DNA from: Aquamicrobium aerolatum DSM 21857 | Lineage (GTDB): Bacteria; Pseudomonadota; Alphaproteobacteria; Rhizobiales; Rhizobiaceae | Reading direction: 5' to 3' | DNA length: 64,000 nucleotides | Assembly (NCBI RefSeq): GCF_900113935.1 | Contig: NZ_FORF01000016.1 | Location: 1-64,000 of the forward strand | Shown here: positions 1-64,000 of the stretch, piece after piece | How the letters are laid out: the number at the start of each line of letters is the position of its first letter | How positions within the stretch are numbered: position 1 is the first letter of the stretch | Notes under the pieces: generated by a model | What the model was told of the DNA's origin: nothing | Seen by the model: only the letters and a program-made list of their open reading frames with translations | Databases searched by the model: none | Position numbers and translations under genes: made by a program

Positions 1-1949
1 CGCTTGTTCTGGCGATGTTCGACGAGGTCGTCGACGACGGTGGGGTCGGCGAGGGTTGAGGTGTCACCGAGCGCGCCGAAATCGTCCTCGGCGATCTTGC
101 GCAGGATGCGGCGCATGATCTTGCCCGAGCGGGTTTTCGGCAGGCCGGGCGCGAACTGCAACAGGTCAGGCGTGGCGATCGGGCCGATCTCCTGGCGCAC
201 ATGCGCAATCAGCTCCTTGCGCAGCGCGTCGCTTGGCTCCTCGCCCTCCATCAGCGTGACATAGCAATAAATGCCCTGCCCCTTGATGTCGTGCGGATAG
301 CCGACGACGGCGGCTTCCGACACCTTGTCATGCGCCACCAGCGCCGATTCGACTTCCGCCGTGCCCATCCGGTGCCCGGAGACGTTGAGCACGTCATCGA
401 CGCGGCCGGTGATCCAGTAATAGCCATCCTCATCGCGCCGGCAGCCATCGCCGGAAAAGTAGAGGCCCGGATAGGTAGCGAAATAGGTCTCGATGAAGCG
501 CTTGTGATCGCCATAGACGGTGCGCATCATGCCGGGCCAAGGTTCGGCGATACACAGATTGCCATCGGCAACGCCGTCGAGCACCTTGCCGTCATTGTCG
601 ACCAGCACCGGCTCGACGCCGAAGAATGGCCGTGTCGCCGAGCCCGGTTTCAGGTCGGTCGCGCCGGGCAGTGGCGAGATCAGGATGCCGCCATTTTCGG
701 TCTGCCACCAGGTGTCGACAATCGGGATCTTCTTGTCGCCGACCTTGTCGAAATACCATTCCCAGGCTTCCGGATTGATCGGCTCGCCGACCGAACCGAG
801 CAGCTTCAGGCTCTGGCGTGACGACCGCTTGACCCACTCCTCGCCCGCGCCCATCAGCGCGCGGATAGCGGTCGGGGCGGTGTAGAAGATGTTGACCTTG
901 TGCTTGTCGACGACATCCCAGAACCGGCCGGCATCGGGATAGTTCGGCACGCCCTCGAACATCAGCGTCGTCGCGCCATTGGCGAGCGGGCCATAGACGA
1001 TGTAGCTGTGGCCGGTGACCCAGCCCACATCCGCGGTGCACCAGTAGATGTCGCCATCATGGTAGTCGAAGACATATTGATGCGTCATCGACGCATAGAC
1101 GAGATAGCCGCCGGTGGTGTGCAGCACCCCCTTCGGCTTGCCGGTCGAGCCGGAGGTGTAAAGGATGAACAGCGGGTCTTCCGCATTCATCTTTTCGGGT
1201 TCGCACACAGGTTCGACCGCGCGCACTTCGGCATGATACCAAAGATCGCGCCCCTCGACCCAGCCGATCTTGCCGCCGGTGCGGCGCACCACCAGCACAT
1301 TCCTGACCGTGATGCCGTCACGGGCGGCAATGTCGACGGCCTTGTCGGCATTGACCTTAAGCGGAATTCCCTTGCCGCCGCGCAGGCCTTCATCGGCAGT
1401 GATGACGAAGGTGGATTTGCAATCGACGATCCGTCCGGCGAGCGCGTCGGGCGAAAAGCCGCCAAACACGATCGAATGGACCGCGCCGATGCGGGTGCAG
1501 GCCAGCATCGCATAGGCAGCTTCAGGGATCATCGGCATGTAGATGGTGACACGGTCGCCCTTCTTGACGCCGTGCTTCTTCATCACATTGGCAAGCCGGC
1601 AGACATGCTCGTGCAGCTCTCTATAGGTGATCTTCTTGTCGTCGAACGGATTGTCGCCTTCCCAGATGATCGCGGTCTGGTTGCCGCGCTTTTCCAGATG
1701 ACGGTCGATGCAATTGTAGGAAACGTTGGTCTCGCCGTCCTCGAACCATTTGATCGAGACATCACCCTCAAACGAGGCGTTCTTCACCTTGGTGTAAGGC
1801 TTGAACCAGTCGATCCGCTTGCCATGCTCACCCCAGAACGCATCCGGATCGGCAACACTTGCTGCATACCAATTCAGATACGTCTCGTTGTCGACCAGGG
1901 CGTTCTCTTTCCAAGACGGCTGAACGTGATGAACAACTGGACCGGTCAT
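1..1949 (-). CDS. acsA: acetyl-CoA synthetase (3' end cut by window edge)
   Basis: Activates acetate with ATP and CoA, through acetyl-AMP, to acetyl-CoA in the cytoplasm. The phosphate-binding loop [11 protein letters not shown] is at about residues 264-274. The A10 motif [11 protein letters not shown] carries the catalytic lysine at residue 610, which is also the usual acetylation site in this family. The reading frame runs off the window edge after residue 649, in ...EHRQNK; bacterial Acs is about 650 aa, so only the last few residues should be missing. The ATG at 1947-1949 has an AAGGAA-type ribosome site. It lies 107 bp downstream of the ABC transporter ATPase gene on the same strand, with a strong hairpin between them. 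The context of an ABC importer, ScfR-type regulator and CrbS-type kinase supports a role in acetate or short-chain acid scavenging. Identity is near certain; co-transcription with the transporter is inferred. Confidence 0.97.
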
Positions 1950-1978
1950 GCTTCGTTTCCTTCCATATCGATAAAGCA

Positions 1979-2015
1979 GTGCGCATCGCAGCTTGCTTGA
2001 GCGAGCGATGCGCAC
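1979..2015 (-). other. hairpin between the ABC transporter operon and acsA
   Basis: Perfect 11-bp inverted repeat: GTGCGCATCGC at 1979-1989 and its complement at 2005-2015, with a 15-nt loop that can pair partly. It lies in the 107-bp gap upstream of the acsA start. No long T run follows, so it may be an mRNA-stabilising or attenuating structure, or a weak terminator separating acsA from the transporter genes. Confidence 0.5.
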
Positions 2016-2056
2016 TTCATAGACGCGCTTGCGACAGCGCCGCTGACATCATCCGG

Positions 2057-2818
2057 TCAGATGGCGAGATACTCGTTTCGCAATTCCGCGTTGTCGAGAA
2101 GCTCTTTCGCCGTACCGGTGAACACGATCTGCCCGGTATCCATGATCACAGCGCGATCCGACAGCCGCAACGCAGCCACCGCATTCTGCTCCACGATGAT
2201 TGTCGTGATGCCGCGCGCCTTGATGCTCTGCACAATGCGCTCGATCTCCTGCACGATCACCGGCGCAAGCCCTTCATAAGGCTCATCCAGCAAAAGCAGC
2301 TTGACCTCACGCGCCAGAGCACGCGCCACGGCGAGCATCTGCTGCTCTCCGCCAGACATCGTCACTGCTTCCTGGGTACGCCGTTCCGCAAGCCGGGGAA
2401 AATGTTCGTAGAGTTCTTCGATGGACATGCCGTGACCGGGAGCCACCTGCGCCAGGACGAGGTTCTCTTCGACCGTCATGCCCGGAATGATCCGGCGATC
2501 TTCGGGCACAAGCTGAATGCCTGCACGCGAGGCCTGCCACGACTTCTGGTTATGGAGTGGATTACCTTCCAGCCAGATTTCGCCCGACTTGAGCTCCGGA
2601 TTGTCCATCCGGGCGATTGCCCTGAGTGTCGACGTCTTTCCAGCACCATTGCGGCCCAGAAGCGCGAGGATCTCGCCCTTGTTCACATCGAGGCTGACGC
2701 CCTGCACGATGTAGCTCTCACCGTAATAGGCGTGAATATCCCTGACCGCAAAGAACTCGGCTGCCGCTGCAGAGCCTGCTGGCGTCCCCGCTGCAGGATG
2801 GCCCATGATGACACTCAT
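2057..2818 (-). CDS. ABC transporter ATP-binding protein, LivF type
   Basis: One of two ATPases powering the adjacent importer. Walker A GRNGAGKT is at residues 55-62, the signature SGGEQ at 155-159, Walker B LLLLDEP at 174-180, and the switch histidine position reads VEQN (Gln instead of His), as is usual in LivF proteins. Length is 253 aa, normal for LivF apart from an N-terminal extension of about 20 residues rich in Ala and Gly. Its start overlaps the stop of the upstream LivG-type gene by 4 bp (ATGA), which indicates translational coupling. It is the last gene of the transporter cluster before acsA. LivF family membership is clear. The substrate is not shown by this subunit, so no liv symbol is given. 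Confidence 0.92.
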   Translation of the reverse strand: MSVIMGHPAAGTPAGSAAAAEFFAVRDIHAYYGESYIVQGVSLDVNKGEILALLGRNGAGKTSTLRAIARMDNPELKSGEIWLEGNPLHNQKSWQASRAGIQLVPEDRRIIPGMTVEENLVLAQVAPGHGMSIEELYEHFPRLAERRTQEAVTMSGGEQQMLAVARALAREVKLLLLDEPYEGLAPVIVQEIERIVQSIKARGITTIIVEQNAVAALRLSDRAVIMDTGQIVFTGTAKELLDNAELRNEYLAI

Positions 2819-3588
2819 TCCACGCTCCCGCCCAGATAGGCTTCTTTCACACGGGGATCTTCCTTGATCTCCTGCGGCAGTCCGGTTGCGATGATGCGCC
2901 CCTGCGCCAGAACCGAGATCTTGTCCGCCAACGAAAACACGACATGCATGTCATGTTCGATGATGACTTTCGTCATCCCACGCGACTTGATCTTCTTCAG
3001 AAGGTCGATGGTCGTGTTGGTATCATGACGGCTCATGCCGGCGGTCGGCTCGTCCAGCAACAGCAGGCGCGGTCGCTGGATGAGGCACATGGCAAGTTCG
3101 AGGCGTCGCTTGTCACCGCGCGAGAGCGCGCCGGCAGTATGGTCCAGACGATCGACCAGGCCGATATCCTCAAGCAGGCTCAGCGCCTCATCGCGGATCT
3201 CGACTTCTGAATCCACCGACCGGAACATATTGGCCTTGAATGCGCCATCCCGGCGGGCGAATGCCGGCGCCATCACGTTCTGCAACACTGACAGGTCCGG
3301 AAAGATCTCTGGCGTCTGAAATACGCGAGAAATGCCCAGCTGATTGATCTCATGCGGCGCTTTTCCGGTGAGAACCGCGCCGTCGAAGATGACTGCCCCG
3401 CTGCTGGGGGGCAGTCTGCCGATGATGACATTCAGCAAGGTCGACTTACCGGCACCATTCGGCCCGATAATAGCATGCGTCTTGCCCTCTTCGATCTGCA
3501 GATCGATGTCCGACAGCGCGCGCAGGCCCCCGAAATTCTTCTGAATGTCTGCGGCGTGAAGGATGATGTTTGGTACAGCCTGTATCAT
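2815..3588 (-). CDS. ABC transporter ATP-binding protein, LivG type
   Basis: Second ATPase of the importer. Walker A GPNGAGKST is at residues 42-50, the signature reads LSRGDKR at 155-161 (a degenerate form common in LivG/UrtD proteins), Walker B LLLLDEP is at 175-181, and the switch region IIEHDM contains the His. Length is 257 aa, as expected. The stop overlaps the start of the LivF-type gene, and the start lies 12 bp after the stop of the LivM-type permease gene. It therefore belongs to one transcript running from the binding protein at 7214 down to 2057. The partner permeases should be the two genes immediately upstream. Confidence 0.92.
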   Translation of the reverse strand: MIQAVPNIILHAADIQKNFGGLRALSDIDLQIEEGKTHAIIGPNGAGKSTLLNVIIGRLPPSSGAVIFDGAVLTGKAPHEINQLGISRVFQTPEIFPDLSVLQNVMAPAFARRDGAFKANMFRSVDSEVEIRDEALSLLEDIGLVDRLDHTAGALSRGDKRRLELAMCLIQRPRLLLLDEPTAGMSRHDTNTTIDLLKKIKSRGMTKVIIEHDMHVVFSLADKISVLAQGRIIATGLPQEIKEDPRVKEAYLGGSVE

Positions 3589-3600
3589 GGTTCAATCATC

Positions 3601-4743
3601 CTATTCTGCTGGTTGCGGCGCGCGCGCCGGTCCGGCATTCGGTTTTTTCACCCTGCTGAACTTCGTGAACAGACGCTTTGCTCCCTCCACCAATCCACCC
3701 GGCAGGAAGACGACGATCAGCACGAACATCAGGCCCAGCGTCAGATGCCACCCCTCGCCGACAAACTTGGACGAGATCGTCACCATCACCGACTGCAGCC
3801 AATCCGGCAGGAAGGAAAAGAAGTTATTGAGCATGTTGGTGTTGATCGCCGAGAAAATGTTCTCGAAATACTTGATCAGCCACGCTCCGATGATCGGCCC
3901 GAACAATGTGCCCACGCCACCCAGGATCGTCATCAGCACGACGTTGCCGGATTCGGTCCATCTCATGCGCTCCGTTCCGGCAAGCGGATCGGTCACCGAA
4001 AGCAGCGCGCCTGCGAGGCCCGCAATCATGCCCGAGACGACGAATGCCGCGAGCGTATATGGCTTGGGATTGAAACCCGTGTACATCATCCGTGTCTGAT
4101 TGGACTTGATGCCACGCAGGGCCATGCCGAAAGGCGACGCAAAGATCTTCTGCGACAGGAAGAATACTGCGATCAGAATGACCGCCGTCAGATAGAATCC
4201 GCCGTACCCACCCAGAACATTTCCAAAAAGTGTCGGCTGCGGCAATCCCGAGCCGTAAGTGACGCCAAACAGCTTGTCGAAGTAGCGTAGATCATTGCCG
4301 GCCAGCAGCAGACCGGTTTCGCCATTCGTCAGCGGTGTCAGCACAGAATAAGCCAGACTGTAGCTCATCTGCGCGAACGCCAGCGTCAGAATGGAGAAAT
4401 AGATCCCGGTCCGGCGCAAACTGAAATAGCCAATGATCAGGGCGAACAGCCCAGAGATGATGACGGCAAAGACGATCGCCGGCAGAATATCCATCGTCAG
4501 CAGCTTGAACGACCAGACCGCGGTGTAGGAGCCGACCCCCACGAACGCTGCATGGCCAAAGGAGAGGTAGCCGGTCAGTCCGAACAGAATATTGAAGCCG
4601 ATGGCGAAGATTGCGTAGATTGCGAATTTCTGCATCAGCCCTGGATAGGCCGCTCCAAAGGGAGCGAGCCAGATCGGCATGGTCAGGACGACCGCCGAAA
4701 GCACCAGAAGCGAGATGAGATCCTTGCGAGATATTGAGAACAT
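3601..4743 (-). CDS. ABC transporter permease, LivM type
   Basis: Inner-membrane permease subunit of 380 aa with about ten hydrophobic segments. It has the typical LivM block [19 protein letters not shown] near residues 55-73 and the coupling-helix region [14 protein letters not shown] near 234-247. The C-terminus ends in a basic and Pro/Ala-rich cytoplasmic tail. It sits between the LivH-type gene (6 bp upstream) and the LivG-type gene (12 bp downstream). Family assignment is by motif and operon position. Substrate specificity in this family rests mostly on the periplasmic binding protein. Confidence 0.9.
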
Positions 4744-4749
4744 GGTGGA

Positions 4750-5778
4750 TCAGCTCTCCATGACGCCGCGACGTCCCATCAGGCCGCGCGGAAGCACGAG
4801 CAGGATGACGACTGCCACAAGATAGATAACGACTTGGTCGATGCCGGGTATCAGGGATTTCACCTCGGTCATTGACGCAATGGACTGGAGAATTCCAAGC
4901 AGGAATCCTGCCACCACGGCGCCCGGCAAAGACCCCATACCGCCGACAACCACGACGACAAAGCTCAGCACCAGGAAGTCCATGCCAAGATGATAGTTGG
5001 GCGGCAGCAGCGGCGTGTACATCACGCCGGCGACACCTGCCACGACGGCAGCAAGGCCGAAGACGATAGTGAACCGCCGGTCGATATCGATCCCCATGAG
5101 CCCGACCGTCTCACGGTCTGCCATGCCGGCGCGAACCACCATGCCAAAGGTGGTAAATTGCAGGAACGCAAACACCGCGCCTATGACAAACAGCGAGAAT
5201 GCCAGATAGACCAGACGCCACCAGGGATAGGTCAACATATGCGGATCCATCCCCAGCCAGACGCCGATATCGGCCGCGCTGCGCAGGTCGGATGGGATCG
5301 GCTGCGGATATGGATTCGCCCCGAAAAACGCCTTCACCACCTCCTGCAGGACGATCGCGAGACCGAAGGTCACCAGGATCTGTTCCGCGTGAGTTCTCTT
5401 GTAGAAATGCTTGATAAGACCGCGCTCCATGGCGATGCCAATGAGAAGCATGGTCGGCACGGCAAATAGCAGCGAGATCGGAACGGAGTAATCAACGATG
5501 ATCGCTCCGAAATCTCCGAACCAGTTCTGAACCAGTGGCGTCCTCACCTCGACCGGCGCGCCCCACGGCGTCAGCTTGGTCGGATCGACAGTCACTGTTT
5601 CGATCGTGATGAGATATCTGAAAGCCACGGCACAGAAGCAACCGAGCATGAACAGCGCGCCATGCGCAAAATTCACGACTCCGAGCGTGCCGAACACAAG
5701 TGTGAGGCCAAGAGCGATGAGCGCATAAGCGCCGCCCTTATCCAGCCCATTCAGCAACTGGGCTAAAAACGCGGTCAT
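4750..5778 (-). CDS. ABC transporter permease, LivH type
   Basis: Second permease, 342 aa. The N-terminus has the conserved LivH sequence LLNGLDKGGAYALIALGLTLVFG (split by a membrane helix), then NFAHGALFMLG near residues 36-46. A C-terminal half contains VVVGGMGSLPGAVVAGFLLG near 277-296. There is an unusually long periplasmic-type insertion around residues 60-95 rich in Thr, Pro and Val. It is transcribed downstream of the binding-protein gene after an 89-bp spacer that contains a strong hairpin, an arrangement that often lets the binding protein be made in excess. Confidence 0.9.
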   Translation of the reverse strand: MTAFLAQLLNGLDKGGAYALIALGLTLVFGTLGVVNFAHGALFMLGCFCAVAFRYLITIETVTVDPTKLTPWGAPVEVRTPLVQNWFGDFGAIIVDYSVPISLLFAVPTMLLIGIAMERGLIKHFYKRTHAEQILVTFGLAIVLQEVVKAFFGANPYPQPIPSDLRSAADIGVWLGMDPHMLTYPWWRLVYLAFSLFVIGAVFAFLQFTTFGMVVRAGMADRETVGLMGIDIDRRFTIVFGLAAVVAGVAGVMYTPLLPPNYHLGMDFLVLSFVVVVVGGMGSLPGAVVAGFLLGILQSIASMTEVKSLIPGIDQVVIYLVAVVILLVLPRGLMGRRGVMES

Positions 5779-5825
5779 TGATTTTTCCCCGATACGAGTT
5801 GCGACGCTCAGGCGTCGGACGTGCG

Positions 5826-5860
5826 GTTCAACCCGGCGACCTCGTGGCCGCCGGGTGAAC
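5826..5860 (-). other. intercistronic hairpin after the binding-protein gene
   Basis: Arms 5826-5841 and 5846-5860 pair over about 14 bp with one bulge and one mismatch, around a short loop. It lies just downstream of the binding-protein stop and upstream of the LivH-type gene. There is no T run. In many ABC import operons such a structure protects the 3' end of the binding-protein mRNA, or partly terminates transcription, so that binding protein exceeds permease. That role is inferred here. Confidence 0.5.
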
Positions 5861-5867
5861 TCTCACA

Positions 5868-7214
5868 TCAGCACTGATTGGGCTCGTAAGGGCCGAGTTC
5901 CCCTTCAAAGATCGACGGGTCGTAGGTAACCTCTTCACGCGGCGTCTTGCCGATGAGGTTGAGCACGTCGAAGCGGCTGGTCGGGTTCTCATTGCCACGC
6001 ACCACCAGAACTTCCTTGATGCACTGGTGATCGTCGGCGCGGTACAGCGTCGGGCCGTTACCCATTCCGTCGAACTCAAAGCCTTCGAGGGCCTTGATGA
6101 CTTCCGGCGGGTAGAAGGTGCCGGCACGCTCGACAGCGTCTGCATAAAGCAGCGCCTGGACGTAACCGGTGTGAGCGGACTGCGACGGCGGGACACCGTA
6201 TTCTTCACCATAGGACTTGGTGAACGCCTTGCTGCCCTCATCCTCGAGCTGCCAGTTCCAGTTCTGGGTGCCGACAATGCCCTTCACTGCATCGCCCGCG
6301 CCCACGGCCATCAGCTCGGAGAACATCGGCACGACGATCTCGAACTGCTTGCCGTTGGCCATACGCTCGCGCAGGCCGAACTGAACTGCCTGTGGCAGTG
6401 AGTTCACCATGTCGTGGCCATAGTGGTTGATGATGAGGATGTCTGCGCCCGAATGCGCAACAGGCGTGAGGTACTGCGAGAAGTCACCAAGCCCCAGCGG
6501 CGTGCGGACTGCGGCAACCGTTTCCCAGCCGAGAGCTTCAGTAGCGGCCTTCATCGACGCTTCCTGAGACCAGCCCCAGTTATAGTCGGCGGTGATGTGA
6601 TATGCGCGGCGGTCCTTGCCGTATTCACGCTCGAGAATCGGCGCGATGGCGATACCGGTCTGGTGCGCGTTGAAATAGTGGCGGAATCCGTAGCGACGCT
6701 TGTCCTTGCCGGTGGTCTCGTTGCCGTGCGTAAGGCCCGACATGTAGATGACGCCCATTTCCTGGCAGAGCGACTGCTGGGCCACGGCTTCACCGGTGGT
6801 CACGCAACCTGTGACCATGATCACGCCGTCGCGCTCGATCATGCGGCGGGCACCGTCGCGGGCGGCGTCGGTATTGGTCTGGGTATCGCCGGTGACGTAT
6901 TCGACCTTGCGGCCCAGAACGCCATTGCCCTTGAGTGTTTTCGGGCTGAACGTGTTCAGCAGCCCGCCGTCCCCCTCACCATTGAGGTGCTTGATCGCAA
7001 GCTTGTATCCGCTCAGCTGCTCCATGCCCTCCTCGGCATAGGAACCTGTCTGCGGCACGTTGAAGCCAAAAACGATCTTCCCGACGCTATCGGGATTGTT
7101 GCAGAAATTGTCGGCCCATGCGCCCTTGGTAAAAAAGTGCGGTGTGCTCAGCGTGACCAACCCGGCGCCTGCTCCCTTCAGGACACCACGTCGGTTCATT
7201 TGAAATTTAGTCAT
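5868..7214 (-). CDS. periplasmic substrate-binding protein of the ABC importer (Peripla_BP_6 family), Tat-type signal
   Basis: 448-aa binding protein of the branched-chain amino acid/amide type. The N-terminus contains a twin-arginine motif, NRRGVLKG, followed by a hydrophobic stretch and the site AWA/DNF, so folded export by Tat is likely. The mature part has the family hallmarks QTGSYAEEGMEQ, GVLGRKVEYVTGDTQTN and HITADYNWGWSQ. The ATG at 7212-7214 is preceded by GGAGGAG about 6 nt upstream; the longer upstream frame lacks a comparable site. It is the first gene of the importer cluster. It is larger than classical LivJ (about 370 aa) and resembles amide- or urea-type relatives. With acsA downstream and an ScfR-type regulator divergent, a short-chain carboxylate or its derivative is a reasonable substrate guess, but no residue proves it. 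Confidence 0.88.
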   Translation of the reverse strand: MTKFQMNRRGVLKGAGAGLVTLSTPHFFTKGAWADNFCNNPDSVGKIVFGFNVPQTGSYAEEGMEQLSGYKLAIKHLNGEGDGGLLNTFSPKTLKGNGVLGRKVEYVTGDTQTNTDAARDGARRMIERDGVIMVTGCVTTGEAVAQQSLCQEMGVIYMSGLTHGNETTGKDKRRYGFRHYFNAHQTGIAIAPILEREYGKDRRAYHITADYNWGWSQEASMKAATEALGWETVAAVRTPLGLGDFSQYLTPVAHSGADILIINHYGHDMVNSLPQAVQFGLRERMANGKQFEIVVPMFSELMAVGAGDAVKGIVGTQNWNWQLEDEGSKAFTKSYGEEYGVPPSQSAHTGYVQALLYADAVERAGTFYPPEVIKALEGFEFDGMGNGPTLYRADDHQCIKEVLVVRGNENPTSRFDVLNLIGKTPREEVTYDPSIFEGELGPYEPNQC

Positions 7215-7369
7215 CTCAGTTCTCCTCCACGAGTAACCAGTTGATCCGCAAAGGAGAGGAGATCGTGTACAAATATGCAACAGCCTATTGTTTTATAATG
7301 ACAAATTTGTAATTTACCCACTTAATGTAAAGCAATATCTGTAAACGTTTGCACTTTCCGGGGGAGATA
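7215..7369. promoter_or_regulatory. divergent promoter/operator region between the importer and the ScfR-type regulator
   Basis: This 155-bp AT-rich island separates two divergent genes. It contains a perfect palindrome acaaatttgt at 7301-7310. It also has TTTGC-type half-sites: aacgtttgcac around 7344-7353, and an inverted copy aatatgcaac around 7272-7281. RamB-family regulators are known to bind TTTGC-containing sites, so these are candidate operators. I cannot assign exact -35 and -10 boxes with confidence. Confidence 0.45.
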
Positions 7370-8899
7370 ATGCGAGCACCTACAGGCATTCAGATCCGTC
7401 GCAAGAGGCTCGAGACCGGCCTGTCACAGGCAGCGCTTGCCCGGGCCGTCGGAATTTCAGCGACCTATCTCAATCTCATCGAGAACAATAAGCGAGCTAT
7501 CGGTGGAAAGTTGCTGGTGCGCATCGGCGAACGGCTCGGGCTCGACCTCGACCAGCTGTCAGGTGTGAGCGAAGCGCGCTCCATTCAGGTGATCGAGGAA
7601 TTACTGGGCGACCCGGCAATGCGCGGCATTGTTTTCGAACAGGCAGCGATTCGCGATCTGGTCGCCCGCTTTCCGGAGGCCGGAATTGCGATGACCCGGC
7701 TCTACCGGCTGTATCAGGACGCAAGCGCCAATATCGAATCCTACATCAATCGCCTACGCTCGGACCCGCTTCTGTCTCAGATGCTGCACCAGGTGCTCAA
7801 TCGGATATCGGCCATCCGGTCGGTGGCAGAGATTCTGGAGCATGAGCCTGATATCCCGCAGGCCGATGAACGACGGTTTGTGGTCACGATCAGCCGTGAA
7901 AGCGAAGGTCTGACCGATGCCTTGAAAAGCCTCGTCGAATATTTCGACCGGACTGCCTCGACACAACGTCCGGTATCGCCGCTGGCCGATCTGGATGAAG
8001 CGATCATTGCGCATCGCAACCATTTTCCGGAGCTGGAAAATGTTGCAGATGACCTGCGCAAGCTGTTTCCGGAAGAACTGTCCGCGCGGACATTGGCACA
8101 GGCGCTGGAAGCAGATTTCGGCATCAGCTGCGAAGAATTGGAGCCTGAAACGCAGACGGCCCAGCGCTATTTCTTTGACAAGGCGTCAAACCGGCTTTTG
8201 TTCAGGACGTCGGTGTCGAATTCCACGCGACTGTTCCAGATGGTCCAGCTCTACGCGCAGATGGCTGCTCGCGATGCCATCCTCGAGACGGTTGGTTCCC
8301 TCAGGCTCCACTCGCCCGAGGCGAACGCGCTCGCCGAGCGGGCGATGGCAGCCTATGTCGCCGGCGCAATGATGATGCCCTACGAGCGCTACCTCCAGGA
8401 CGCAGAGCTCCTTCGTTATGACATCGATGCCCTTGGACGGAGGTATGGCACCAGCTTTGAACAAGCCGCTCATCGTCTTGTGACCATGCGCAGAAAGGGC
8501 GCGGAAGCGGTCCCGTTCGGCTTTCTGCGCGCCGATCGCGCAGGTCGTCTGAGCAAGCGATATCCCTTGCCCGGCCTCTCGCTTCCGGTCTCCGGCTATG
8601 GCTGCCTGTTGTGGCCGATTTACAGGACGAATGGCGACAACACCTTCGTGCGACAGGTCGCGGAGTTTCCCGGCGGCGAACGTTTCCTGCTCATCGCAAG
8701 GACCGTGGCCAAGAACTCGCATAGTTTCAGGGACGACGCGCCCACCTACTCCGTGATGCTGGCCTGCGACCTCATGCACGCCGACCGCACGGTCTATGCG
8801 GATGCCATCGATCTGCGACACCGGGGTGTTCCCGTTGGCCCGTCATGCCTGCTCTGTCCGCGACAGGATTGCGGCCACCGTCAGGAGCGCAACGCCTGA
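7370..8899 (+). CDS. XRE-family short-chain acyl regulator (ScfR/RamB type) with a DHp-like insert
   Basis: Transcription factor of 509 aa. An XRE helix-turn-helix spans about residues 5-62 (LSQAALARAVGISATYLNLIE). Residues 132-193 resemble the dimerisation helices of a histidine kinase (see findings). A degenerate M78/ImmA-like region without HExxH lies near 310-380. The C-terminal DUF2083 ends with the family cysteine motif CLLCPRQDCGHR. RamB of Corynebacterium, a relative with HTH and DUF2083, controls acetate and glyoxylate genes. The ATG at 7370 has a GGGGGAGA site; the in-frame TTG at 7349 does not. It is divergent from the importer and its last 19 bp overlap the convergent kinase gene. 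It probably controls the importer, acsA and itself, using an acyl-CoA or related ligand (inferred). Confidence 0.88.
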   Translation: MRAPTGIQIRRKRLETGLSQAALARAVGISATYLNLIENNKRAIGGKLLVRIGERLGLDLDQLSGVSEARSIQVIEELLGDPAMRGIVFEQAAIRDLVARFPEAGIAMTRLYRLYQDASANIESYINRLRSDPLLSQMLHQVLNRISAIRSVAEILEHEPDIPQADERRFVVTISRESEGLTDALKSLVEYFDRTASTQRPVSPLADLDEAIIAHRNHFPELENVADDLRKLFPEELSARTLAQALEADFGISCEELEPETQTAQRYFFDKASNRLLFRTSVSNSTRLFQMVQLYAQMAARDAILETVGSLRLHSPEANALAERAMAAYVAGAMMMPYERYLQDAELLRYDIDALGRRYGTSFEQAAHRLVTMRRKGAEAVPFGFLRADRAGRLSKRYPLPGLSLPVSGYGCLLWPIYRTNGDNTFVRQVAEFPGGERFLLIARTVAKNSHSFRDDAPTYSVMLACDLMHADRTVYADAIDLRHRGVPVGPSCLLCPRQDCGHRQERNA

Positions 8900-11619
8900 A
8901 CGTGTTCGCATTGCGCATGCAGCGGAAGACTGACCCGGAAACAGGCGCCGTTCAGCCGTCCTTTGACCAGCGATAATGTGCCGCCCAGACGCTCCACGAT
9001 TCTGTAGCTGATGTTGAGGCCCAACCCCAGCCCGACACCGGCACCAGACTGCACCGAGCTTCCTGCCCTGACGAACTTGTCGAAAATGCTCTCGCGATAG
9101 GCTTCGTTGATGCCGCTGCCATTGTCGGAAATCTCCACGATGTAACATCCGTTCTCGATGAACGAGGTCACGTGAACTCTCGGATCCGAGGCATCATTGT
9201 GAGAGATTGCGTTGGCAATGATGTTGATGAAAACCTGACTGAGGCGACCCGCGTCTGCGAGCACCCAGCCACAACAGACGCGCGCCCCCAATTCGATCGA
9301 TATCATACGCCGCCTTGCCAGCGCCTCGCAGACGGCGATCGACCGATCCAGAACGGCCTCGCCATTGCTGGGTGCGTTCTCCCAGTTGCGCTCGCCATGT
9401 TCAAGCGCGCTGAGGTCCAGAATTTCCTCGATCAGCCTCGTCAAGCGCACGCTCTCATTGTGGATCGTGGAGATGAAGCGATCGATCTGTTCCGGAGAAA
9501 GATCCTGTTCTGTCATCAGGATCTCAGAGAAGGAACGGATCGACGTCATCGGCGTGCGAATTTCATGGCTCACCTGCGACAGGAAGTCGTCCTTCTGCCG
9601 ATGCAATTCCTGCAACTTGGCATTGGCCTCCTGCAACTGCTGGGCTGCAATACGAAGTTCTCGCGATTTTTCTTCCAGTTCGTGCGAATATTCGATGGCT
9701 TGCTGGGTCTCGTCGGCCATCCGCATCACCTCTTCAAGCGAGATGCTGTCCTTGGCCACCACTGTGGTCAGCAGGATGTGCGCAGACGCTGACCCGATGG
9801 AGCCAGCAAGCTCCTTCTCCAGCTTCGTGATGAAATCTGGCGGAACATCGGCGTCGCCATTTGATGGACCACGGTCGATACCCGACGCTTCAAACAGTGC
9901 CGTGGCCTGCTTCCAGCCCAGCACGCGCTCCGCCACCAGGAACAGGTCGCCCGTCGTCACCGAACCCCTGGCAATATGCGGCTGCATGGAGGCGCGTCGC
10001 TGAAACGCGTCGACAAACAACGTAGCCTGTATCCTCTCCATCGCCTCTTGCGAGGTCGACATCGAAACGACCACCAGCACGGACACGTTGACGAGCAGGC
10101 TCCAGAAGACCGAATGGACCAGCGGATCAATATCGGTCAAACCGAACATTGCCTCCGGCCGAAGCGAGGTAATCCCCCAGGGCCCATGCTCCATGAGAAC
10201 TGCAATTGCCGGGCTGGTCGTTTCAAAACTGGGCATGAAAAGCGTCCACGCCCACACGAAAAACCCGAGCAGCGTGCCATAGAATGCGCCCTGGACAGTG
10301 GCGTGACGCCAATAGAGCGCGGCCAGCAGCGCCGGCAGGAATTGCGCGACGCCTGCAAACGAAATCAGGCCGATGGGTGCGAGCGCATCCGAATCCTTGG
10401 CAAACCAGAAATAGAGGAAACCCAGCAGCAGCATCACCGCGATCGACACGCGCCGCGCGCGCAGCATCAGCCGCGCGATCCCCCTCTCGCCCGTTTCTTC
10501 GGGAAAACGCGCTCCGCGCAGGAGCAATGGCAATACAACGTGATTGGAAACCATGATCGACAGCGCGATTGAGGCGACGATGATCATCGATGTCGCGCTG
10601 GAAAAGCCCCCGATAAACGCAAACAACGCCAGCGCATCATACCCTGCCGACATTGGCAGGGTCAGCACGAACATGTCCGGGTTGGAGCCTTCAGGCATCG
10701 TGGCGAGGCCGTAATAGGCAATCGGCATCGTGAAGATGCTCATCAGCAGAAGATATGCAGGAAAGGCCCATCCGGCCGTGCGCAAATGATCTTCGTTCGA
10801 ATTCTCGACGACAGTGATCTGAAACTGCCGCGGCAGGCAGATAACCGCACATGCCGACAAGGCAAGGACTGCCACCCATCTGCTCCCAAGAGGCTGCTGC
10901 TCATGAATATCGAGGCCTGCTTCGACCGCTTTGGTGAAGATGTCGCTTGCCCCGCCACCAAGACCGAACACCACGAAAACTCCGACCGCCAAAAGTGCAA
11001 TCAGCTTGACCACCGCCTCGAACGCAATCGCGGCAACGACACCGGGATGCTGTTCGCGCGCATCGACATTTCGCGTGCCAAACAGGATGGTGAACAGCGC
11101 CATGCCCACCGCGACACCGAATGCCAGCGTCAGCTCGTCAAGACGCGCAAGATGGTCTTCGCCACCCTTCGCGACAGAAACCGCCTGGATTGACGTCGTG
11201 ATGGCCTTCAGCTGCAGCGCGATATAGGGCGTGATGCTGACGACCGCGATCAGGGTCACCAACACTGCAAGCCGGCTGGATTTACCAAAGCGCGACGACA
11301 AAAAGTCGGCGACCGAGGTGATGCGTTGCGCATGACTGATATGGATCAGCTTGCGAAGCATGAACCACCAACCGACAAAAACGATGGTCGGCCCCATATA
11401 GATGGCGAGGAACTCCAGCCCGTTACGTGCAGCGGTGCCGACAGCGCCGTAGAACGTCCAGGAGGTGCAATAGACCGAGATCGACAGCGTGTAGATCGCC
11501 GGCGAGCGCAGAAAATGAGCATAGCCGCTATGGGCGTGCTGTTCCGAAACCCAGGCGATCAGAAACAGAAGCCCGACATAGGCAACGCCGGTCAGAATCA
11601 CGAAATCCGGAGAAAGCAT
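8881..11619 (-). CDS. sodium/solute symporter-histidine kinase hybrid sensor (CrbS/CbrA type)
   Basis: 912-aa membrane sensor. Residues 1 to about 520 form an SLC5 (SSS) symporter-like domain with about 13 helices. A linker (about 540-640) resembles the STAC domain, followed by a coiled coil at 640-675. The HisKA domain has phospho-accepting His685 in SQVSHEIRTP, and the HATPase domain has N box NIIANAISHND, G1 box DNGSGINE and G2 box GVGLGLGL. It lacks a C-terminal receiver, unlike some relatives. CrbS in Vibrio controls acs and acetate use; CbrA in Pseudomonas controls carbon/nitrogen use. Its start overlaps the stop of the small membrane protein gene by 1 nt, and a single-domain receiver gene lies first in the operon. 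Its 3' end overlaps the regulator gene at 7370-8899. Confidence 0.93.
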   Translation of the reverse strand: MLSPDFVILTGVAYVGLLFLIAWVSEQHAHSGYAHFLRSPAIYTLSISVYCTSWTFYGAVGTAARNGLEFLAIYMGPTIVFVGWWFMLRKLIHISHAQRITSVADFLSSRFGKSSRLAVLVTLIAVVSITPYIALQLKAITTSIQAVSVAKGGEDHLARLDELTLAFGVAVGMALFTILFGTRNVDAREQHPGVVAAIAFEAVVKLIALLAVGVFVVFGLGGGASDIFTKAVEAGLDIHEQQPLGSRWVAVLALSACAVICLPRQFQITVVENSNEDHLRTAGWAFPAYLLLMSIFTMPIAYYGLATMPEGSNPDMFVLTLPMSAGYDALALFAFIGGFSSATSMIIVASIALSIMVSNHVVLPLLLRGARFPEETGERGIARLMLRARRVSIAVMLLLGFLYFWFAKDSDALAPIGLISFAGVAQFLPALLAALYWRHATVQGAFYGTLLGFFVWAWTLFMPSFETTSPAIAVLMEHGPWGITSLRPEAMFGLTDIDPLVHSVFWSLLVNVSVLVVVSMSTSQEAMERIQATLFVDAFQRRASMQPHIARGSVTTGDLFLVAERVLGWKQATALFEASGIDRGPSNGDADVPPDFITKLEKELAGSIGSASAHILLTTVVAKDSISLEEVMRMADETQQAIEYSHELEEKSRELRIAAQQLQEANAKLQELHRQKDDFLSQVSHEIRTPMTSIRSFSEILMTEQDLSPEQIDRFISTIHNESVRLTRLIEEILDLSALEHGERNWENAPSNGEAVLDRSIAVCEALARRRMISIELGARVCCGWVLADAGRLSQVFINIIANAISHNDASDPRVHVTSFIENGCYIVEISDNGSGINEAYRESIFDKFVRAGSSVQSGAGVGLGLGLNISYRIVERLGGTLSLVKGRLNGACFRVSLPLHAQCEHVQALRS

Positions 11620-11903
11620 CAGACGATGCCTGTCCGCTTGGCGCGTGGGTGCTTGTCATCCATCCCGGACCCGCCCGGCCCGGCAGATGGAAGCAGAAAC
11701 GCCAATGCGACAGCTGCCCCAACCAGAAACAGCCATACGCCAAACAGATAGACAATTTCGAGAGGAATCCCGAAGACGCGCACGCGCACGATGAAGAGGT
11801 TGGCGAGCAACGGCATCAACAGAACGACACCGAAGGCAGGGATTATCACGGATAGATTTTGACGCTTGCCGTCGGCCTCGCGCGACCATCGCCTCTCAGG
11901 CAT
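11619..11903 (-). CDS. small two-helix membrane protein coupled to the symporter kinase
   Basis: 94-aa protein with a basic, charged N-terminus, two hydrophobic helices (about residues 18-38 and 43-65, the latter VYLFGVWLFLVGAAVALAFLL), and a Gly/Pro-rich then basic tail. The chosen ATG (11901-11903) lies 8 bp inside the end of the receiver gene. Its stop overlaps the kinase start by one base, so the three genes are translationally coupled. Pseudomonas CbrX is a small protein placed the same way before CbrA, and YjcH precedes the acetate permease ActP. I infer a helper or stabiliser of the symporter domain. No enzymatic motif is visible. Confidence 0.75.
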   Translation of the reverse strand: MPERRWSREADGKRQNLSVIIPAFGVVLLMPLLANLFIVRVRVFGIPLEIVYLFGVWLFLVGAAVALAFLLPSAGPGGSGMDDKHPRAKRTGIV

Positions 11904-12270
11904 GATGAAGCGCCAGCATCCGCCGCACCTCGGCGACGACGTCCGTGTTGGCATAGGGCTTGGTTATGAAGCCATCAGCGTTGAGTTCAGCGGCAAGTTC
12001 ACGGTCATATTGCTGGCCCCGCGCTGTCAGAACCACGACAGCGGTCTTTGTCATGCCCGGGTCCGCGCGGATCGCCTTCAGGACGTCAAGGCCGCTTTTC
12101 TTCGGCAACATGATATCGAGCAGAAGCATCCTGGGCTTGAGCCGCCTGACAGCTTCTAAAGCAAGATCCCCATCCCTGGCCGAAGCCACCGTCCATCCGT
12201 TCCGCCCGAGTATAAAACTGAGCGAATCGAGAATAGCTGGCTCATCTTCGACAATCAAAATGTCGGTCAT
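11896..12270 (-). CDS. single-domain response regulator
   Basis: 124 aa, receiver domain only. Acidic pocket residues E8 and D9, phospho-acceptor D52 in LLLDIMLP, T82 in VLTARG, and K104 in FITKPY are all present, so it should accept phosphate from the kinase at 8881-11619. There is no output domain, unlike CrbR (LuxR type) or CbrB (NtrC type). The ATG at 12268-12270 has GGGGGAG upstream; the longer frame starting at 12339 is less likely. It is the first gene of a three-gene overlapping operon. With no DNA-binding part it must act on another protein, and the nearby regulator with a kinase-like dimerisation segment is an obvious candidate (inference). Confidence 0.9.
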   Translation of the reverse strand: MTDILIVEDEPAILDSLSFILGRNGWTVASARDGDLALEAVRRLKPRMLLLDIMLPKKSGLDVLKAIRADPGMTKTAVVVLTARGQQYDRELAAELNADGFITKPYANTDVVAEVRRMLALHHA

Positions 12271-12885
12271 AGTCACTCCCCCAAATCTTGACCCGTTGAT
12301 CGGGCTCTTTTTCTGTTCCTCCTGCGACCCTGCATTCATGGCGGTCGATGTCGCCGCCCTTTTCCAGTCTCAGGAGCAGATCGGTCCCCTCCTCAAGGAA
12401 CTCGATCCTGACAGATCAGGTGCTGATAAAAATGCAGCATCGGCGCACAGGTTTCGCAAAGGTCTTTGACAAAGACTCTTGTTGCCAACCTGCGCAAATT
12501 GCACGGCACCCGCCTTGAAAGCCTCCTCGGATCTAAAAGTTCGGCAATTCTTGCTCTTCTTGCTACGGAAAAAACATTCTCCAGCAGCGGCTGGTTCTGC
12601 CGACACCATATTCTTGAGATTGCCAGCTAGCGTGCAATTGTCAACTCGCATCGCCTCGGTCTTGCGACCGGTTCCCGTCCGGATCGGAAAGCGCAGGCAC
12701 GCCCTGAAACCATTCCGGCAGTTCAGGAGCGCATTTCCCTCGTCGGGACGGCGTCGACGAACCGCAGCCAGGTCATCGCTTCCTCGGAAGCAACGAGCCC
12801 GACTTGATGGCTGCAGCCATTTGAGAGCGGAGATGGAGGTAGAATATGTCGCCGACGGCGGTTCGCACAAATTGCGTGCTATGGG
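12271..12885. other. intergenic region without a recognisable gene
   Basis: About 615 bp between the receiver gene and the hairpin cluster. Open frames here have no ribosome sites and no recognisable protein character. The part next to 12270 must hold the promoter of the receiver-kinase operon. TTTGC-containing stretches occur on the minus strand around 12452-12460 and 12490-12500 and resemble those in the 7215-7369 region. Nothing else can be assigned. Confidence 0.5.
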
Positions 12886-13062
12886 CTGCCTGCGCGGAGC
12901 AATGCCGCGCAGGCAGTCGGTCGTTTCCGGCTTCCGGCAGGCCGGAAACCCGTCATTTCTGGAGCATCGGACCGAAAAGTGTACCCGGTTTTCGGATTAT
13001 TCCGATGCTCATTCAAAGTGTTAGAGCGTCCTTTGTGCGTCCAATTGGACGCACGGCGCTCT
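12886..13062. repeat. cluster of four hairpins (mosaic repeat) at the end of the TRAP operon
   Basis: Four consecutive inverted repeats. A 12-bp stem pairs 12886-12897 with 12905-12916. A 9-bp stem pairs 12923-12931 with 12941-12949. A two-part stem pairs 12962-12978 with 12989-13010, having the flank gagcatcgga and inner ccgaaaa. The last is a palindrome with core gtgcgtccaattggacgcac at 13035-13054. The last hairpin ends in gcgctctaaa, which supplies the TAG stop of the dctM-like gene. The structure resembles intergenic mosaic elements of rhizobia and may also act as a terminator. Confidence 0.7.
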
Positions 13063-14335
13063 AAAACATCAGCTTTGGCAATGTGGTGCTGATCGCCGGA
13101 ACGTAGGAGACGAGCATCAGGGCCACCACCATCAGGAGAATTGTCGGGATAGCTGCCTTGAACACCTCGCCAAGCGTCATCTTGGAAATCCCCATGGCGA
13201 CGAACAGATTGAGGCCGACCGGGGGCGTCAGCATGCCTACCGACAGATTGACCAGCATGATGATACCGAAATGGATCGGGTCCACGCCAACCGAAGCTGC
13301 AATTGGCTGCATCAGCGGTGCCAGGATGATGATCGCAGACGCACTGTCGAGAAAACAGCCAGCCACGAGCAGGATCAGGTTGAACAACATCACGATCACG
13401 ACCGGATTGTCTGTACCTGACAGTATGTATGCCGCCAGCTGCGATGGCGCACCGCTATTTGCCAGAAGCCAGGAGAAAGACGACGCACCGGCGGTAATCA
13501 GCAGCAACGGCCCTGCCAGCAACCCCGTATTGCGAAGAATTATCAAGGTTTCCTTGGGTGAAATGGTCCGATAGACGAACGCGCCGATGAAGTAGCCGTA
13601 AAGACAGGCAGCTGCCGCAGACTCGGTCGGGGTGAACACCCCGCTATAAATGCCGCCGAGCAGAACCACTGGCAGCCCCAGTCCCCAGGCCGAGCGCTTG
13701 AACGCTGCCGAGATCGAGGCCAGCGTCGGAAACGGATCACGCGGATACTTCTTGATGGCGGAGTACCAGCTTGCATAGAGGATCAGCATCCCGCCGATGA
13801 GAAGCGCCGGGAACAGCCCGGCCGCAAACAGCTGCCCGACAGATGTCGCCGTGACCGATCCATAGATGATCAGCGCGATTGAAGGCGGGACGATCGGCCC
13901 GAGCGTTCCCGATGTCGTGATCAGCCCGATGGCGAAATACTTGTTGTAGCCGGCAGCAACCATCGCCGGATACATGATCGTTCCGATCGCGATCACCGTC
14001 GCGGGACTTGAGCCGGAAATCGAGCCGAACATCAGGCAGGCGACGACCGACGCGGCAGCAAGGCCGCCCGGCAACCAGCCGATCAAGGCGCGCGCCAGTC
14101 CGATCAGCCTGTCGGACAGGCCGCCAATCCGCATGAGTTCCGCAGCCAGAATGAAGAACGGAATCGACATCAGGGAGAAGTTGTTCATCCCCGAGAACAT
14201 GCGCATGGGTACAACCAGCGGATCCACGCCGCCGTTGAAATAAAGGACCGCGACCACTGCCAGTGCAAGGCTTGCAAAAATCGGCAAGCCGAAGAACAGG
14301 ATCACAAAAAAGGTAGGAAGAAGCGATGCGACCAT
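13061..14335 (-). CDS. TRAP transporter large permease (DctM family)
   Basis: 424-aa inner-membrane subunit with about 11-12 helices. It has the DctM signatures FGLPIFASLALAVVAVL near the N-terminus, GGLAAASVVACLMFGSISGSS near residues 90-110, and TPTESAAAACLYG in the middle. The C-terminal half contains a repeat of these features (LTPPVGLNLFVAMG). It uses an ion gradient with the small permease and the binding protein to import the ligand. The gene follows the small permease gene by 11 bp. The stop codon lies within a repeat hairpin. Confidence 0.94.
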   Translation of the reverse strand: MVASLLPTFFVILFFGLPIFASLALAVVAVLYFNGGVDPLVVPMRMFSGMNNFSLMSIPFFILAAELMRIGGLSDRLIGLARALIGWLPGGLAAASVVACLMFGSISGSSPATVIAIGTIMYPAMVAAGYNKYFAIGLITTSGTLGPIVPPSIALIIYGSVTATSVGQLFAAGLFPALLIGGMLILYASWYSAIKKYPRDPFPTLASISAAFKRSAWGLGLPVVLLGGIYSGVFTPTESAAAACLYGYFIGAFVYRTISPKETLIILRNTGLLAGPLLLITAGASSFSWLLANSGAPSQLAAYILSGTDNPVVIVMLFNLILLVAGCFLDSASAIIILAPLMQPIAASVGVDPIHFGIIMLVNLSVGMLTPPVGLNLFVAMGISKMTLGEVFKAAIPTILLMVVALMLVSYVPAISTTLPKLMF

Positions 14336-14346
14336 GATGTCTGAGC

Positions 14347-14856
14347 CTATGCGTTCTTGATTTCAGATTTTGGGGGCTCGTAGTCGCGACCCGCCCCAAG
14401 CTCGCTCAACACCAGGCAATAGCGCAGTGCCATCAGCAGGCCCGAGATTGGGATGATCAGATACACATATCCGACCGGGATTCGCATGGCGGGCGACAAT
14501 TGTCCCATGCGAAGCGTGTTCTGCGAAAGGCGGTAGCCGTAATAGATGAGGATGACGGCAAACCCGACGCCCATCAGCGCCGCGATCACATGCATGGCAC
14601 GCGCGGCTTTGGGGCCGACAAAAGCAAGTCCGGCATCCACGCTGATATGAGCTGCGTAGCGCACACCCATGCCCATGGTCAAAAAGCTCATGGTGATGAG
14701 CGAATACAAGATCAGCTCTTCAGACCAGTACAGCGAATTGTTGAACACGTAGCGAGCTGCAACCTGCACGATCGCTGTAACGGTAGCGATCAGCATCAGC
14801 GCAGTGACGAGGATGTTTTCCACCCAGTCAGCAATGCGATTAATCGAACTTATCAT
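14347..14856 (-). CDS. TRAP transporter small permease (DctQ family)
   Basis: 169 aa with four hydrophobic helices. The family pattern NRIADWVENILVTALM is at the N-terminus, the conserved WSEELILYSLITMSFL is near residues 43-58, and a glycine-rich end helix follows. The ATG at 14854-14856 is preceded by a G-rich ribosome site and lies 22 bp beyond the stop of the binding-protein gene. The longer frame to 14910 would overlap that gene and is rejected. It works with the neighbouring large permease and binding protein. Confidence 0.9.
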   Translation of the reverse strand: MISSINRIADWVENILVTALMLIATVTAIVQVAARYVFNNSLYWSEELILYSLITMSFLTMGMGVRYAAHISVDAGLAFVGPKAARAMHVIAALMGVGFAVILIYYGYRLSQNTLRMGQLSPAMRIPVGYVYLIIPISGLLMALRYCLVLSELGAGRDYEPPKSEIKNA

Positions 14857-14878
14857 TCTGTCGACCCCCCGTGCGCTC

Positions 14879-15862
14879 TTAGCCGCGAGCCGTCGAAATC
14901 GCCTTTTCAAGCAACTCCGGCGTCACCTTGTCCTTGAACTCTTCATAGATCGGCTGCGACGCTTCGATGAAAGCAGCGCGACCTTCCGGGCTCAACTCGA
15001 TGATCTGGATCTGATCCTTGATCTCGTCGTGGACAGTTGCCTCATATTCGACGGTGAACTCGCGACCGGCATCACGCCCGACAGCCATCGCATCTTCCAC
15101 CACCTTCTGCAGGTCTTCCGGAAGGCTCTCCCAGGCCTGCTTGTTCATCACCGCGGCATAGGTGTGATACGTGTGATTGGTGAGCGTCATGTACTTCTGA
15201 ACTTCGTAGAAGCGCATGGAGTTGATGTTCGAGTAAGGGTTCTCCTGCCCCTCAACGACACCCTGCTGCAAGCCGTTGTAGACTTCGGTGAACGCCATTG
15301 CGGTCGGATTTGCGCCATAAGCCCGATAGGTCGCAAGCACGGTCGGAGCCTGCAGCGTGCGGAACTTGATGCCCTTCAGGTCGTCCGGCCCGTTGATCGG
15401 ACGGATATTGTTGGTCATGTGGCGGAAGCCCGCCCCCCACATCGAAATGCCCTTGAGATTGTTGTCACCCAGCGTGCCCAGCACTTCCTTGCCGACTTCG
15501 CCGTCGAGAACGCGCTTCATCGACTCCTGGTCGGTCATCAGGAAAGGAAGGTCGAGGAGATAGAACTTCTCGTTGAAATTGGTCAGGTTCGCGGTCGGCG
15601 GAATTGCAAAATGGACCAGTCCCATCTGCGTCTGCTCGATGATCTCCACGTCGCCGCCGAGCATCGCAGCAGGTCGGATTTCGATCGCGATACGGCCGTC
15701 GGAGTTCTTCTCGACCTCGGCCTTGAACACTTCGGCGGCGCGGGCGACTGGCGTCGATTCATTCAGCACGTGAGCGAACGTGAACGTGAACTCCTGAGCA
15801 AGGAGTGTGCTCGTGCCGCTGAAAAGCAAAGCGGATGTCAGAGCGAGGATAGTTTTCTTCAT
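14879..15862 (-). CDS. TRAP transporter substrate-binding protein (DctP family)
   Basis: 327 aa. A Sec signal peptide (MKKTILALTSALLFSGTSTLLA, then QEFTF) sends it to the periplasm. The family block KFRTLQAPT near residue 165 carries the arginine that in DctP proteins binds the ligand's carboxylate. FTEVYNGLQQGVVEGQENP follows. This suggests a carboxylate-bearing ligand. It is the first transporter gene after the amidase gene (20-bp gap), so the ligand may be an amide acid, or the amidase product's parent. Start ATG at 15860-15862; earlier Met codons lie inside the amidase gene. Confidence 0.93.
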   Translation of the reverse strand: MKKTILALTSALLFSGTSTLLAQEFTFTFAHVLNESTPVARAAEVFKAEVEKNSDGRIAIEIRPAAMLGGDVEIIEQTQMGLVHFAIPPTANLTNFNEKFYLLDLPFLMTDQESMKRVLDGEVGKEVLGTLGDNNLKGISMWGAGFRHMTNNIRPINGPDDLKGIKFRTLQAPTVLATYRAYGANPTAMAFTEVYNGLQQGVVEGQENPYSNINSMRFYEVQKYMTLTNHTYHTYAAVMNKQAWESLPEDLQKVVEDAMAVGRDAGREFTVEYEATVHDEIKDQIQIIELSPEGRAAFIEASQPIYEEFKDKVTPELLEKAISTARG

Positions 15863-15882
15863 GGTCGTGTTTCCCTTCCTAG

Positions 15883-17268
15883 TTATTGTTGAGTAAGACC
15901 AGCAGGTGTCCCGACAAGTTCTCGGGATCCTCCAATTTTTGTTTCGATGGCGTGCGCGATGGCCAGCAGCGACTCTTCGGAGCGCGGCGCCGCCATCAGC
16001 TGCATGCCCGCAGGCATGGCATTGCCGTCCAGCCCCATGGGCATTGTCAGGGCGCATTGGCCGAAGAGGTTGGCGATCACCGTATTGCGCAACACCTTCA
16101 TGTTGATCTGTGCGTATACGCCCGGCTCGGCGAGTTCATGGAGCGCCGGCGCGGAGATCGCGACGGTCGGCGTCGCGATGACGTCGCAGCGCTCGTAAAG
16201 CTTCGTAAATTCTCTTCCTCTGACAGCCAGCTCCTCGCGCCGGCGCAGATACTCGATGACCGACATCGAATGGGCGCTCTCGACACGGAGTTTGACGAGA
16301 GGATCGAGCGTGTGAATCTTTTCGGGAAAATTGCGCTCGATAAAGCTGCGCAGCTCCGCCGCCGAAAGGCCGCCTTGGCGGAAGATCTCAAACCCTTCAT
16401 CGCAGCCCGGTGTATCAAGGCTGACAAGAACTGCACCCGCCTGTTCCAGCACCTGAAGCTGTTTCTGGAACAACGCGGCGATCTCAGGATCGACCCCATC
16501 CAGAAAAAAACTGTCGGGAACACCGATGCGCAGTCCGAGCAACTCGCGCGGGCGAATGGTGGGAGCGTGAGGATCGATCGCGGCGAAGGCATAGGCGACG
16601 TCCTGCACGCTGCGCGCCAAAATCCCCGGCGTGTCGAGCGATGAGGAAAGCGGCACAATGCCGTCATTCGACCAGCGTCCAAAGGTGGTCTTGAGCCCGA
16701 CCATACCGGTAAAGCTTGCGGGCACCCGTACCGAACCCGCAGTGTCGGTGCCCAGCGCCAGCATGGCACTGCCTTCAAGCAACGACACACCGGCCCCGGA
16801 ACTCGATCCACCCGGTACACGCAGCTCATCATCCCGCGACCACGGGTTGAAAGGCGTGCCCCAATGGTTGTTGATGCCGATGCCGCCAAAGGCGAACTCC
16901 ACCGTATGCGTCTTGCCTGTCACAAGCGCCATCTGCGCAAGCAACCTCGACACAACCGGACCAGAACGGCTCCATCTGCCGGGAAGTGCTTCAGATGTAC
17001 CGGCGAAAACGGGCAGCCCCGGCACGCCGTAGAGATCCTTGACTGAAACGGGGATGCCCATCATCGGGCCGAGATCGACACCTGTCGCGATCATGCGGTG
17101 GAGCGCTTCGGCCTGTTCCCGAACGCGTGGGCCGTCCCACGTCTTGTAGGCGTTCAGGCGCGCGCCATGCCTGTCGTGAGCATCCAGTGCCAGATCAACG
17201 AGATCGAGAATCCTCCCGTCCCTGATAAATGCCGCTGTCTGCTGCAATGTGTCTGGCAAGCGCCGCAT
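15883..17268 (-). CDS. amidase (amidase signature family)
   Basis: 461 aa hydrolase of amides. The Ser-Ser-Lys triad can be placed: Lys in VSVKDLYGVPG, Ser in GGSSSGAG, and the nucleophile Ser in GTDTAGSVRVPAS. It has no partner GatB/GatC genes nearby, so it is a metabolic amidase rather than a tRNA amidotransferase subunit. The ATG at 17266-17268 has a GGGAGGG ribosome site 3-4 nt further up than ideal; the frame upstream of it has no better start. It is co-directional with, and directly upstream of, the TRAP genes and is preceded by a LysR gene, suggesting an uptake-and-hydrolysis pathway for an amide or amide acid. The substrate cannot be read from sequence. Confidence 0.9.
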   Translation of the reverse strand: MRRLPDTLQQTAAFIRDGRILDLVDLALDAHDRHGARLNAYKTWDGPRVREQAEALHRMIATGVDLGPMMGIPVSVKDLYGVPGLPVFAGTSEALPGRWSRSGPVVSRLLAQMALVTGKTHTVEFAFGGIGINNHWGTPFNPWSRDDELRVPGGSSSGAGVSLLEGSAMLALGTDTAGSVRVPASFTGMVGLKTTFGRWSNDGIVPLSSSLDTPGILARSVQDVAYAFAAIDPHAPTIRPRELLGLRIGVPDSFFLDGVDPEIAALFQKQLQVLEQAGAVLVSLDTPGCDEGFEIFRQGGLSAAELRSFIERNFPEKIHTLDPLVKLRVESAHSMSVIEYLRRREELAVRGREFTKLYERCDVIATPTVAISAPALHELAEPGVYAQINMKVLRNTVIANLFGQCALTMPMGLDGNAMPAGMQLMAAPRSEESLLAIAHAIETKIGGSRELVGTPAGLTQQ

Positions 17269-17466
17269 CAAACCCTCCCTGTTTGGCGGCAACTTACGGA
17301 GAGAGATGCGAAAATCCAGATGTCGACTTTGTGACAGGGGCAAGCGCCACGCCGTCAAGGGGGAGCAGCCCGCCGCTGGCCGGTCCCATATCATTGATGT
17401 TGAATGTGTTTTGCCGACGATGCCAAATCAGCAAACCCCTGTTGCCATTTGGGCAACAGTGGGAAA

Positions 17467-18477
17467 CTACACTTCCGGCAAAGAGAGCGCGGCGAGAATA
17501 TCTCGATCCTCCTGCTCACCATCGACAAATGCATCGACAACTTGCTTGAGAAACGCTGAGGCAGCCGGAGGTATTATCTGCTCTCTTCTGACCACAGCAT
17601 ATATATATCTGTACTTGAACTCGGCGCATTCCAGATTAAGCGGTGTCAGCTGACGGTTTATTACCTGAGTTGTTGCGGCCTGTAACGGCAGGAATGTTAT
17701 TGCACCGCTACGCTGCGCATTATCACACAAAACCGCAAGATTATCGCTGAAAAAGTGGCAGTTCGGCTTGGCGCCCAACCGTGCATAGGCTCGCTTCACT
17801 ATATGATGAATACCGTATGATTCATCCGGCAGCACACAGGCATAAGGAACTAGGTCGCTCAACTGCAACCGGACGCCTGTTGCAAGCGGGTGATCGGGAC
17901 GCGCCAACGCCAGCAGCGGCTGGCGCCAGCGCCCGACCTCAAGCAGCGCCGGATGAGAAAAATGATCATACAGGAAGCCGATATGGCTGACCCTTTGCTC
18001 CAGTGACTCGATCACCATCTGGCGGCCGCGCGAACGCAGTCGAAAAGTGACCGCCGGATGCGCCTCCCGAAACCTTGAAATCTGCTCGGACATGAACGGA
18101 CGCGTGATCCCCTCCACCGTCGCGATCTGCACCGTCCCACGTCGCAGCGCGGTGAGATCGGCGATATCGCCGGAAATCCGCTCGACGAGGCTCTGAATGC
18201 CATTGAGATGGTCGCGCAGAACCTCACCCGCCTCGGTCAGCGCCACGCCCTCGGGCCGCCGCTCCAGCAAAACCGTGTTGAGGTCGGCCTCCAGCTTGGA
18301 AAGTTGACGGCTGATCGCCGACGGGGCGACAGACAGGCGGTCCGCCGCTTGCCGGATCGAATGCGAGCGCGACACTTCGAGGAAATAGCGGGCAGCGCTC
18401 GGCATGAGCTGTTCGCCAAAATGCGGTTCCGACAGATCGCCTGAAATCGTCGTGGGGTTGCGAGGTGTCCGGGACAT
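17467..18477 (-). CDS. LysR-family transcriptional regulator
   Basis: 336 aa. The winged helix-turn-helix is near residues 25-85 (HSIRQAADRLSVAPSAISRQLSKLEADL), followed by the effector-binding domain. The ATG at 18475-18477 has AAAGGA about 8 nt upstream; the alternative TTG at 18501 has none. It lies 198 bp upstream of the amidase gene on the same strand, so it may regulate the amidase-TRAP cluster from an operator in that gap. The effector could be the amide or its acid product (inference). Confidence 0.9.
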   Translation of the reverse strand: MSRTPRNPTTISGDLSEPHFGEQLMPSAARYFLEVSRSHSIRQAADRLSVAPSAISRQLSKLEADLNTVLLERRPEGVALTEAGEVLRDHLNGIQSLVERISGDIADLTALRRGTVQIATVEGITRPFMSEQISRFREAHPAVTFRLRSRGRQMVIESLEQRVSHIGFLYDHFSHPALLEVGRWRQPLLALARPDHPLATGVRLQLSDLVPYACVLPDESYGIHHIVKRAYARLGAKPNCHFFSDNLAVLCDNAQRSGAITFLPLQAATTQVINRQLTPLNLECAEFKYRYIYAVVRREQIIPPAASAFLKQVVDAFVDGEQEDRDILAALSLPEV

Positions 18478-18634
18478 GTTCCATCCTTTGCGCTTGACCA
18501 ACGCTTCAGACCGACATCCACAGCGCCGAGATCTGGGATATCACATCCTCTCATCGCCGCGTCCAGCGATGAACGCTCTGGCGAACCACCCTCCCTTGTC
18601 GTCATCGCAACTATTCCGAGCCAATCGCAAAGGC

Positions 18635-18820
18635 TCAGTCGCCTTTCTTCTCCGGAAGCCCCTTGCGCTTTGTCTCTGCAAGCTCCTCCAGCTCCTCTTC
18701 GGTCATGGAGTCGTACATCTCGCGGGAGGCTCCCTTGAGTTGCGACTTTTGCGTCTCGCCACGTTTGGCCGACAGGGCCGCGCCAGCAGCCTTTTGCTGC
18801 GCTTTTGATCGTGCGGGCAT
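18635..18820 (-). CDS. small DUF3008-family protein
   Basis: 61 aa, very rich in Lys, Glu, Ala and Arg. It begins MPARSKAQQKAAGAALSAKR and ends with a conserved segment MYDSMTEEELEELAETKRKG followed by LPEKKGD. This matches the short DUF3008 proteins common in alphaproteobacteria and is unlikely to be a chance frame. The function is unknown. The gene stands alone between the LysR gene and tamA; no transmembrane segment or catalytic motif is present. Confidence 0.85.
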   Translation of the reverse strand: MPARSKAQQKAAGAALSAKRGETQKSQLKGASREMYDSMTEEELEELAETKRKGLPEKKGD

Positions 18821-19037
18821 GGCTGTTTTCCTCCTGTTGGTGCGTCACGGAAACGCTGCAACAATCGGGCAGTTCCGCCCGCTTTGCGTAACACAGTGTG
18901 ACCAGGGCCGGGTTGGCTCAGACCGGCCTGCGCGATACATTGCCGCAAATTGAGCGCGCCTAAAGCGCTTGTTAAGGTTATGACATCGATAATCGCGCCG
19001 GGGCGGAAGAGCCGTTTACTGGCGCTATTGTTGTGAT

Positions 19038-20992
19038 GTGTATGGTGTTCACTTGATCTGGCGCAGATCGTTTTGGCGGCACAGAAGCCGTATTCTTGCC
19101 GGTAGTGTTTGCGCTGCGCTTGTCGCGGCTCCCGCACCTGCATCCGCTTTTGAGCTTTTTGGTATCAAGCTCTGGGGTTCCAGCGACGACGCCTCTGACG
19201 AGGATATGGTCATTGGAACGCCGCAGACCTACAACGCGGAACTGCAGGTCACCGGTGCTGACGCCGACGACGTGAAGGCGACGTTGGAGTCGGCCTCGAC
19301 GCTTCTGGCAGACAGCGACAAACCTGCATCCGGTGCCGCCGGGCTGATCGCGAAGGCGCGCGGCGATTACCGCCGTCTGCTGGCGACACTTTATACGCAG
19401 GGGCGGTACGGCGGAACAATATCGATCACCATCGACGGCCGCGAAGCTGCCAGCATCCCGCCGGATGCAACTCTGGCCGAGCCTGCAATCGTGGTTGTGA
19501 CGGTCACGCCCGGCCCACTGTTTCATTTCCGTGAAGCCACGATCCTCAACCGTGCCCCTCTGGCCGAGCATCGCCGCGACTTTGTCGCCGCACCCGAAAC
19601 AGAGGGGTTTGCAACTGGCGAAGTCGCGCGCTCGGGAGCAATCCTGCGGGCCGAAGGGCTCGCCGTCGAGGCCTGGCGGCAACAAGGTTACGCCAAGGCG
19701 GAGATCGCCGAGCGAACAGTCGTCGCAGCGCACGACGCCGATGTCGTCGACGCCCGGCTCGAGGTTCAGCCGGGGCGTAAGGCCCATTACGGCCCGGTCA
19801 CGGTTGAGGGCGAGAATGCCGTCGACGAAGAATGGCTCGCCTGGATGACGGGACTTCGCGAAGGCGAGGAATACGACCCCGACGATATCAAGCAGGCAAG
19901 CACGCGCATTGCGCGCCTCGACGTATTCAGCGCCGCCCGTTTCCAGGAAGCAGATCAGATCGACGAATTCGGTCGTCTGCCGATCACCTACATCGTTCAG
20001 GAGCGCCCTGCCCGTCGTATTGGCGCCGGCGCCACCTATTCCACTGTCGATGGTCTCGGACTGGAAACTTTCTGGCTGCACCGAAATCTGTTCGGGCGCG
20101 CGGAGAGATTGCGCGTGGAGGGCAAGGTCGCAGGCCTTGGCCAGACCTTCAAGGTCAATGAACTGACCTATCGCGTTGGCTCAAGCTTCGTGAAACCCGG
20201 CGTCTACACGCCGGATACCGACTTTTCGGCCTCCCTCTACGGCGACCGCGAAGTGCTCAAAAGCTATACCCGGACAGCCGTCACCGGAACGGCAGGTTTC
20301 AGCCATGTCTTCAACGACCAGCTTTCTGGCGGCCTGTTCCTCAATGGCGGCCACGCGCAGTTTGAGGACAAGGAGTTCGGCAAAAGAACCTTCTCCACCG
20401 TCGGGCTCCAGGGAAAACTCACCTACGACACGCGCGACAACCAGGCCAACGCGACCCAGGGGTTCTTCCTCGAAGCCAATATCGAGCCCTTTTACGAGTT
20501 CCAGTATTCCAACATGGCAGCCAAGGCGACTATCGAGGCGCGCGCCTATCAGGGCTTCGGCCGCGACAATGATGTTGTGCTCGCCGGCCGTGTGAAAGTC
20601 GGCTCGTTGACCGGTCCGTCTGCCGACCAGTTGCCGCCCGACCTGCTATTCTTTGCCGGCGGTGGCGGCTCGGTTCGCGGCTATGCCTATCGCAACATCG
20701 GTGTACCAACGGCGAGCGGAAACGTCATTGGCGGGCGCTCTCTGCTCGAAGCTTCTGCAGAAGCGCGCGTGCGGGTCACCGACAGCATCGGCGTCGTCGG
20801 CTTTGTCGATGCCGGCTATGTCGGCGCTGACACGATGCCTGGCTTCACGGAAGATCTGAGGGTTGGGGTCGGCGCGGGCGTCAGATATCTGACGGGTCTT
20901 GGGCCCATTCGTCTTGACGTCGCAACTCCGCTGAACCGGCGTGCAGGCGATCCAACAGTCTCCGTCTATGTCGGCATAGGGCAGGCATTCTG

Positions 20993-20993
<1 letters not shown>
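19038..20993 (+). CDS. tamA: translocation and assembly module subunit TamA (Omp85/BamA family)
   Basis: 651-aa outer-membrane protein. A signal peptide (RILAGSVCAALVAAPAPASA, then FELFG) precedes a periplasmic region of POTRA repeats (about residues 60-300) and a 16-strand beta barrel. The barrel holds the conserved motif GGGGSVRGY near 550-558 and ends in the beta-signal VYVGIGQAF. The start is a GTG at 19038; the ATG two bases earlier is out of frame, and a TTG at 19053 is an alternative. Its stop overlaps the tamB start (TGATG), so the two are coupled. TamA and TamB together assist assembly of outer-membrane components and lipid transport across the envelope. Confidence 0.95.
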
Positions 20994-26067
<5,074 letters not shown>

Positions 26068-26068
26068 C

Positions 26069-26246
26069 TAGAGCAATTCCAGTAACAGTTCGAAGCGTTT
26101 GCGTTCGAATTTTCGTAAAAGCAAAAGGCCAGTGCCTGGAGATCTAGCGTATGTCTCCCGAAGGTGAGAACCGGTGTCGGGAGAAGACATGCGCGAATAC
26201 AGCAACTTAAAGCGTGTGAGCGAACCCGAAGGATCACGCTTTAGCG
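26069..26246. repeat. mosaic intergenic repeat, modules A and B plus tail hairpin
   Basis: Contains module A (ctagagcaattccag..., 26068-26130), module B (ctagcgtatgtctcccg..., 26144-26207, with self-complementary tctcccga / tcgggaga arms) and a tail hairpin with 9-bp arms at 26208-26216 and 26235-26243. Related copies occur at 28051, 33263, 48057, 52096, 54237 and 59231. The 3' part runs directly into the region just before the diguanylate cyclase start, and it is open in that gene's frame. Confidence 0.75.
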
Positions 26247-26269
26247 CATCAGGAATCAGTGAGTTTCAA

Positions 26270-27619
26270 ATGGACGTTGCAAATCAACCGGGTCTTCTTT
26301 TCTGGCACAACTCCTCCCCCGAGATCCGTCTGGCAGCGCGGCAAACACTTCAGCAGCTCGTCACTGAACACGTCGATGAGCTGGTGGCGACCTTCTATCG
26401 GCTGTTCCTTTCCCACGAAGAAGCGTCTGACTTTCTGAATCACTCGGTGGTCAACGAGCGATTGAACCAGTCGATGAGCCAGTGGCTGCTTGAAACAGTC
26501 CGGATGGACCCAGGCTCGGATTTGACTGATTTCGACGCGCGGCAGATCAAGATCGGCGAGGTCCACGCGCGCCTGAAGATCCCCAACAACCTCGTTATGG
26601 AAGGCATGAGCCTGCTGAAATCCGAGATCGCAACGAAAGTGGCGACCCTGGATCTTCCGGTTTCCCAGACCACGCACACGATCATCATCCTGGGTGAAAT
26701 CATCGACTACGCGATGCGCCTGATGACGTCGGCCTATGTCAACGACACCAACCGCCGCGCCCAGACCGATGAAGCGTTCCGCTTTTTCTCTCTGGGTCAG
26801 GACATTTCTCTTGAACGGAAAATCCAGCGCGCCGCACTGATGGAATGGAGCCAGAACGTGCTGTTGTCGCTGCTCGGACATGGCTCGGAAACGCCCGCCA
26901 CCCTTGCCAGTTCGCCATTCGGTCTGTGGGCGCGTCACCGCGCGGCGATCCTGTTTCAGGGTTCGCCGATACTCGACAGCATCGAAAGGGTGATCGCGGA
27001 GATCGACGGCGAGGTGTTGTCCTCTGTCATCGCCGACAAGCCCAACGGTGTCGTGACGCTCCAGCGGCGAATCGATGAAATCCGATTTCTGCTGAACGAC
27101 CTGTTCCAGGCCGCCTCGGCGCTGGAGAACGGTCGCGATCCGCTGACCCGCACATTCAACCGCAGGTTCCTTTCCTCTGTTCTGCGACGCGAGGTCAGCC
27201 TTGCAACGCGCGCCAAAACGCCGCTCAGCGTGCTGATGGCCGACATCGACCATTTCAAGCACATCAACGACCGCCACGGTCATTCCGCCGGCGATGCTGT
27301 CCTCAGCCACACCGCCGACATCCTGCTGCACTGTGTGCGGGCCACCGATTTTGTCTTCCGCTATGGCGGCGAAGAGTTCCTCATCGTCCTGGTTGAAAGC
27401 GACCATGATCGCGCGCTGACCATCGCGGAACGTATCCGCCAGCAGATCGCCGCAAAGCCGGCCGTCATTTCCAACGCCGGTCAGATCCCCTTCACAATGT
27501 CGATCGGCGTCGCGACATTCGAAGGCCATCCAGACTACCAATATCTGATCGACGCAGCCGACAAGGCCCTCTATCGCGCCAAGGAAAGTGGCCGAAACCG
27601 CGTTGTTTCGCATGGCTGA
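26270..27619 (+). CDS. globin-coupled sensor diguanylate cyclase
   Basis: 449 aa, probably makes cyclic di-GMP in response to O2 or another haem ligand. An N-terminal sensor globin (about residues 10-165) has the proximal His in GEVHARLKI. A middle helical region (about 170-285) is followed by a GGDEF domain with active motif GGEEF, the inhibitory site RATD five residues before it, and MADIDHFKHINDRHGHSAGD. The architecture matches DosC/YddV-type enzymes. I chose the ATG at 26270 because the longer frame (GTG at 26174) is repeat-derived and not globin-like. A ribosome site is weak at either start. Confidence 0.9.
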   Translation: MDVANQPGLLFWHNSSPEIRLAARQTLQQLVTEHVDELVATFYRLFLSHEEASDFLNHSVVNERLNQSMSQWLLETVRMDPGSDLTDFDARQIKIGEVHARLKIPNNLVMEGMSLLKSEIATKVATLDLPVSQTTHTIIILGEIIDYAMRLMTSAYVNDTNRRAQTDEAFRFFSLGQDISLERKIQRAALMEWSQNVLLSLLGHGSETPATLASSPFGLWARHRAAILFQGSPILDSIERVIAEIDGEVLSSVIADKPNGVVTLQRRIDEIRFLLNDLFQAASALENGRDPLTRTFNRRFLSSVLRREVSLATRAKTPLSVLMADIDHFKHINDRHGHSAGDAVLSHTADILLHCVRATDFVFRYGGEEFLIVLVESDHDRALTIAERIRQQIAAKPAVISNAGQIPFTMSIGVATFEGHPDYQYLIDAADKALYRAKESGRNRVVSHG

Positions 27620-27796
27620 ACAACGCCACCGGCCCGAACCCCCACCTCCCCTTGCGTCACGAAAGCGTTGAAAACCCACTATTTTAGGGTGTTTTGAAAA
27701 TTATTTGGTCTTGGCTCAATTTCGGTCTGGACAGGTCGGAAAGACCCCCTTATACGGACCTCACTTGCAGCGACACAGACCAAGTCGCCGCCCGGC

Positions 27797-27872
<76 letters not shown>

Positions 27873-28050
27873 AATCAATGATCTGGCAGATCAATTTCTC
27901 GGTCATTTTACAAACTGTCATTCATTTTACAGTTTGGCGCCAAGATGTTCTTTCCTGCAATTGACCGGCCACAATGTCTGGCCGGCGACAGCGGCCCCGT
28001 CGCAGCTTGCCATGGGAGAGCCCAATGCGTGTCGCGTTCTACAGGATTCG

Positions 28051-28126
28051 CTTCACACGCTTTAAGTTGCTGAATTCGCGCATGTCTTTATCCAGGCACC
28101 GGTTCCCACTTTCGGGAGACGTGCGC
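28051..28126 (-). repeat. mosaic intergenic repeat, module B (inverted)
   Basis: On the minus strand this reads gcgcacgtctcccgaaagtg, ggaaccggtg, gaaagacatgcgcgaattcag and caacttaaagcgtgtgaag (positions in order, small gaps). It aligns with module B at 26144-26220 in the same order. It lies in the 496-bp gap (27873-28368) between tRNA-Lys and the next gene. The rest of that gap holds a short hairpin at 27965-27985 and no convincing gene. Confidence 0.7.
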
Positions 28127-28368
28127 CAATCCCATCGACGCTCCAGTCCCATATGTGCCATTTGCCGCGCACGAACTTGGTAACAGTTTTGGTGAAGTTC
28201 ATGCCTCATTTTTCGAGAAAAATGACAGCAATCGACAATAAACCATCCCCCGAGAACATCAAAACTCTGCTGGCACGCCTAACTTGCTTCTATTAGAGGT
28301 CACCACTAGACAACAATTGACAATAATTTGCTCCGATTCCTTAGAGAAGAACCGGCGAGGAGAACTGC

Positions 28369-29769
28369 ATGCCTTTGAACGGAAAAGAACTTCACTTCGA
28401 TCACACCGCTGCATCGGGGTCCGTCCATTCAGTGAATGCGGTGGTTGGTTCCGGAGTGGAGTTTACGTACGGATCGTATTTTTCGATCAATGTAACCGGA
28501 CGTGACATCCAATTTACTGCACAAACCGCAGGGACGTTCAATCCTGGCGCTTTCAACGGCATGGTCATCACCGATCATCTCGACACTTTGCCTAATTTCA
28601 CTGGGATTTCTATTTTCGTCAATGGAACCGCCGGCCCAATAGACCTGTCCCGTTACTGGGTCGAAGACGATAAAATCCACCTCAATTTCCAGGGCCTCAA
28701 TCTCAGCGACCTCCATGGAATTACATTCCGTGTCGTTCTTGGTGATGAGCCCACCGATATCGGGCTGTCGAACGACGCAGTGAACGAGGGGGCGGTCGGC
28801 GCAATCATCGGCGACCTGACAACAGTTGACGCGGATCAGTCATCCGGACACGTCTACAGGATCGACGACCCGCGCTTCGAGATCGTTGGAGGGCAGTTGA
28901 AGCTCAAGGACAGCGTCGCGCTCGACTACGCCATTGATCAAACTATCTCGGTGATCGTGACGTCAACCGACGAGTGGGACAATGAGCTCGCGCAGACCTT
29001 TACGATCAGAGTTCTCGAAAACTCCCCTCCGCCCAATACCGCACCGGTTTTCACCAGTCCGGCGGGTCTGACCATCAGAGAAAATCAGACTCTGATCGGC
29101 CCTCTCACAGCACACGATCCCGATGGTGACGCGCTGACATTTTCGATTATTGGCGGCGCCGATGCTGCCCTTTTCACTATCAACCGCAAAAACGGGACAC
29201 TGTCTTTCATCGAGGCCCCCGACTACGAGGCGCCTCTGTCTGCTGATGGCAGCAACAGCTACAATGTACGCATCAGCGTCTCAGACGGCACGGCTAGCGC
29301 CTCGCAACTCTTCACGGTCAATGTGCTCGACACTGTAGAAATCGCGCGCTTTTATAACATCAAGAACGGATCCCATTTTTATACTTCCGACACCAATGAG
29401 CGCGACCAGCTGATCGCCACCAGCACCGATCATATCTTTGAGGGTGAGACATTTTCCTCGGCCGCAACGACGGCGGATGGCGTTTCCGTACATCGGTTTT
29501 ACAATGAAGTTACTGGCGGCCATTTTTACACGGCCGATTCCGCTGAGGCCGCTTTTGTTCGCGCTAACTTGCCGCAATTCTTGTCTGAAGGCGAAGCCTT
29601 CACTGCCTATGAGCATGATCAAAATGATCGTCAGGCAGTTTTTCGTTTCTACAACACTGACACCCGAGCGCATTTCTATACGAGCGATGAAGCCGAGCGC
29701 GACAAGGTCCTCGTGACCTTGCCGCAGTTCAACTATGAAGGCGTCGGATTTTACGTCGACCTTGCGTAG
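28369..29769 (+). CDS. cadherin-domain protein with C-terminal DUF5648 repeats
   Basis: 466 aa, probably a surface or secreted binding protein. Residues about 125-225 form a cadherin-like domain and 225-325 a second one, with calcium-type motifs such as VDADQSSG and HDPDGDALTF. Residues 327-466 consist of three repeats of about 45 aa with the pattern RFYN-x5-HFYT and EGExF (IKNGSHFYTSD, EVTGGHFYTAD, TDTRAHFYTSD). This pattern matches DUF5648 cell-wall or carbohydrate-associated modules. The first 120 residues are unassigned. The start ATG has GAGGAGA 5 nt upstream. There is no Sec signal peptide and no obvious RTX repeats, so the export route is unclear. GC content around the gene is lower than in its neighbours, which hints at transfer. 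Confidence 0.8.
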   Translation: MPLNGKELHFDHTAASGSVHSVNAVVGSGVEFTYGSYFSINVTGRDIQFTAQTAGTFNPGAFNGMVITDHLDTLPNFTGISIFVNGTAGPIDLSRYWVEDDKIHLNFQGLNLSDLHGITFRVVLGDEPTDIGLSNDAVNEGAVGAIIGDLTTVDADQSSGHVYRIDDPRFEIVGGQLKLKDSVALDYAIDQTISVIVTSTDEWDNELAQTFTIRVLENSPPPNTAPVFTSPAGLTIRENQTLIGPLTAHDPDGDALTFSIIGGADAALFTINRKNGTLSFIEAPDYEAPLSADGSNSYNVRISVSDGTASASQLFTVNVLDTVEIARFYNIKNGSHFYTSDTNERDQLIATSTDHIFEGETFSSAATTADGVSVHRFYNEVTGGHFYTADSAEAAFVRANLPQFLSEGEAFTAYEHDQNDRQAVFRFYNTDTRAHFYTSDEAERDKVLVTLPQFNYEGVGFYVDLA

Positions 29770-29979
29770 CCGGTACAGATTATCTCCTGAAGTCATAGCG
29801 CTTGATGCGCATCGACGCGCCTGAACTCCACACCTCAACATCGGGAAAATCCATCCGCTTCTCGGCAGCTCCGCACCCCCTCTACCCGCCAACATGGCGA
29901 AACTTTAATTTGAATTCCGCGTCCATATCCCCGAAGTGTCACGCAAGGGACCGACGGATTATCGAGGGCTAGGACAGGT

Positions 29980-31347
29980 ATGGACCAGAACGCGGGGCGC
30001 GCCGACGCGGCAGTTGCTGCGCCGGAATCGATTGAACAGGCACTCGGCCTGAATGCGCGCGGCAAGCCCGCAGGCGGGCCAGCGCGCAGGACTATCCGCA
30101 AATGGCTGCCCTTGCTCGCCGTGCTCGTCATCGCCGCGGGTGCAACCGCATATTGGCGGTGGAGCAGTGAAGCCGCCGTTGCGCCTGTAAGCTACCGTTC
30201 TGTGCCGGTCGAGCGCGGATTGCTGACCGTTGAGATATCTGCCACCGGCACGCTGCAGCCCTTGACCCAGGTCGAAGTGTCGAGCGAGCTGTCGGGTGTC
30301 GTGCGCACCGTTCGCGTCGATGAGAACCAGCGCGTTGCCATGGGCGATGTGCTCGCTGAGCTCGACACCACACGCATTGCCGCGCAAGTTGAACGGGCGC
30401 AGGCGAATGTCTCGGCGGCATCCGCCCGTATTGCCGACGCAGAAGTAACCTTGAATGAAACCGAACAGGCTCTTCAGCGCGCCCAGACGCTGTCCGGCCG
30501 TGGCATGACGACCGAACAGGCGCTCGAAACCGCGCGGGCAGCGCGAGACCGTGCCGCCAGCGCAGTCACGATTGCCAAAGCCAATCATGAGGTCGCGGTC
30601 GCTGATCTGAAATTGCAGCAGGCCGATCTTGCCAAGAGCACCATCTATGCGCCCATCGACGGGATTGTGCTGAGCCGTTCGGTCAATCCCGGCCAGACCG
30701 TCGCCTCATCCATGCAGGCGCCCATCCTGTTCGTGATTGCCGAGAACCTCGAAACCATGGAACTGAAGGCGGCGGTTGACGAGGCTGATATCGGCGCTGT
30801 CACCCCCGGCCAGACCGCCCGCTTCACGGTCGACGCTTTTCCCGGTCGCCGCTTTGACGCAGCGATCCGCGATATTTCCTATGCCTCGTCGGTGACCGAA
30901 GGTGTCGTCACCTATCAGGCGCGGCTCAACGTCGCCAATGACGAGCTGTTGCTGCGGCCCGGCATGACCGCGACGGTCGACATCGTCACGCGCGAAGAAG
31001 ACGGCGTACTGCTGATTCCGGCCACCGCCCTTCGCTTCACCCCGCCCCAGCAAAGCGAACGCGGCGGCTGGTCGCTGCAGCAACTGTTCATGCCTCGGCC
31101 CCCCATGGGCATGTTCCGCCAGCGTGGCGGCAACGCCACGGCAAATGATGGCACCCGCCCGGTCTATGTTCTGCAAGACGGCCAACCGAGCATGGTGCGC
31201 GTGTCGATCGGCGCATCGGCAGGCGATTCTGTAGAGGTTCTTTCGGGCCTGAAAGAAGGCGATCAGGTCATCACCGGCATTGAACAGGCCCGCTCAGGCG
31301 CGCGAGGCAGTCAGGGCCGTCCCGCGCGCGGGGGTTCGCACCCATGA
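29980..31347 (+). CDS. periplasmic adaptor of a MacAB-type export system (HlyD/RND family)
   Basis: 455 aa. A cytoplasmic tail (1-40) and a single membrane helix (about 44-60) are followed by the biotinyl-lipoyl halves TLQPLTQVEVSSELSGVVR and IYAPIDGIVLSRSVNPGQTV. Between them is a coiled-coil hairpin (about 125-215), followed by a beta-barrel domain and a C-terminal membrane-proximal domain. A Gly/Arg/Met-rich loop near 360-385 (PMGMFRQRGG) is not usual in the family. Its stop overlaps the ATPase start, so the three genes 29980-33265 form one operon. It links the ABC pump in the inner membrane to an outer-membrane channel, probably a TolC-like one encoded elsewhere. Confidence 0.92.
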   Translation: MDQNAGRADAAVAAPESIEQALGLNARGKPAGGPARRTIRKWLPLLAVLVIAAGATAYWRWSSEAAVAPVSYRSVPVERGLLTVEISATGTLQPLTQVEVSSELSGVVRTVRVDENQRVAMGDVLAELDTTRIAAQVERAQANVSAASARIADAEVTLNETEQALQRAQTLSGRGMTTEQALETARAARDRAASAVTIAKANHEVAVADLKLQQADLAKSTIYAPIDGIVLSRSVNPGQTVASSMQAPILFVIAENLETMELKAAVDEADIGAVTPGQTARFTVDAFPGRRFDAAIRDISYASSVTEGVVTYQARLNVANDELLLRPGMTATVDIVTREEDGVLLIPATALRFTPPQQSERGGWSLQQLFMPRPPMGMFRQRGGNATANDGTRPVYVLQDGQPSMVRVSIGASAGDSVEVLSGLKEGDQVITGIEQARSGARGSQGRPARGGSHP

Positions 31348-32057
31348 ACGGGTCTGCGCCGCCTCTCCTGACCTTTCGCGACATATGGAAGACATACGGA
31401 GACGGTGAAACCCGCGTCAATGCTCTGGCCGGGGTGAACCTTGCCATAGATCAGGGCGAGTTCGTCGCAATCATGGGGCCATCGGGCTCGGGCAAATCGA
31501 CCTCGATGAACATCATCGGCTGCCTCGATACGCCGACAAAGGGCGTCTACAGCTTCATGGGTGTGGATGCTGGCGCTCTCGACCGCAGCCGCCGCGCGGT
31601 GCTGCGCAACCGCTATATCGGCTTCGTGTTTCAGGGCTACAATCTGTTACCGCGCACGACCGCGGCAGAAAATGTCGAGCTGCCGCTGGTTTATCGCGGC
31701 GTGAATTCGCGCGACCGCAGGGATCTGGCGATGAACGCGCTGGCACAGGTCGGCCTTCAGGGACGCGAGCACCATACCCCTGCCGAATTGTCTGGCGGCC
31801 AGCAACAGCGCGTCGCGATCGCCCGCGCCATTGTCACCCGCCCTACCCTGCTTGTCGCTGACGAGCCGACGGGAAACCTTGATACCGCCCGCAGCCACGA
31901 GATCATGAGCCTCCTGACGGAGCTCAATGGCCAGCAGGGACTGACGATCGTGATGGTCACCCACGAGGCCGACATCGCTGCCTATGCCCAGCGCACGATC
32001 CATTTCCTCGATGGCAACATCGCGTCCGACACCGCTGCTGCGATGGAGGCAAGCTGA
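31344..32057 (+). CDS. MacB-type ABC transporter ATPase
   Basis: 237 aa. Walker A GPSGSGKST is at residues 45-53, the signature LSGGQQQR near 151-158, Walker B LLVADEPTGNLD near 171-182, and the switch H is in MVTHE. This subunit is separate from the permease, unlike E. coli MacB where ATPase and permease are fused; the split form is common in LolD-like and MacB-like systems of other bacteria. The start and stop overlap the neighbours by 4 and 1 bp. It energises export of an amphipathic substrate (macrolide, peptide or lipid; unknown here). Confidence 0.93.
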   Translation: MNGSAPPLLTFRDIWKTYGDGETRVNALAGVNLAIDQGEFVAIMGPSGSGKSTSMNIIGCLDTPTKGVYSFMGVDAGALDRSRRAVLRNRYIGFVFQGYNLLPRTTAAENVELPLVYRGVNSRDRRDLAMNALAQVGLQGREHHTPAELSGGQQQRVAIARAIVTRPTLLVADEPTGNLDTARSHEIMSLLTELNGQQGLTIVMVTHEADIAAYAQRTIHFLDGNIASDTAAAMEAS

Positions 32058-33265
32058 TGCTGTTCGAGACAATTCGCCTCGCGCTGCGTTCGGTCCGCCG
32101 CAACGCCTTGCGCTCGTTTCTGACGCTGCTGGGCATCGTGATCGGCGTTGCTGCCGTGATCGCGATGATCACCATCGGCACCGGCACAACCGAGAAGGTG
32201 AAGCAGGACATCACCAAGCTGGGCAGCAATTTGCTGACGGTTCAGGCTTTGCGCCCGATGCGCGGCGGCGACACCAATTTCACGCCGCGCCCGCTGGAAG
32301 CGTCCGATCTTCGCGGCCTTGTTGACGGCATGGAGAACGTCAACGCCATTGCTCCGACCGCGCAGCGCACCGTCCGCGTCGTGTTCGGACCGGATAATCT
32401 GTCCGCGCAGGTCACCGGCACCGACAACGAGTTCTTCACCGCACGCAACTGGGCGATTCTTCGCGGCCGGGAGTTCTCGGAGTCCGAATTGCGCAGCGGT
32501 GCCAGCGCCTGCATCATCGGCCAAACGGTTCGCAACCAGTTCTTCGGCTCCGGCGATCCGGTTGATTCACTGATCCGCGTCGGTCGCATGAGCTGCCGCG
32601 TGATCGGTGTTCTTGAAGCCAAGGGCACGTCCGGCTTCGGACAGGATCAGGACGCGGTCGTGATGATGCCGCTGACGACTTTCCAGCGCCGGATTGCGGG
32701 CAACCGCAACATCGGCCAGATTTACATCGCCGTGCAGGAAGGCGCATCGACGAGCGACGCCGTTCTTGCAGCCCAGAACATCCTGCGCGACACCCGCCGC
32801 CTGACACCCGGTCAGGAAGACAATTTCGACGTGCGCGACATGACCCAGATCGCCGACGCCATGACAAGCACGACGACGGTCATGACCGGCATGCTTGGCG
32901 CTTTGGCCGGCGTCAGCCTGCTGGTCGGCGGCATCGGCATCATGAATATTATGCTTGTGTCAGTGACCGAGCGAACGCGAGAGATCGGCATCCGGCTTGC
33001 CATCGGTGCGCATGAAAAGCACATCCTGATCCAGTTTCTTGTCGAGGCGACCGTCCTGTCGCTGCTCGGCGGTCTGATCGGGATCGTGCTGGGCCTGTCG
33101 CTGGCGGGTCTTGCCAGCTACACGCTCTCCATTCCGTTCGTCCCCAGTCTCACCGTCATCGGCACGGCGGTCGGGTTTTCAGCGCTGATCGGCATGGTGT
33201 TCGGGTTTTTCCCGGCCCTTCGGGGCGCGCGGCTGGACCCGATTGATGCACTTCGGCACGAATAG
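32057..33265 (+). CDS. MacB-type ABC transporter permease (MacB_PCD/FtsX)
   Basis: 402 aa. One N-terminal helix near residues 18-40 (FLTLLGIVIGVAAVIAMITIG) is followed by a large periplasmic MacB_PCD domain of about 220 aa. A three-helix FtsX unit follows, with the motif GGIGIMNIMLVSVTERTREIGIR near 295-317 and ALRGARLDPIDALRHE at the end. This layout matches MacB permeases. The stop TAG abuts the mosaic repeat at 33263-33350. The adaptor and ATPase precede it with overlaps. Confidence 0.93.
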   Translation: MLFETIRLALRSVRRNALRSFLTLLGIVIGVAAVIAMITIGTGTTEKVKQDITKLGSNLLTVQALRPMRGGDTNFTPRPLEASDLRGLVDGMENVNAIAPTAQRTVRVVFGPDNLSAQVTGTDNEFFTARNWAILRGREFSESELRSGASACIIGQTVRNQFFGSGDPVDSLIRVGRMSCRVIGVLEAKGTSGFGQDQDAVVMMPLTTFQRRIAGNRNIGQIYIAVQEGASTSDAVLAAQNILRDTRRLTPGQEDNFDVRDMTQIADAMTSTTTVMTGMLGALAGVSLLVGGIGIMNIMLVSVTERTREIGIRLAIGAHEKHILIQFLVEATVLSLLGGLIGIVLGLSLAGLASYTLSIPFVPSLTVIGTAVGFSALIGMVFGFFPALRGARLDPIDALRHE

Positions 33266-33352
33266 AAGCAATTCCAGCAAAAGTGCGAAGCGGTTTTGCG
33301 TCCGGAATTGCGCAGGAAAAAAGAGACCAGCGGTTGTCTCCCGAAAGTGGCA
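33263..33352. repeat. mosaic intergenic repeat, module A plus B-like segment
   Basis: Module A has 8-bp arms gcaattcc (33268-33275) and ggaattgc (33304-33311). A B-like hairpin tgtctcccgaaagtgg flanked by cggttg/caaccg follows at 33331-33356. It sits between the convergent permease and Nudix genes, and the permease stop TAG falls in its left edge. Confidence 0.7.
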
Positions 33353-33370
33353 ACCGCCGACGCGCGCCGG

Positions 33371-34093
33371 TCATCCCGAAGCTGGCCTGGAAAAGTGCCA
33401 GTCGATCAATGCCGGCATCTGCGGCGCCAGATTTTCAGGCAGATCCCGAAGATTCCTGATGACCACCGGTCCCTCGATCTCGGGCTCTGCTTCGCCTGCG
33501 ACGTGCGCTGAAATCGCGGCGACCAGTTCTTCCGCCGTGCGATCCAGAAAATAGCGTCGAAAAATGACCGTTCCGGTCGCCTTCGACAGGATCTGATAGT
33601 CGTCATCGTGCGGTGCGGACGCCAGATCGAGACCGGTTTCCTCAACAACCTCGCGAAACATGTTGCGCTCCAGATCAGCCTTGCCGTCGCGAAAGTCGGC
33701 TGGCTCGAAGGAGCCGGCGGCAAAGTAGACCCGCCCGGCATTCAAAGTGTGCTTGGCCATGCGAACGGCGATCAGCGCGCCATCGGAACTGACCAGCATC
33801 GGATGTGCATAAAAATGCCCGGCCCCGGCGATGGCCCGCAACTTGCGCCAATAGACGAATGTCGCATAGCGCACGATATGGCAGCGACCGACCAGAATGT
33901 CCCTGTCGATGCCGAGCCGGGACAAAAGCGCGACCTCGCCATTGAACAGCGCCGGGTATTCCTGCGTGATTTCCTGCCAGTACGCGGCAATCTCGTCTTC
34001 ATGTTCCAGCGCAAATGGGTGCGCAGACGGGTCCAGCGTTACGTCGACGGCGCGCACCGTGACGATGATGTCCCGCTCCAGATCGATGCTCAT
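33371..34093 (-). CDS. Nudix hydrolase family protein
   Basis: 240 aa. The core Nudix motif REVVEETGLDL is near residue 157, preceded by GKADLERNMF; the first Glu of the canonical box is not in its usual position, so the box is atypical. The N-terminal 90 residues are helical and not part of a common Nudix domain. The likely start (34091-34093) overlaps the stop of the upstream nuclease gene by 4 bp (ATGA), so the two are coupled. It probably hydrolyses a nucleoside diphosphate-linked compound; the substrate is unknown. Confidence 0.8.
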   Translation of the reverse strand: MSIDLERDIIVTVRAVDVTLDPSAHPFALEHEDEIAAYWQEITQEYPALFNGEVALLSRLGIDRDILVGRCHIVRYATFVYWRKLRAIAGAGHFYAHPMLVSSDGALIAVRMAKHTLNAGRVYFAAGSFEPADFRDGKADLERNMFREVVEETGLDLASAPHDDDYQILSKATGTVIFRRYFLDRTAEELVAAISAHVAGEAEPEIEGPVVIRNLRDLPENLAPQMPALIDWHFSRPASG

Positions 34094-35202
34094 ACGATGT
34101 CCAGCTCGACCACCACCGGGCAATGATCGGATGATTTGGGTCGGTCCCATCCGGTCCGGGGATAGCGCTCAACCTCCTGACCAGGTGGAAACGGAGTGCG
34201 GAACGGCTGCCCGGCGCGAATGATCTCCGGCACCGCATTGGAATTGCTGCGTGCGAGGCTGCGCGACAGCAGGATATAGTCCAGCTGGCACAGATGGCGC
34301 TCGGCGGGGCCGCGGGTGTGGTAGAGGGTCCAGCGGTCGATTTCCGGCCGGCGCTGAACGACGTTCTCGCTGAACCCGTCCGCAGTGAGAATGTCGAGGC
34401 ACGACCCCGCTTCCTGCACCGGCTCGAAGTTGAAGCCCTCATGTTGATCGCCGGAGATCAGCACACGTTCGGCATAATCATTGAAGTCGCCGCATATCGC
34501 CCAACGGCGTTCGGGTGCCTGCTCTACGCCGAAGCGGTCTTCAATGATGCGACGCACGGCGGCCGCCTCCGCCATACGGATCGCAGCCGTGCCCAGCCGT
34601 CCGTCCAGCCCGTTGCGCGCACCGCCCATCGACTTGAAGTGCACGCTGTAGATGGTGAACGGCTTGCCATCGACGCGCAGGTCGAGTTCGAGGCAGTCCC
34701 GGCGAAAAATGCGCTCATGGGGCTTTTCACCGATCAACGCCAGTTCGGCATTGAAAAGATCGATATCCGCATAGGTCAGATGCGCATGGCTCTGCATCCG
34801 CACAAACTCGATGGCCTGACCATGCCGGGTCACGTCACGCGTCAATACGGCAACGTCGATGCCGCGCCCGTCATTGCCCGGCGTCGTGTATTTTTCGCGA
34901 TAGCCAGAGCCGATCATCTTGAACAGATAGCCGTATTCGAACGCCTTCAGCGCCTCCATATTGTCGACTTCCTGAAGGCAGATGATGTCGGCCCTCGTCG
35001 CCGCGAGGGCCAGCGCAGTCAGCTGTCGCGTATCGTCCGTATGGGCGATGGTGCGCGCGCGCTCCAGCTGCTTGTATTCGGTTTCGTCCTTGATCTCGTA
35101 CAGCGCCAGAACCCGGTCCTGGTACAGCTGGTTACGAAAACCGGTGAAATCGAACCTGTTCATCAGGTTCTCGACATTGAACGTGGCCAGGCGCAAAGAC
35201 AT
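34090..35202 (-). CDS. endonuclease/exonuclease/phosphatase family protein
   Basis: 370 aa. Metal-dependent phosphoesterase motifs appear in order: FNVENL (residue 8), IICLQEVDN (near 73-81), [10 protein letters not shown] (near 184-193), CGDFNDYA (near 228-235), and SDHCPVV (near 359-365). No signal peptide, so it is probably cytoplasmic. It may act on DNA, RNA or a phosphorylated small molecule; family members vary. Paired with the Nudix gene through a 4-bp overlap, which suggests a joint nucleotide- or nucleic-acid-related role (inference). Confidence 0.85.
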
Positions 35203-35399
35203 GCAGGCAGATCAACTTGTTCACGCGAAAATTGCAAGCTGTTAGCGCATCTCTGCCGAAAGAAGCGCATAAAGCGAATCTAAAAACTCGCGGCGCGCTT
35301 CAGCCCGTTCATCCGCCGTTCAGCCTGAATTTTGCAAACTATGGAACAGGCTCAGGGGGCTTGTCGTTCGAATTGGGCGAGAACCCAAGGAGGTTTGAG

Positions 35400-35891
35400 A
35401 TGAAACACAGGATTACAGCACTCGCCGTCGCAGCGTCATTGGCGCTGGGGTTCGGCATGGCCAGCTCGGCCTCGGCTGCCACCGCTGGCGGACAAGCCCG
35501 CGATCTGACAGCAAGTCAGCAGACTTCCGTCGTGCAACAGGCGCAGTTCTGGGACGATCGTGGTCGCGACCGGGATGATCGCCGCGACTGGCGCGAACGC
35601 CGCGGCGATCGGGACTGGCATGATCGTCGGGGCGACAGAGACTGGCGCGATCGTCGTGACCGCCGCCACTATCACCGCCCGCCGCCCCCGCCGCGCAGTG
35701 GCATCTACTTCGAGTTTGGACCGCGTTACGCACCACCGCCGCGTTATTACGCCCCGCCGCGGCAGGTCTATCGCCTTCCGGCCTCGCATGTGCGCTGGTG
35801 CGAAAACCAGTATCGTTCCTACCGCGCCTGGGACAATACGTTCCAGCCCTATAACGGGCCGCGCCGCCAGTGCGCTTCGCCGTACATCTGA
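35400..35891 (+). CDS. BA14K-family secreted protein
   Basis: 163 aa. The Sec signal peptide ([19 protein letters not shown], then SSASA) is followed by a low-complexity, strongly basic/acidic segment of repeated DRRDWR and GDRDWH units (about 55-95), a Pro/Tyr-rich stretch, and the BA14K end [19 protein letters not shown] with two cysteines. BA14K proteins were described from Brucella as immunoreactive and lectin-like. The ATG at 35400 has AAGGAGG at 35387-35393, 6 nt upstream. The 3' side carries a bidirectional terminator shared with ilvC. Confidence 0.88.
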
Positions 35892-35921
35892 CGGTAAACC
35901 CGGCACAGGGATGACATAAAA

Positions 35922-35953
35922 AACGCCGCGCATTCGTTTGAATGCGCGGCGTT
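35922..35953. terminator. bidirectional intrinsic terminator between BA14K gene and ilvC
   Basis: Perfect 14-bp stem: aacgccgcgcattc at 35922-35935 and its complement at 35940-35953, with a 4-nt loop. On the minus strand it is followed by TTTTTT, making it a strong terminator for ilvC. On the plus strand it is followed by cttatt, a weaker one for the BA14K gene. Confidence 0.9.
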
Positions 35954-35977
35954 CTTATTCAGTAAAGTTAAACCGGA

Positions 35978-37039
<1,062 letters not shown>

Positions 37040-37693
37040 CTAACCGGCTTTCACCGGCACCTGACTTGCCCCGTAAAGGGCGAAGAACTGTCGCGTCGCC
37101 AAAGCGGCATCGCTTTTCATCTCTGTTTCGGTCATTGCGAGCCCGTCGCCCAGCAACAGCCGGATCTGGACGTCCCGGCCGATGAGCCCGAAAAAGGTGC
37201 GGAAAACGGCCTCGGAATCATCGAACGAAAGCAGGCCCGCAGCGCGCCCGGCCTCGAGCACCGGCTTCAACCGTGCTCCCAGCGCAAATCTGCCATTGGC
37301 CAACAGGATGGCACCGAGATTGCTCTTGCTCGAACCTGCATGGCCGATCGCAACCCGGTTCAGCGCAATCGAACTTTGCGAGGAAATCACTTTCAGCCAG
37401 TTGACGGCGAACCGTTCAAGGCTTTCGCGCAATGCCGTTGCATCGAGCCGCTGGCGGTCATACTCGCCTGCCCTCACCTTGGAAGCCTGCCAGCGCACCG
37501 TCGCGGTCAAAAGGCCGTCGCGGTCGCCGAACCATTTGTACAGCGTTTCCTTGGAACAGCTCGCGCGGCGCGCCACGGCGTTCATCGTGACGGCGTCACC
37601 ACCCTCGACCAGCAACTCCAGCACGGCGTCGAGAACCTCGCCCTGCCGGGGCGTCAGTGTGTCATCGCCATAATCTGCCAGTTCTGCCTGCAC
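37040..37693 (-). CDS. TetR-family transcriptional regulator
   Basis: 217 aa from the chosen start (227 aa from the upstream GTG at 37723). The HTH is near residues 20-60 (VTMNAVARRASCSKETLYKWFGDRDGL), followed by an AefR-like C-terminal domain. I chose the GTG at 37691-37693 because AGGA lies 7 nt upstream; the GTG at 37723 has no ribosome site and overlaps a near-palindrome. The gene is 42 bp upstream of ilvC on the same strand. It may repress itself and influence ilvC by read-through; its ligand is unknown. Confidence 0.85.
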   Translation of the reverse strand: MQAELADYGDDTLTPRQGEVLDAVLELLVEGGDAVTMNAVARRASCSKETLYKWFGDRDGLLTATVRWQASKVRAGEYDRQRLDATALRESLERFAVNWLKVISSQSSIALNRVAIGHAGSSKSNLGAILLANGRFALGARLKPVLEAGRAAGLLSFDDSEAVFRTFFGLIGRDVQIRLLLGDGLAMTETEMKSDAALATRQFFALYGASQVPVKAG

Positions 37694-37722
37694 GAACCGA
37701 TCCTGCCCAAAATCCGAAATCA

Positions 37723-37740
37723 CCGTACCGTACGTTACGG
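37723..37740. promoter_or_regulatory. near-palindromic operator candidate ahead of the TetR gene
   Basis: The 18-bp sequence ccgtaccgtacgttacgg matches its own complement at 16 of 18 positions. It lies 30-47 bp upstream of the preferred start of the TetR gene, in the gap to kup. Position and symmetry suit autorepression; no binding is shown. Confidence 0.55.
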
Positions 37741-37796
37741 TTCGGTGATATTCCGTAATTTGTAGCCAATTGCAAGCGGGTTTTTCGCGGACGCGC

Positions 37797-39725
37797 CTAG
37801 ATCAGCACCTGCGTGCCGATCTCGACCACCCGGCCGGTGGGGATCTGGTAATAGGCAGTGGCAGGCGAGGCATTGCGCGCCAGCGTGATGAACAGCTTGT
37901 CCTGCCACAGCGGCATGCCCCGATCCGCCGAAGCTTTCAGCGAACGGCGCGACAGGAAAAACGACGTCGTCATGATGTCGAATTTCAGCCCCTGCTTGCG
38001 CACCTGTGCCAGCGCCTTGGGAATGTTGGGATCGTCCATATAGCCATAGTTCAGCGTCAGGCGCGTGAACAAGTCGTTGAGCACCTCGATCTCGGCGCGC
38101 TCCGACAAGGGCACGCGTGGCCGCTCGGCAGTGACCACCGTGAGGATGATGTTCTGCTTGTGCAGCACATGATAGTGCTTGAGGCTGTGCAGCAGCGCTG
38201 TCGGCGTGCTGTCGCGGTCGCCGGTCAGAAAGATCGCCGTGCCATCGACCAGCACCGGAGGCTTGGCGGCCAGATTGTCCGTCAGCAATGTCAGCGGCAC
38301 CTCGCTGCGACGGGTCTTTTCGAACAGGATGCTGGTGCCGCGCCGCCATGTCAGCATCACCACCAGCACCGTGGTGGAGATGAGGATGGTGACCCAGCCG
38401 CCATCGGTGACCTTGAGCATGTTGGCGCCAAGGAAGGTCAATTCAATGATGGCAAACGGCACCATCACCGCAAAAGCCAGCCACAATGGCCGCTTCCACA
38501 CCTTCCAGATGACGAAGAACAGCAGCGCGCCCGTGACCACCATCGCACCCGACAGGGCAATGCCATAAGCCGTTGCCAGCGCGCTCGATGAGCCGAAGGA
38601 CAGCACCAGCACGACGACGCCGACCAGCAGGAACGCGTTGATCTGCGGCACGTAGATCTGGCCGGACTGTTCCGCCGAGGTGTGCTGCACGGCGAAACGC
38701 GGCAACAGATTGAGCTGGATCGCCTGCCTTGTGAGCGAAAACGCCCCGGTGATTGCCGCCTGTCCGGCGATGACGGTGGCCATCATTGCCAGCAGCACGA
38801 ACGGAATGCCGGCCCAATCGGGCATCATTTCAAACAGAGGCTGGTTGGCATCGTGATGCTGCAATGCATAAGCGCCCTGCCCGAAATAGTTCAGGAGCAG
38901 CGCCGGGAAAACCAGCGAAAACCACGCCAGCACGATCGGGCGGCGGCCAAAATGGCCAAGGTCAGCGTAAAGCGTCTCAGCGCCGGTGATGGCCAGAAAC
39001 ACCGCGCCAAACACCGCCATGGCGACAACCGAATGCTCGAACAGGAAGTTGAAGGCGTAGTATGGGTTGAGCGCCAACAACACCATCGGGTTATGAATGA
39101 TCTGGTAGAGCCCCGCGCCACCCAGCACGAGGAACCAAAGCATCATGACGGGGCCGAAAACGCTCGCGACCTTGGCGGTGCCGAACTTCTGCACCGAGAA
39201 AAGTCCGATCAGGATCGCCACCGCAATCGGCACAACCCATGCGTGCAAGGCGGGTGAGACGACCTCAAGCCCCTCAACCGCGGACAGGACGGAAATCGCC
39301 GGCGACACCATGGCGTCGCCGTAGAACAGCGCCGCCCCGGCCATGCCGAGCAGCAGCACGAAGCCGCTGAAACGCCCGGCATCACGCCGCGCCAGCGCCA
39401 TCAGCGACAGGACACCGCCCTCGCCGCGATTGTCGGCGCGCAGCACGATCAGCAGATATTTGACGGCGACGATCAGCGTCAGCGCCCACACGATCAGCGA
39501 CAGAATGCCGAGAATGTCAGAATCGGTGTTCGGCCCGTCCCCCGTCGCGACGCGCAGCGCCTCACGGAATGCGTAGATCGGGCTGGTGCCAATATCGCCG
39601 TAGACGACACCGAGCGCGCCCAGGGTCAGGGCTGCAGTGCTCGATTGTGCGGGAGTATGGGGGTCCTGATCGCCATCCGTCGGCGTCCGTTCCGCTTCAG
39701 ATGAAGCTTGCCGGTCGAGATCCAT
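37797..39725 (-). CDS. kup: KUP-family potassium transporter
   Basis: 642 aa, potassium:proton symporter of the inner membrane. About 12 hydrophobic helices occupy the first 450 residues, beginning with the family signature GALGVVYGDIGTSPIYAFREAL near residues 36-57. GETLYADLGHFG-like and VDLGTFG-like loops follow, and a soluble C-terminal domain of about 170 aa. Length matches rhizobial Kup. It is a single gene whose 3' end lies 73 bp from the TetR start region; no regulator is obvious. Confidence 0.96.
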   Translation of the reverse strand: MDLDRQASSEAERTPTDGDQDPHTPAQSSTAALTLGALGVVYGDIGTSPIYAFREALRVATGDGPNTDSDILGILSLIVWALTLIVAVKYLLIVLRADNRGEGGVLSLMALARRDAGRFSGFVLLLGMAGAALFYGDAMVSPAISVLSAVEGLEVVSPALHAWVVPIAVAILIGLFSVQKFGTAKVASVFGPVMMLWFLVLGGAGLYQIIHNPMVLLALNPYYAFNFLFEHSVVAMAVFGAVFLAITGAETLYADLGHFGRRPIVLAWFSLVFPALLLNYFGQGAYALQHHDANQPLFEMMPDWAGIPFVLLAMMATVIAGQAAITGAFSLTRQAIQLNLLPRFAVQHTSAEQSGQIYVPQINAFLLVGVVVLVLSFGSSSALATAYGIALSGAMVVTGALLFFVIWKVWKRPLWLAFAVMVPFAIIELTFLGANMLKVTDGGWVTILISTTVLVVMLTWRRGTSILFEKTRRSEVPLTLLTDNLAAKPPVLVDGTAIFLTGDRDSTPTALLHSLKHYHVLHKQNIILTVVTAERPRVPLSERAEIEVLNDLFTRLTLNYGYMDDPNIPKALAQVRKQGLKFDIMTTSFFLSRRSLKASADRGMPLWQDKLFITLARNASPATAYYQIPTGRVVEIGTQVLI

Positions 39726-39901
39726 GTGTTACCTGCCACTCGAATGCGGGGGAACTGCTTCTAGCGTCAAGCAGAGGTTTTTGCAACGACGCCCGGAACG
39801 CACGCTAGCCCTGTCGGAAGCTTATCAACGCAGAACGCGTACTTCCGTTCAAGACCGAACTACTTATTCTTGCAGACCACAATGAACTGGCGGGCGTGAG
39901 G

Positions 39902-40663
39902 CTACCAGCCGCACGCCCTCAGGAAGCGGCGAACGGTTTCCGACATGCCGAATTCCAGCGCGTCGGCTGTCAGGCCGTGCCCGATCGAGACTTCGACAAG
40001 GTCTGGAATACGGCGCGCAAGAGCAGGCAGATTGGCGACCGTCAAATCGTGACCGGCATTGACGTCGAGCCCTTGCGCGCGCGCCGCCTCCGCCGCTTTG
40101 CCCAACAATTCCAGTTCCCTGGCAGCGTTTTCGGAATCAATCTCGCAACCGCCGTAAGGCCCGGTGTAAAGCTCCACCCGGTCGGCACCTGTCGCCTTGG
40201 CCGCGTCCATGCCGGCGACGTCGGGATTGGCAAACAGCGAGACCCGGAAGCCGCCCTGTTTCAGCCGCTTGACGACCGGCGCAAGCAAATCGAACTGCGC
40301 TTCGAAATCCCAGCCATGGTCCGAGGTCGGCTGCGCCGGATCATCGGGAACCAGCGTCACCTGATCGGGCTGGTTGGCTTCAACCAGACGCAGGAACGCC
40401 TCGTCCGGATAGCCCTCAATATTGAACTCGGCGCTCGGGAATTCGTCATCGATCAATGCGCGCAGTTCCGGCAGATCGGAGCGACGCGTGTGCCGTTCAT
40501 CGGGGCGCGGGTGTACCGTCAGGCCGTGCGCCCCGGCTTGCAGCGCAACCCGTCCCAGATGGGTTACACTGGGCCACGGCAGGTCGCGCCGGTTACGGAG
40601 CAACGCAACAGCGTTGAGATTGACGGAAAGCTTCGCAGCCATCTGATCGTATCCAGTCTTCAT
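39902..40663 (-). CDS. pdxJ: pyridoxine 5'-phosphate synthase
   Basis: 253 aa TIM-barrel enzyme. It condenses 1-deoxy-xylulose 5-phosphate with 3-amino-2-oxopropyl phosphate to pyridoxine 5'-phosphate, the last ring-forming step of DXP-dependent vitamin B6 synthesis. Conserved blocks are [50 protein letters not shown] and VSIGHGL. Start ATG at 40661-40663; a GTG two codons upstream has a better-spaced ribosome site (GAGAGGA), so the start is uncertain by 6 bp. Divergent from the STAS-like gene, stand-alone. Confidence 0.95.
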
Positions 40664-40756
40664 GCACACGTCTTTCCTCTCCTATATCGCCTCTTCAGGG
40701 AACAGACACGGTGTTTCGTGTGTTCCAGTAGCAGAGCAGCGCGAAAGGAGTTGACG

Positions 40757-41155
40757 ATGCACCCACTTGAGCGTGTTCCGGCGGTGAAACGGCTGGAAAC
40801 CAACCGAGCGGATGTGTTCGCGCTGGAAGTCAGCGGCGAGTTCACGTCGGCAGACGCCGAGAATCTGTGCGGACTTCTGCAAGGCGAGTTGTCGCTGATC
40901 GACCGGATCGACCTGCTGATTCGCCTGACCGGTGTCGACAGCACGGATCTTTCGGGCCTCAGCGAAGACACGGTCGAGACCATGCGCGCCCTCGTCAACG
41001 AACACGTGACACGATGCGCCGTCATCGGTCAGACCAGCCGGGCCGCCCGCGTCGAGCGGTTGTTTTCGGCCGGCACCAAAGCGGAGCTGCGTCATTTCAC
41101 CGACGATGAAGAAGCGCAGGCCTGGGCATGGATTGACTCACACGAGCTGAAATGA
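40757..41155 (+). CDS. STAS/SpoIIAA-like domain protein
   Basis: 132 aa. Predicted alternating beta strands and helices fit the SpoIIAA-like (STAS/SEC14) fold: VFALEVSGEFTSADAENLCGLLQ, then a strand region DLLIRLTGVDSTDLSG, TRCAVIGQTS, and a C-terminal W-rich end AWAWIDSHELK. AAAGGAG lies 6 nt before the ATG. No Ser/Thr phosphorylation motif of the anti-sigma-factor type is certain. It ends 3 bp before the convergent helicase gene and is divergent from pdxJ. Function unknown; a ligand- or lipid-binding role is typical of the fold. Confidence 0.75.
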   Translation: MHPLERVPAVKRLETNRADVFALEVSGEFTSADAENLCGLLQGELSLIDRIDLLIRLTGVDSTDLSGLSEDTVETMRALVNEHVTRCAVIGQTSRAARVERLFSAGTKAELRHFTDDEEAQAWAWIDSHELK

Positions 41156-41158
41156 CGT

Positions 41159-42286
41159 TCAGCGCACAATCGTCAGCCGCTCAGCCGCACGCGTGATCGC
41201 TGTATAGAGCCAGCGCTGGCGGGTGTCCTTGAAAGCATAGCTTTCATCGAACAGCACGACCTCGTCCCATTGCGAGCCCTGCGCCTTGTGGACGGTCAGC
41301 GCATAGCCATAGTCGAAATCGTCAAAGCGCTTCTTCTGCTGCCACGGAATGTCCTGATCGGGATTTTCGAACGCGGCTTTCAGCAGCTTGATCTTGGCGA
41401 CGCCGCGATCCGGATCGTCCTCTTCGGGCGAAACCAGCAGGTTGATCCCCGGCTTCACCGTCTCGCGCGACGAGGTCATCACCTTCCACAGCGAACCGTT
41501 GAGCAGCCCCTTGGCCGGATCGTTGCGCAGGCACACCAGCTTGTCGCCGGCCTGCGGATAGGACGCATCGAAGCCCTTCAACTGGCGCAAACGGGAATTG
41601 TAGCGGCGACGCGTGCGGTTGGTGCCGACCAGCACCTGATCCGCCGACAAGACCAGATCCTGATCCACCTCGTCGCGACCGATCACCTGCGCAGCGCCAT
41701 AGTCGCCATAAGCGATGTCCCTGCCCTCGCGCACATCCAGCGCGAGGCTGAGGATCGGGTTATCGCGCGCCTGTCGGTGCACCTCGGTCAGCAAATGGTC
41801 GGGCTCGTGCTCGGTGAAGAAGCCGCCCCCGGTGATCGGCGGCAGCTGCGCCGGGTCGCCCAGCACCAGAATCGGCGTGCCGAAGCTCATCAGGTCGCGC
41901 CCGAGCTGCTCATCGACCATCGAGCATTCGTCGACGACGACGAGCTTGGCCTTGGAGATCGGGCTTTGCCGGTTGAGCGAGAAGGTCGGGCTCATCGACG
42001 TCTTGCCCGTCGTCTCGTCCTCGATCGCCTCCTCGCCACGCGGGCGATAGATCAGCGAATGAATCGTGCGCGCATTGGTGGCGCCCTTCGAGCGCAGCAC
42101 CTGCGCCGCCTTGCCGGTAAAGGCGGCGAACTGCACGCTGCCATCGACATGCTCGGCGAAATAGCGCGCCAGCGTCGTCTTGCCGGTGCCGGCATAGCCG
42201 AACAGGCGGAACAGTGGGCTGCGCCCTTCGTTCAGCCAGCGCGAGACAGCCTTGAGGGCTTCATCCTGTTGTGGGGAAAACTTCAT
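41159..42286 (-). CDS. RecD-like ATP-dependent DNA helicase
   Basis: 375 aa superfamily 1 helicase. Walker A GYAGTGKTT is at residues 30-38, motif II VVVDECSMVD near 114-123, the Q/GDxxQL motif GDPAQLPPI near 142-150, and the C-terminal UvrD_C_2 motif ALTVHKAQGSQWDEVVLF near 330-347, with YTAITRAAERL near the end. It resembles the short RecD2/phage Dda-type helicases and lacks RecB/RecC partners nearby. It has no N-terminal extension. Likely a DNA-repair or replication helicase; role unknown. Confidence 0.9.
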   Translation of the reverse strand: MKFSPQQDEALKAVSRWLNEGRSPLFRLFGYAGTGKTTLARYFAEHVDGSVQFAAFTGKAAQVLRSKGATNARTIHSLIYRPRGEEAIEDETTGKTSMSPTFSLNRQSPISKAKLVVVDECSMVDEQLGRDLMSFGTPILVLGDPAQLPPITGGGFFTEHEPDHLLTEVHRQARDNPILSLALDVREGRDIAYGDYGAAQVIGRDEVDQDLVLSADQVLVGTNRTRRRYNSRLRQLKGFDASYPQAGDKLVCLRNDPAKGLLNGSLWKVMTSSRETVKPGINLLVSPEEDDPDRGVAKIKLLKAAFENPDQDIPWQQKKRFDDFDYGYALTVHKAQGSQWDEVVLFDESYAFKDTRQRWLYTAITRAAERLTIVR

Positions 42287-42330
42287 GAGGTGTTACTGGG
42301 GGATTCGGCCGCTTTGGGCAAGGGGTGAGG

Positions 42331-42722
42331 TCACCCGAGATCCGTGTGCCGGAAATCCGATCCTTTATAAAGCAACTCGCCGCTGGTGGATTTGGCCATG
42401 GCATAGGAAAAGCAGTCGCCCATGTTGAGTTGTGCGGGATGGCCCGTGCCCTTGCCGTAAAGCTGGTGTGCGTTGAGCGCGAGCAAATGCATTTCCGGGC
42501 CAATCGAAACCATCTCGACCCTGGCGGCTTTCACAAACTCCAAGAACAACACCTGCGCCGACTCTTTCGGAATGCCATAAATGCGGGATAATGCGAGCAC
42601 CGTACAAAAGCGACAATTGACGAGGTTACGGGTTTGCGCGCCCGCTCCAGTCTGGCCGTTAGTTGCTCTGCATCGCCCTCACCAGTCATCATGGCAACAA
42701 TCGCAGAGCGGTCGACGAACAT
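42331..42722 (-). pseudogene. vapC: VapC-type PIN-domain toxin, frameshifted
   Basis: The N-terminal part MFVDRSAIVAMMTGEGDAEQL has the first catalytic Asp. It reads to a stop after SIVAF with unrelated residues. The C-terminal part, VLALSRIYGIPKES through YGKGTGHPAQLNMGDCFSYA and KGSDFRHTD, is in another frame. Joining them at about 42605 by adding one base after GTCGCTTTTG restores a complete PIN protein of about 130 aa with the later Asp ligand (NMGDC). The break is a 1-bp loss relative to the expected gene. Directly downstream of the antitoxin gene. Confidence 0.8.
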
Positions 42723-42724
42723 GC

Positions 42725-42970
42725 TTAGTCGTCCCCTTGACCGGAAAGATCGTCATAAAATTGCTTGTCTGCAACGAGGCCTGTCTTGGGGGTCGCAGCA
42801 AGACGCCCTCTGACACTCGCGGTCCGTTCCCACAGCGACTGAACGTGATCTTCGGCTGCCAAAGCTTCCGTGACCGCGTCACGCACCGCCTCCGTGATCG
42901 TCACACCACGCTTCTGAGCCAGCTTGCGAACAAGTCGATCCATCTCTTCATCTTTAGAGCGCAAAGCCAT
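42725..42970 (-). CDS. vapB: VapB-type antitoxin
   Basis: 81 aa. The N-terminal 40 residues (MALRSKDEEMDRLVRKLAQKR, then GVTITEAVRDAV) fit a ribbon-helix-helix DNA-binding domain of the PSK transcription-factor type found in VapB. The C-terminal part (RLAATPKTGLVADKQFYDDL) is the toxin-binding tail. It ends 2 bp before the VapC start, as usual for TA operons. The 43000 region upstream contains AT-rich sequence likely to include the autoregulated promoter. It is intact although the toxin is broken. Confidence 0.85.
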   Translation of the reverse strand: MALRSKDEEMDRLVRKLAQKRGVTITEAVRDAVTEALAAEDHVQSLWERTASVRGRLAATPKTGLVADKQFYDDLSGQGDD

Positions 42971-43073
42971 ATCGGCACAATCTTAGATTGCCAACACAAC
43001 CATCATACGGCACACATAAAAGAACACAAGAAGAACATGAAGAGGAGTGGAAACACACAACGCCCATCTTACG

Positions 43074-43571
43074 CTATTCCGCCTTTGGATTTCGCGCATA
43101 GCCGGGGCCGATCGTCAGCGGCTCTTTTGGCACGATGTCATCGTCAATCTGGCTGACATACGTCTTCTCCACCGACCAGAAGGGCTGCTCTGTTTTGCGG
43201 CCAAGCAGTCGGATGGTGACGTGATACTCCCGGCCGGCCCTTACGCCGCGCACCGGTGGCGAGCGCATTGCAAAACGCGTCATCTCCGCGCCGCCCATCC
43301 GCTGCCGGACGACCAGCGGCGGACCACCGCCCGGATTTTCAAAGGCGGCTTCGACAATCGCACCGGTCGGTATTGGCTTCAAAACGACGGCGGTAAATCC
43401 GTAATAGACATCCGAAACGCGGTAATTATAGATGAAACCGCCGCCGATGATCCGCAGATAGGGCAACTCGCCGACATCCTGCCGCGTCATCCAGCCAAGC
43501 GCGAACAACACCGCGATCAGCGTCAGCACCGCTGCGAGCACGCGCCGGGTCGAGAACAGGCTGTCCCACAT
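43074..43571 (-). CDS. hypothetical membrane-anchored protein
   Basis: 165 aa. One N-terminal membrane helix (RRVLAAVLTLIAVLFALGW) is followed by a predicted beta-rich domain with the stretches YLRIIGGGFIYNYRVSDVYYG, VEAAFENPGGG and SVEKTYVSQIDDD. The domain is probably periplasmic and not one I recognise. It starts 36 bp after the stop of the LysE gene and lies downstream of it on the same strand. Coding character is strong from codon use and composition, but no function can be stated. Confidence 0.7.
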   Translation of the reverse strand: MWDSLFSTRRVLAAVLTLIAVLFALGWMTRQDVGELPYLRIIGGGFIYNYRVSDVYYGFTAVVLKPIPTGAIVEAAFENPGGGPPLVVRQRMGGAEMTRFAMRSPPVRGVRAGREYHVTIRLLGRKTEQPFWSVEKTYVSQIDDDIVPKEPLTIGPGYARNPKAE

Positions 43572-43607
43572 GGACGCAGTTTACCACTGCGCCCAAATTC
43601 CGTCGAT

Positions 43608-44204
43608 TCAGCGCAGCATCGGCCACAGGCTGACGGCGAGCGCGAGGCCCATGGCAATGTTGAACCATTTGAGCCGAACCGGGTCGGACAGGAACCCCCG
43701 CAAGGCCACGCCAAACCCTGCCCAGGTCGAGACGCTGGGCAGATTGACGAGCGCAAATGCGACCGACACGAGAATGACGGACAGGAACGGTGCGGCCGGG
43801 TTGGTGTAGATTGCCATCGCCGTGACCGCCATCACCCAGGCCTTCGGATTGACCCACTGGAACGCCGCCGCCGCCATGAACGACATCGGCTGGGAAGAAC
43901 TTCCTTCGCCACCGGACATCGAGCGTGACGAGCCGATACGCCATGCCAGATAGAGCAGATAGGCACCGCCTGCGATCTTCAGCCCCACATGCAGCGCCGG
44001 ATAGGCGGTCAGAACAGCGCCCAGCCCAAACCCGACACCGAGCAACAGGCTGAGGAAACCCGCGCCGATCCCCAGCATGTGCGGAATTGTGCGCACAAAA
44101 CCAAAGTTCACGCCCGAGGCCATCAGCATGAAATTGTTGGGACCAGGCGTGATCGACGTAACGAACGCAAAAACCAGCAGCGCCATGAAGACGTCATACT
44201 GCAT
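43608..44204 (-). CDS. LysE/RhtB-family exporter
   Basis: 198 aa with six hydrophobic helices. The family signature TPGPNNFMLMASGVNFG is near residues 20-36. LysE-family members export amino acids or homoserine lactones. The fourth region holds a Ser/Gly-rich loop, SSRSMSGGEGSSSQP, longer than usual. It is located next to ilvBN in the same direction, 126 bp downstream of ilvN, so it may be cotranscribed and might export branched-chain or related amino acids (inference). Confidence 0.9.
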   Translation of the reverse strand: MQYDVFMALLVFAFVTSITPGPNNFMLMASGVNFGFVRTIPHMLGIGAGFLSLLLGVGFGLGAVLTAYPALHVGLKIAGGAYLLYLAWRIGSSRSMSGGEGSSSQPMSFMAAAAFQWVNPKAWVMAVTAMAIYTNPAAPFLSVILVSVAFALVNLPSVSTWAGFGVALRGFLSDPVRLKWFNIAMGLALAVSLWPMLR

Positions 44205-44329
44205 GAGTCACCTTGTGGTGTGTTGTTGCAGCGGCACCGGCGCGCAGACAATGACGCACGCTACCACCATTAAAATATCGGCACAGGCTGCGGCGGGGCG
44301 CGGTTATTCGCCCCCCCGACACACACATT

Positions 44330-44902
44330 TTACATGCCCTGCGGTCCGCGGTTCATCGCCGCGACACCGGTGCGGCACACCTCGACCAGACCGAGCGGCT
44401 GCATGATCGCGATGAACTGGTCGATCTTGCTGCTCTTGCCGGTGATCTCGAAGACGAAATGCTCCGTCGTCGCGTCCGACACCTTGGCCTTGAACGCTTC
44501 CGCCAGACGCAGCGCCTCAACGCGGTCGTTGCCTGCGCCGGCAACCTTGACCAGCGCCAGCTCCCGCTCGAGCGGCGCTTCCTGGCCTTGGCTGCGCGAA
44601 ATCACGGTCAGGTCGTTGACGCGGTGAACCGGCACAAGGCGTTCAAGCTGGTGCTTGATCTGCAGCAGCACATGCGGCGTGCCGCGCGTTGCGATCGTGA
44701 TGCGCGACAGGTGCTTCTGGTGCTCGGTCTCCGACACCGTCAGGCTGTCAATATTGTAACCGCGTCCGGAAAACAGGCCGATCACGCGCGCAAGGACGCC
44801 CGGCTCGTTGTCGACGAGCACCGAAAGCGTATGGCGTTCCGAAGTTTCTGTTTCACTGGCGATGAAGTAAGCGGAGCCGGTGGGCTGTAGCTGGGCGTTC
44901 AT
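44330..44902 (-). CDS. ilvN: acetolactate synthase small (regulatory) subunit
   Basis: 190 aa. The N-terminal ACT domain has HTLSVLVDNEPGVLARVIGLFSGRGYNIDSLTV (split in reading: residues about 22-54). A second ACT-like region follows with VEALRLAEAFKAKV and SKIDQFIAIMQPLGLVE. It binds valine and gives feedback control of the catalytic subunit. The ATG at 44900-44902 has GAGGA 6 nt upstream. Length is longer than E. coli IlvH/IlvN (about 160 aa) by an N-terminal tail. Lies 56 bp after ilvB on the same strand. Confidence 0.95.
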   Translation of the reverse strand: MNAQLQPTGSAYFIASETETSERHTLSVLVDNEPGVLARVIGLFSGRGYNIDSLTVSETEHQKHLSRITIATRGTPHVLLQIKHQLERLVPVHRVNDLTVISRSQGQEAPLERELALVKVAGAGNDRVEALRLAEAFKAKVSDATTEHFVFEITGKSSKIDQFIAIMQPLGLVEVCRTGVAAMNRGPQGM

Positions 44903-44958
44903 ATGGTCCTCATCCAAATTCATTGTCCCGTGCAAGGCGACGTCGCCTGATCTTTCGA

Positions 44959-46746
44959 TCAGACGAGCTGCCTGCCCGCGGCATCAATTGCGTTCGCCAC
45001 CACTTCGTCGGTTGCCTCATCCGGCAGCAGCATCTCGTTATGCGCCTTGCCGGAGGGGATCATCGGGAAGCAGTTGGCCAAATTCGCAACGCGGCAGTCG
45101 AACAACACCGGCTTCTTGACGTCGATCATCTCCTGGATCGCCGCATCCAGATCGCCTGGCTTTTCACAGCGGATGCCGTGAGCGCCAAAGGCCTGTGCCA
45201 TCAGGACAAAGTCGGGCATCGCTTCGGTATAGGAACTCGACAGGCGATTGCCGTGAAGCAGCTGCTGCCACTGGCGCACCATGCCCATATACTGGTTGTT
45301 GAGGATGAAGATCTTGATCGGCGCGTTGTACTGCACCGCTGCCGACATCTCCTGCATCGTCATCTGCACCGACGCATCGCCGGCGATGTCGATGACCAGC
45401 GCATCCGGGTGTGCGATCTGCACGCCCAGCGCCGCCGGCAGGCCATAACCCATCGTGCCAAGACCACCCGACGTCATCCAGCGATTGGGCTTTTCAAAGC
45501 CGTAATGCTGCGCGGCCCACATCTGATGCTGGCCAACCTCGGTGGTGATGTAGGTGTCACGCGTCTTGGTCAGCTCATACAGACGCTCGATCGCGTATTG
45601 CGGCATGATGACATCGTCATTCTTCGTATAGGCCAGCGAATCGCGCGAACGCCACCGATCGATCAGTTCCCACCAGGGCTTGAGCACGTTCTTGTCGGTC
45701 TTGGTCGTGGCACGCCACAGGCGCACCATGTCTTCCAGAACCATGCCGATATCGCCAAGGATCGGGATATCGACCTGAACGTTCTTGTTCAGCGAGGATG
45801 GATCGATGTCGATATGGATCTTCTTCGAGTGCGGCGAAAACGCATCCAGACGTCCGGTGATGCGGTCGTCGAAACGCGCGCCGATGCACACCATCACGTC
45901 GCAATCATGCATCGCCATATTGGCTTCATAGGTGCCGTGCATGCCCAGCATGCCGAGCCAGTTCTTGCCGGATGCGGGATAGCTGCCCAGCCCCATCAAC
46001 GTCGAGGTGATCGGGAAATCCGTCAGCTGCACCAGCTCGCGCAGCAGATGGCTTGCCTCGGTGCCTGAATTGATCACGCCACCGCCGGTATAAAGGATCG
46101 GGCGCTTGGCCGAAGCCATCAGCGCAACCGCCTGACGGATCGCCTCCATGTCGCCCTGCATCTTCGGTGCGTAGGACGTGCGCGGCGCCTGCTGCGGCGG
46201 CGTGTACATGCCCTTGGCAAACTGGACGTCCTTGGGGATGTCGACCACGACCGGGCCGGGACGGCCCGTGGTTGCCACATGAAATGCCTGATGCAGAACC
46301 TGCGACAGTTCGTTGACGTCGCGAACCAGCCAGTTGTGCTTGGTGCAGGGGCGCGTGATGCCGATGGTGTCGCATTCCTGGAACGCATCGGAGCCGATCA
46401 GCGATGTCGGAACCTGTCCGCTGATGCAGACCAGCGGGATCGAGTCCATCAGCGCGTCCTGAAGCGGCGTCACCGCATTGGTTGCGCCCGGCCCGGACGT
46501 GACCAGCATCACGCCGGCCTTGCCGGTGGAGCGCGCATAGCCTTCCGCGGCGTGGCCCGCACCCTGCTCGTGGCGAACAAGGATATGCTGCACATCTTCC
46601 TGCTGGAACAACTCGTCATAGATTGGAAGAACCGCACCGCCCGGATACCCGAAGATGTGCTCGACACCATTATCCTTCAGCGCCTGCACCACCATCTCGG
46701 CGCCTGTCATCTCGCGCCTGCCGGTGTCGTTTCCTGCGTTACTCAT
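44959..46746 (-). CDS. ilvB: acetolactate synthase large (catalytic) subunit
   Basis: 595 aa, ThDP-dependent. It condenses two pyruvates to acetolactate or pyruvate with 2-oxobutyrate. The ThDP/catalytic Glu block is RHEQGAGHAAEGYARSTGK; ThDP-binding GDASVQMTMQEMSAA is near residue 455, with NNQYMGMVRQW next. I chose the ATG at 46744-46746 (MSNAG) rather than the longer frame to 46839, because the longer part overlaps an attenuator-type terminator. It is followed by ilvN. Confidence 0.96.
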   Translation of the reverse strand: MSNAGNDTGRREMTGAEMVVQALKDNGVEHIFGYPGGAVLPIYDELFQQEDVQHILVRHEQGAGHAAEGYARSTGKAGVMLVTSGPGATNAVTPLQDALMDSIPLVCISGQVPTSLIGSDAFQECDTIGITRPCTKHNWLVRDVNELSQVLHQAFHVATTGRPGPVVVDIPKDVQFAKGMYTPPQQAPRTSYAPKMQGDMEAIRQAVALMASAKRPILYTGGGVINSGTEASHLLRELVQLTDFPITSTLMGLGSYPASGKNWLGMLGMHGTYEANMAMHDCDVMVCIGARFDDRITGRLDAFSPHSKKIHIDIDPSSLNKNVQVDIPILGDIGMVLEDMVRLWRATTKTDKNVLKPWWELIDRWRSRDSLAYTKNDDVIMPQYAIERLYELTKTRDTYITTEVGQHQMWAAQHYGFEKPNRWMTSGGLGTMGYGLPAALGVQIAHPDALVIDIAGDASVQMTMQEMSAAVQYNAPIKIFILNNQYMGMVRQWQQLLHGNRLSSSYTEAMPDFVLMAQAFGAHGIRCEKPGDLDAAIQEMIDVKKPVLFDCRVANLANCFPMIPSGKAHNEMLLPDEATDEVVANAIDAAGRQLV

Positions 46747-46806
46747 CCGTCTCTTCCCGTCTTTGTCGTTCGCTACTACGTTTGAACGTCTAGCTGTGTT
46801 GAAGGC

Positions 46807-46833
46807 AATAAAAAAGGCCCCCTTTTGGGAGCC
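46807..46833 (-). terminator. attenuator terminator upstream of ilvB
   Basis: On the minus strand a 7-bp stem (with one G-U) GGCTCCC / GGGGGCC, loop AAAA, is followed by TTTTTTATT. It lies 61 bp before the ilvB start and after the leader ORF, so it fits a rho-independent attenuator. A 6-bp hairpin over the leader ORF's end (46863-46877) could be the pause structure. The antiterminator fold was not worked out. Confidence 0.85.
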
Positions 46834-46867
46834 TGTCATTTGCGCATGGGGTGCTTTCGCCCGGCGG

Positions 46868-46921
46868 TTACACCGCCTTGCCCACGCGCCTGCATACTAC
46901 GAGAATGATCATCTTGTTCAT
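46868..46921 (-). CDS. ilvL: ilv operon leader peptide
   Basis: 17-aa ORF reading MNKMIILVVCRRVGKAV. Five consecutive branched-chain codons (Ile-Ile-Leu-Val-Val) follow the fourth residue. This is the expected signature of a leader peptide that senses Ile/Leu/Val-tRNA charging. It ends 35 bp before the terminator hairpin at 46807-46833. A likely promoter places transcription start at or near its ATG, so the mRNA may be leaderless. No standard ribosome site precedes it, which supports that. It is too short to be listed by a length-limited ORF call. Confidence 0.85.
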   Translation of the reverse strand: MNKMIILVVCRRVGKAV

Positions 46922-46929
46922 AGGCGCGC

Positions 46930-46958
46930 AACCTAAGGAGCGAAAAGCGGTGCGTCAA
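46930..46958 (-). promoter_or_regulatory. predicted promoter of the ilv leader transcript
   Basis: On the minus strand, -35 TTGACG (46953-46958) is separated by 17 bp from -10 TAGGTT (46930-46935). The -10 is only partly canonical. The leader ATG begins 8 nt after it, at the expected start of transcription. Pattern-based only. Confidence 0.6.
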
Positions 46959-47102
46959 TAAAAAACTGAAGTTCACGCGCGCGTGACCCGTAAAAGATCG
47001 GTCAGCCGCTTTTCGGCGGCCCTTCGGGGCGCTATATCCGGTTTACGAAGCGCGTAAGCTTGACTACACCACCCAAATTCGATTCACGGGAACTGTGGCC
47101 CC

Positions 47103-47642
47103 ATGGCGGACGATCATATCCGGTACGACATCCTCGCACAGGACGCCCTGCGCGGTGTGATGCGCAAAGTGCTCAGCGAGGTTTCGCGCACGGGCTTGCC
47201 GGGCAACCACCACTTTTTCATCACGTTCCTCACCGGCGCGCCGGGGGTTCGTGTCTCCAGCCGCCTCAAGGAACGTTATCCCGAGCAGATGACGATCGTG
47301 CTTCAGTTCCAGTACTGGGATTTGAAGGTCACCGACGCCGGGTTTGAAGTCAGCCTTTCATTCGCGGACATCCCGGAAAAGCTCGAGATCCCGTTCTCCG
47401 CCGTTCGCGGTTTCTACGACCCTTCCGTCAACTTTGAGCTGGAGTTCGACGTCAAGCCGCCGGTCGAAGATGAGGTCGACGACGAAAACGGTGCTGATGA
47501 CGCGCCCGTATCGATCAAGCCATTGCATGTCGAGAAGAGCAGCGAAGAGACGGCCGCAAAGGCGTCAGAGGACGACAATGAGAGCGGCGACGCGACAAAG
47601 TCTGCCGATGTCGTCTCGCTGGACGCATTTCGCAAGAAATAG
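47103..47642 (+). CDS. sspB: alpha-proteobacterial SspB-like ClpXP adaptor
   Basis: 179 aa. The N-terminal 125 residues match the SspB substrate-binding fold (MADDHIRYDILAQDALRGVMR; GLPGNHHFFITFLTGAPGVR; ERYPEQMTIVLQFQYWDL). A flexible acidic linker (about 120-165) ends in a ClpX-binding tail VVSLDAFRKK. It delivers ssrA-tagged proteins to ClpXP. A DUF4169 gene and a ribbon-helix-helix gene follow on the same strand. Confidence 0.95.
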   Translation: MADDHIRYDILAQDALRGVMRKVLSEVSRTGLPGNHHFFITFLTGAPGVRVSSRLKERYPEQMTIVLQFQYWDLKVTDAGFEVSLSFADIPEKLEIPFSAVRGFYDPSVNFELEFDVKPPVEDEVDDENGADDAPVSIKPLHVEKSSEETAAKASEDDNESGDATKSADVVSLDAFRKK

Positions 47643-47651
47643 GTCAGCTAT

Positions 47652-47846
47652 TTGGGCGACATCGTCAATCTCCGCACGGCGCGCAAGCGCAAGGCTCGCG
47701 AGCAGGACGCAAAGGTCGCCGAACAAAATCGTATCCTGCATGGGCTCAGCCGCGCGCAGAAACTGGCTGAATCCAAAGCCAGTGAACGCGCTGTCACTCA
47801 GCTTGAGGGACACCGGCTGGACGACAACGGCAAGGACGAGACGTGA
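47652..47846 (+). CDS. DUF4169 family protein
   Basis: 64 aa, start TTG at 47652. MGDIVNLRTARKRKAREQDA is a strong match to the DUF4169 pattern, and it ends in a conserved LEGHRLDDN. Highly basic N-terminus, predicted helical. It lies 9 bp after sspB and overlaps the next gene by 4 bp (GTGA), so the three form one operon. Function unknown. Confidence 0.88.
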   Translation: MGDIVNLRTARKRKAREQDAKVAEQNRILHGLSRAQKLAESKASERAVTQLEGHRLDDNGKDET

Positions 47847-48061
47847 CCGCTGTCGTCAAGCGCTCCGTCTCGATCCGCGGCCACCGAACCAGCTTTTCAA
47901 TCGAGCAGCCCTTCTTCGACGACCTCCTACGCATTGCCGCGCAGCGCGAGATTTCCCTTGCCCGTCTGGTCGGAGAAGTCGACGAGGCACGCCCCAGAGA
48001 GACCAACCTGTCATCGGCCCTGCGGCTGCATGTGCTGGACTGGTATCGCCAGCAGGTCTAG
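47843..48061 (+). CDS. ribbon-helix-helix domain protein (RHH_4 type)
   Basis: 72 aa, GTG start. KRSVSIRGHRTSFSIEQPFF is followed by LLRIAAQREISLARLVGEVD and ALRLHVLDWYRQQV. This is the RHH_4 pattern found next to DUF4169 in alphaproteobacteria. It may bind DNA. The stop TAG (48059-48061) falls in the left edge of a mosaic repeat. Function unknown; often conserved with sspB. Confidence 0.85.
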   Translation: MTAVVKRSVSIRGHRTSFSIEQPFFDDLLRIAAQREISLARLVGEVDEARPRETNLSSALRLHVLDWYRQQV

Positions 48062-48137
48062 CGCAACTCCAGCAAAAGTGCGCAGCATTTTTGCGTTCGG
48101 AATTGCGCAAAAACATAGAGTTAGAGACGCGCTCTAA
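48057..48137. repeat. mosaic intergenic repeat, module A
   Basis: Reads ctagcgcaactccagcaaaa then gtgcgcagcatttttgcgtt, cggaattgcgcaaaa and ends gcgctctaa. It fills the gap between convergent genes, from the TAG of the ribbon-helix-helix gene to the TAG (minus strand) of the AsmA gene, and provides both stop codons. Confidence 0.75.
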
Positions 48138-51100
48138 TCCCCGAAGATCATCCGAAAAAAGCCATCGCTGGAAGGTGACGGAACAGGCGCTTGCGCTGCG
48201 GGGGATGAAGTTTCGCTTCCGATAGACTGCGCTGCACGCGGAGACGGACGCGGTGTCGGGACAGCGTCCAGCGTATCAGGCGTCGGCGTCGGCGCTTCGA
48301 GCAGTTCCTCAATACTGTCGAAGAAGCGATCTCGCGGCTGTGCGCCGTCCGTCACGGCCTCGGCAGGCGGCACCGCTTCGAGGCGCGTTCGCTCTTCCTG
48401 CTCCTGCCGCCGCTGGTTCTCTTCGCGCTCGCGCCGCAAACGTTCCGCTTCCTGTGCGGCTTGCTTTCGCGCCGCTTCTTCCTGCTCGGCCTGCAATTCG
48501 CGACGCAATCTTTCCGCCTGTTCTACAGCGCGTCGGGCGTCTTCGGCAGCCTTTTCCCGCTGCTCGGCCAGCCCGGTATAGTAGCGCACCTCCCGCCGAT
48601 GGCGCTGGCGCTCCAGCAGCGCGGCCTGCATCGCCTCGACACGCTGCTGCTCCAGTTCCAATGCGCGCTGCGTCAGGAATTGCGTCAGCATTTCCGTGTC
48701 CACGTCGATGGCAGGCGCATCGAGCGGCCCGGCGGCCGTGATGCGAACCGACGGCTCGGAGCCGACCAGCGCCTCCTGGCCAGCCGCGTAGGTCAGCACC
48801 ATGTTGGCCCCGACCGTCGCCGCGCCCAGATCGGCCCGCAATTCACCTGCAAGAACCGCCGTCTCGCTTGCGATACGGATCGGCGGAACGCGCGCGGTGC
48901 CATTGGCAATCGTAAAGGCAAAATCCAGCGCGTCGGTGCTGAACGCACCCTGGCGAACCAGTCCGCCGGCAAAACTGTCGGTAGAATTTGCGTCGATATC
49001 AGGCCCGAACCGGTCGGCGGCAACCAGCAGTGCCGGAAACGCATCGGGGTTGATGCCCGTGATTGACAGATCGCGCGCAGCAACAGTTCCCGATCCTGCC
49101 AGCGAGGCCATCAGCCCCTCCACGGTCTTTCCACTGCCGCTGACCGTGCCTGTCACGTCGACGTCGGCCTTCACGCCGACGTCGCCCAGAAGGTCCTGCA
49201 CCCTGCCCCCGTCCAGCCGGAACTGGCTCGACAGGATGCCGGTCCCCCTGTCGTTGCGGACATCGACCAGACCAGACAGAGTGCCGCCGAATGCCTGCAG
49301 CGTTGCGTCGGCCAGCGTCACGGACTCTTGCGCAATGCGCAACGTCATCTGGCCCCGCTCGCCCGTTCCGAAACTTCCCAGCTGCAATCGCTCAGCGGCA
49401 ATGTCCAGATCGGTGGTTACCGGCGTATCGACCGAGCCTGAAAACGGAACCGTCGGCCACGTCTCGCCCCCGCTGACTGTCGCCTCTTCGCCCACGATCA
49501 GGTCGGCCAAAAGCGCCACATCGAACGACGCAACGGACAGCGACCCCGTCAGGTGCGGTCGTCCGTCGCGCATCTTTGCGTTGATGTCTCCCCCGACCGC
49601 GCTGCCGCCAATGTTCCCTTTGAGGCCTGAGATCAGCAACAGCCCGTCATCGAGGTCGAGCTGGCTGTCCAGCGCGACGGGAAGTCCGAGGCCAAAGCCG
49701 GGCAGCGACAGCCCCGCCACCGCCAGCCAGGGCTCGACATCGTCAGCGCGCAGCGATGCGGAGCCACTGCCGCTCAATCCTGCGTCGGCACGAGCCACCT
49801 CGCCTTCATAGTCGAGCGTCAGGCCGTCACCGGAAAACGCGAACCGCGTCTGCCCGCCATCGGCCAGCACGCCCTCAAAGCTGATTTGCGTCTGCGCAGG
49901 CCCCACCAGGCCGAACGGCAAGCCCGGAACGCCAAGCATGGCATAAAGGGCAGCCGCTTCATCGTTGTGGGCCGAAAACCGGGCGCTGATCGGGGTCTTG
50001 TCGAGCGCCTCCGTCAAGGCGTTTGCTTTGGCCGAAAAGTCGAGCGTGGTGCCGCCCACCGTTCCGGACACTTCGAGCGCAGCATTCTGCTTCCGCTCAT
50101 CTCCCCGCTGCGCCGTCGCCACGAACTGAAGATTGGCGTCCTCCAGCAACCCCGGATAGAAGCTGGCGCGGTTCGCAAGCCCGGTCGCAATCACGCTGTC
50201 GGGAAACCGGGCCGCCAACTCATCGACCAGCGGCGCCAGATCAGACGCGATGACACTCGCATCCAGGGTGCCGACAGGTAGGCCAGCAAGGTCCGAGACA
50301 ATGCCGGTCGCGCTGATATTGGCGCCCGCGAGCCCACCGATCGACAGCCGGTCCACATCCAGCTGGCCATCACGCAAACGCAGTGCAGTGTCGAGCGTCT
50401 CCGCGCTCAGTCCACCCGCCGAGACCGGACCAGCCTTGATCTGGAATTCCAGATCGCGTTCGGCCAGCCTTGTCTGCCCGCCCTCGCCCAGAAACAGCGA
50501 AGCGAACGCAGACATGCCTTCCATATCGAGGCTGTCGCCATCGAGCCGGAGCGTCATCGACGGCTTCGCCACCGCAGGCGTGCGGCTGTCGATCTCACCG
50601 CGAAATCTGGCTGTGCCGAGGATCAGTTCCAGATCGCGGAACTGCTGGCGCTCTTCCTGCAAATCGACCCTGGCGCTGAACCCGGCGGCTGGCAGACGAC
50701 GGATCGCCTCATCGACATCCCTGGACAGCCACGCGGCAAAACCGGAAGGCTGGCCAATCGCCAGAAGCAGATCGCCGGCAAACCCGATGCTTTCGGCCAG
50801 CAGCAACTCGCCCTGTGCCTCCAGCGTCGTGCGGCCGGGCAGCGTCGCCTTCAACGAAGCGATGCTCCAGCCCTCCTTCGACGGGTGCGCCGACAGCCTC
50901 ACATCACGCACTGTAGTGTCGCCGGCTACGATCGCCGGCAGCGCTACTTCGATGCTGCCGGGAATGGTCGGGCGCGGCAGATCGAACAGCGCCTCGCGAA
51001 TTGCGCTCATGCGATCTGGAAAACTGGCCCCGCCCCCTTCAGCGCCGCCATCGCCATTGTCGAAGCGGAACTGCGCCCCGTCGGCGCGTATCTCGAAACG

Positions 51101-52048
51101 CGGCTGTGTGCCAAGATCGAAACGCGCCGAGCCCTCAGCGGTGTAAGGGTCTTCCGGCGATCCCGTCTCGAAGCGGAATTGCTCGACGCCCAGCGCGGCA
51201 TGGCCAAAATCGAAGGCGCCGCTGATGCGATATGCTGGCGGCGGCGCGTCGCGCGCCGGCTGGCCGCTGTCTTCCTTCAGCGAAATGGTGCCGCCGTCGC
51301 CGGTGCGCAGCCGGTCCTCGGTGGTGGACGCGTTGAGACGGAATTGCCCGGAATAATGCGGCACGCCCGCTTCGACCCGCGTCGCGCCGTCGGTCTCGAC
51401 CACCAGCGGGTAGAGATCGGGCTGAACCCGCAGCCGCAGCCGCATCGCGCCCGTATCGTCCACGGCCCCGGTCGAGGCGGAAACCGTCGAGCGCAGGCCG
51501 TCGAAGCGCAGTGTACCATCCATGCGCCAGGGGCCGGTCAGTGCGCGGGCGGACAGATCGGCGTTGATTTCCGTGAGCCGGTGGGTGCGGCCGCTGGCAT
51601 CGTGGCGCAGCGCCACCTGACCCTCGGTGATCGTCAGCTTCTCCAGCGAAATGTGGCTCGCGTCGAGCGGAACAGAGGGCCGAACAGCCCAATCGAGCGT
51701 ACCATCAGCCGCAATTTCGACAGTCGCAACCGGACGCACGAGCCGCATGTCGAAGATGTGGAAGTCGCCGCGCATCGCCGGTGCCAGTTCCGCATCCATC
51801 GAAAATGTCTCGATGGTCATCGCCGGCTCTTCACTGTCCCGCCCTGCCACGATGACATCGGTGAATGTGACCGACGGAAACGGCAAAAGCCGTGCGCTGG
51901 CGGTGCCTTCAACCTTGACCGCGCGCCCCAGAATCCGGCTTGCCTCGCGCTCGAAATCGGCACGATAGGAGGTCCAGTCGATGAAATATGGAGCCACCAG
52001 CGCCGTGGTCAGCGCCAGCACAATCAACCCACCGATGGCGACGAACAA
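48134..52048 (-). CDS. AsmA-family protein with long C-terminal coiled coil
   Basis: 1304 aa. One N-terminal membrane helix (FVAIGGLIVLALTTALVAPYF) is followed by the AsmA start block IDWTSYRADFEREASRILGRAVKV. Most of the protein is a periplasmic beta-rich region similar to TamB. AsmA proteins are thought to carry lipids between membranes. The last about 190 residues are a charged coiled coil (E/R/Q-rich, about residues 1130-1230) followed by a Pro/Thr-rich tail, unusual for the family. Stop TAG provided by the adjoining repeat. It is the second TamB/AsmA-type protein in the window. Confidence 0.9.
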   Translation of the reverse strand: MFVAIGGLIVLALTTALVAPYFIDWTSYRADFEREASRILGRAVKVEGTASARLLPFPSVTFTDVIVAGRDSEEPAMTIETFSMDAELAPAMRGDFHIFDMRLVRPVATVEIAADGTLDWAVRPSVPLDASHISLEKLTITEGQVALRHDASGRTHRLTEINADLSARALTGPWRMDGTLRFDGLRSTVSASTGAVDDTGAMRLRLRVQPDLYPLVVETDGATRVEAGVPHYSGQFRLNASTTEDRLRTGDGGTISLKEDSGQPARDAPPPAYRISGAFDFGHAALGVEQFRFETGSPEDPYTAEGSARFDLGTQPRFEIRADGAQFRFDNGDGGAEGGGASFPDRMSAIREALFDLPRPTIPGSIEVALPAIVAGDTTVRDVRLSAHPSKEGWSIASLKATLPGRTTLEAQGELLLAESIGFAGDLLLAIGQPSGFAAWLSRDVDEAIRRLPAAGFSARVDLQEERQQFRDLELILGTARFRGEIDSRTPAVAKPSMTLRLDGDSLDMEGMSAFASLFLGEGGQTRLAERDLEFQIKAGPVSAGGLSAETLDTALRLRDGQLDVDRLSIGGLAGANISATGIVSDLAGLPVGTLDASVIASDLAPLVDELAARFPDSVIATGLANRASFYPGLLEDANLQFVATAQRGDERKQNAALEVSGTVGGTTLDFSAKANALTEALDKTPISARFSAHNDEAAALYAMLGVPGLPFGLVGPAQTQISFEGVLADGGQTRFAFSGDGLTLDYEGEVARADAGLSGSGSASLRADDVEPWLAVAGLSLPGFGLGLPVALDSQLDLDDGLLLISGLKGNIGGSAVGGDINAKMRDGRPHLTGSLSVASFDVALLADLIVGEEATVSGGETWPTVPFSGSVDTPVTTDLDIAAERLQLGSFGTGERGQMTLRIAQESVTLADATLQAFGGTLSGLVDVRNDRGTGILSSQFRLDGGRVQDLLGDVGVKADVDVTGTVSGSGKTVEGLMASLAGSGTVAARDLSITGINPDAFPALLVAADRFGPDIDANSTDSFAGGLVRQGAFSTDALDFAFTIANGTARVPPIRIASETAVLAGELRADLGAATVGANMVLTYAAGQEALVGSEPSVRITAAGPLDAPAIDVDTEMLTQFLTQRALELEQQRVEAMQAALLERQRHRREVRYYTGLAEQREKAAEDARRAVEQAERLRRELQAEQEEAARKQAAQEAERLRREREENQRRQEQEERTRLEAVPPAEAVTDGAQPRDRFFDSIEELLEAPTPTPDTLDAVPTPRPSPRAAQSIGSETSSPAAQAPVPSPSSDGFFRMIFGD

Positions 52049-52095
52049 CCGTGCCAGTGTTTTTCTCCGCCTAATTCGCCAAGCCTACCGGCAGT

Positions 52096-52199
52096 CTAGC
52101 GCATGTCTTTCGAAAGTGGGAACCGGTTTGGCGATCAAGACCTGTGATAATACAGCAACTTGGAGAATGTGACGCGGACCCGAAAATTCGCGACGCGCC
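52096..52199. repeat. mosaic intergenic repeat, module B
   Basis: Starts ctagcgcatgtctttcgaaa and continues gtgggaaccggttt, ggcgatcaagacctgtgata and atacagcaacttgg, ending gcgacgcgcctta. It matches module B at 26144 and 54237. It lies between the AsmA start and the stop of the FAD-oxidase gene. Confidence 0.7.
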
Positions 52200-53618
52200 T
52201 TAAGTCGCCACACGTGAGAAGATCTTGCCGGGGTTCATGATGTTGTGCGGGTCAAGTCCCTGCTTGATGGCGCGCATGACATCGACCGCGTCGCCAAGTT
52301 CCCGCGGCAGGAATTCCGCCTTCCCCTGACCGATGCCGTGTTCCCCGGTGCAGGTACCCTCCATGCCGATCGCCCGCATATTGAGGCGCGCGACGAACGC
52401 CTCCGTCGCCTCGACTTCGCGCGGATCGTCCGGATTCATCAGCACAAGCACATGGAAATTGCCGTCACCGACATGGCCGACAATCGGTGCGACCAAGCCT
52501 GAAGCGGCAATGTCTTCTTCGGTTTCGTGGATACACTCGGCCAACCGCGAGATCGGCACGCACACATCCGTCGAAAGCGCCTTGCATCCCGGACGAAGCG
52601 ACATCCCCGCCCAGAAGGCATCGTGCCGCGCCTTCCAAAGCCGGGCACGCTCCTCCGCGACGCTGGTCCACTGGAACGGCCCGCCGCCGAACTCGGCGAC
52701 AATCTCACCGAACGTTTCGGCCTGCTCCTTCACCCCCACATCGCTGCCGTGAAATTCCACGAACAGATGGGGCGTCTCCGGCAGGCCCAGCTTTGAATAA
52801 TTGTTCAGCGAGCGTACCGACAATGTGTTGACGAGTTCGATCCGCGCCACCGGAATTCCCATCTGGATCGTCGCGATCACCGCCTGACAGGCAGCATCGA
52901 CGCTTGGAAACGGGCAGACGCCACCTGAAATCGCCTGCGGAATGCCGTAAAGTTTCAATGTCAGTGACGTGATGATGCCGAGCGTGCCCTCCGCGCCGAC
53001 CATCAGCCGGGTCAGATCATAGCCGGCAGAAGATTTACGCGCCCGTGTTGCCGTGGTGATCGAATTGCCGTCTGCCGTGACCGCAGTGACCGACAGCACA
53101 TTGTCCCGCATCGTGCCATAGCGCACGGCATTGGTGCCGGAAGCGCGGGTCGAAGCCATGCCGCCAAGGCTGGCATTGGCCCCCGGATCAATCGGAAAGA
53201 ACAGGCCGGTGTCGCGCAGATAGGTGTTGAGGTCTTCGCGGGTAACGCCCGCTTCGACCGTGCAATCAAGATCTTCGGCGTTGACGCTGATAATCCTGTT
53301 CAGCCCCGTCAGATCGATCGAGATCCCGCCACCGGGTGCATTCACCTGCCCTTCCAGCGACGTGCCCGTTCCAAACGGGATCACCGGCACGCGATGGGCC
53401 GCGCAAATCCGCACGACGTCCTGCACTTCTGCGGCCGATTGCACGAACGCCACGCCGTCAGGCAGCTGCGCGGGAATGTAGGTGGTGGTGTGCGCATGCT
53501 GGGCGCGAATTGCCTCACCGGTCTGAAAACGCTCCCCCAGGCGCTGCTTGAGAATACCGAGCACCATCAGAATGCCGGCATCGTTCCTTGCCACCGCCTG
53601 AAGTTCGGCCAAAGCCAT
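52200..53618 (-). CDS. FAD-linked oxidase (D-lactate/glycolate dehydrogenase type)
   Basis: 472 aa. The FAD_binding_4 PP-loop has GTGTSLEGQVNAPGG near residue 78 and GANASLGGMASTRASGTNAVRYG near 145. The C-terminal FAD-oxidase domain has VGHVGDGNFHVLVL near 382 and CTGEHGIGQGK near 427. This fits D-2-hydroxyacid dehydrogenases such as D-lactate dehydrogenase (Dld2/GlcD-like). It has no GlcE/GlcF partners nearby. The ATG at 53616-53618 has AAGGAGG 8 nt upstream. Divergent from the thioesterase gene, with a 133-bp promoter gap. Confidence 0.9.
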   Translation of the reverse strand: MALAELQAVARNDAGILMVLGILKQRLGERFQTGEAIRAQHAHTTTYIPAQLPDGVAFVQSAAEVQDVVRICAAHRVPVIPFGTGTSLEGQVNAPGGGISIDLTGLNRIISVNAEDLDCTVEAGVTREDLNTYLRDTGLFFPIDPGANASLGGMASTRASGTNAVRYGTMRDNVLSVTAVTADGNSITTATRARKSSAGYDLTRLMVGAEGTLGIITSLTLKLYGIPQAISGGVCPFPSVDAACQAVIATIQMGIPVARIELVNTLSVRSLNNYSKLGLPETPHLFVEFHGSDVGVKEQAETFGEIVAEFGGGPFQWTSVAEERARLWKARHDAFWAGMSLRPGCKALSTDVCVPISRLAECIHETEEDIAASGLVAPIVGHVGDGNFHVLVLMNPDDPREVEATEAFVARLNMRAIGMEGTCTGEHGIGQGKAEFLPRELGDAVDVMRAIKQGLDPHNIMNPGKIFSRVAT

Positions 53619-53751
53619 GCTCTGTTCCTCCTTGCAAGGGATGGCTCTCAAGCTTGTGCTCGGCGACCCCTTGGTCTTTAACTCGCAGCAGTCTGCAAAT
53701 GGGCGCGGCTTTGTCCAGCGCGTCCGAACATCGAATTTGAAAGAAGTCGAC

Positions 53752-54240
53752 ATGACCGACCCGACCCCTTTTCTTTCCCGCGTTCTGGAGATCGAAAAAG
53801 AGTGGATTGATTATAACGGCCATCTGAACATGGCCTATTACAACGTGCTTTTCGATCGTGGCGTCGATGAGGCTTTCGCGCGACTCGGCATGGGGCCGAC
53901 CTACTCCGCCCAACGCCAGCTCACCACCTACACCGCTGAAATCCACGTCTGCTACGTCCGCGAACTGCACCTCACCGACAAGGTGCGCTGCTCGTTCCAG
54001 CTGCTCGATCACGATGACAAGCGCTTCCACGTCTTTCAGGAAATGCGCCACGTCGATGGCTGGCTCGCCGCAACCTGCGAGAGCGTCGGCCTTCACATCG
54101 ATCAGTCCGGGCCCAAGGTCACTCCGTTCCCCGCAGACATTCTCGCCAATCTCGAGGCCATGCGCGCAGAGCACGCATCCCTGCCCATTCCCGAGCGCGT
54201 CGGACGCGCCATCGGCATCCGTCGGCGGAAGCCTGCCTAG
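53752..54240 (+). CDS. hotdog-fold acyl-CoA thioesterase (4HBT type)
   Basis: 162 aa. The catalytic block IDYNGHLNMAYYNVLFDRGVDEAF near residues 17-40 contains the Asp of 4-hydroxybenzoyl-CoA-type thioesterases (DYNGHLN). The rest fits a single hotdog domain: LTTYTAEIHVCYVRELHLTD, then RCSFQLLDHDDKRFHVFQ. It probably hydrolyses an acyl-CoA. The ATG at 53752 has a GAAAGAAG site. The stop TAG lies in the left edge of a mosaic repeat. Confidence 0.88.
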   Translation: MTDPTPFLSRVLEIEKEWIDYNGHLNMAYYNVLFDRGVDEAFARLGMGPTYSAQRQLTTYTAEIHVCYVRELHLTDKVRCSFQLLDHDDKRFHVFQEMRHVDGWLAATCESVGLHIDQSGPKVTPFPADILANLEAMRAEHASLPIPERVGRAIGIRRRKPA

Positions 54241-54342
54241 CGCATGTCTCCCGAAACCGAGAACCGGTTTCGGGAGACAGACATGCGTAAAACAAGCAGC
54301 TAAAGCGCAAGGCGCGATCCCGTAAGATCGCGACACGCTCTA
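54237..54342. repeat. mosaic intergenic repeat, module B with tail
   Basis: ctagcgcatgtctcccgaaa, ccgagaaccggtttcgggag, acagacatgcg; a tail hairpin follows (gcgcgatcccgtaagatcgcg), ending gctctaag. It spans exactly from the TAG of the thioesterase gene to the minus-strand TAG of the glyoxalase gene. Confidence 0.78.
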
Positions 54343-54885
54343 AGCTTCGCTGCGTTCCATGAAACGGATGCGGTTGTTGAACGGGTCGATGACCTGCATC
54401 TCCGGTCCCCAGCCCTCCTCGACGATGCCGGGGCGCATATAGGGATAGTTCTTGTCGAGCAATTCGCGATTATAGTCGCGGATACCCGTCATATAGACGA
54501 CCATGTTGCCGCCCGGTGTCGCATCGCCCGCATGTTCGGACAGATGTAGCACCAGCCCTGCCCGCGACACCTGCGTGTACAGCGGCGCTTTGGGGTGGAA
54601 ACGATGTTCCCAGTCGACGCTGAATCCGAGAAAGCCGAGATAGAATTCGTGCGCCTTGGCAACGTCGAAGATACGCACGATCGGGACCGCCTGCTCGAAA
54701 GCGATGGCGGGCTGCTGTTTGGGTTCAGGCGCGTCGATCCTGGCCGACAACACGTTCCACGTCGCCACACCGAACTGTCGCGCGACGATTTCGAGCGCCT
54801 GACTGTGGCTGATGTCAATCTGATTTTCGCTGAGTGCCTCGCGCATGGCTTTAGCCATGGCCTTGGCGTCGAGATAGGTACGCAT
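54340..54885 (-). CDS. glyoxalase-superfamily protein
   Basis: 181 aa. A Glyoxalase_8-type N-terminus (MRTYLDAKAMAKAMREALSE, then SHSQALEIVARQFGVATWNVL) precedes a vicinal-oxygen-chelate domain: VPIVRIFDVAKAHEFYLGFLGFSVDWEHRF near 67-96, and LHLSEHAGDATPGGNMVVYM near 112-131. The domain resembles bleomycin-resistance proteins. Metal ligands cannot be assigned with certainty. Stop TAG provided by the adjoining repeat. Confidence 0.85.
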   Translation of the reverse strand: MRTYLDAKAMAKAMREALSENQIDISHSQALEIVARQFGVATWNVLSARIDAPEPKQQPAIAFEQAVPIVRIFDVAKAHEFYLGFLGFSVDWEHRFHPKAPLYTQVSRAGLVLHLSEHAGDATPGGNMVVYMTGIRDYNRELLDKNYPYMRPGIVEEGWGPEMQVIDPFNNRIRFMERSEA

Positions 54886-55093
54886 AAGCGGTCTCCTGCC
54901 GGCACACGAAGATCAGCGTCCGCATTGCTGACGTTGCGCCGGACTGGACAGCCGGTTTGAACGTTGGCCCCGACATTCGCCAAACCCGAAGGGCGCGGAC
55001 TGCAGGTCGTCGGAAAACCCTGAAAACCTAATAGTGCAAACCGTGAACATTGCAAAGCTGGCCTTTTGCTCCCGAATCACTACATGCCGGGAT

Positions 55094-57622
55094 ATGTCTG
55101 GTTTTCCTGACGATATTCCGTTCTTCGACGAGGACGATCTGCCACCTCGGCAGTCACCGGCTGCGCCTGCGCAGGCTCCCGGCGGCATTGCCGCGCGCGC
55201 CATGGCGGCCCGCGGTCCCCAGCATCAGGTTCCCGACTATCTGAGCGGGCTGAACCCGGAACAGCGTCTGGCGGTGGAAACCACCGAAGGCCCGGTACTG
55301 GTTCTGGCCGGGGCCGGCACGGGCAAGACCCGCGTCCTGACCACCCGCATCGCGCATATCCTTGCCAGCGGTCGCGCCTACCCGTCGCAGATTCTCGCCG
55401 TCACCTTCACCAACAAGGCCGCGCGCGAGATGAAGCAGCGCATCGGCGTTCTGGTTGGCGAAGCGGTCGAGGGCATGCCATGGCTCGGCACGTTCCACTC
55501 CATCGGCGTCAAGATCCTGCGCCGCCATGCCGAACTTGCCGGTCTGCGCTCCGATTTCACCATCCTCGACACCGACGACGTCATCCGGCTGATCAAGCAG
55601 TTGATCCAGGCCGAGGGGCTAGACGACAAGCGTTGGCCCGCGCGCCAGTTCGCGCAGATGATCGACGGCTGGAAGAACAAGGGGCTCGGGCCGTCGGAAA
55701 TCGCCGAAGGCGACGCCCGCGCATTCGGCAATGGCAAAGGCCGCGAGCTCTACCGCGCCTATCAGGAGCGCCTGACGACGCTCAACGCCTGCGATTTCGG
55801 CGATCTCCTGTGCCACCCGATCCGGATTTTCCGCAATCACCCGGACGTGCTGAAGGAATATCACCGCCGATTCAAATATATTCTCGTCGACGAGTATCAG
55901 GACACCAACACCGCCCAATATATGTGGTTGCGCCTGCTCGCCCAGCGCCCGAGCGCCGATAGTGGCCCCATCAATATCTGCTGTGTCGGTGATGACGACC
56001 AGTCGATCTATGGCTGGCGCGGCGCCGAAGTTGACAACATCCTGCGTTTCGACAAGGATTTCCCCGGCGCGACCGTCGTTCGGCTTGAGCGCAACTACCG
56101 GTCGACCGCGCATATCCTTGGCGCAGCGTCCCATCTGATTGCGCATAATGAAGGCCGCCTCGGCAAGACGCTGTTCACCGAAAAACCCAACGCTGACGAT
56201 TCCAAGGTGATGGTGCATGCGGCGTGGGATTCCGAAGAGGAAGCCCGCGCGGTTGGCGAGGAAATCGAAGCCGCCCAGCGCAACACCAAGCACAACCTCA
56301 ACGACATGGCGATTCTGGTGCGCGCGTCGTTCCAGATGCGCGAGTTCGAAGACCGCTTCGTCACGCTTGGCCTGAACTACCGCGTCATTGGCGGCCCGCG
56401 CTTCTACGAGCGCCAGGAAATCCGCGACGCGATGGCCTATTTCCGCGTCGTTGCGCAAGGTGCCGACGACCTCGCCTTCGAGCGCATCGTCAATGTGCCC
56501 AAACGCGGCCTTGGCGAAGCGGCGATCCGTCAGGTCCACGACACCTCGCGCGCATTGCGCATTCCGATGCTGGAAGCAGCTGCACAGCTTGCCGAGAGCG
56601 ACGAGATGAAGCCGAAGCCACGCGCGGCACTGCGTCAGGTTGCGGCGAACTTCGCCCGCTGGAAGGAACTGCTCGACAACACGCCGCATACCGAACTTGC
56701 CGAGATCATTCTCGATGAGTCCGGCTACACGGCAATGTGGAAGAACGACAAATCGGCGGACGCGCCGACGCGGCTGGAAAACCTCAAGGAACTGATCCGT
56801 TCCATGGAGGATTACGAGTCGCTGCGCAGCTTCCTTGAGCATGTCGCACTGGTGATGGACGCCGAGCAGAACGAAGACCTCGATGCCGTCAACATCATGA
56901 CGCTGCATTCGGCCAAGGGTCTTGAGTTCGACACCGTATTCCTTCCCGGCTGGGAAGAAGGCTTGTTCCCGCACCAGCGCTCGCTCGATGAAGGTGGCCG
57001 CTCCGGCCTCGAGGAAGAGCGCCGCCTTGCCTATGTCGGGCTCACCCGCGCCAAGAAGAACCTGCATATCTGGTTCACCTCCAACCGTCGCATCCACGGA
57101 CTGTGGCAATCGACGCTGCCCTCGCGCTTTCTGGAAGAACTTCCTGAGGCGCATGTCGAAGTGGCCGAATCCGGCTCCGGCTATGGCGGCTATGGCGACC
57201 GCCAGAGCGGACGCAGTCCTTACGGCGCGTCGCGTTTCGACAATGTCGGCAGTTCCGGCGGCAGCTCATTTTCCAACGCCTACGCCACCCCTGGCTGGCA
57301 GCGGGCGCAGGCCAACCGCACCGAGGCAACCGACCGCAACTGGGGCTCGCGCTCCGGGCATTCTGTCGAGCGCATCGGCTATGGCGAGGTGGATTCCGGC
57401 TATGGCGCGGGACGCAGCAGCGTCAAGGGTCGCACCATCGATGGCGAACTGGTTGCCAAGAGCGTTTCGGACACCCCGTCGGCATTCAAGGTCGGCAACC
57501 GGGTGTTTCACCAGAAGTTCGGCAACGGCACCGTGGCTGCGATCGACGGCAACAAGCTGACGATCGACTTCGACAAGGCCGGCCAGAAGCGCGTGCTTGA
57601 CGGCTTCGTGAACCCCGTCTGA
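55094..57622 (+). CDS. uvrD: UvrD/PcrA-type ATP-dependent DNA helicase
   Basis: 842 aa. Motifs of superfamily 1A appear: Q motif LNPEQRLAVET, Walker A GAGTGKTRVLTTRI, motif II VDEYQDTN, motif III GDDDQSIYGWRGAEV, motif IV VRLERNYRST, motif V IMTLHSAKGLEFDTVFLPG, motif VI VGLTRAKKNL. A Gly/Ser/Arg-rich linker near 700-780 leads to the C-terminal Tudor-like tail KVGNRVFHQKFGNGTV. It works in nucleotide excision and mismatch repair or replication restart. The start at 55094 follows a weak ribosome site; a GTG at 55034 is an alternative. Confidence 0.94.
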   Translation: MSGFPDDIPFFDEDDLPPRQSPAAPAQAPGGIAARAMAARGPQHQVPDYLSGLNPEQRLAVETTEGPVLVLAGAGTGKTRVLTTRIAHILASGRAYPSQILAVTFTNKAAREMKQRIGVLVGEAVEGMPWLGTFHSIGVKILRRHAELAGLRSDFTILDTDDVIRLIKQLIQAEGLDDKRWPARQFAQMIDGWKNKGLGPSEIAEGDARAFGNGKGRELYRAYQERLTTLNACDFGDLLCHPIRIFRNHPDVLKEYHRRFKYILVDEYQDTNTAQYMWLRLLAQRPSADSGPINICCVGDDDQSIYGWRGAEVDNILRFDKDFPGATVVRLERNYRSTAHILGAASHLIAHNEGRLGKTLFTEKPNADDSKVMVHAAWDSEEEARAVGEEIEAAQRNTKHNLNDMAILVRASFQMREFEDRFVTLGLNYRVIGGPRFYERQEIRDAMAYFRVVAQGADDLAFERIVNVPKRGLGEAAIRQVHDTSRALRIPMLEAAAQLAESDEMKPKPRAALRQVAANFARWKELLDNTPHTELAEIILDESGYTAMWKNDKSADAPTRLENLKELIRSMEDYESLRSFLEHVALVMDAEQNEDLDAVNIMTLHSAKGLEFDTVFLPGWEEGLFPHQRSLDEGGRSGLEEERRLAYVGLTRAKKNLHIWFTSNRRIHGLWQSTLPSRFLEELPEAHVEVAESGSGYGGYGDRQSGRSPYGASRFDNVGSSGGSSFSNAYATPGWQRAQANRTEATDRNWGSRSGHSVERIGYGEVDSGYGAGRSSVKGRTIDGELVAKSVSDTPSAFKVGNRVFHQKFGNGTVAAIDGNKLTIDFDKAGQKRVLDGFVNPV

Positions 57623-57807
57623 TCGCCACAACCTGAGAGCAACCAAAGGTTGCATTCTCTCTTTGGGCAACCTTGTGCAATTGTCGCCTATTGTCGATCT
57701 TGCAGGCAATGGTGCCTGTGTGCGTTCCGTCTCAATGGCGGTTTTCTCCGGCCCCTTCCGTTGTCACCACCCCCCGAAACGGAAGGGGCACCCCACAGGA
57801 GATGGCG

Positions 57808-58983
57808 ATGCGGGCTGGTGCATTGATCATGGCCATGTCCCTTGCAGGCCCGGTCGCGGCAAGCGCGCAAACCAGTTCGGGCAATGACAGCTCGCCCCAG
57901 GCAAGCCTGACGCTGTTGCGCCACTACACCACAAACGCCCTCGACACGCCGCTCCAGCTCGACGACTGGTACACCCAGCTGCGCGGCTCCGTCGCCAGCA
58001 AGCTTGCGCACGACCTCGGCACGACCGGCGTCACTGCCAACATCAATGCCAAGCACTATGACGTCCTGAGCATCGAGAACGACTTCGCGCTCGGCATCTC
58101 CACCGACACCACGGTCGCGCTCTCTGAAAATTTCGAACTGCGCGGCACTCTCGCTGTTCAGATGGCCGAAGAAGGCGACGAATTGCTGCTTGGCGAGGAC
58201 GCATTTCTCGGCATCCGCACACGCATGACGGTCATGACAGCTGGACTGCAAGCTGGTTTACGCCTCGACGCGGATACGGTCCTCGCCATGGAAGCGACCG
58301 CTTCGCGCGAAAAGCCTGAAGACACGCAGTTTGAAAACGACATTCAGCCCCCACTCCGGCTCGATCCCGACCGCGACCGCTTTCGTGCCGGCATCAAGCT
58401 CACCCGCACCCATGGGCCAGTCAGCTTCGGCGCTTATGGCACTGCCGGCCTGATGCGCTCTGGCCAGATCGGCTTTCTTCCACCGCTTGAGGTGATGGAC
58501 TATGCCGTCGGCGCGCATGCCGGCATTCGTTTTGCCAATGGCGCGGTTGCCGCCGGATCTGTTGGCCTGCACGCCCTCGAACTGTTCGACGCGGATTTCA
58601 GAGAGCAGCGCCTCGCTTATGAGCTGGCCGCCGAGATGCCGGTGTTCTCCCGCTTCTCGCTGCGCGGATCGCTCAAGGCAGCCTTTGATCCCAAGACCAA
58701 TGACGACCCGGTTGCCACCTGGGCCCGGCGCATGGAACTGGAAGCGGGCTACCGCCACTCTCAGGAACTTCGTTTTGGCACGGGACTATATCTGGAGCGG
58801 CGTGAAAATCTCGGATTGGAAACGGTCGAGCTGGCGCGCGGGCTCTATGCCGAAGCTGAATGGCAGATCAACACGCATCTCGGGCTGACAATGCGTGTCG
58901 ATGCCACGCGCAAGCTTCTGGAAAATTTCGGGCTGCAACGCGACACCGTCGATGTGCACATGGCACTTGCCGCAAAACTCTGA
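57808..58983 (+). CDS. putative beta-barrel outer-membrane protein
   Basis: 391 aa. The signal peptide RAGALIMAMSLAGPVAASA is followed by QTSSGNDSS. The rest is rich in alternating hydrophobic/polar strands of 8-12 residues with Gly/Asp turns, and ends in aromatic-poor AALAAKL. It resembles uncharacterised rhizobial outer-membrane beta-barrel proteins; no named family was recognised. The ATG at 57808 is preferred over 57802 because AGGAG is 6 nt upstream. Confidence 0.7.
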   Translation: MRAGALIMAMSLAGPVAASAQTSSGNDSSPQASLTLLRHYTTNALDTPLQLDDWYTQLRGSVASKLAHDLGTTGVTANINAKHYDVLSIENDFALGISTDTTVALSENFELRGTLAVQMAEEGDELLLGEDAFLGIRTRMTVMTAGLQAGLRLDADTVLAMEATASREKPEDTQFENDIQPPLRLDPDRDRFRAGIKLTRTHGPVSFGAYGTAGLMRSGQIGFLPPLEVMDYAVGAHAGIRFANGAVAAGSVGLHALELFDADFREQRLAYELAAEMPVFSRFSLRGSLKAAFDPKTNDDPVATWARRMELEAGYRHSQELRFGTGLYLERRENLGLETVELARGLYAEAEWQINTHLGLTMRVDATRKLLENFGLQRDTVDVHMALAAKL

Positions 58984-59042
58984 CCTAGCCTGCTGAAAGC
59001 TCCCAATCTCGCTCCTCCGGGATCGGAAGGATCACCTGTGAA

Positions 59043-59084
59043 CCGAAGGGAGGCTGGGAGGGTGGGTCAGGGGCCTCCCTTCGG
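59043..59084. other. long hairpin downstream of the barrel gene
   Basis: 12-bp perfect stem, ccgaagggaggc at 59043-59054 and its complement at 59073-59084, with an 18-nt G-rich loop. It lies 60 bp after the barrel-protein stop. No T run follows, so it is not a standard terminator. The gap 58984-59301 also holds a partial repeat and a second hairpin. Confidence 0.55.
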
Positions 59085-59230
59085 CATCAGGCGGTTCCAA
59101 GGCGGGGGACCAGTGGCAACCGCCTCCGCATCAGCGGTGGGTCGACGGGGGCAGTCACTGCCCCGGTCGAGCATTCGCCGGGAGCGGATGAGGAAAGTGG
59201 GATGCGGTCCGCCCGTATCCCGCTCTGTCC

Positions 59231-59293
59231 CTCGAGCAATTCCAGCAAAACTGCAAAGCGTCGGATGAACTCAGGTCGGTGCGACCTGAGTTC
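59231..59293. repeat. truncated mosaic repeat and adjoining hairpin
   Basis: ctcgagcaattccagcaaaa and ctgcaaagcg (59231-59260) match the first half of module A. Next is a 12-bp hairpin, gaactcaggtcg 59267-59278 with complement 59282-59293, loop gtg, just before the stop of the gene at 59302-59670. The hairpin may terminate that gene. Confidence 0.65.
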
Positions 59294-59301
59294 AGCGCGA
59301 A

Positions 59302-59670
59302 CTAGCGACGCTTTCCGGCGCTGTTGAAGCTGTTCCAGGCGTTGCTCTGCGAATTTCCGAAGGAGCCGCCACCGACGATGCCGTTGCCGACAGCATTCTG
59401 CTGGCCGTTCACATTGCCATTGCCAACATTGTTGTTGTTGCCTTTGACGATGCCCGACAGGACGTTGCCACTGAGGATCGACGAGTTGTTGAGCACGCCG
59501 ATGCCGCTGAGAAGGTTCAGGTTGCCGGTCTGCACGCTCGGCGAAATGTTCACCAGGCCGCCAGACGATTGCTGGGATGCGCCGGAACGGCCCCAACCGC
59601 CTGCTTCAGCCGGAAGCGCAGCGAAAGACAGTACGGCGGCGAGGGATGCAAAAGCAGCGAACTTCTTCAT
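59302..59670 (-). CDS. small secreted Asn/Gly/Ser-rich protein
   Basis: 122 aa. A Sec signal peptide (KKFAAFASLAAVLSFAALP, then AEA) is followed by a mature region of about 100 residues very rich in Asn, Gly, Ser and Val. Repeats of the form VLNNSSILSGNVLSGIVKGN and NNNVGNGNVNGQQNAVGNG occur; they are reminiscent of curlin or beta-solenoid sequences but not a clear match to either. No cysteine. It could be a surface or matrix protein. The ATG is followed by a conventional secretion signal, and an AGGGAGAAG site is present. Confidence 0.75.
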   Translation of the reverse strand: MKKFAAFASLAAVLSFAALPAEAGGWGRSGASQQSSGGLVNISPSVQTGNLNLLSGIGVLNNSSILSGNVLSGIVKGNNNNVGNGNVNGQQNAVGNGIVGGGSFGNSQSNAWNSFNSAGKRR

Positions 59671-59841
59671 AAGACTTCTCCCTGGATCAGTTCCAATGCC
59701 TCATGCGGTAATCTCCGAGACAAAGAAAACCACTTATGCGGGAGAATTGCAACCTATGAGATCAATAAATCTTTAACCCAACAAGTAATCCAAATGTTAA
59801 AGATAACGCTTCACCTTAATGTATAAAAATTTATTCAATAT

Positions 59842-60477
59842 TTATACTTCGAAATCACCGCCCCAGACTTCGAGAAAATCCTCAATCGCAAGGCTTTGCA
59901 TATCCGGGATCGCTCTTGCCAGACGCTCCGCCGGCCAGTCCCACCACGCCATGTCCTGCAGGCGCGCAGCGATTGCGTCGGGAAAGCGCTTGCGAACAAT
60001 GCGTGCGGGAACCCCGGCAACGATCTCGTAGGGGCCGACATCGCGGGTCACCACCGCATTGGCCCCGACCACCGCGCCGTCACCGACCGTCACCCCCGGC
60101 ATGATGACCGCGCCATGACCGATCCAGACATCATTGCCAATCGTCACATGCTTTTGCCTGCGCCGCTCGCGAAATGCCTGATCGACGCCGTGAAACTTGA
60201 AATACTCGTTCGGGCGATAGGTGATCTTGTGGGTGGTGATCCGTTCCATCGGATGTTCCAGCGCGTTGATCCGCACATTGGAAGCGATTGAGCAGAATTT
60301 TCCGATTGTCGCGTAGATGCCCTCGCCGTGCCGCTCCATGTACGAATAATCGCCGACGGTGACTTCCCGAAGGATCACACGCTCGGCGATGTTCACATGG
60401 CGGCCCAGACGGCAGGATTTCAGCTCCGCCGTCTGATGAATGCGTGGTTCCGAGGATGTCGGCAGGTAGTCGGTCAT
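59842..60477 (-). CDS. hexapeptide-repeat acyltransferase (phosphonate-cluster type)
   Basis: 211 aa left-handed beta-helix enzyme. Hexapeptide turns start at residue 20 ([26 protein letters not shown]) and continue through [13 protein letters not shown] and [21 protein letters not shown]. An active-site His is in [12 protein letters not shown]. It resembles the acetyltransferases found with phn genes, and also xenobiotic acetyltransferases. No phosphonate genes lie nearby, so the role is open. Confidence 0.88.
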
Positions 60478-60507
60478 GTCGCCTCCTACCCCATCCTCCG
60501 GCCGTGC

Positions 60508-61014
60508 TCAACGGCGCGAGGGAAGCATGCGCGAGAACACATTGGAGCGAAACACCACCGCCTGAACCAACGCGCCAGCGATATGCAGCAGAACCACCGC
60601 CAGCAGCAGAGCTTTGGTCAGATTATGGCCGGTAGCGGCACGTTCGATCACGAAAAACCAGGCCATCGCTCCCGAAAGCGGCACCAGGAAGATCAGCAGA
60701 TAAAGCAGGTGATGCGTTGCGGTGGCGAGGATGCGCAAGGGTCGCGGCTCCCCTTCCGGGGCTGCCGGCGTACCGTGGGAAATCCGCACCGCCAGCCTGA
60801 CGATGGCCAGCAGCAGCACGGTCAGCCCGACCAGCACGTGAAGATTGGCGCCGGAAAAATCCTCGGGTGTCGCGGCATCGCCATGTGCATAGAAATGCCA
60901 TGACGCCATGATCCCCTCATTGAACAGATATTGAAAGGCGACCAGCGCCGCTACCAGCCAATGCAGCAGGAGTTGGAGATTCGTATACCGCTCGGGGCGG
61001 ACAGCAGCTTTCAT
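60508..61014 (-). CDS. cytochrome b561 family protein
   Basis: 168 aa with four membrane helices. Haem-ligand His residues lie in LLLHWLVAAL, ASWHFYAHG, ANLHVLVG, and ATATHHLLY. It transfers electrons in the inner membrane, perhaps from quinol. The ATG at 61012-61014 has GAGGGA 8 nt upstream. The gene ends 30 bp before the acyltransferase gene in the same direction, and is divergent from the small protein and SCO genes. Confidence 0.9.
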   Translation of the reverse strand: MKAAVRPERYTNLQLLLHWLVAALVAFQYLFNEGIMASWHFYAHGDAATPEDFSGANLHVLVGLTVLLLAIVRLAVRISHGTPAAPEGEPRPLRILATATHHLLYLLIFLVPLSGAMAWFFVIERAATGHNLTKALLLAVVLLHIAGALVQAVVFRSNVFSRMLPSRR

Positions 61015-61113
61015 GACAATATCCCTCACGCGCTGTCGCCACGGATGCGTGGTTCAGTCGCAACGGGAAGATGGCATCTTTCGCCGGCGCGCGCGAGACG
61101 CTATCTATAGGCC

Positions 61114-61272
61114 ATGTTTGCTGACATTCACCCTTCGCTGCGCCTTGCTGCCATTGTCTTGGCCGGGCTCGCTTTGTCGGCTGTAACCGGCCTCGCCTTT
61201 GCGAGCTGGATCGAGCATGCGCCTGCCATTTTCCTGACTCTTGTCGAGCAGGGCATGGCCTGGTGCTTCTGA
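61114..61272 (+). CDS. small membrane protein upstream of SCO
   Basis: 52 aa, too short for a length-limited ORF list. FADIHPSLRLAAIVLAGLAL is followed by SAVTGLAFASWIEHAPAIFL. Two hydrophobic stretches; the last residues read VEQGMAWCF. Coding is supported by codon use, and by position 40 bp before the SCO gene. It resembles short proteins placed ahead of SCO genes in rhizobia. Function unknown, possibly in cytochrome oxidase assembly. Confidence 0.6.
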   Translation: MFADIHPSLRLAAIVLAGLALSAVTGLAFASWIEHAPAIFLTLVEQGMAWCF

Positions 61273-61312
61273 CGCGCTTCAGCGCGCCCCTACGCGGAAA
61301 CGAGCTTTCTCC

Positions 61313-61888
61313 ATGATGCGTTCAATACTTGTCGGTATCATCTTCCTTGTCGCGCTGATCGTCGGCTGGCTCGCCTTCGACTGGTATCGTGACCAGAATT
61401 CCGGGCAGGCCTATGGCGCGCCCTTCACGCTCGTCGACATGCGCGGCAACGAGATCACCGAGCAGGCGTTCCGCAACAAGCCCAGCGCTGTGTTCTTCGG
61501 CTTCACCCACTGCCCCGAGGTCTGCCCGACGACACTCTACGAACTGGACAACTGGCTGAACGAACTCGGCGCTGACGGCGACAAGATCAACGCCTATTTC
61601 GTCACCATCGACCCGGAGCGCGACCCGCCGGAAACCATCAACGCCTATGTCAGCAACGTTTCGCCACGGATTCTCGGCATCAGCGGCGAACCGGACAAGG
61701 TTTTCGAGATGGCGCGCTCTTTCGGCATCTACTGGAAGAAGGTCGATCTTGAAGGCGGCGACTACACCATGGATCACACCGCATCGATTATCCTGCTTGA
61801 TCGCTCTGGCGATTTTGCCGGAACCATCGCATATGGTGAAAATCCCCAAAACGCCCTCGCCAAGCTGAAACGCCTGGCTGGCGGCTGA
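61313..61888 (+). CDS. SCO1/SenC-family copper chaperone
   Basis: 191 aa. One N-terminal membrane helix ([21 protein letters not shown]) anchors a periplasmic thioredoxin-fold domain. The copper-binding CxxxC is in [11 protein letters not shown] and the distal His in [10 protein letters not shown]. It delivers copper to the CuA centre of cytochrome c oxidase. The ATG at 61313 (or 61316) is used; longer frames start inside the preceding small gene. The gene prmA follows 16 bp later. Confidence 0.94.
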
Positions 61889-61904
61889 GCACGGAAGCCA
61901 CATC

Positions 61905-62777
61905 TTGTCCCAGACTCGCCTCTATTTCACCGCCGTCAAACCGGCCTCGACCGAATTTTTCTCCAAGCTCGAGGTCGCATTCGAGGACGACGGCTTGCCC
62001 ATCGTCATCTTCGAGGTCGACGAGGATGCCGGCATCGAGGAATTGTCGGTCTATGTTGATGACGACCAGATCGCCAGCGTTGAAGCGCGCATCCGCGACA
62101 CGCTCGGCGAGGCCGCAAACGACCTGACCATCAGCCACGAGCCGCTGGGCGACGTCGACTGGGTTGCCAAGTCGCTTGAAGGGCTCCAGCCGGTTCGCGC
62201 CGGTCGCTTCTTCGTCTATGGCTCGCATGACCGCGACAAGCTGCAGGACGGCGATATCGGCATCGAGATCGAAGCCGGCCTCGCTTTCGGCACCGGACAC
62301 CACGGCACCACCTCCGGTTGCCTTGAAACCATCGAGGCGGTTGTCGCCGCCGAGCAGCCCAAAAACGCGCTCGACCTTGGCACCGGCAGCGCCGTTCTGG
62401 CCATTGCCCTTGCCAAGCTTGCCGCGATCCCGGTCCTCGCCACCGACATCGACCCCATCGCAACCGACGTCGCCACTGACAATGTCGTTCTGAACGACGT
62501 CGCCGAACACGTCACCACCGCGACAGCGCCCGGCTTTGACGATCCGGTCTTCAGCCAGCACGGACCGTTCGAGCTGATCGTCGCCAACATCCTCGCCGGT
62601 CCGCTGATGGAACTGGCGCCACAGATGGCCACCCATCTTGCGCCCAACGGCTCTCTGATCCTGTCCGGCATCCTGGACAAGCAGCACGACGCCGTTGTCG
62701 CCGCCTATCAAAACGCCGGCTTCCGTCACATCTCGACATTGCTGCGCGAGGAATGGGTCACCATCCACCTGAAATAA
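61905..62777 (+). CDS. prmA: ribosomal protein L11 methyltransferase
   Basis: 290 aa, TTG start with GGAAG 7 nt upstream. SAM-binding motif [16 protein letters not shown] is near residue 160, and the [12 protein letters not shown] segment near 230 corresponds to the NPPY-type motif of PrmA. It trimethylates lysine residues of L11 in the cytoplasm. Length and layout are those of alphaproteobacterial PrmA. Follows SCO by 16 bp. Confidence 0.95.
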
Positions 62778-62789
62778 TCGGCAACAAAA

Positions 62790-62812
62790 AAGCGGCCCCC
62801 AAAGGGCCGCTT
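62790..62812. terminator. bidirectional intrinsic terminator between prmA and a DUF1127 gene
   Basis: 9-bp stem aagcggccc at 62790-62798 with its complement at 62804-62812. On the minus strand it is followed by TTTTTTGTTG, so it terminates the small gene at 62839-63015. On the plus strand, it may also stop prmA. Confidence 0.88.
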
Positions 62813-62838
62813 CGCATTTGCAGAGCTGGAAACCCGTC

Positions 62839-63015
62839 TTAGAAAAGATAGGGCGTCGTGTTGCGGCGCTGCAGGTCGGTGCGCGTATATCCGTTCGCGC
62901 GCAGCGTCTCGTCGTCCATCATCAGGAGCGCGCCGGTGACATAGCGCTGCGCCTGCTTCTCGCGGGCTGCAATCATCGCGTCCATTGCATTCCGAAAAAA
63001 TCCACGCTTTGCCAT
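62839..63015 (-). CDS. small DUF1127-type protein
   Basis: 58 aa, too short for a length-limited ORF list. MAKRGFFRNAMDAMIAAREK, then QAQRYVTGALLMMDDETLRA and NGYTRTDLQRRN. The pattern of a helical, Arg-rich end with LRANGYTR is that of DUF1127 proteins, short proteins that in some alphaproteobacteria affect RNA maturation and phosphate and carbon metabolism. The start is ATG at 63013-63015 with AAGGAG upstream. Divergent from pepP. Confidence 0.8.
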   Translation of the reverse strand: MAKRGFFRNAMDAMIAAREKQAQRYVTGALLMMDDETLRANGYTRTDLQRRNTTPYLF

Positions 63016-63259
63016 CTCGAAGCTCCTTGGTTTGCTCTGTTATCGTCATCTGTAAGGTAGTGAGCGCAACGTCCTGTAACCAGTGACGATTGTGCATATG
63101 CTCAATGCAATTTTGCATGTGCGAAGAATTTGCTGCAACGCAATATAACCATAATCCCCGATCCTGCCTCACAGCGGCCATAGATCGTAAATCCGGTTTC
63201 CACTTTCAGCGTCGATGTTCTATTCATCTGACAGGATATTTGCTGTTTCAGAGGGTGCC

Positions 63260-64000
63260 ATGTTTCAGTCATTCGATGCGTTGACGGATCCGAACCAGGG
63301 CCCTGCCCGCGTTGCAAAGCTCCGCGAGCGGATGAGCGAAAGCCAGATCGACGGTTTTCTGGTTCCGCGCGCAGACGAGCATCAGGGCGAATATGTTGCC
63401 GCCTGTTCCGAACGGCTTCAATGGCTGACCGGCTTCACCGGCTCTGCGGGTGCGGCGCTGATCCTGCGTGACCGGGCGCTGATCTTCGTTGATGGCCGCT
63501 ACACCCTGCAGGCGCGCAAGCAGGTCGACATGGACACTTTCGCCGTCGAAAGCCTTGTCGACAATCCACCCGCCAGATGGCTTGCGAGCAATGCGTCTGC
63601 CGGGATGCGCATCGGCTTCGATCCATGGCTGCACACCGTTTCGGAGGCCGCCGCCCTGCGCAGCGCACTCGAAAATGCCGGCGCGGAACTCGTCCCGGTC
63701 GACAATTTTGTCGATGCCGTCTGGACCGACCGCCCTGCCCCGCCTGCGGAAAAGATCGAGATCCACCCGATCGGCTTTGCCGGCGAGCTGGCGTCCGACA
63801 AGGTTGCACGTCTTGCCGAAGCCTTGCAGAGCCAGAACGCGACCCACGCCGTCCTAACCGATCCGTCGTCGCTGGCATGGGTGTTCAACATTCGCGGCCG
63901 CGATGTGCCCCACACGCCGCTGGCGCTCGGCTTTGCCATCCTTGCCGCGGACGGCCTTCCGCAGCTGTTTCTCGACCGCGCCAAGCTCACCATCGAGACC
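63260..64000 (+). CDS. aminopeptidase P family protein (5' part; window ends)
   Basis: 247 residues of an M24-family Xaa-Pro aminopeptidase, interrupted by the window edge. The Creatinase_N domain has LRERMSESQIDGFLVPRADE near residue 21 and CSERLQWLTGFTGSAG near 48, then VDGRYTLQARKQVD. A second Creatinase_N2 domain starts near 165. The metal-binding M24 catalytic domain lies beyond the window. ATG at 63260; the ribosome site is GAGGG 5 nt upstream. Family members of about 600 aa are common in alphaproteobacteria. Confidence 0.93.
   Translation, partial: MFQSFDALTDPNQGPARVAKLRERMSESQIDGFLVPRADEHQGEYVAACSERLQWLTGFTGSAGAALILRDRALIFVDGRYTLQARKQVDMDTFAVESLVDNPPARWLASNASAGMRIGFDPWLHTVSEAAALRSALENAGAELVPVDNFVDAVWTDRPAPPAEKIEIHPIGFAGELASDKVARLAEALQSQNATHAVLTDPSSLAWVFNIRGRDVPHTPLALGFAILAADGLPQLFLDRAKLTIET

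Follow-up and report, generated by a model that had tools for sequence, protein, structure and literature searches.

The first 64,000 nt of contig NZ_FORF01000016.1 from Aquamicrobium aerolatum DSM 21857 (hereafter, the window) carry a gene for an ScfR-type transcription regulator, flanked on one side by a divergent ABC importer operon and on the other by genes for a histidine kinase and a single-domain receiver (Table 1). The kinase presents three Pfam domains, SSF (residues 49-452, E 1.1e-5), HisKA (675-742) and HATPase_c (789-901), and no STAC domain appears in its Pfam listing. Its gene end overlaps that of the regulator by 19 bases. Kinase and receiver are both encoded on the minus strand, a detail that the original prediction for this locus did not state.

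Table 1. Features of the regulator-kinase-receiver locus and its surroundings (window coordinates).
Feature	Coordinates	Strand	Basis and remarks
acs (acetate--CoA ligase), end of importer operon	1..2015	-	NCBIfam TIGR02188; reaches window edge
ABC importer operon, urea/branched-chain type	2057..7280	-	divergent from regulator; likely regulator target
Three one-mismatch copies of TTTACAAA / TTTGTAAA	7266..7345		motif scan; at 7266, 7306 and 7338, before the regulator
ScfR-family regulator with inserted DHp-like hairpin, 509 aa	7370..8899	+	Pfam, AlphaFold2
Long linker helix (predicted), residues 102-130	7673..7759	+	AlphaFold2; precedes hairpin
Segment homologous to kinase DHp, residues 132-182	7763..7915	+	alignment, profile-profile comparison
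DHp-like helix 1 (predicted), residues 133-158	7766..7843	+	AlphaFold2; carries His140
His140 codon	7787..7789	+	aligned with phospho-acceptor His685 of kinase
DHp-like helix 2 (predicted), residues 164-198	7859..7963	+	AlphaFold2
C-X2-C-X4-C motif of ScfR/IsaR regulators, residues 493-501	8846..8872	+	motif pattern
SLC5 (SSF)-type histidine kinase, 912 aa	8881..11619	-	Pfam; convergent with regulator
HisKA/DHp domain of kinase	9394..9597	-	Pfam; His685 codon 9565-9567
Single-domain receiver	11896..12339 (or internal start 12270)	-	Pfam Response_reg; Asp75 phospho-acceptor codon 12115-12117

By domain content, the regulator is a transcription factor of the acyl-CoA/iron-sulfur type (ScfR/IsaR). 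The sequence features of that family are present: an XRE-type helix-turn-helix (HTH_3, residues 9-63), a Peptidase_M78/IrrE-like core (250-370), a ScfRs C-terminal domain (372-505) and the C-X2-C-X4-C motif, shared with RamB, PccR, MccR and Mycobacterium tuberculosis PrpR. The AlphaFold2 model of the whole protein has a mean pLDDT of 90.2, with dips to 64 in residue block 121-130 and to 62 in block 191-200, and its top fold match is PrpR. According to passages of PMC6765138, M. tuberculosis PrpR binds acyl-CoA and a 4Fe-4S cluster whose ligands are the cysteines of the C-X2-C-X4-C motif; by family likeness, the regulator would respond to acyl-CoA, aided by an iron-sulfur cluster. The motif is present in 95 of the 96 related regulators described below that have an intact C-terminal end. 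Identity with RamB itself was considered and rejected, the NCBIfam RamB model giving 278.9 of 700 bits, far under its cut-off.

The original prediction had noticed that regulator residues 132-182 match kinase residues 677-727 in an ungapped alignment, at a constant offset of 545 and with 21 of 51 residues identical, placing His140 opposite His685; our recomputation returned exactly these figures. The best local alignment between both proteins, taken over the regulator from residue 116 onward and thus with the segment, has a score of 102. Among 1000 shuffles of the regulator the mean was 40.6 (SD 5.4, maximum 69), and none reached that score. BLASTP aligns the pair over 75 columns with an E-value of 2e-7. 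At the profile level, 76 regulator segments compared with 29 cassette kinases returned E 1.4e-20 (probability 99.3), and a PDB search with the 76-segment profile placed Thermotoga maritima HK853 at the top (E 2e-4). The HisKA search that had been proposed for the regulator gave a divided answer: the window's copy stays below the Pfam cut-off (13.1 bits and E 0.1 for a cut-off of 26.9) and its isolated 110-residue piece gives no HisKA match at E 0.01, whereas 31 of the 76 segments from hairpin-bearing regulators match at E ≤0.01, the best at 2.8e-11. Given that the window's copy is sub-threshold, its relatives are needed to establish the homology. Judged by these comparisons, the segment is by ancestry a DHp domain, as had been claimed.

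A HisKA-like fold had been expected at residues 132-193, and a two-helix hairpin is indeed predicted there (133-158 plus 164-198). The same hairpin is found in an AlphaFold2 model of the isolated piece (mean pLDDT 78.6). A fold search with this piece is led by HK853 chains, with a weak E-value of 0.1, followed by non-kinase helical proteins, unrelated entries of the sort that a bare hairpin can be expected to draw. Several of the leading HK853 matches are complexes with its receiver, RR468.

Homologs were searched in 61 genomes of the same family and 190 of the same class, and they are of two kinds: many match the regulator only outside the segment and a smaller set spans it. In 20 control paralogs of the former kind the ScfR flanks join with about 60 fewer residues, so the segment is an insert. 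Those controls were taken from split matches broken around the segment, hence the absence of the insert in them is partly by choice; three belong to the window's own genome and several to genomes that also have an insert-bearing regulator. As controls they bear on gene neighbourhood: none of the 20 has an SLC5 kinase on its stretch, another kinase match occurs on the stretch of four and some receiver match on that of three, one of the latter being a 127-residue receiver (locus L195). On this evidence, a subfamily of ScfR regulators is set apart by the roughly 60-residue insert.

Named genomes were additionally scanned using the N-terminal half of the regulator with its segment as a query, a choice that favours insert-bearing regulators. 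The best 80 of at least 589 confirmed matches were used, among which are regulators from Devosia, Maritalea, Pelagibacterium, Nisaea, Thalassospira, many Rhodobacteraceae (including Ruegeria) and Burkholderiales metagenome bins; the segment is found in a Rubrivivax regulator as well. Adding the window and 23 loci that the class and family searches had yielded brings the total to 104 regulators, of which 101 are unique after removal of three duplicates.

The receiver had been described as an orphan, which it is not: regulator, single-domain receiver and SLC5-type histidine kinase are found together on one stretch in 84 of the 101 loci, the window included, and they form a standing cassette, in line with the predicted tie between regulator and neighbouring receiver. 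This count scores loci on truncated contigs as misses. Pfam Response_reg is present in all 84 receivers and an output domain in none (0/84); the equivalents of the acids at positions 31 and 32, of Asp75 and of Lys127 are kept in 84/84, as is a Thr or Ser at 105. The order regulator-receiver-kinase on one strand is seen in 78 of the 83 cassettes other than the window, and the regulator converges with kinase and receiver in the window, L077 and L079. In L080 and L081 the kinase-receiver pair is about 7.5 kb away from the regulator, and the odd gene order of L115 is an artefact of one overlong reading frame.

The 17 incomplete loci are of several sorts. In seven, the regulator gene sits at the edge of its contig or close to it (L098, L112, L117, L129, L133, L146 and L165); L071 has a receiver, with the kinase on another contig; the 325 aa receiver of L074 was excluded by our length filter; no receiver was found on the stretches of L085 and L126; and a different kinase adjoins the regulator in L089. 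For the remaining five (L070, L123, L130, L137 and L158) a check of the whole genome located the kinase type elsewhere in four, although only as a contig-edge piece in L158, and found no kinase of the SLC5 cassette type in L123. Across the 190 class genomes, regulator (profile score of at least 77 bits, 22 genomes) and kinase (end-to-end score of at least 690 bits, 25 genomes) occur together in 21, the regulator alone in one (G124, 68% complete), the kinase alone in four and neither in 164; the Fisher value of 6e-23 is indicative, as the genomes are related. Twenty places matching only the transporter half of the kinase were excluded from the kinase count.

Among kinases, those of the SLC5 type are the nearest relatives of the regulator hairpin by profile score. 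Of the 22 HisKA domains in the window's genome, that of the linked kinase receives 59 bits from the regulator-hairpin profile and that of the next kinase 24. The 46 matches of the same profile at E ≤1e-12 in the class genomes (up to 24 candidates scored in each) consist of 22 regulators and 24 hits that all fall inside the SLC5 kinases picked up by the kinase search. When 20 other kinase domains from the window's genome are taken for comparison, the linked kinase outscores the strongest of them for 81 of 84 regulators. Within the SLC5 type, the hairpin shows no clear preference for its own kinase among the 84, by score: the median rank is 30 (11 for the window), with a mean score of 75.7 for the own kinase versus 70.8 for the others. 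A tree was built from 85 DHp domains, and in it a branch with SH-aLRT support of 100 separates the 34 sampled regulator hairpins from the rest. It was a quick build from 78 columns, and only that grouping is used, the deep order, including the point where the branch attaches among the kinases, being left aside. The single supported branch fits one old insertion followed by joint inheritance, which suits the data better than a recent copy would.

The conservation of His140 had been part of the claim, and the column holds a His in 98 of the 101 unique regulators; the 76-row segment alignment has just two invariant columns, of which this is one. The residues flanking it vary while the His stays constant across the 101. 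The +4 position is Ser, Thr or Asn in 100/101 (Ser in 54), an acid (Glu or Asp) is found at +1 in 38, and the +5 Pro of the kinases (84/84) is absent from every regulator (0/101). Ile155, Phe170 and Leu181 are nearly invariant and are likely core positions. No HATPase_c match was found by Pfam in the window's regulator; with the acid in 38/101 and the Pro in 0/101, these regulators do not look like histidine kinases, and the earlier view that autophosphorylation is unlikely holds.

In HisKA domains, as set out in passages of Willett and Kirby (PMC3510030), the acid at +1 is required for kinase and not for phosphatase activity, and a Thr or Asn at +4 for phosphatase and not for kinase activity. 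Read against those roles, the conservation pattern suggests that the regulators have mostly lost the residues for autophosphorylation and kept those that would face a phosphorylated receiver; a caveat is that the residue seen most often at +4, Ser, is not the Thr/Asn discussed there. Parts of PMC2991266 name +7, +11 and +12 as the three main specificity positions of EnvZ. In the regulators, +7 is Thr, Ala or Ser and +11 is Ser in 92/101; +12, a Phe in 83 of 84 kinases, is mostly Thr, Ser, Ala or Val, so the docking surface would not be wholly copied from the kinase. As for covariation between regulator hairpin and receiver, the agreement of the kinase-receiver and regulator-receiver coupling maps is practically equal in register (0.216) and at a shift of 8 (0.211), from 84 triples with an effective number of about 58.

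The three regulators that lost the His (L070, L080 and L081) have Phe or Gln instead and retain Ser or Thr at +4. None of them has a receiver or kinase within 1.5 kb, and no loss is seen in the window or in the 85 regulators that do have one. Since L080 and L081 belong to the same genus, the losses amount to about two events. It had been anticipated that the segment would go together with this type of kinase and the His with it: the segment is tied to the SLC5 type, but in these three of 101 the His is gone, and there the kinase is not adjacent. Transfer to the His would accordingly not be universal in the subfamily.

What remains of the domain after loss of the kinase-only residues, a conserved His and +4 position, would face a phosphorylated receiver, and our explanation draws on it together with the homology, the predicted fold and the cassette. 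We propose, with a probability of roughly 0.7, that docking of the receiver on the regulator hairpin is the main input of this system, in which the transcription factor carries the kinase-side domain. Weighing against it are coupling maps that agree about equally in and out of register, the lack of a clear own-kinase preference, the differing +12 residue, the frequent Ser at +4 and the few regulators that do without the His. The route that we infer leads from signal to target operon. An ancestral ScfR regulator would have gained a DHp hairpin between its DNA-binding and ligand-binding parts. The transporter part of the kinase would meet a small outside solute, upon which the kinase would phosphorylate the lone receiver by established two-component chemistry. 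This receiver, devoid of an output domain, would then dock on the hairpin around His140, as on the kinase, and perhaps hand its phosphoryl group to that His, like Spo0B or ChpT. Docking would alter the grip of the regulator on the divergent ABC importer/acs operon, and the regulator would combine the outside signal, arriving via the receiver, with an inside product, acyl-CoA. The arrangement suggests that the receiver passes an outside signal directly to a regulator of small-acid metabolism. A DHp-type phosphotransferase role for the regulator would be in keeping with the kept His, the kept +4 residue and the intact receivers. A complete phosphorelay, from the kinase His to the receiver Asp to His140 of the transcription factor, is nonetheless a tentative reading with the odds slightly against it, phosphotransfer to His140 being the least certain part of the explanation. 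The interpretation offered in the original prediction is partly supported: strong support goes to its DHp homology, its conserved His and its link with the receiver next door, and docking on both proteins is a probable part of it.

Docking could also take place with no transfer at all, the receiver acting as a stoichiometric co-regulator, His140 being a mere contact and the hairpin possibly dephosphorylating the receiver. Such a mechanism would be a special form of the docking model rather than a competitor to it, and we regard it as conceivable though doubtful. The Ser/Thr/Asn at +4 in 100/101 regulators, including the three without the His, speaks for it, and Thr/Asn at that position is the phosphatase residue of HisKA domains in the account given in passages of PMC3510030; yet the commonest +4 residue, Ser, is not the one discussed there, and a His that is one of two invariant columns seems more than a contact would call for. 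An unlikely reading is that the hairpin pairs with the DHp domain of the kinase in a mixed dimer that either tethers the regulator or allows its direct phosphorylation. Such a mixed DHp dimer is known for RetS and GacS. Pairing would agree with the near invariance of the putative core positions Ile155, Phe170 and Leu181 and with the SLC5 kinases being the nearest relatives of the hairpin, but it would leave idle a receiver whose residues are intact in 84/84 and whose gene sits between the other two in 78 of 83 cassettes; moreover, the sampled hairpins group by themselves, and hairpins do not clearly favour the kinase of their own cassette.

It is general knowledge that DHp domains serve dimerisation and that XRE regulators are dimers on DNA, and this is what a spare dimerisation module, with its His kept by structure or slow drift, has in its favour. 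Drift accords poorly with a His that is constant amid varying neighbours, and a spacer has no need to co-occur with a kinase and a receiver, which makes this a very improbable account. Helical hairpins do resemble each other and the similarity was first spotted between adjacent genes, which could bring to mind a chance or low-complexity resemblance of helices or a recent gene conversion of neighbours. We consider either scarcely credible and reject both: against them stand the 0/1000 shuffles, the profile E-value of 1.4e-20, the presence of the segment in regulators of Devosia, Thalassospira, Ruegeria, Rubrivivax and others, and the single supported branch of 34 hairpins.

Receiver docking on the regulator, the reading we prefer, has known relatives in part. 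Spo0B is a phosphotransferase. In ChpT, passages of PMC3433190 describe a two-helix dimerising hairpin whose His shuttles phosphate without kinase activity of its own. Both proteins resemble the regulator segment in this hairpin; they differ in that the latter lies inside a DNA-binding transcription factor and has no ATPase-like domain after it, and ChpT has an H-box proline (Pro38) that the regulator lacks. The DHp fold and the H-box position are likewise common to the T. maritima HK853-RR468 and E. coli EnvZ-OmpR pairs, from whose kinases the regulator differs by the missing catalytic domain, most of its relatives by the missing acid at +1 and all of them (101/101) by the missing proline. 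Fusion of an SLC5 transporter to a histidine kinase, as in the kinase of the window, is described in passages of PMC9100948 for CrbS/CrbR, RpuS/RpuR and CbrA/CbrB, in control of small-carboxylate use, where CrbR and RpuR are LuxR-type response regulators. Here, in contrast, the receivers have no output domain (84/84), and the DNA-binding protein has the DHp hairpin. Relatives of such a two-component system are known, but in the open-licence papers searched we found no ScfR or other XRE regulator described as containing a DHp domain.

The target of single-domain receivers without an output is often unknown, and genome context here proposes one, with a docking site specified to the residue level. 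If the proposal is true, this would be a two-component system wired backwards, with a kinase-side domain on the transcription factor, the reverse of the common arrangement where receiver and DNA-binding part are fused. It would also point to a testable evolutionary route by which a kinase-type DHp domain placed in a metabolic regulator submits it to control by the receiver of the kinase. Should the phosphorelay reading hold as well, there would be a class of histidine-phosphorylated transcription factors in which an outside signal joins the sensing of acyl-CoA and iron-sulfur. As a simple sequence sign for similar outputs, one might look for H-x-x-x-S/T/N within a roughly 60-residue insert.

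As for the DNA that the regulator may act on, the divergent ABC importer/acs operon is a likely target, judging from gene neighbourhood. The importer genes encode a binding protein, two permeases and two ATPases, all below the cut-offs of the urea-transporter models, and acs scores 1039 bits with TIGR02188 (cut-off 725). In 45 of the 84 cassettes the closest divergent gene upstream encodes a homologous binding protein, and 17 have an acs-like gene on the stretch. The RamB-type operator, which we take to be TTTGCAAA, was tried as regulator motif and discarded, being rare (3/100 upstream regions). An exact copy of TTTACAAA lies within 300 bases upstream of 54 of 100 hairpin regulators and 9 of 20 control ScfR genes, whereas none of the 86 kinases and none of the 86 receivers has one there; no exact copy precedes the window's regulator, only one-mismatch copies. 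Because it also precedes 9/20 controls, the motif seems tied to ScfR genes generally and not to the hairpin, and it fits a candidate ScfR operator through which the regulator might control both itself and the importer.

Three family regulators have lost the conserved hairpin His, and in all of them (loci L080, L081 and L070) the kinase is non-adjacent to the regulator. Nature thus supplies, in these His-less proteins, cases in which docking could be tested apart from phosphotransfer; their substitutions are listed with the other features below.

Coordinates of the features discussed, in the window and in the loci of relatives
Feature	Location	Strand	Remarks
Acetate--CoA ligase gene	window 1-2015	-	after the ABC importer genes; divergent from the regulator
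ABC importer, urea/branched-chain type	window 2057-7280	-	divergent from the regulator
Motif region upstream of the regulator	window 7266-7345		
TRAP transporter large permease, with a probable small permease gene	window 13061-14877	-	large permease: TIGR00786, score above cut-off
Family regulator	L080 15602-17218	+	Phe replaces the conserved His; +4 = Thr
Family regulator	L081 2515-4131	-	Phe replaces the conserved His; +4 = Thr
Family regulator	L070 8765-10495	-	Gln replaces the conserved His; +4 = Ser
Conserved gene adjoining the cassette	L155 13900-15090	+	

The SLC5 kinase and a receiver-like gene share one stretch at L090 to L093 (genomes G116, G111, G191 and G147, respectively), and a search of these four genomes found no insert-bearing regulator above threshold. 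The pair may serve another output there, or may be older than the regulator. At L089, a contig of genome G124, the regulator hairpin closely resembles the kinase sequence, reading HELRTLLT; this regulator adjoins a different histidine kinase, which matches the window's kinase in the core only (643-901), and a receiver-containing gene also lies beside it.

Among the 96 family regulators uncut at the C-terminal end, 39 are short (<470 aa), a count that includes L089 although it is cut at its front. These short forms, mostly from Rhodobacteraceae (for example L140, L144, L150, L152, L170 and L176), retain the HTH and the hairpin and usually the Cys motif as well. Taken as a whole they match the window's regulator only weakly, which would suit a ligand-binding core that has shrunk or diverged. 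The regulator of L197, on a plasmid of Neorhizobium sp. SOG26, shows 46% identity to that of the window across 99% of its length, at a place where the plasmid record lists no genes.

The nearest divergent gene encodes the binding protein of an ABC importer in 45 of the 84 complete cassettes, and the substrate of the window's importer is perhaps a small carboxylate or amide. Homologs of the conserved gene adjoining the cassette at L155 are present in 24 of the 84 loci. Just past the window's receiver gene lies the TRAP large permease, probably together with a small permease gene.

Upstream of the family regulators, TTTACAAA is strongly enriched (54/100), and control ScfR genes carry it as well (9/20). 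It differs by 1 base from the RamB-type motif, TTTGCAAA.
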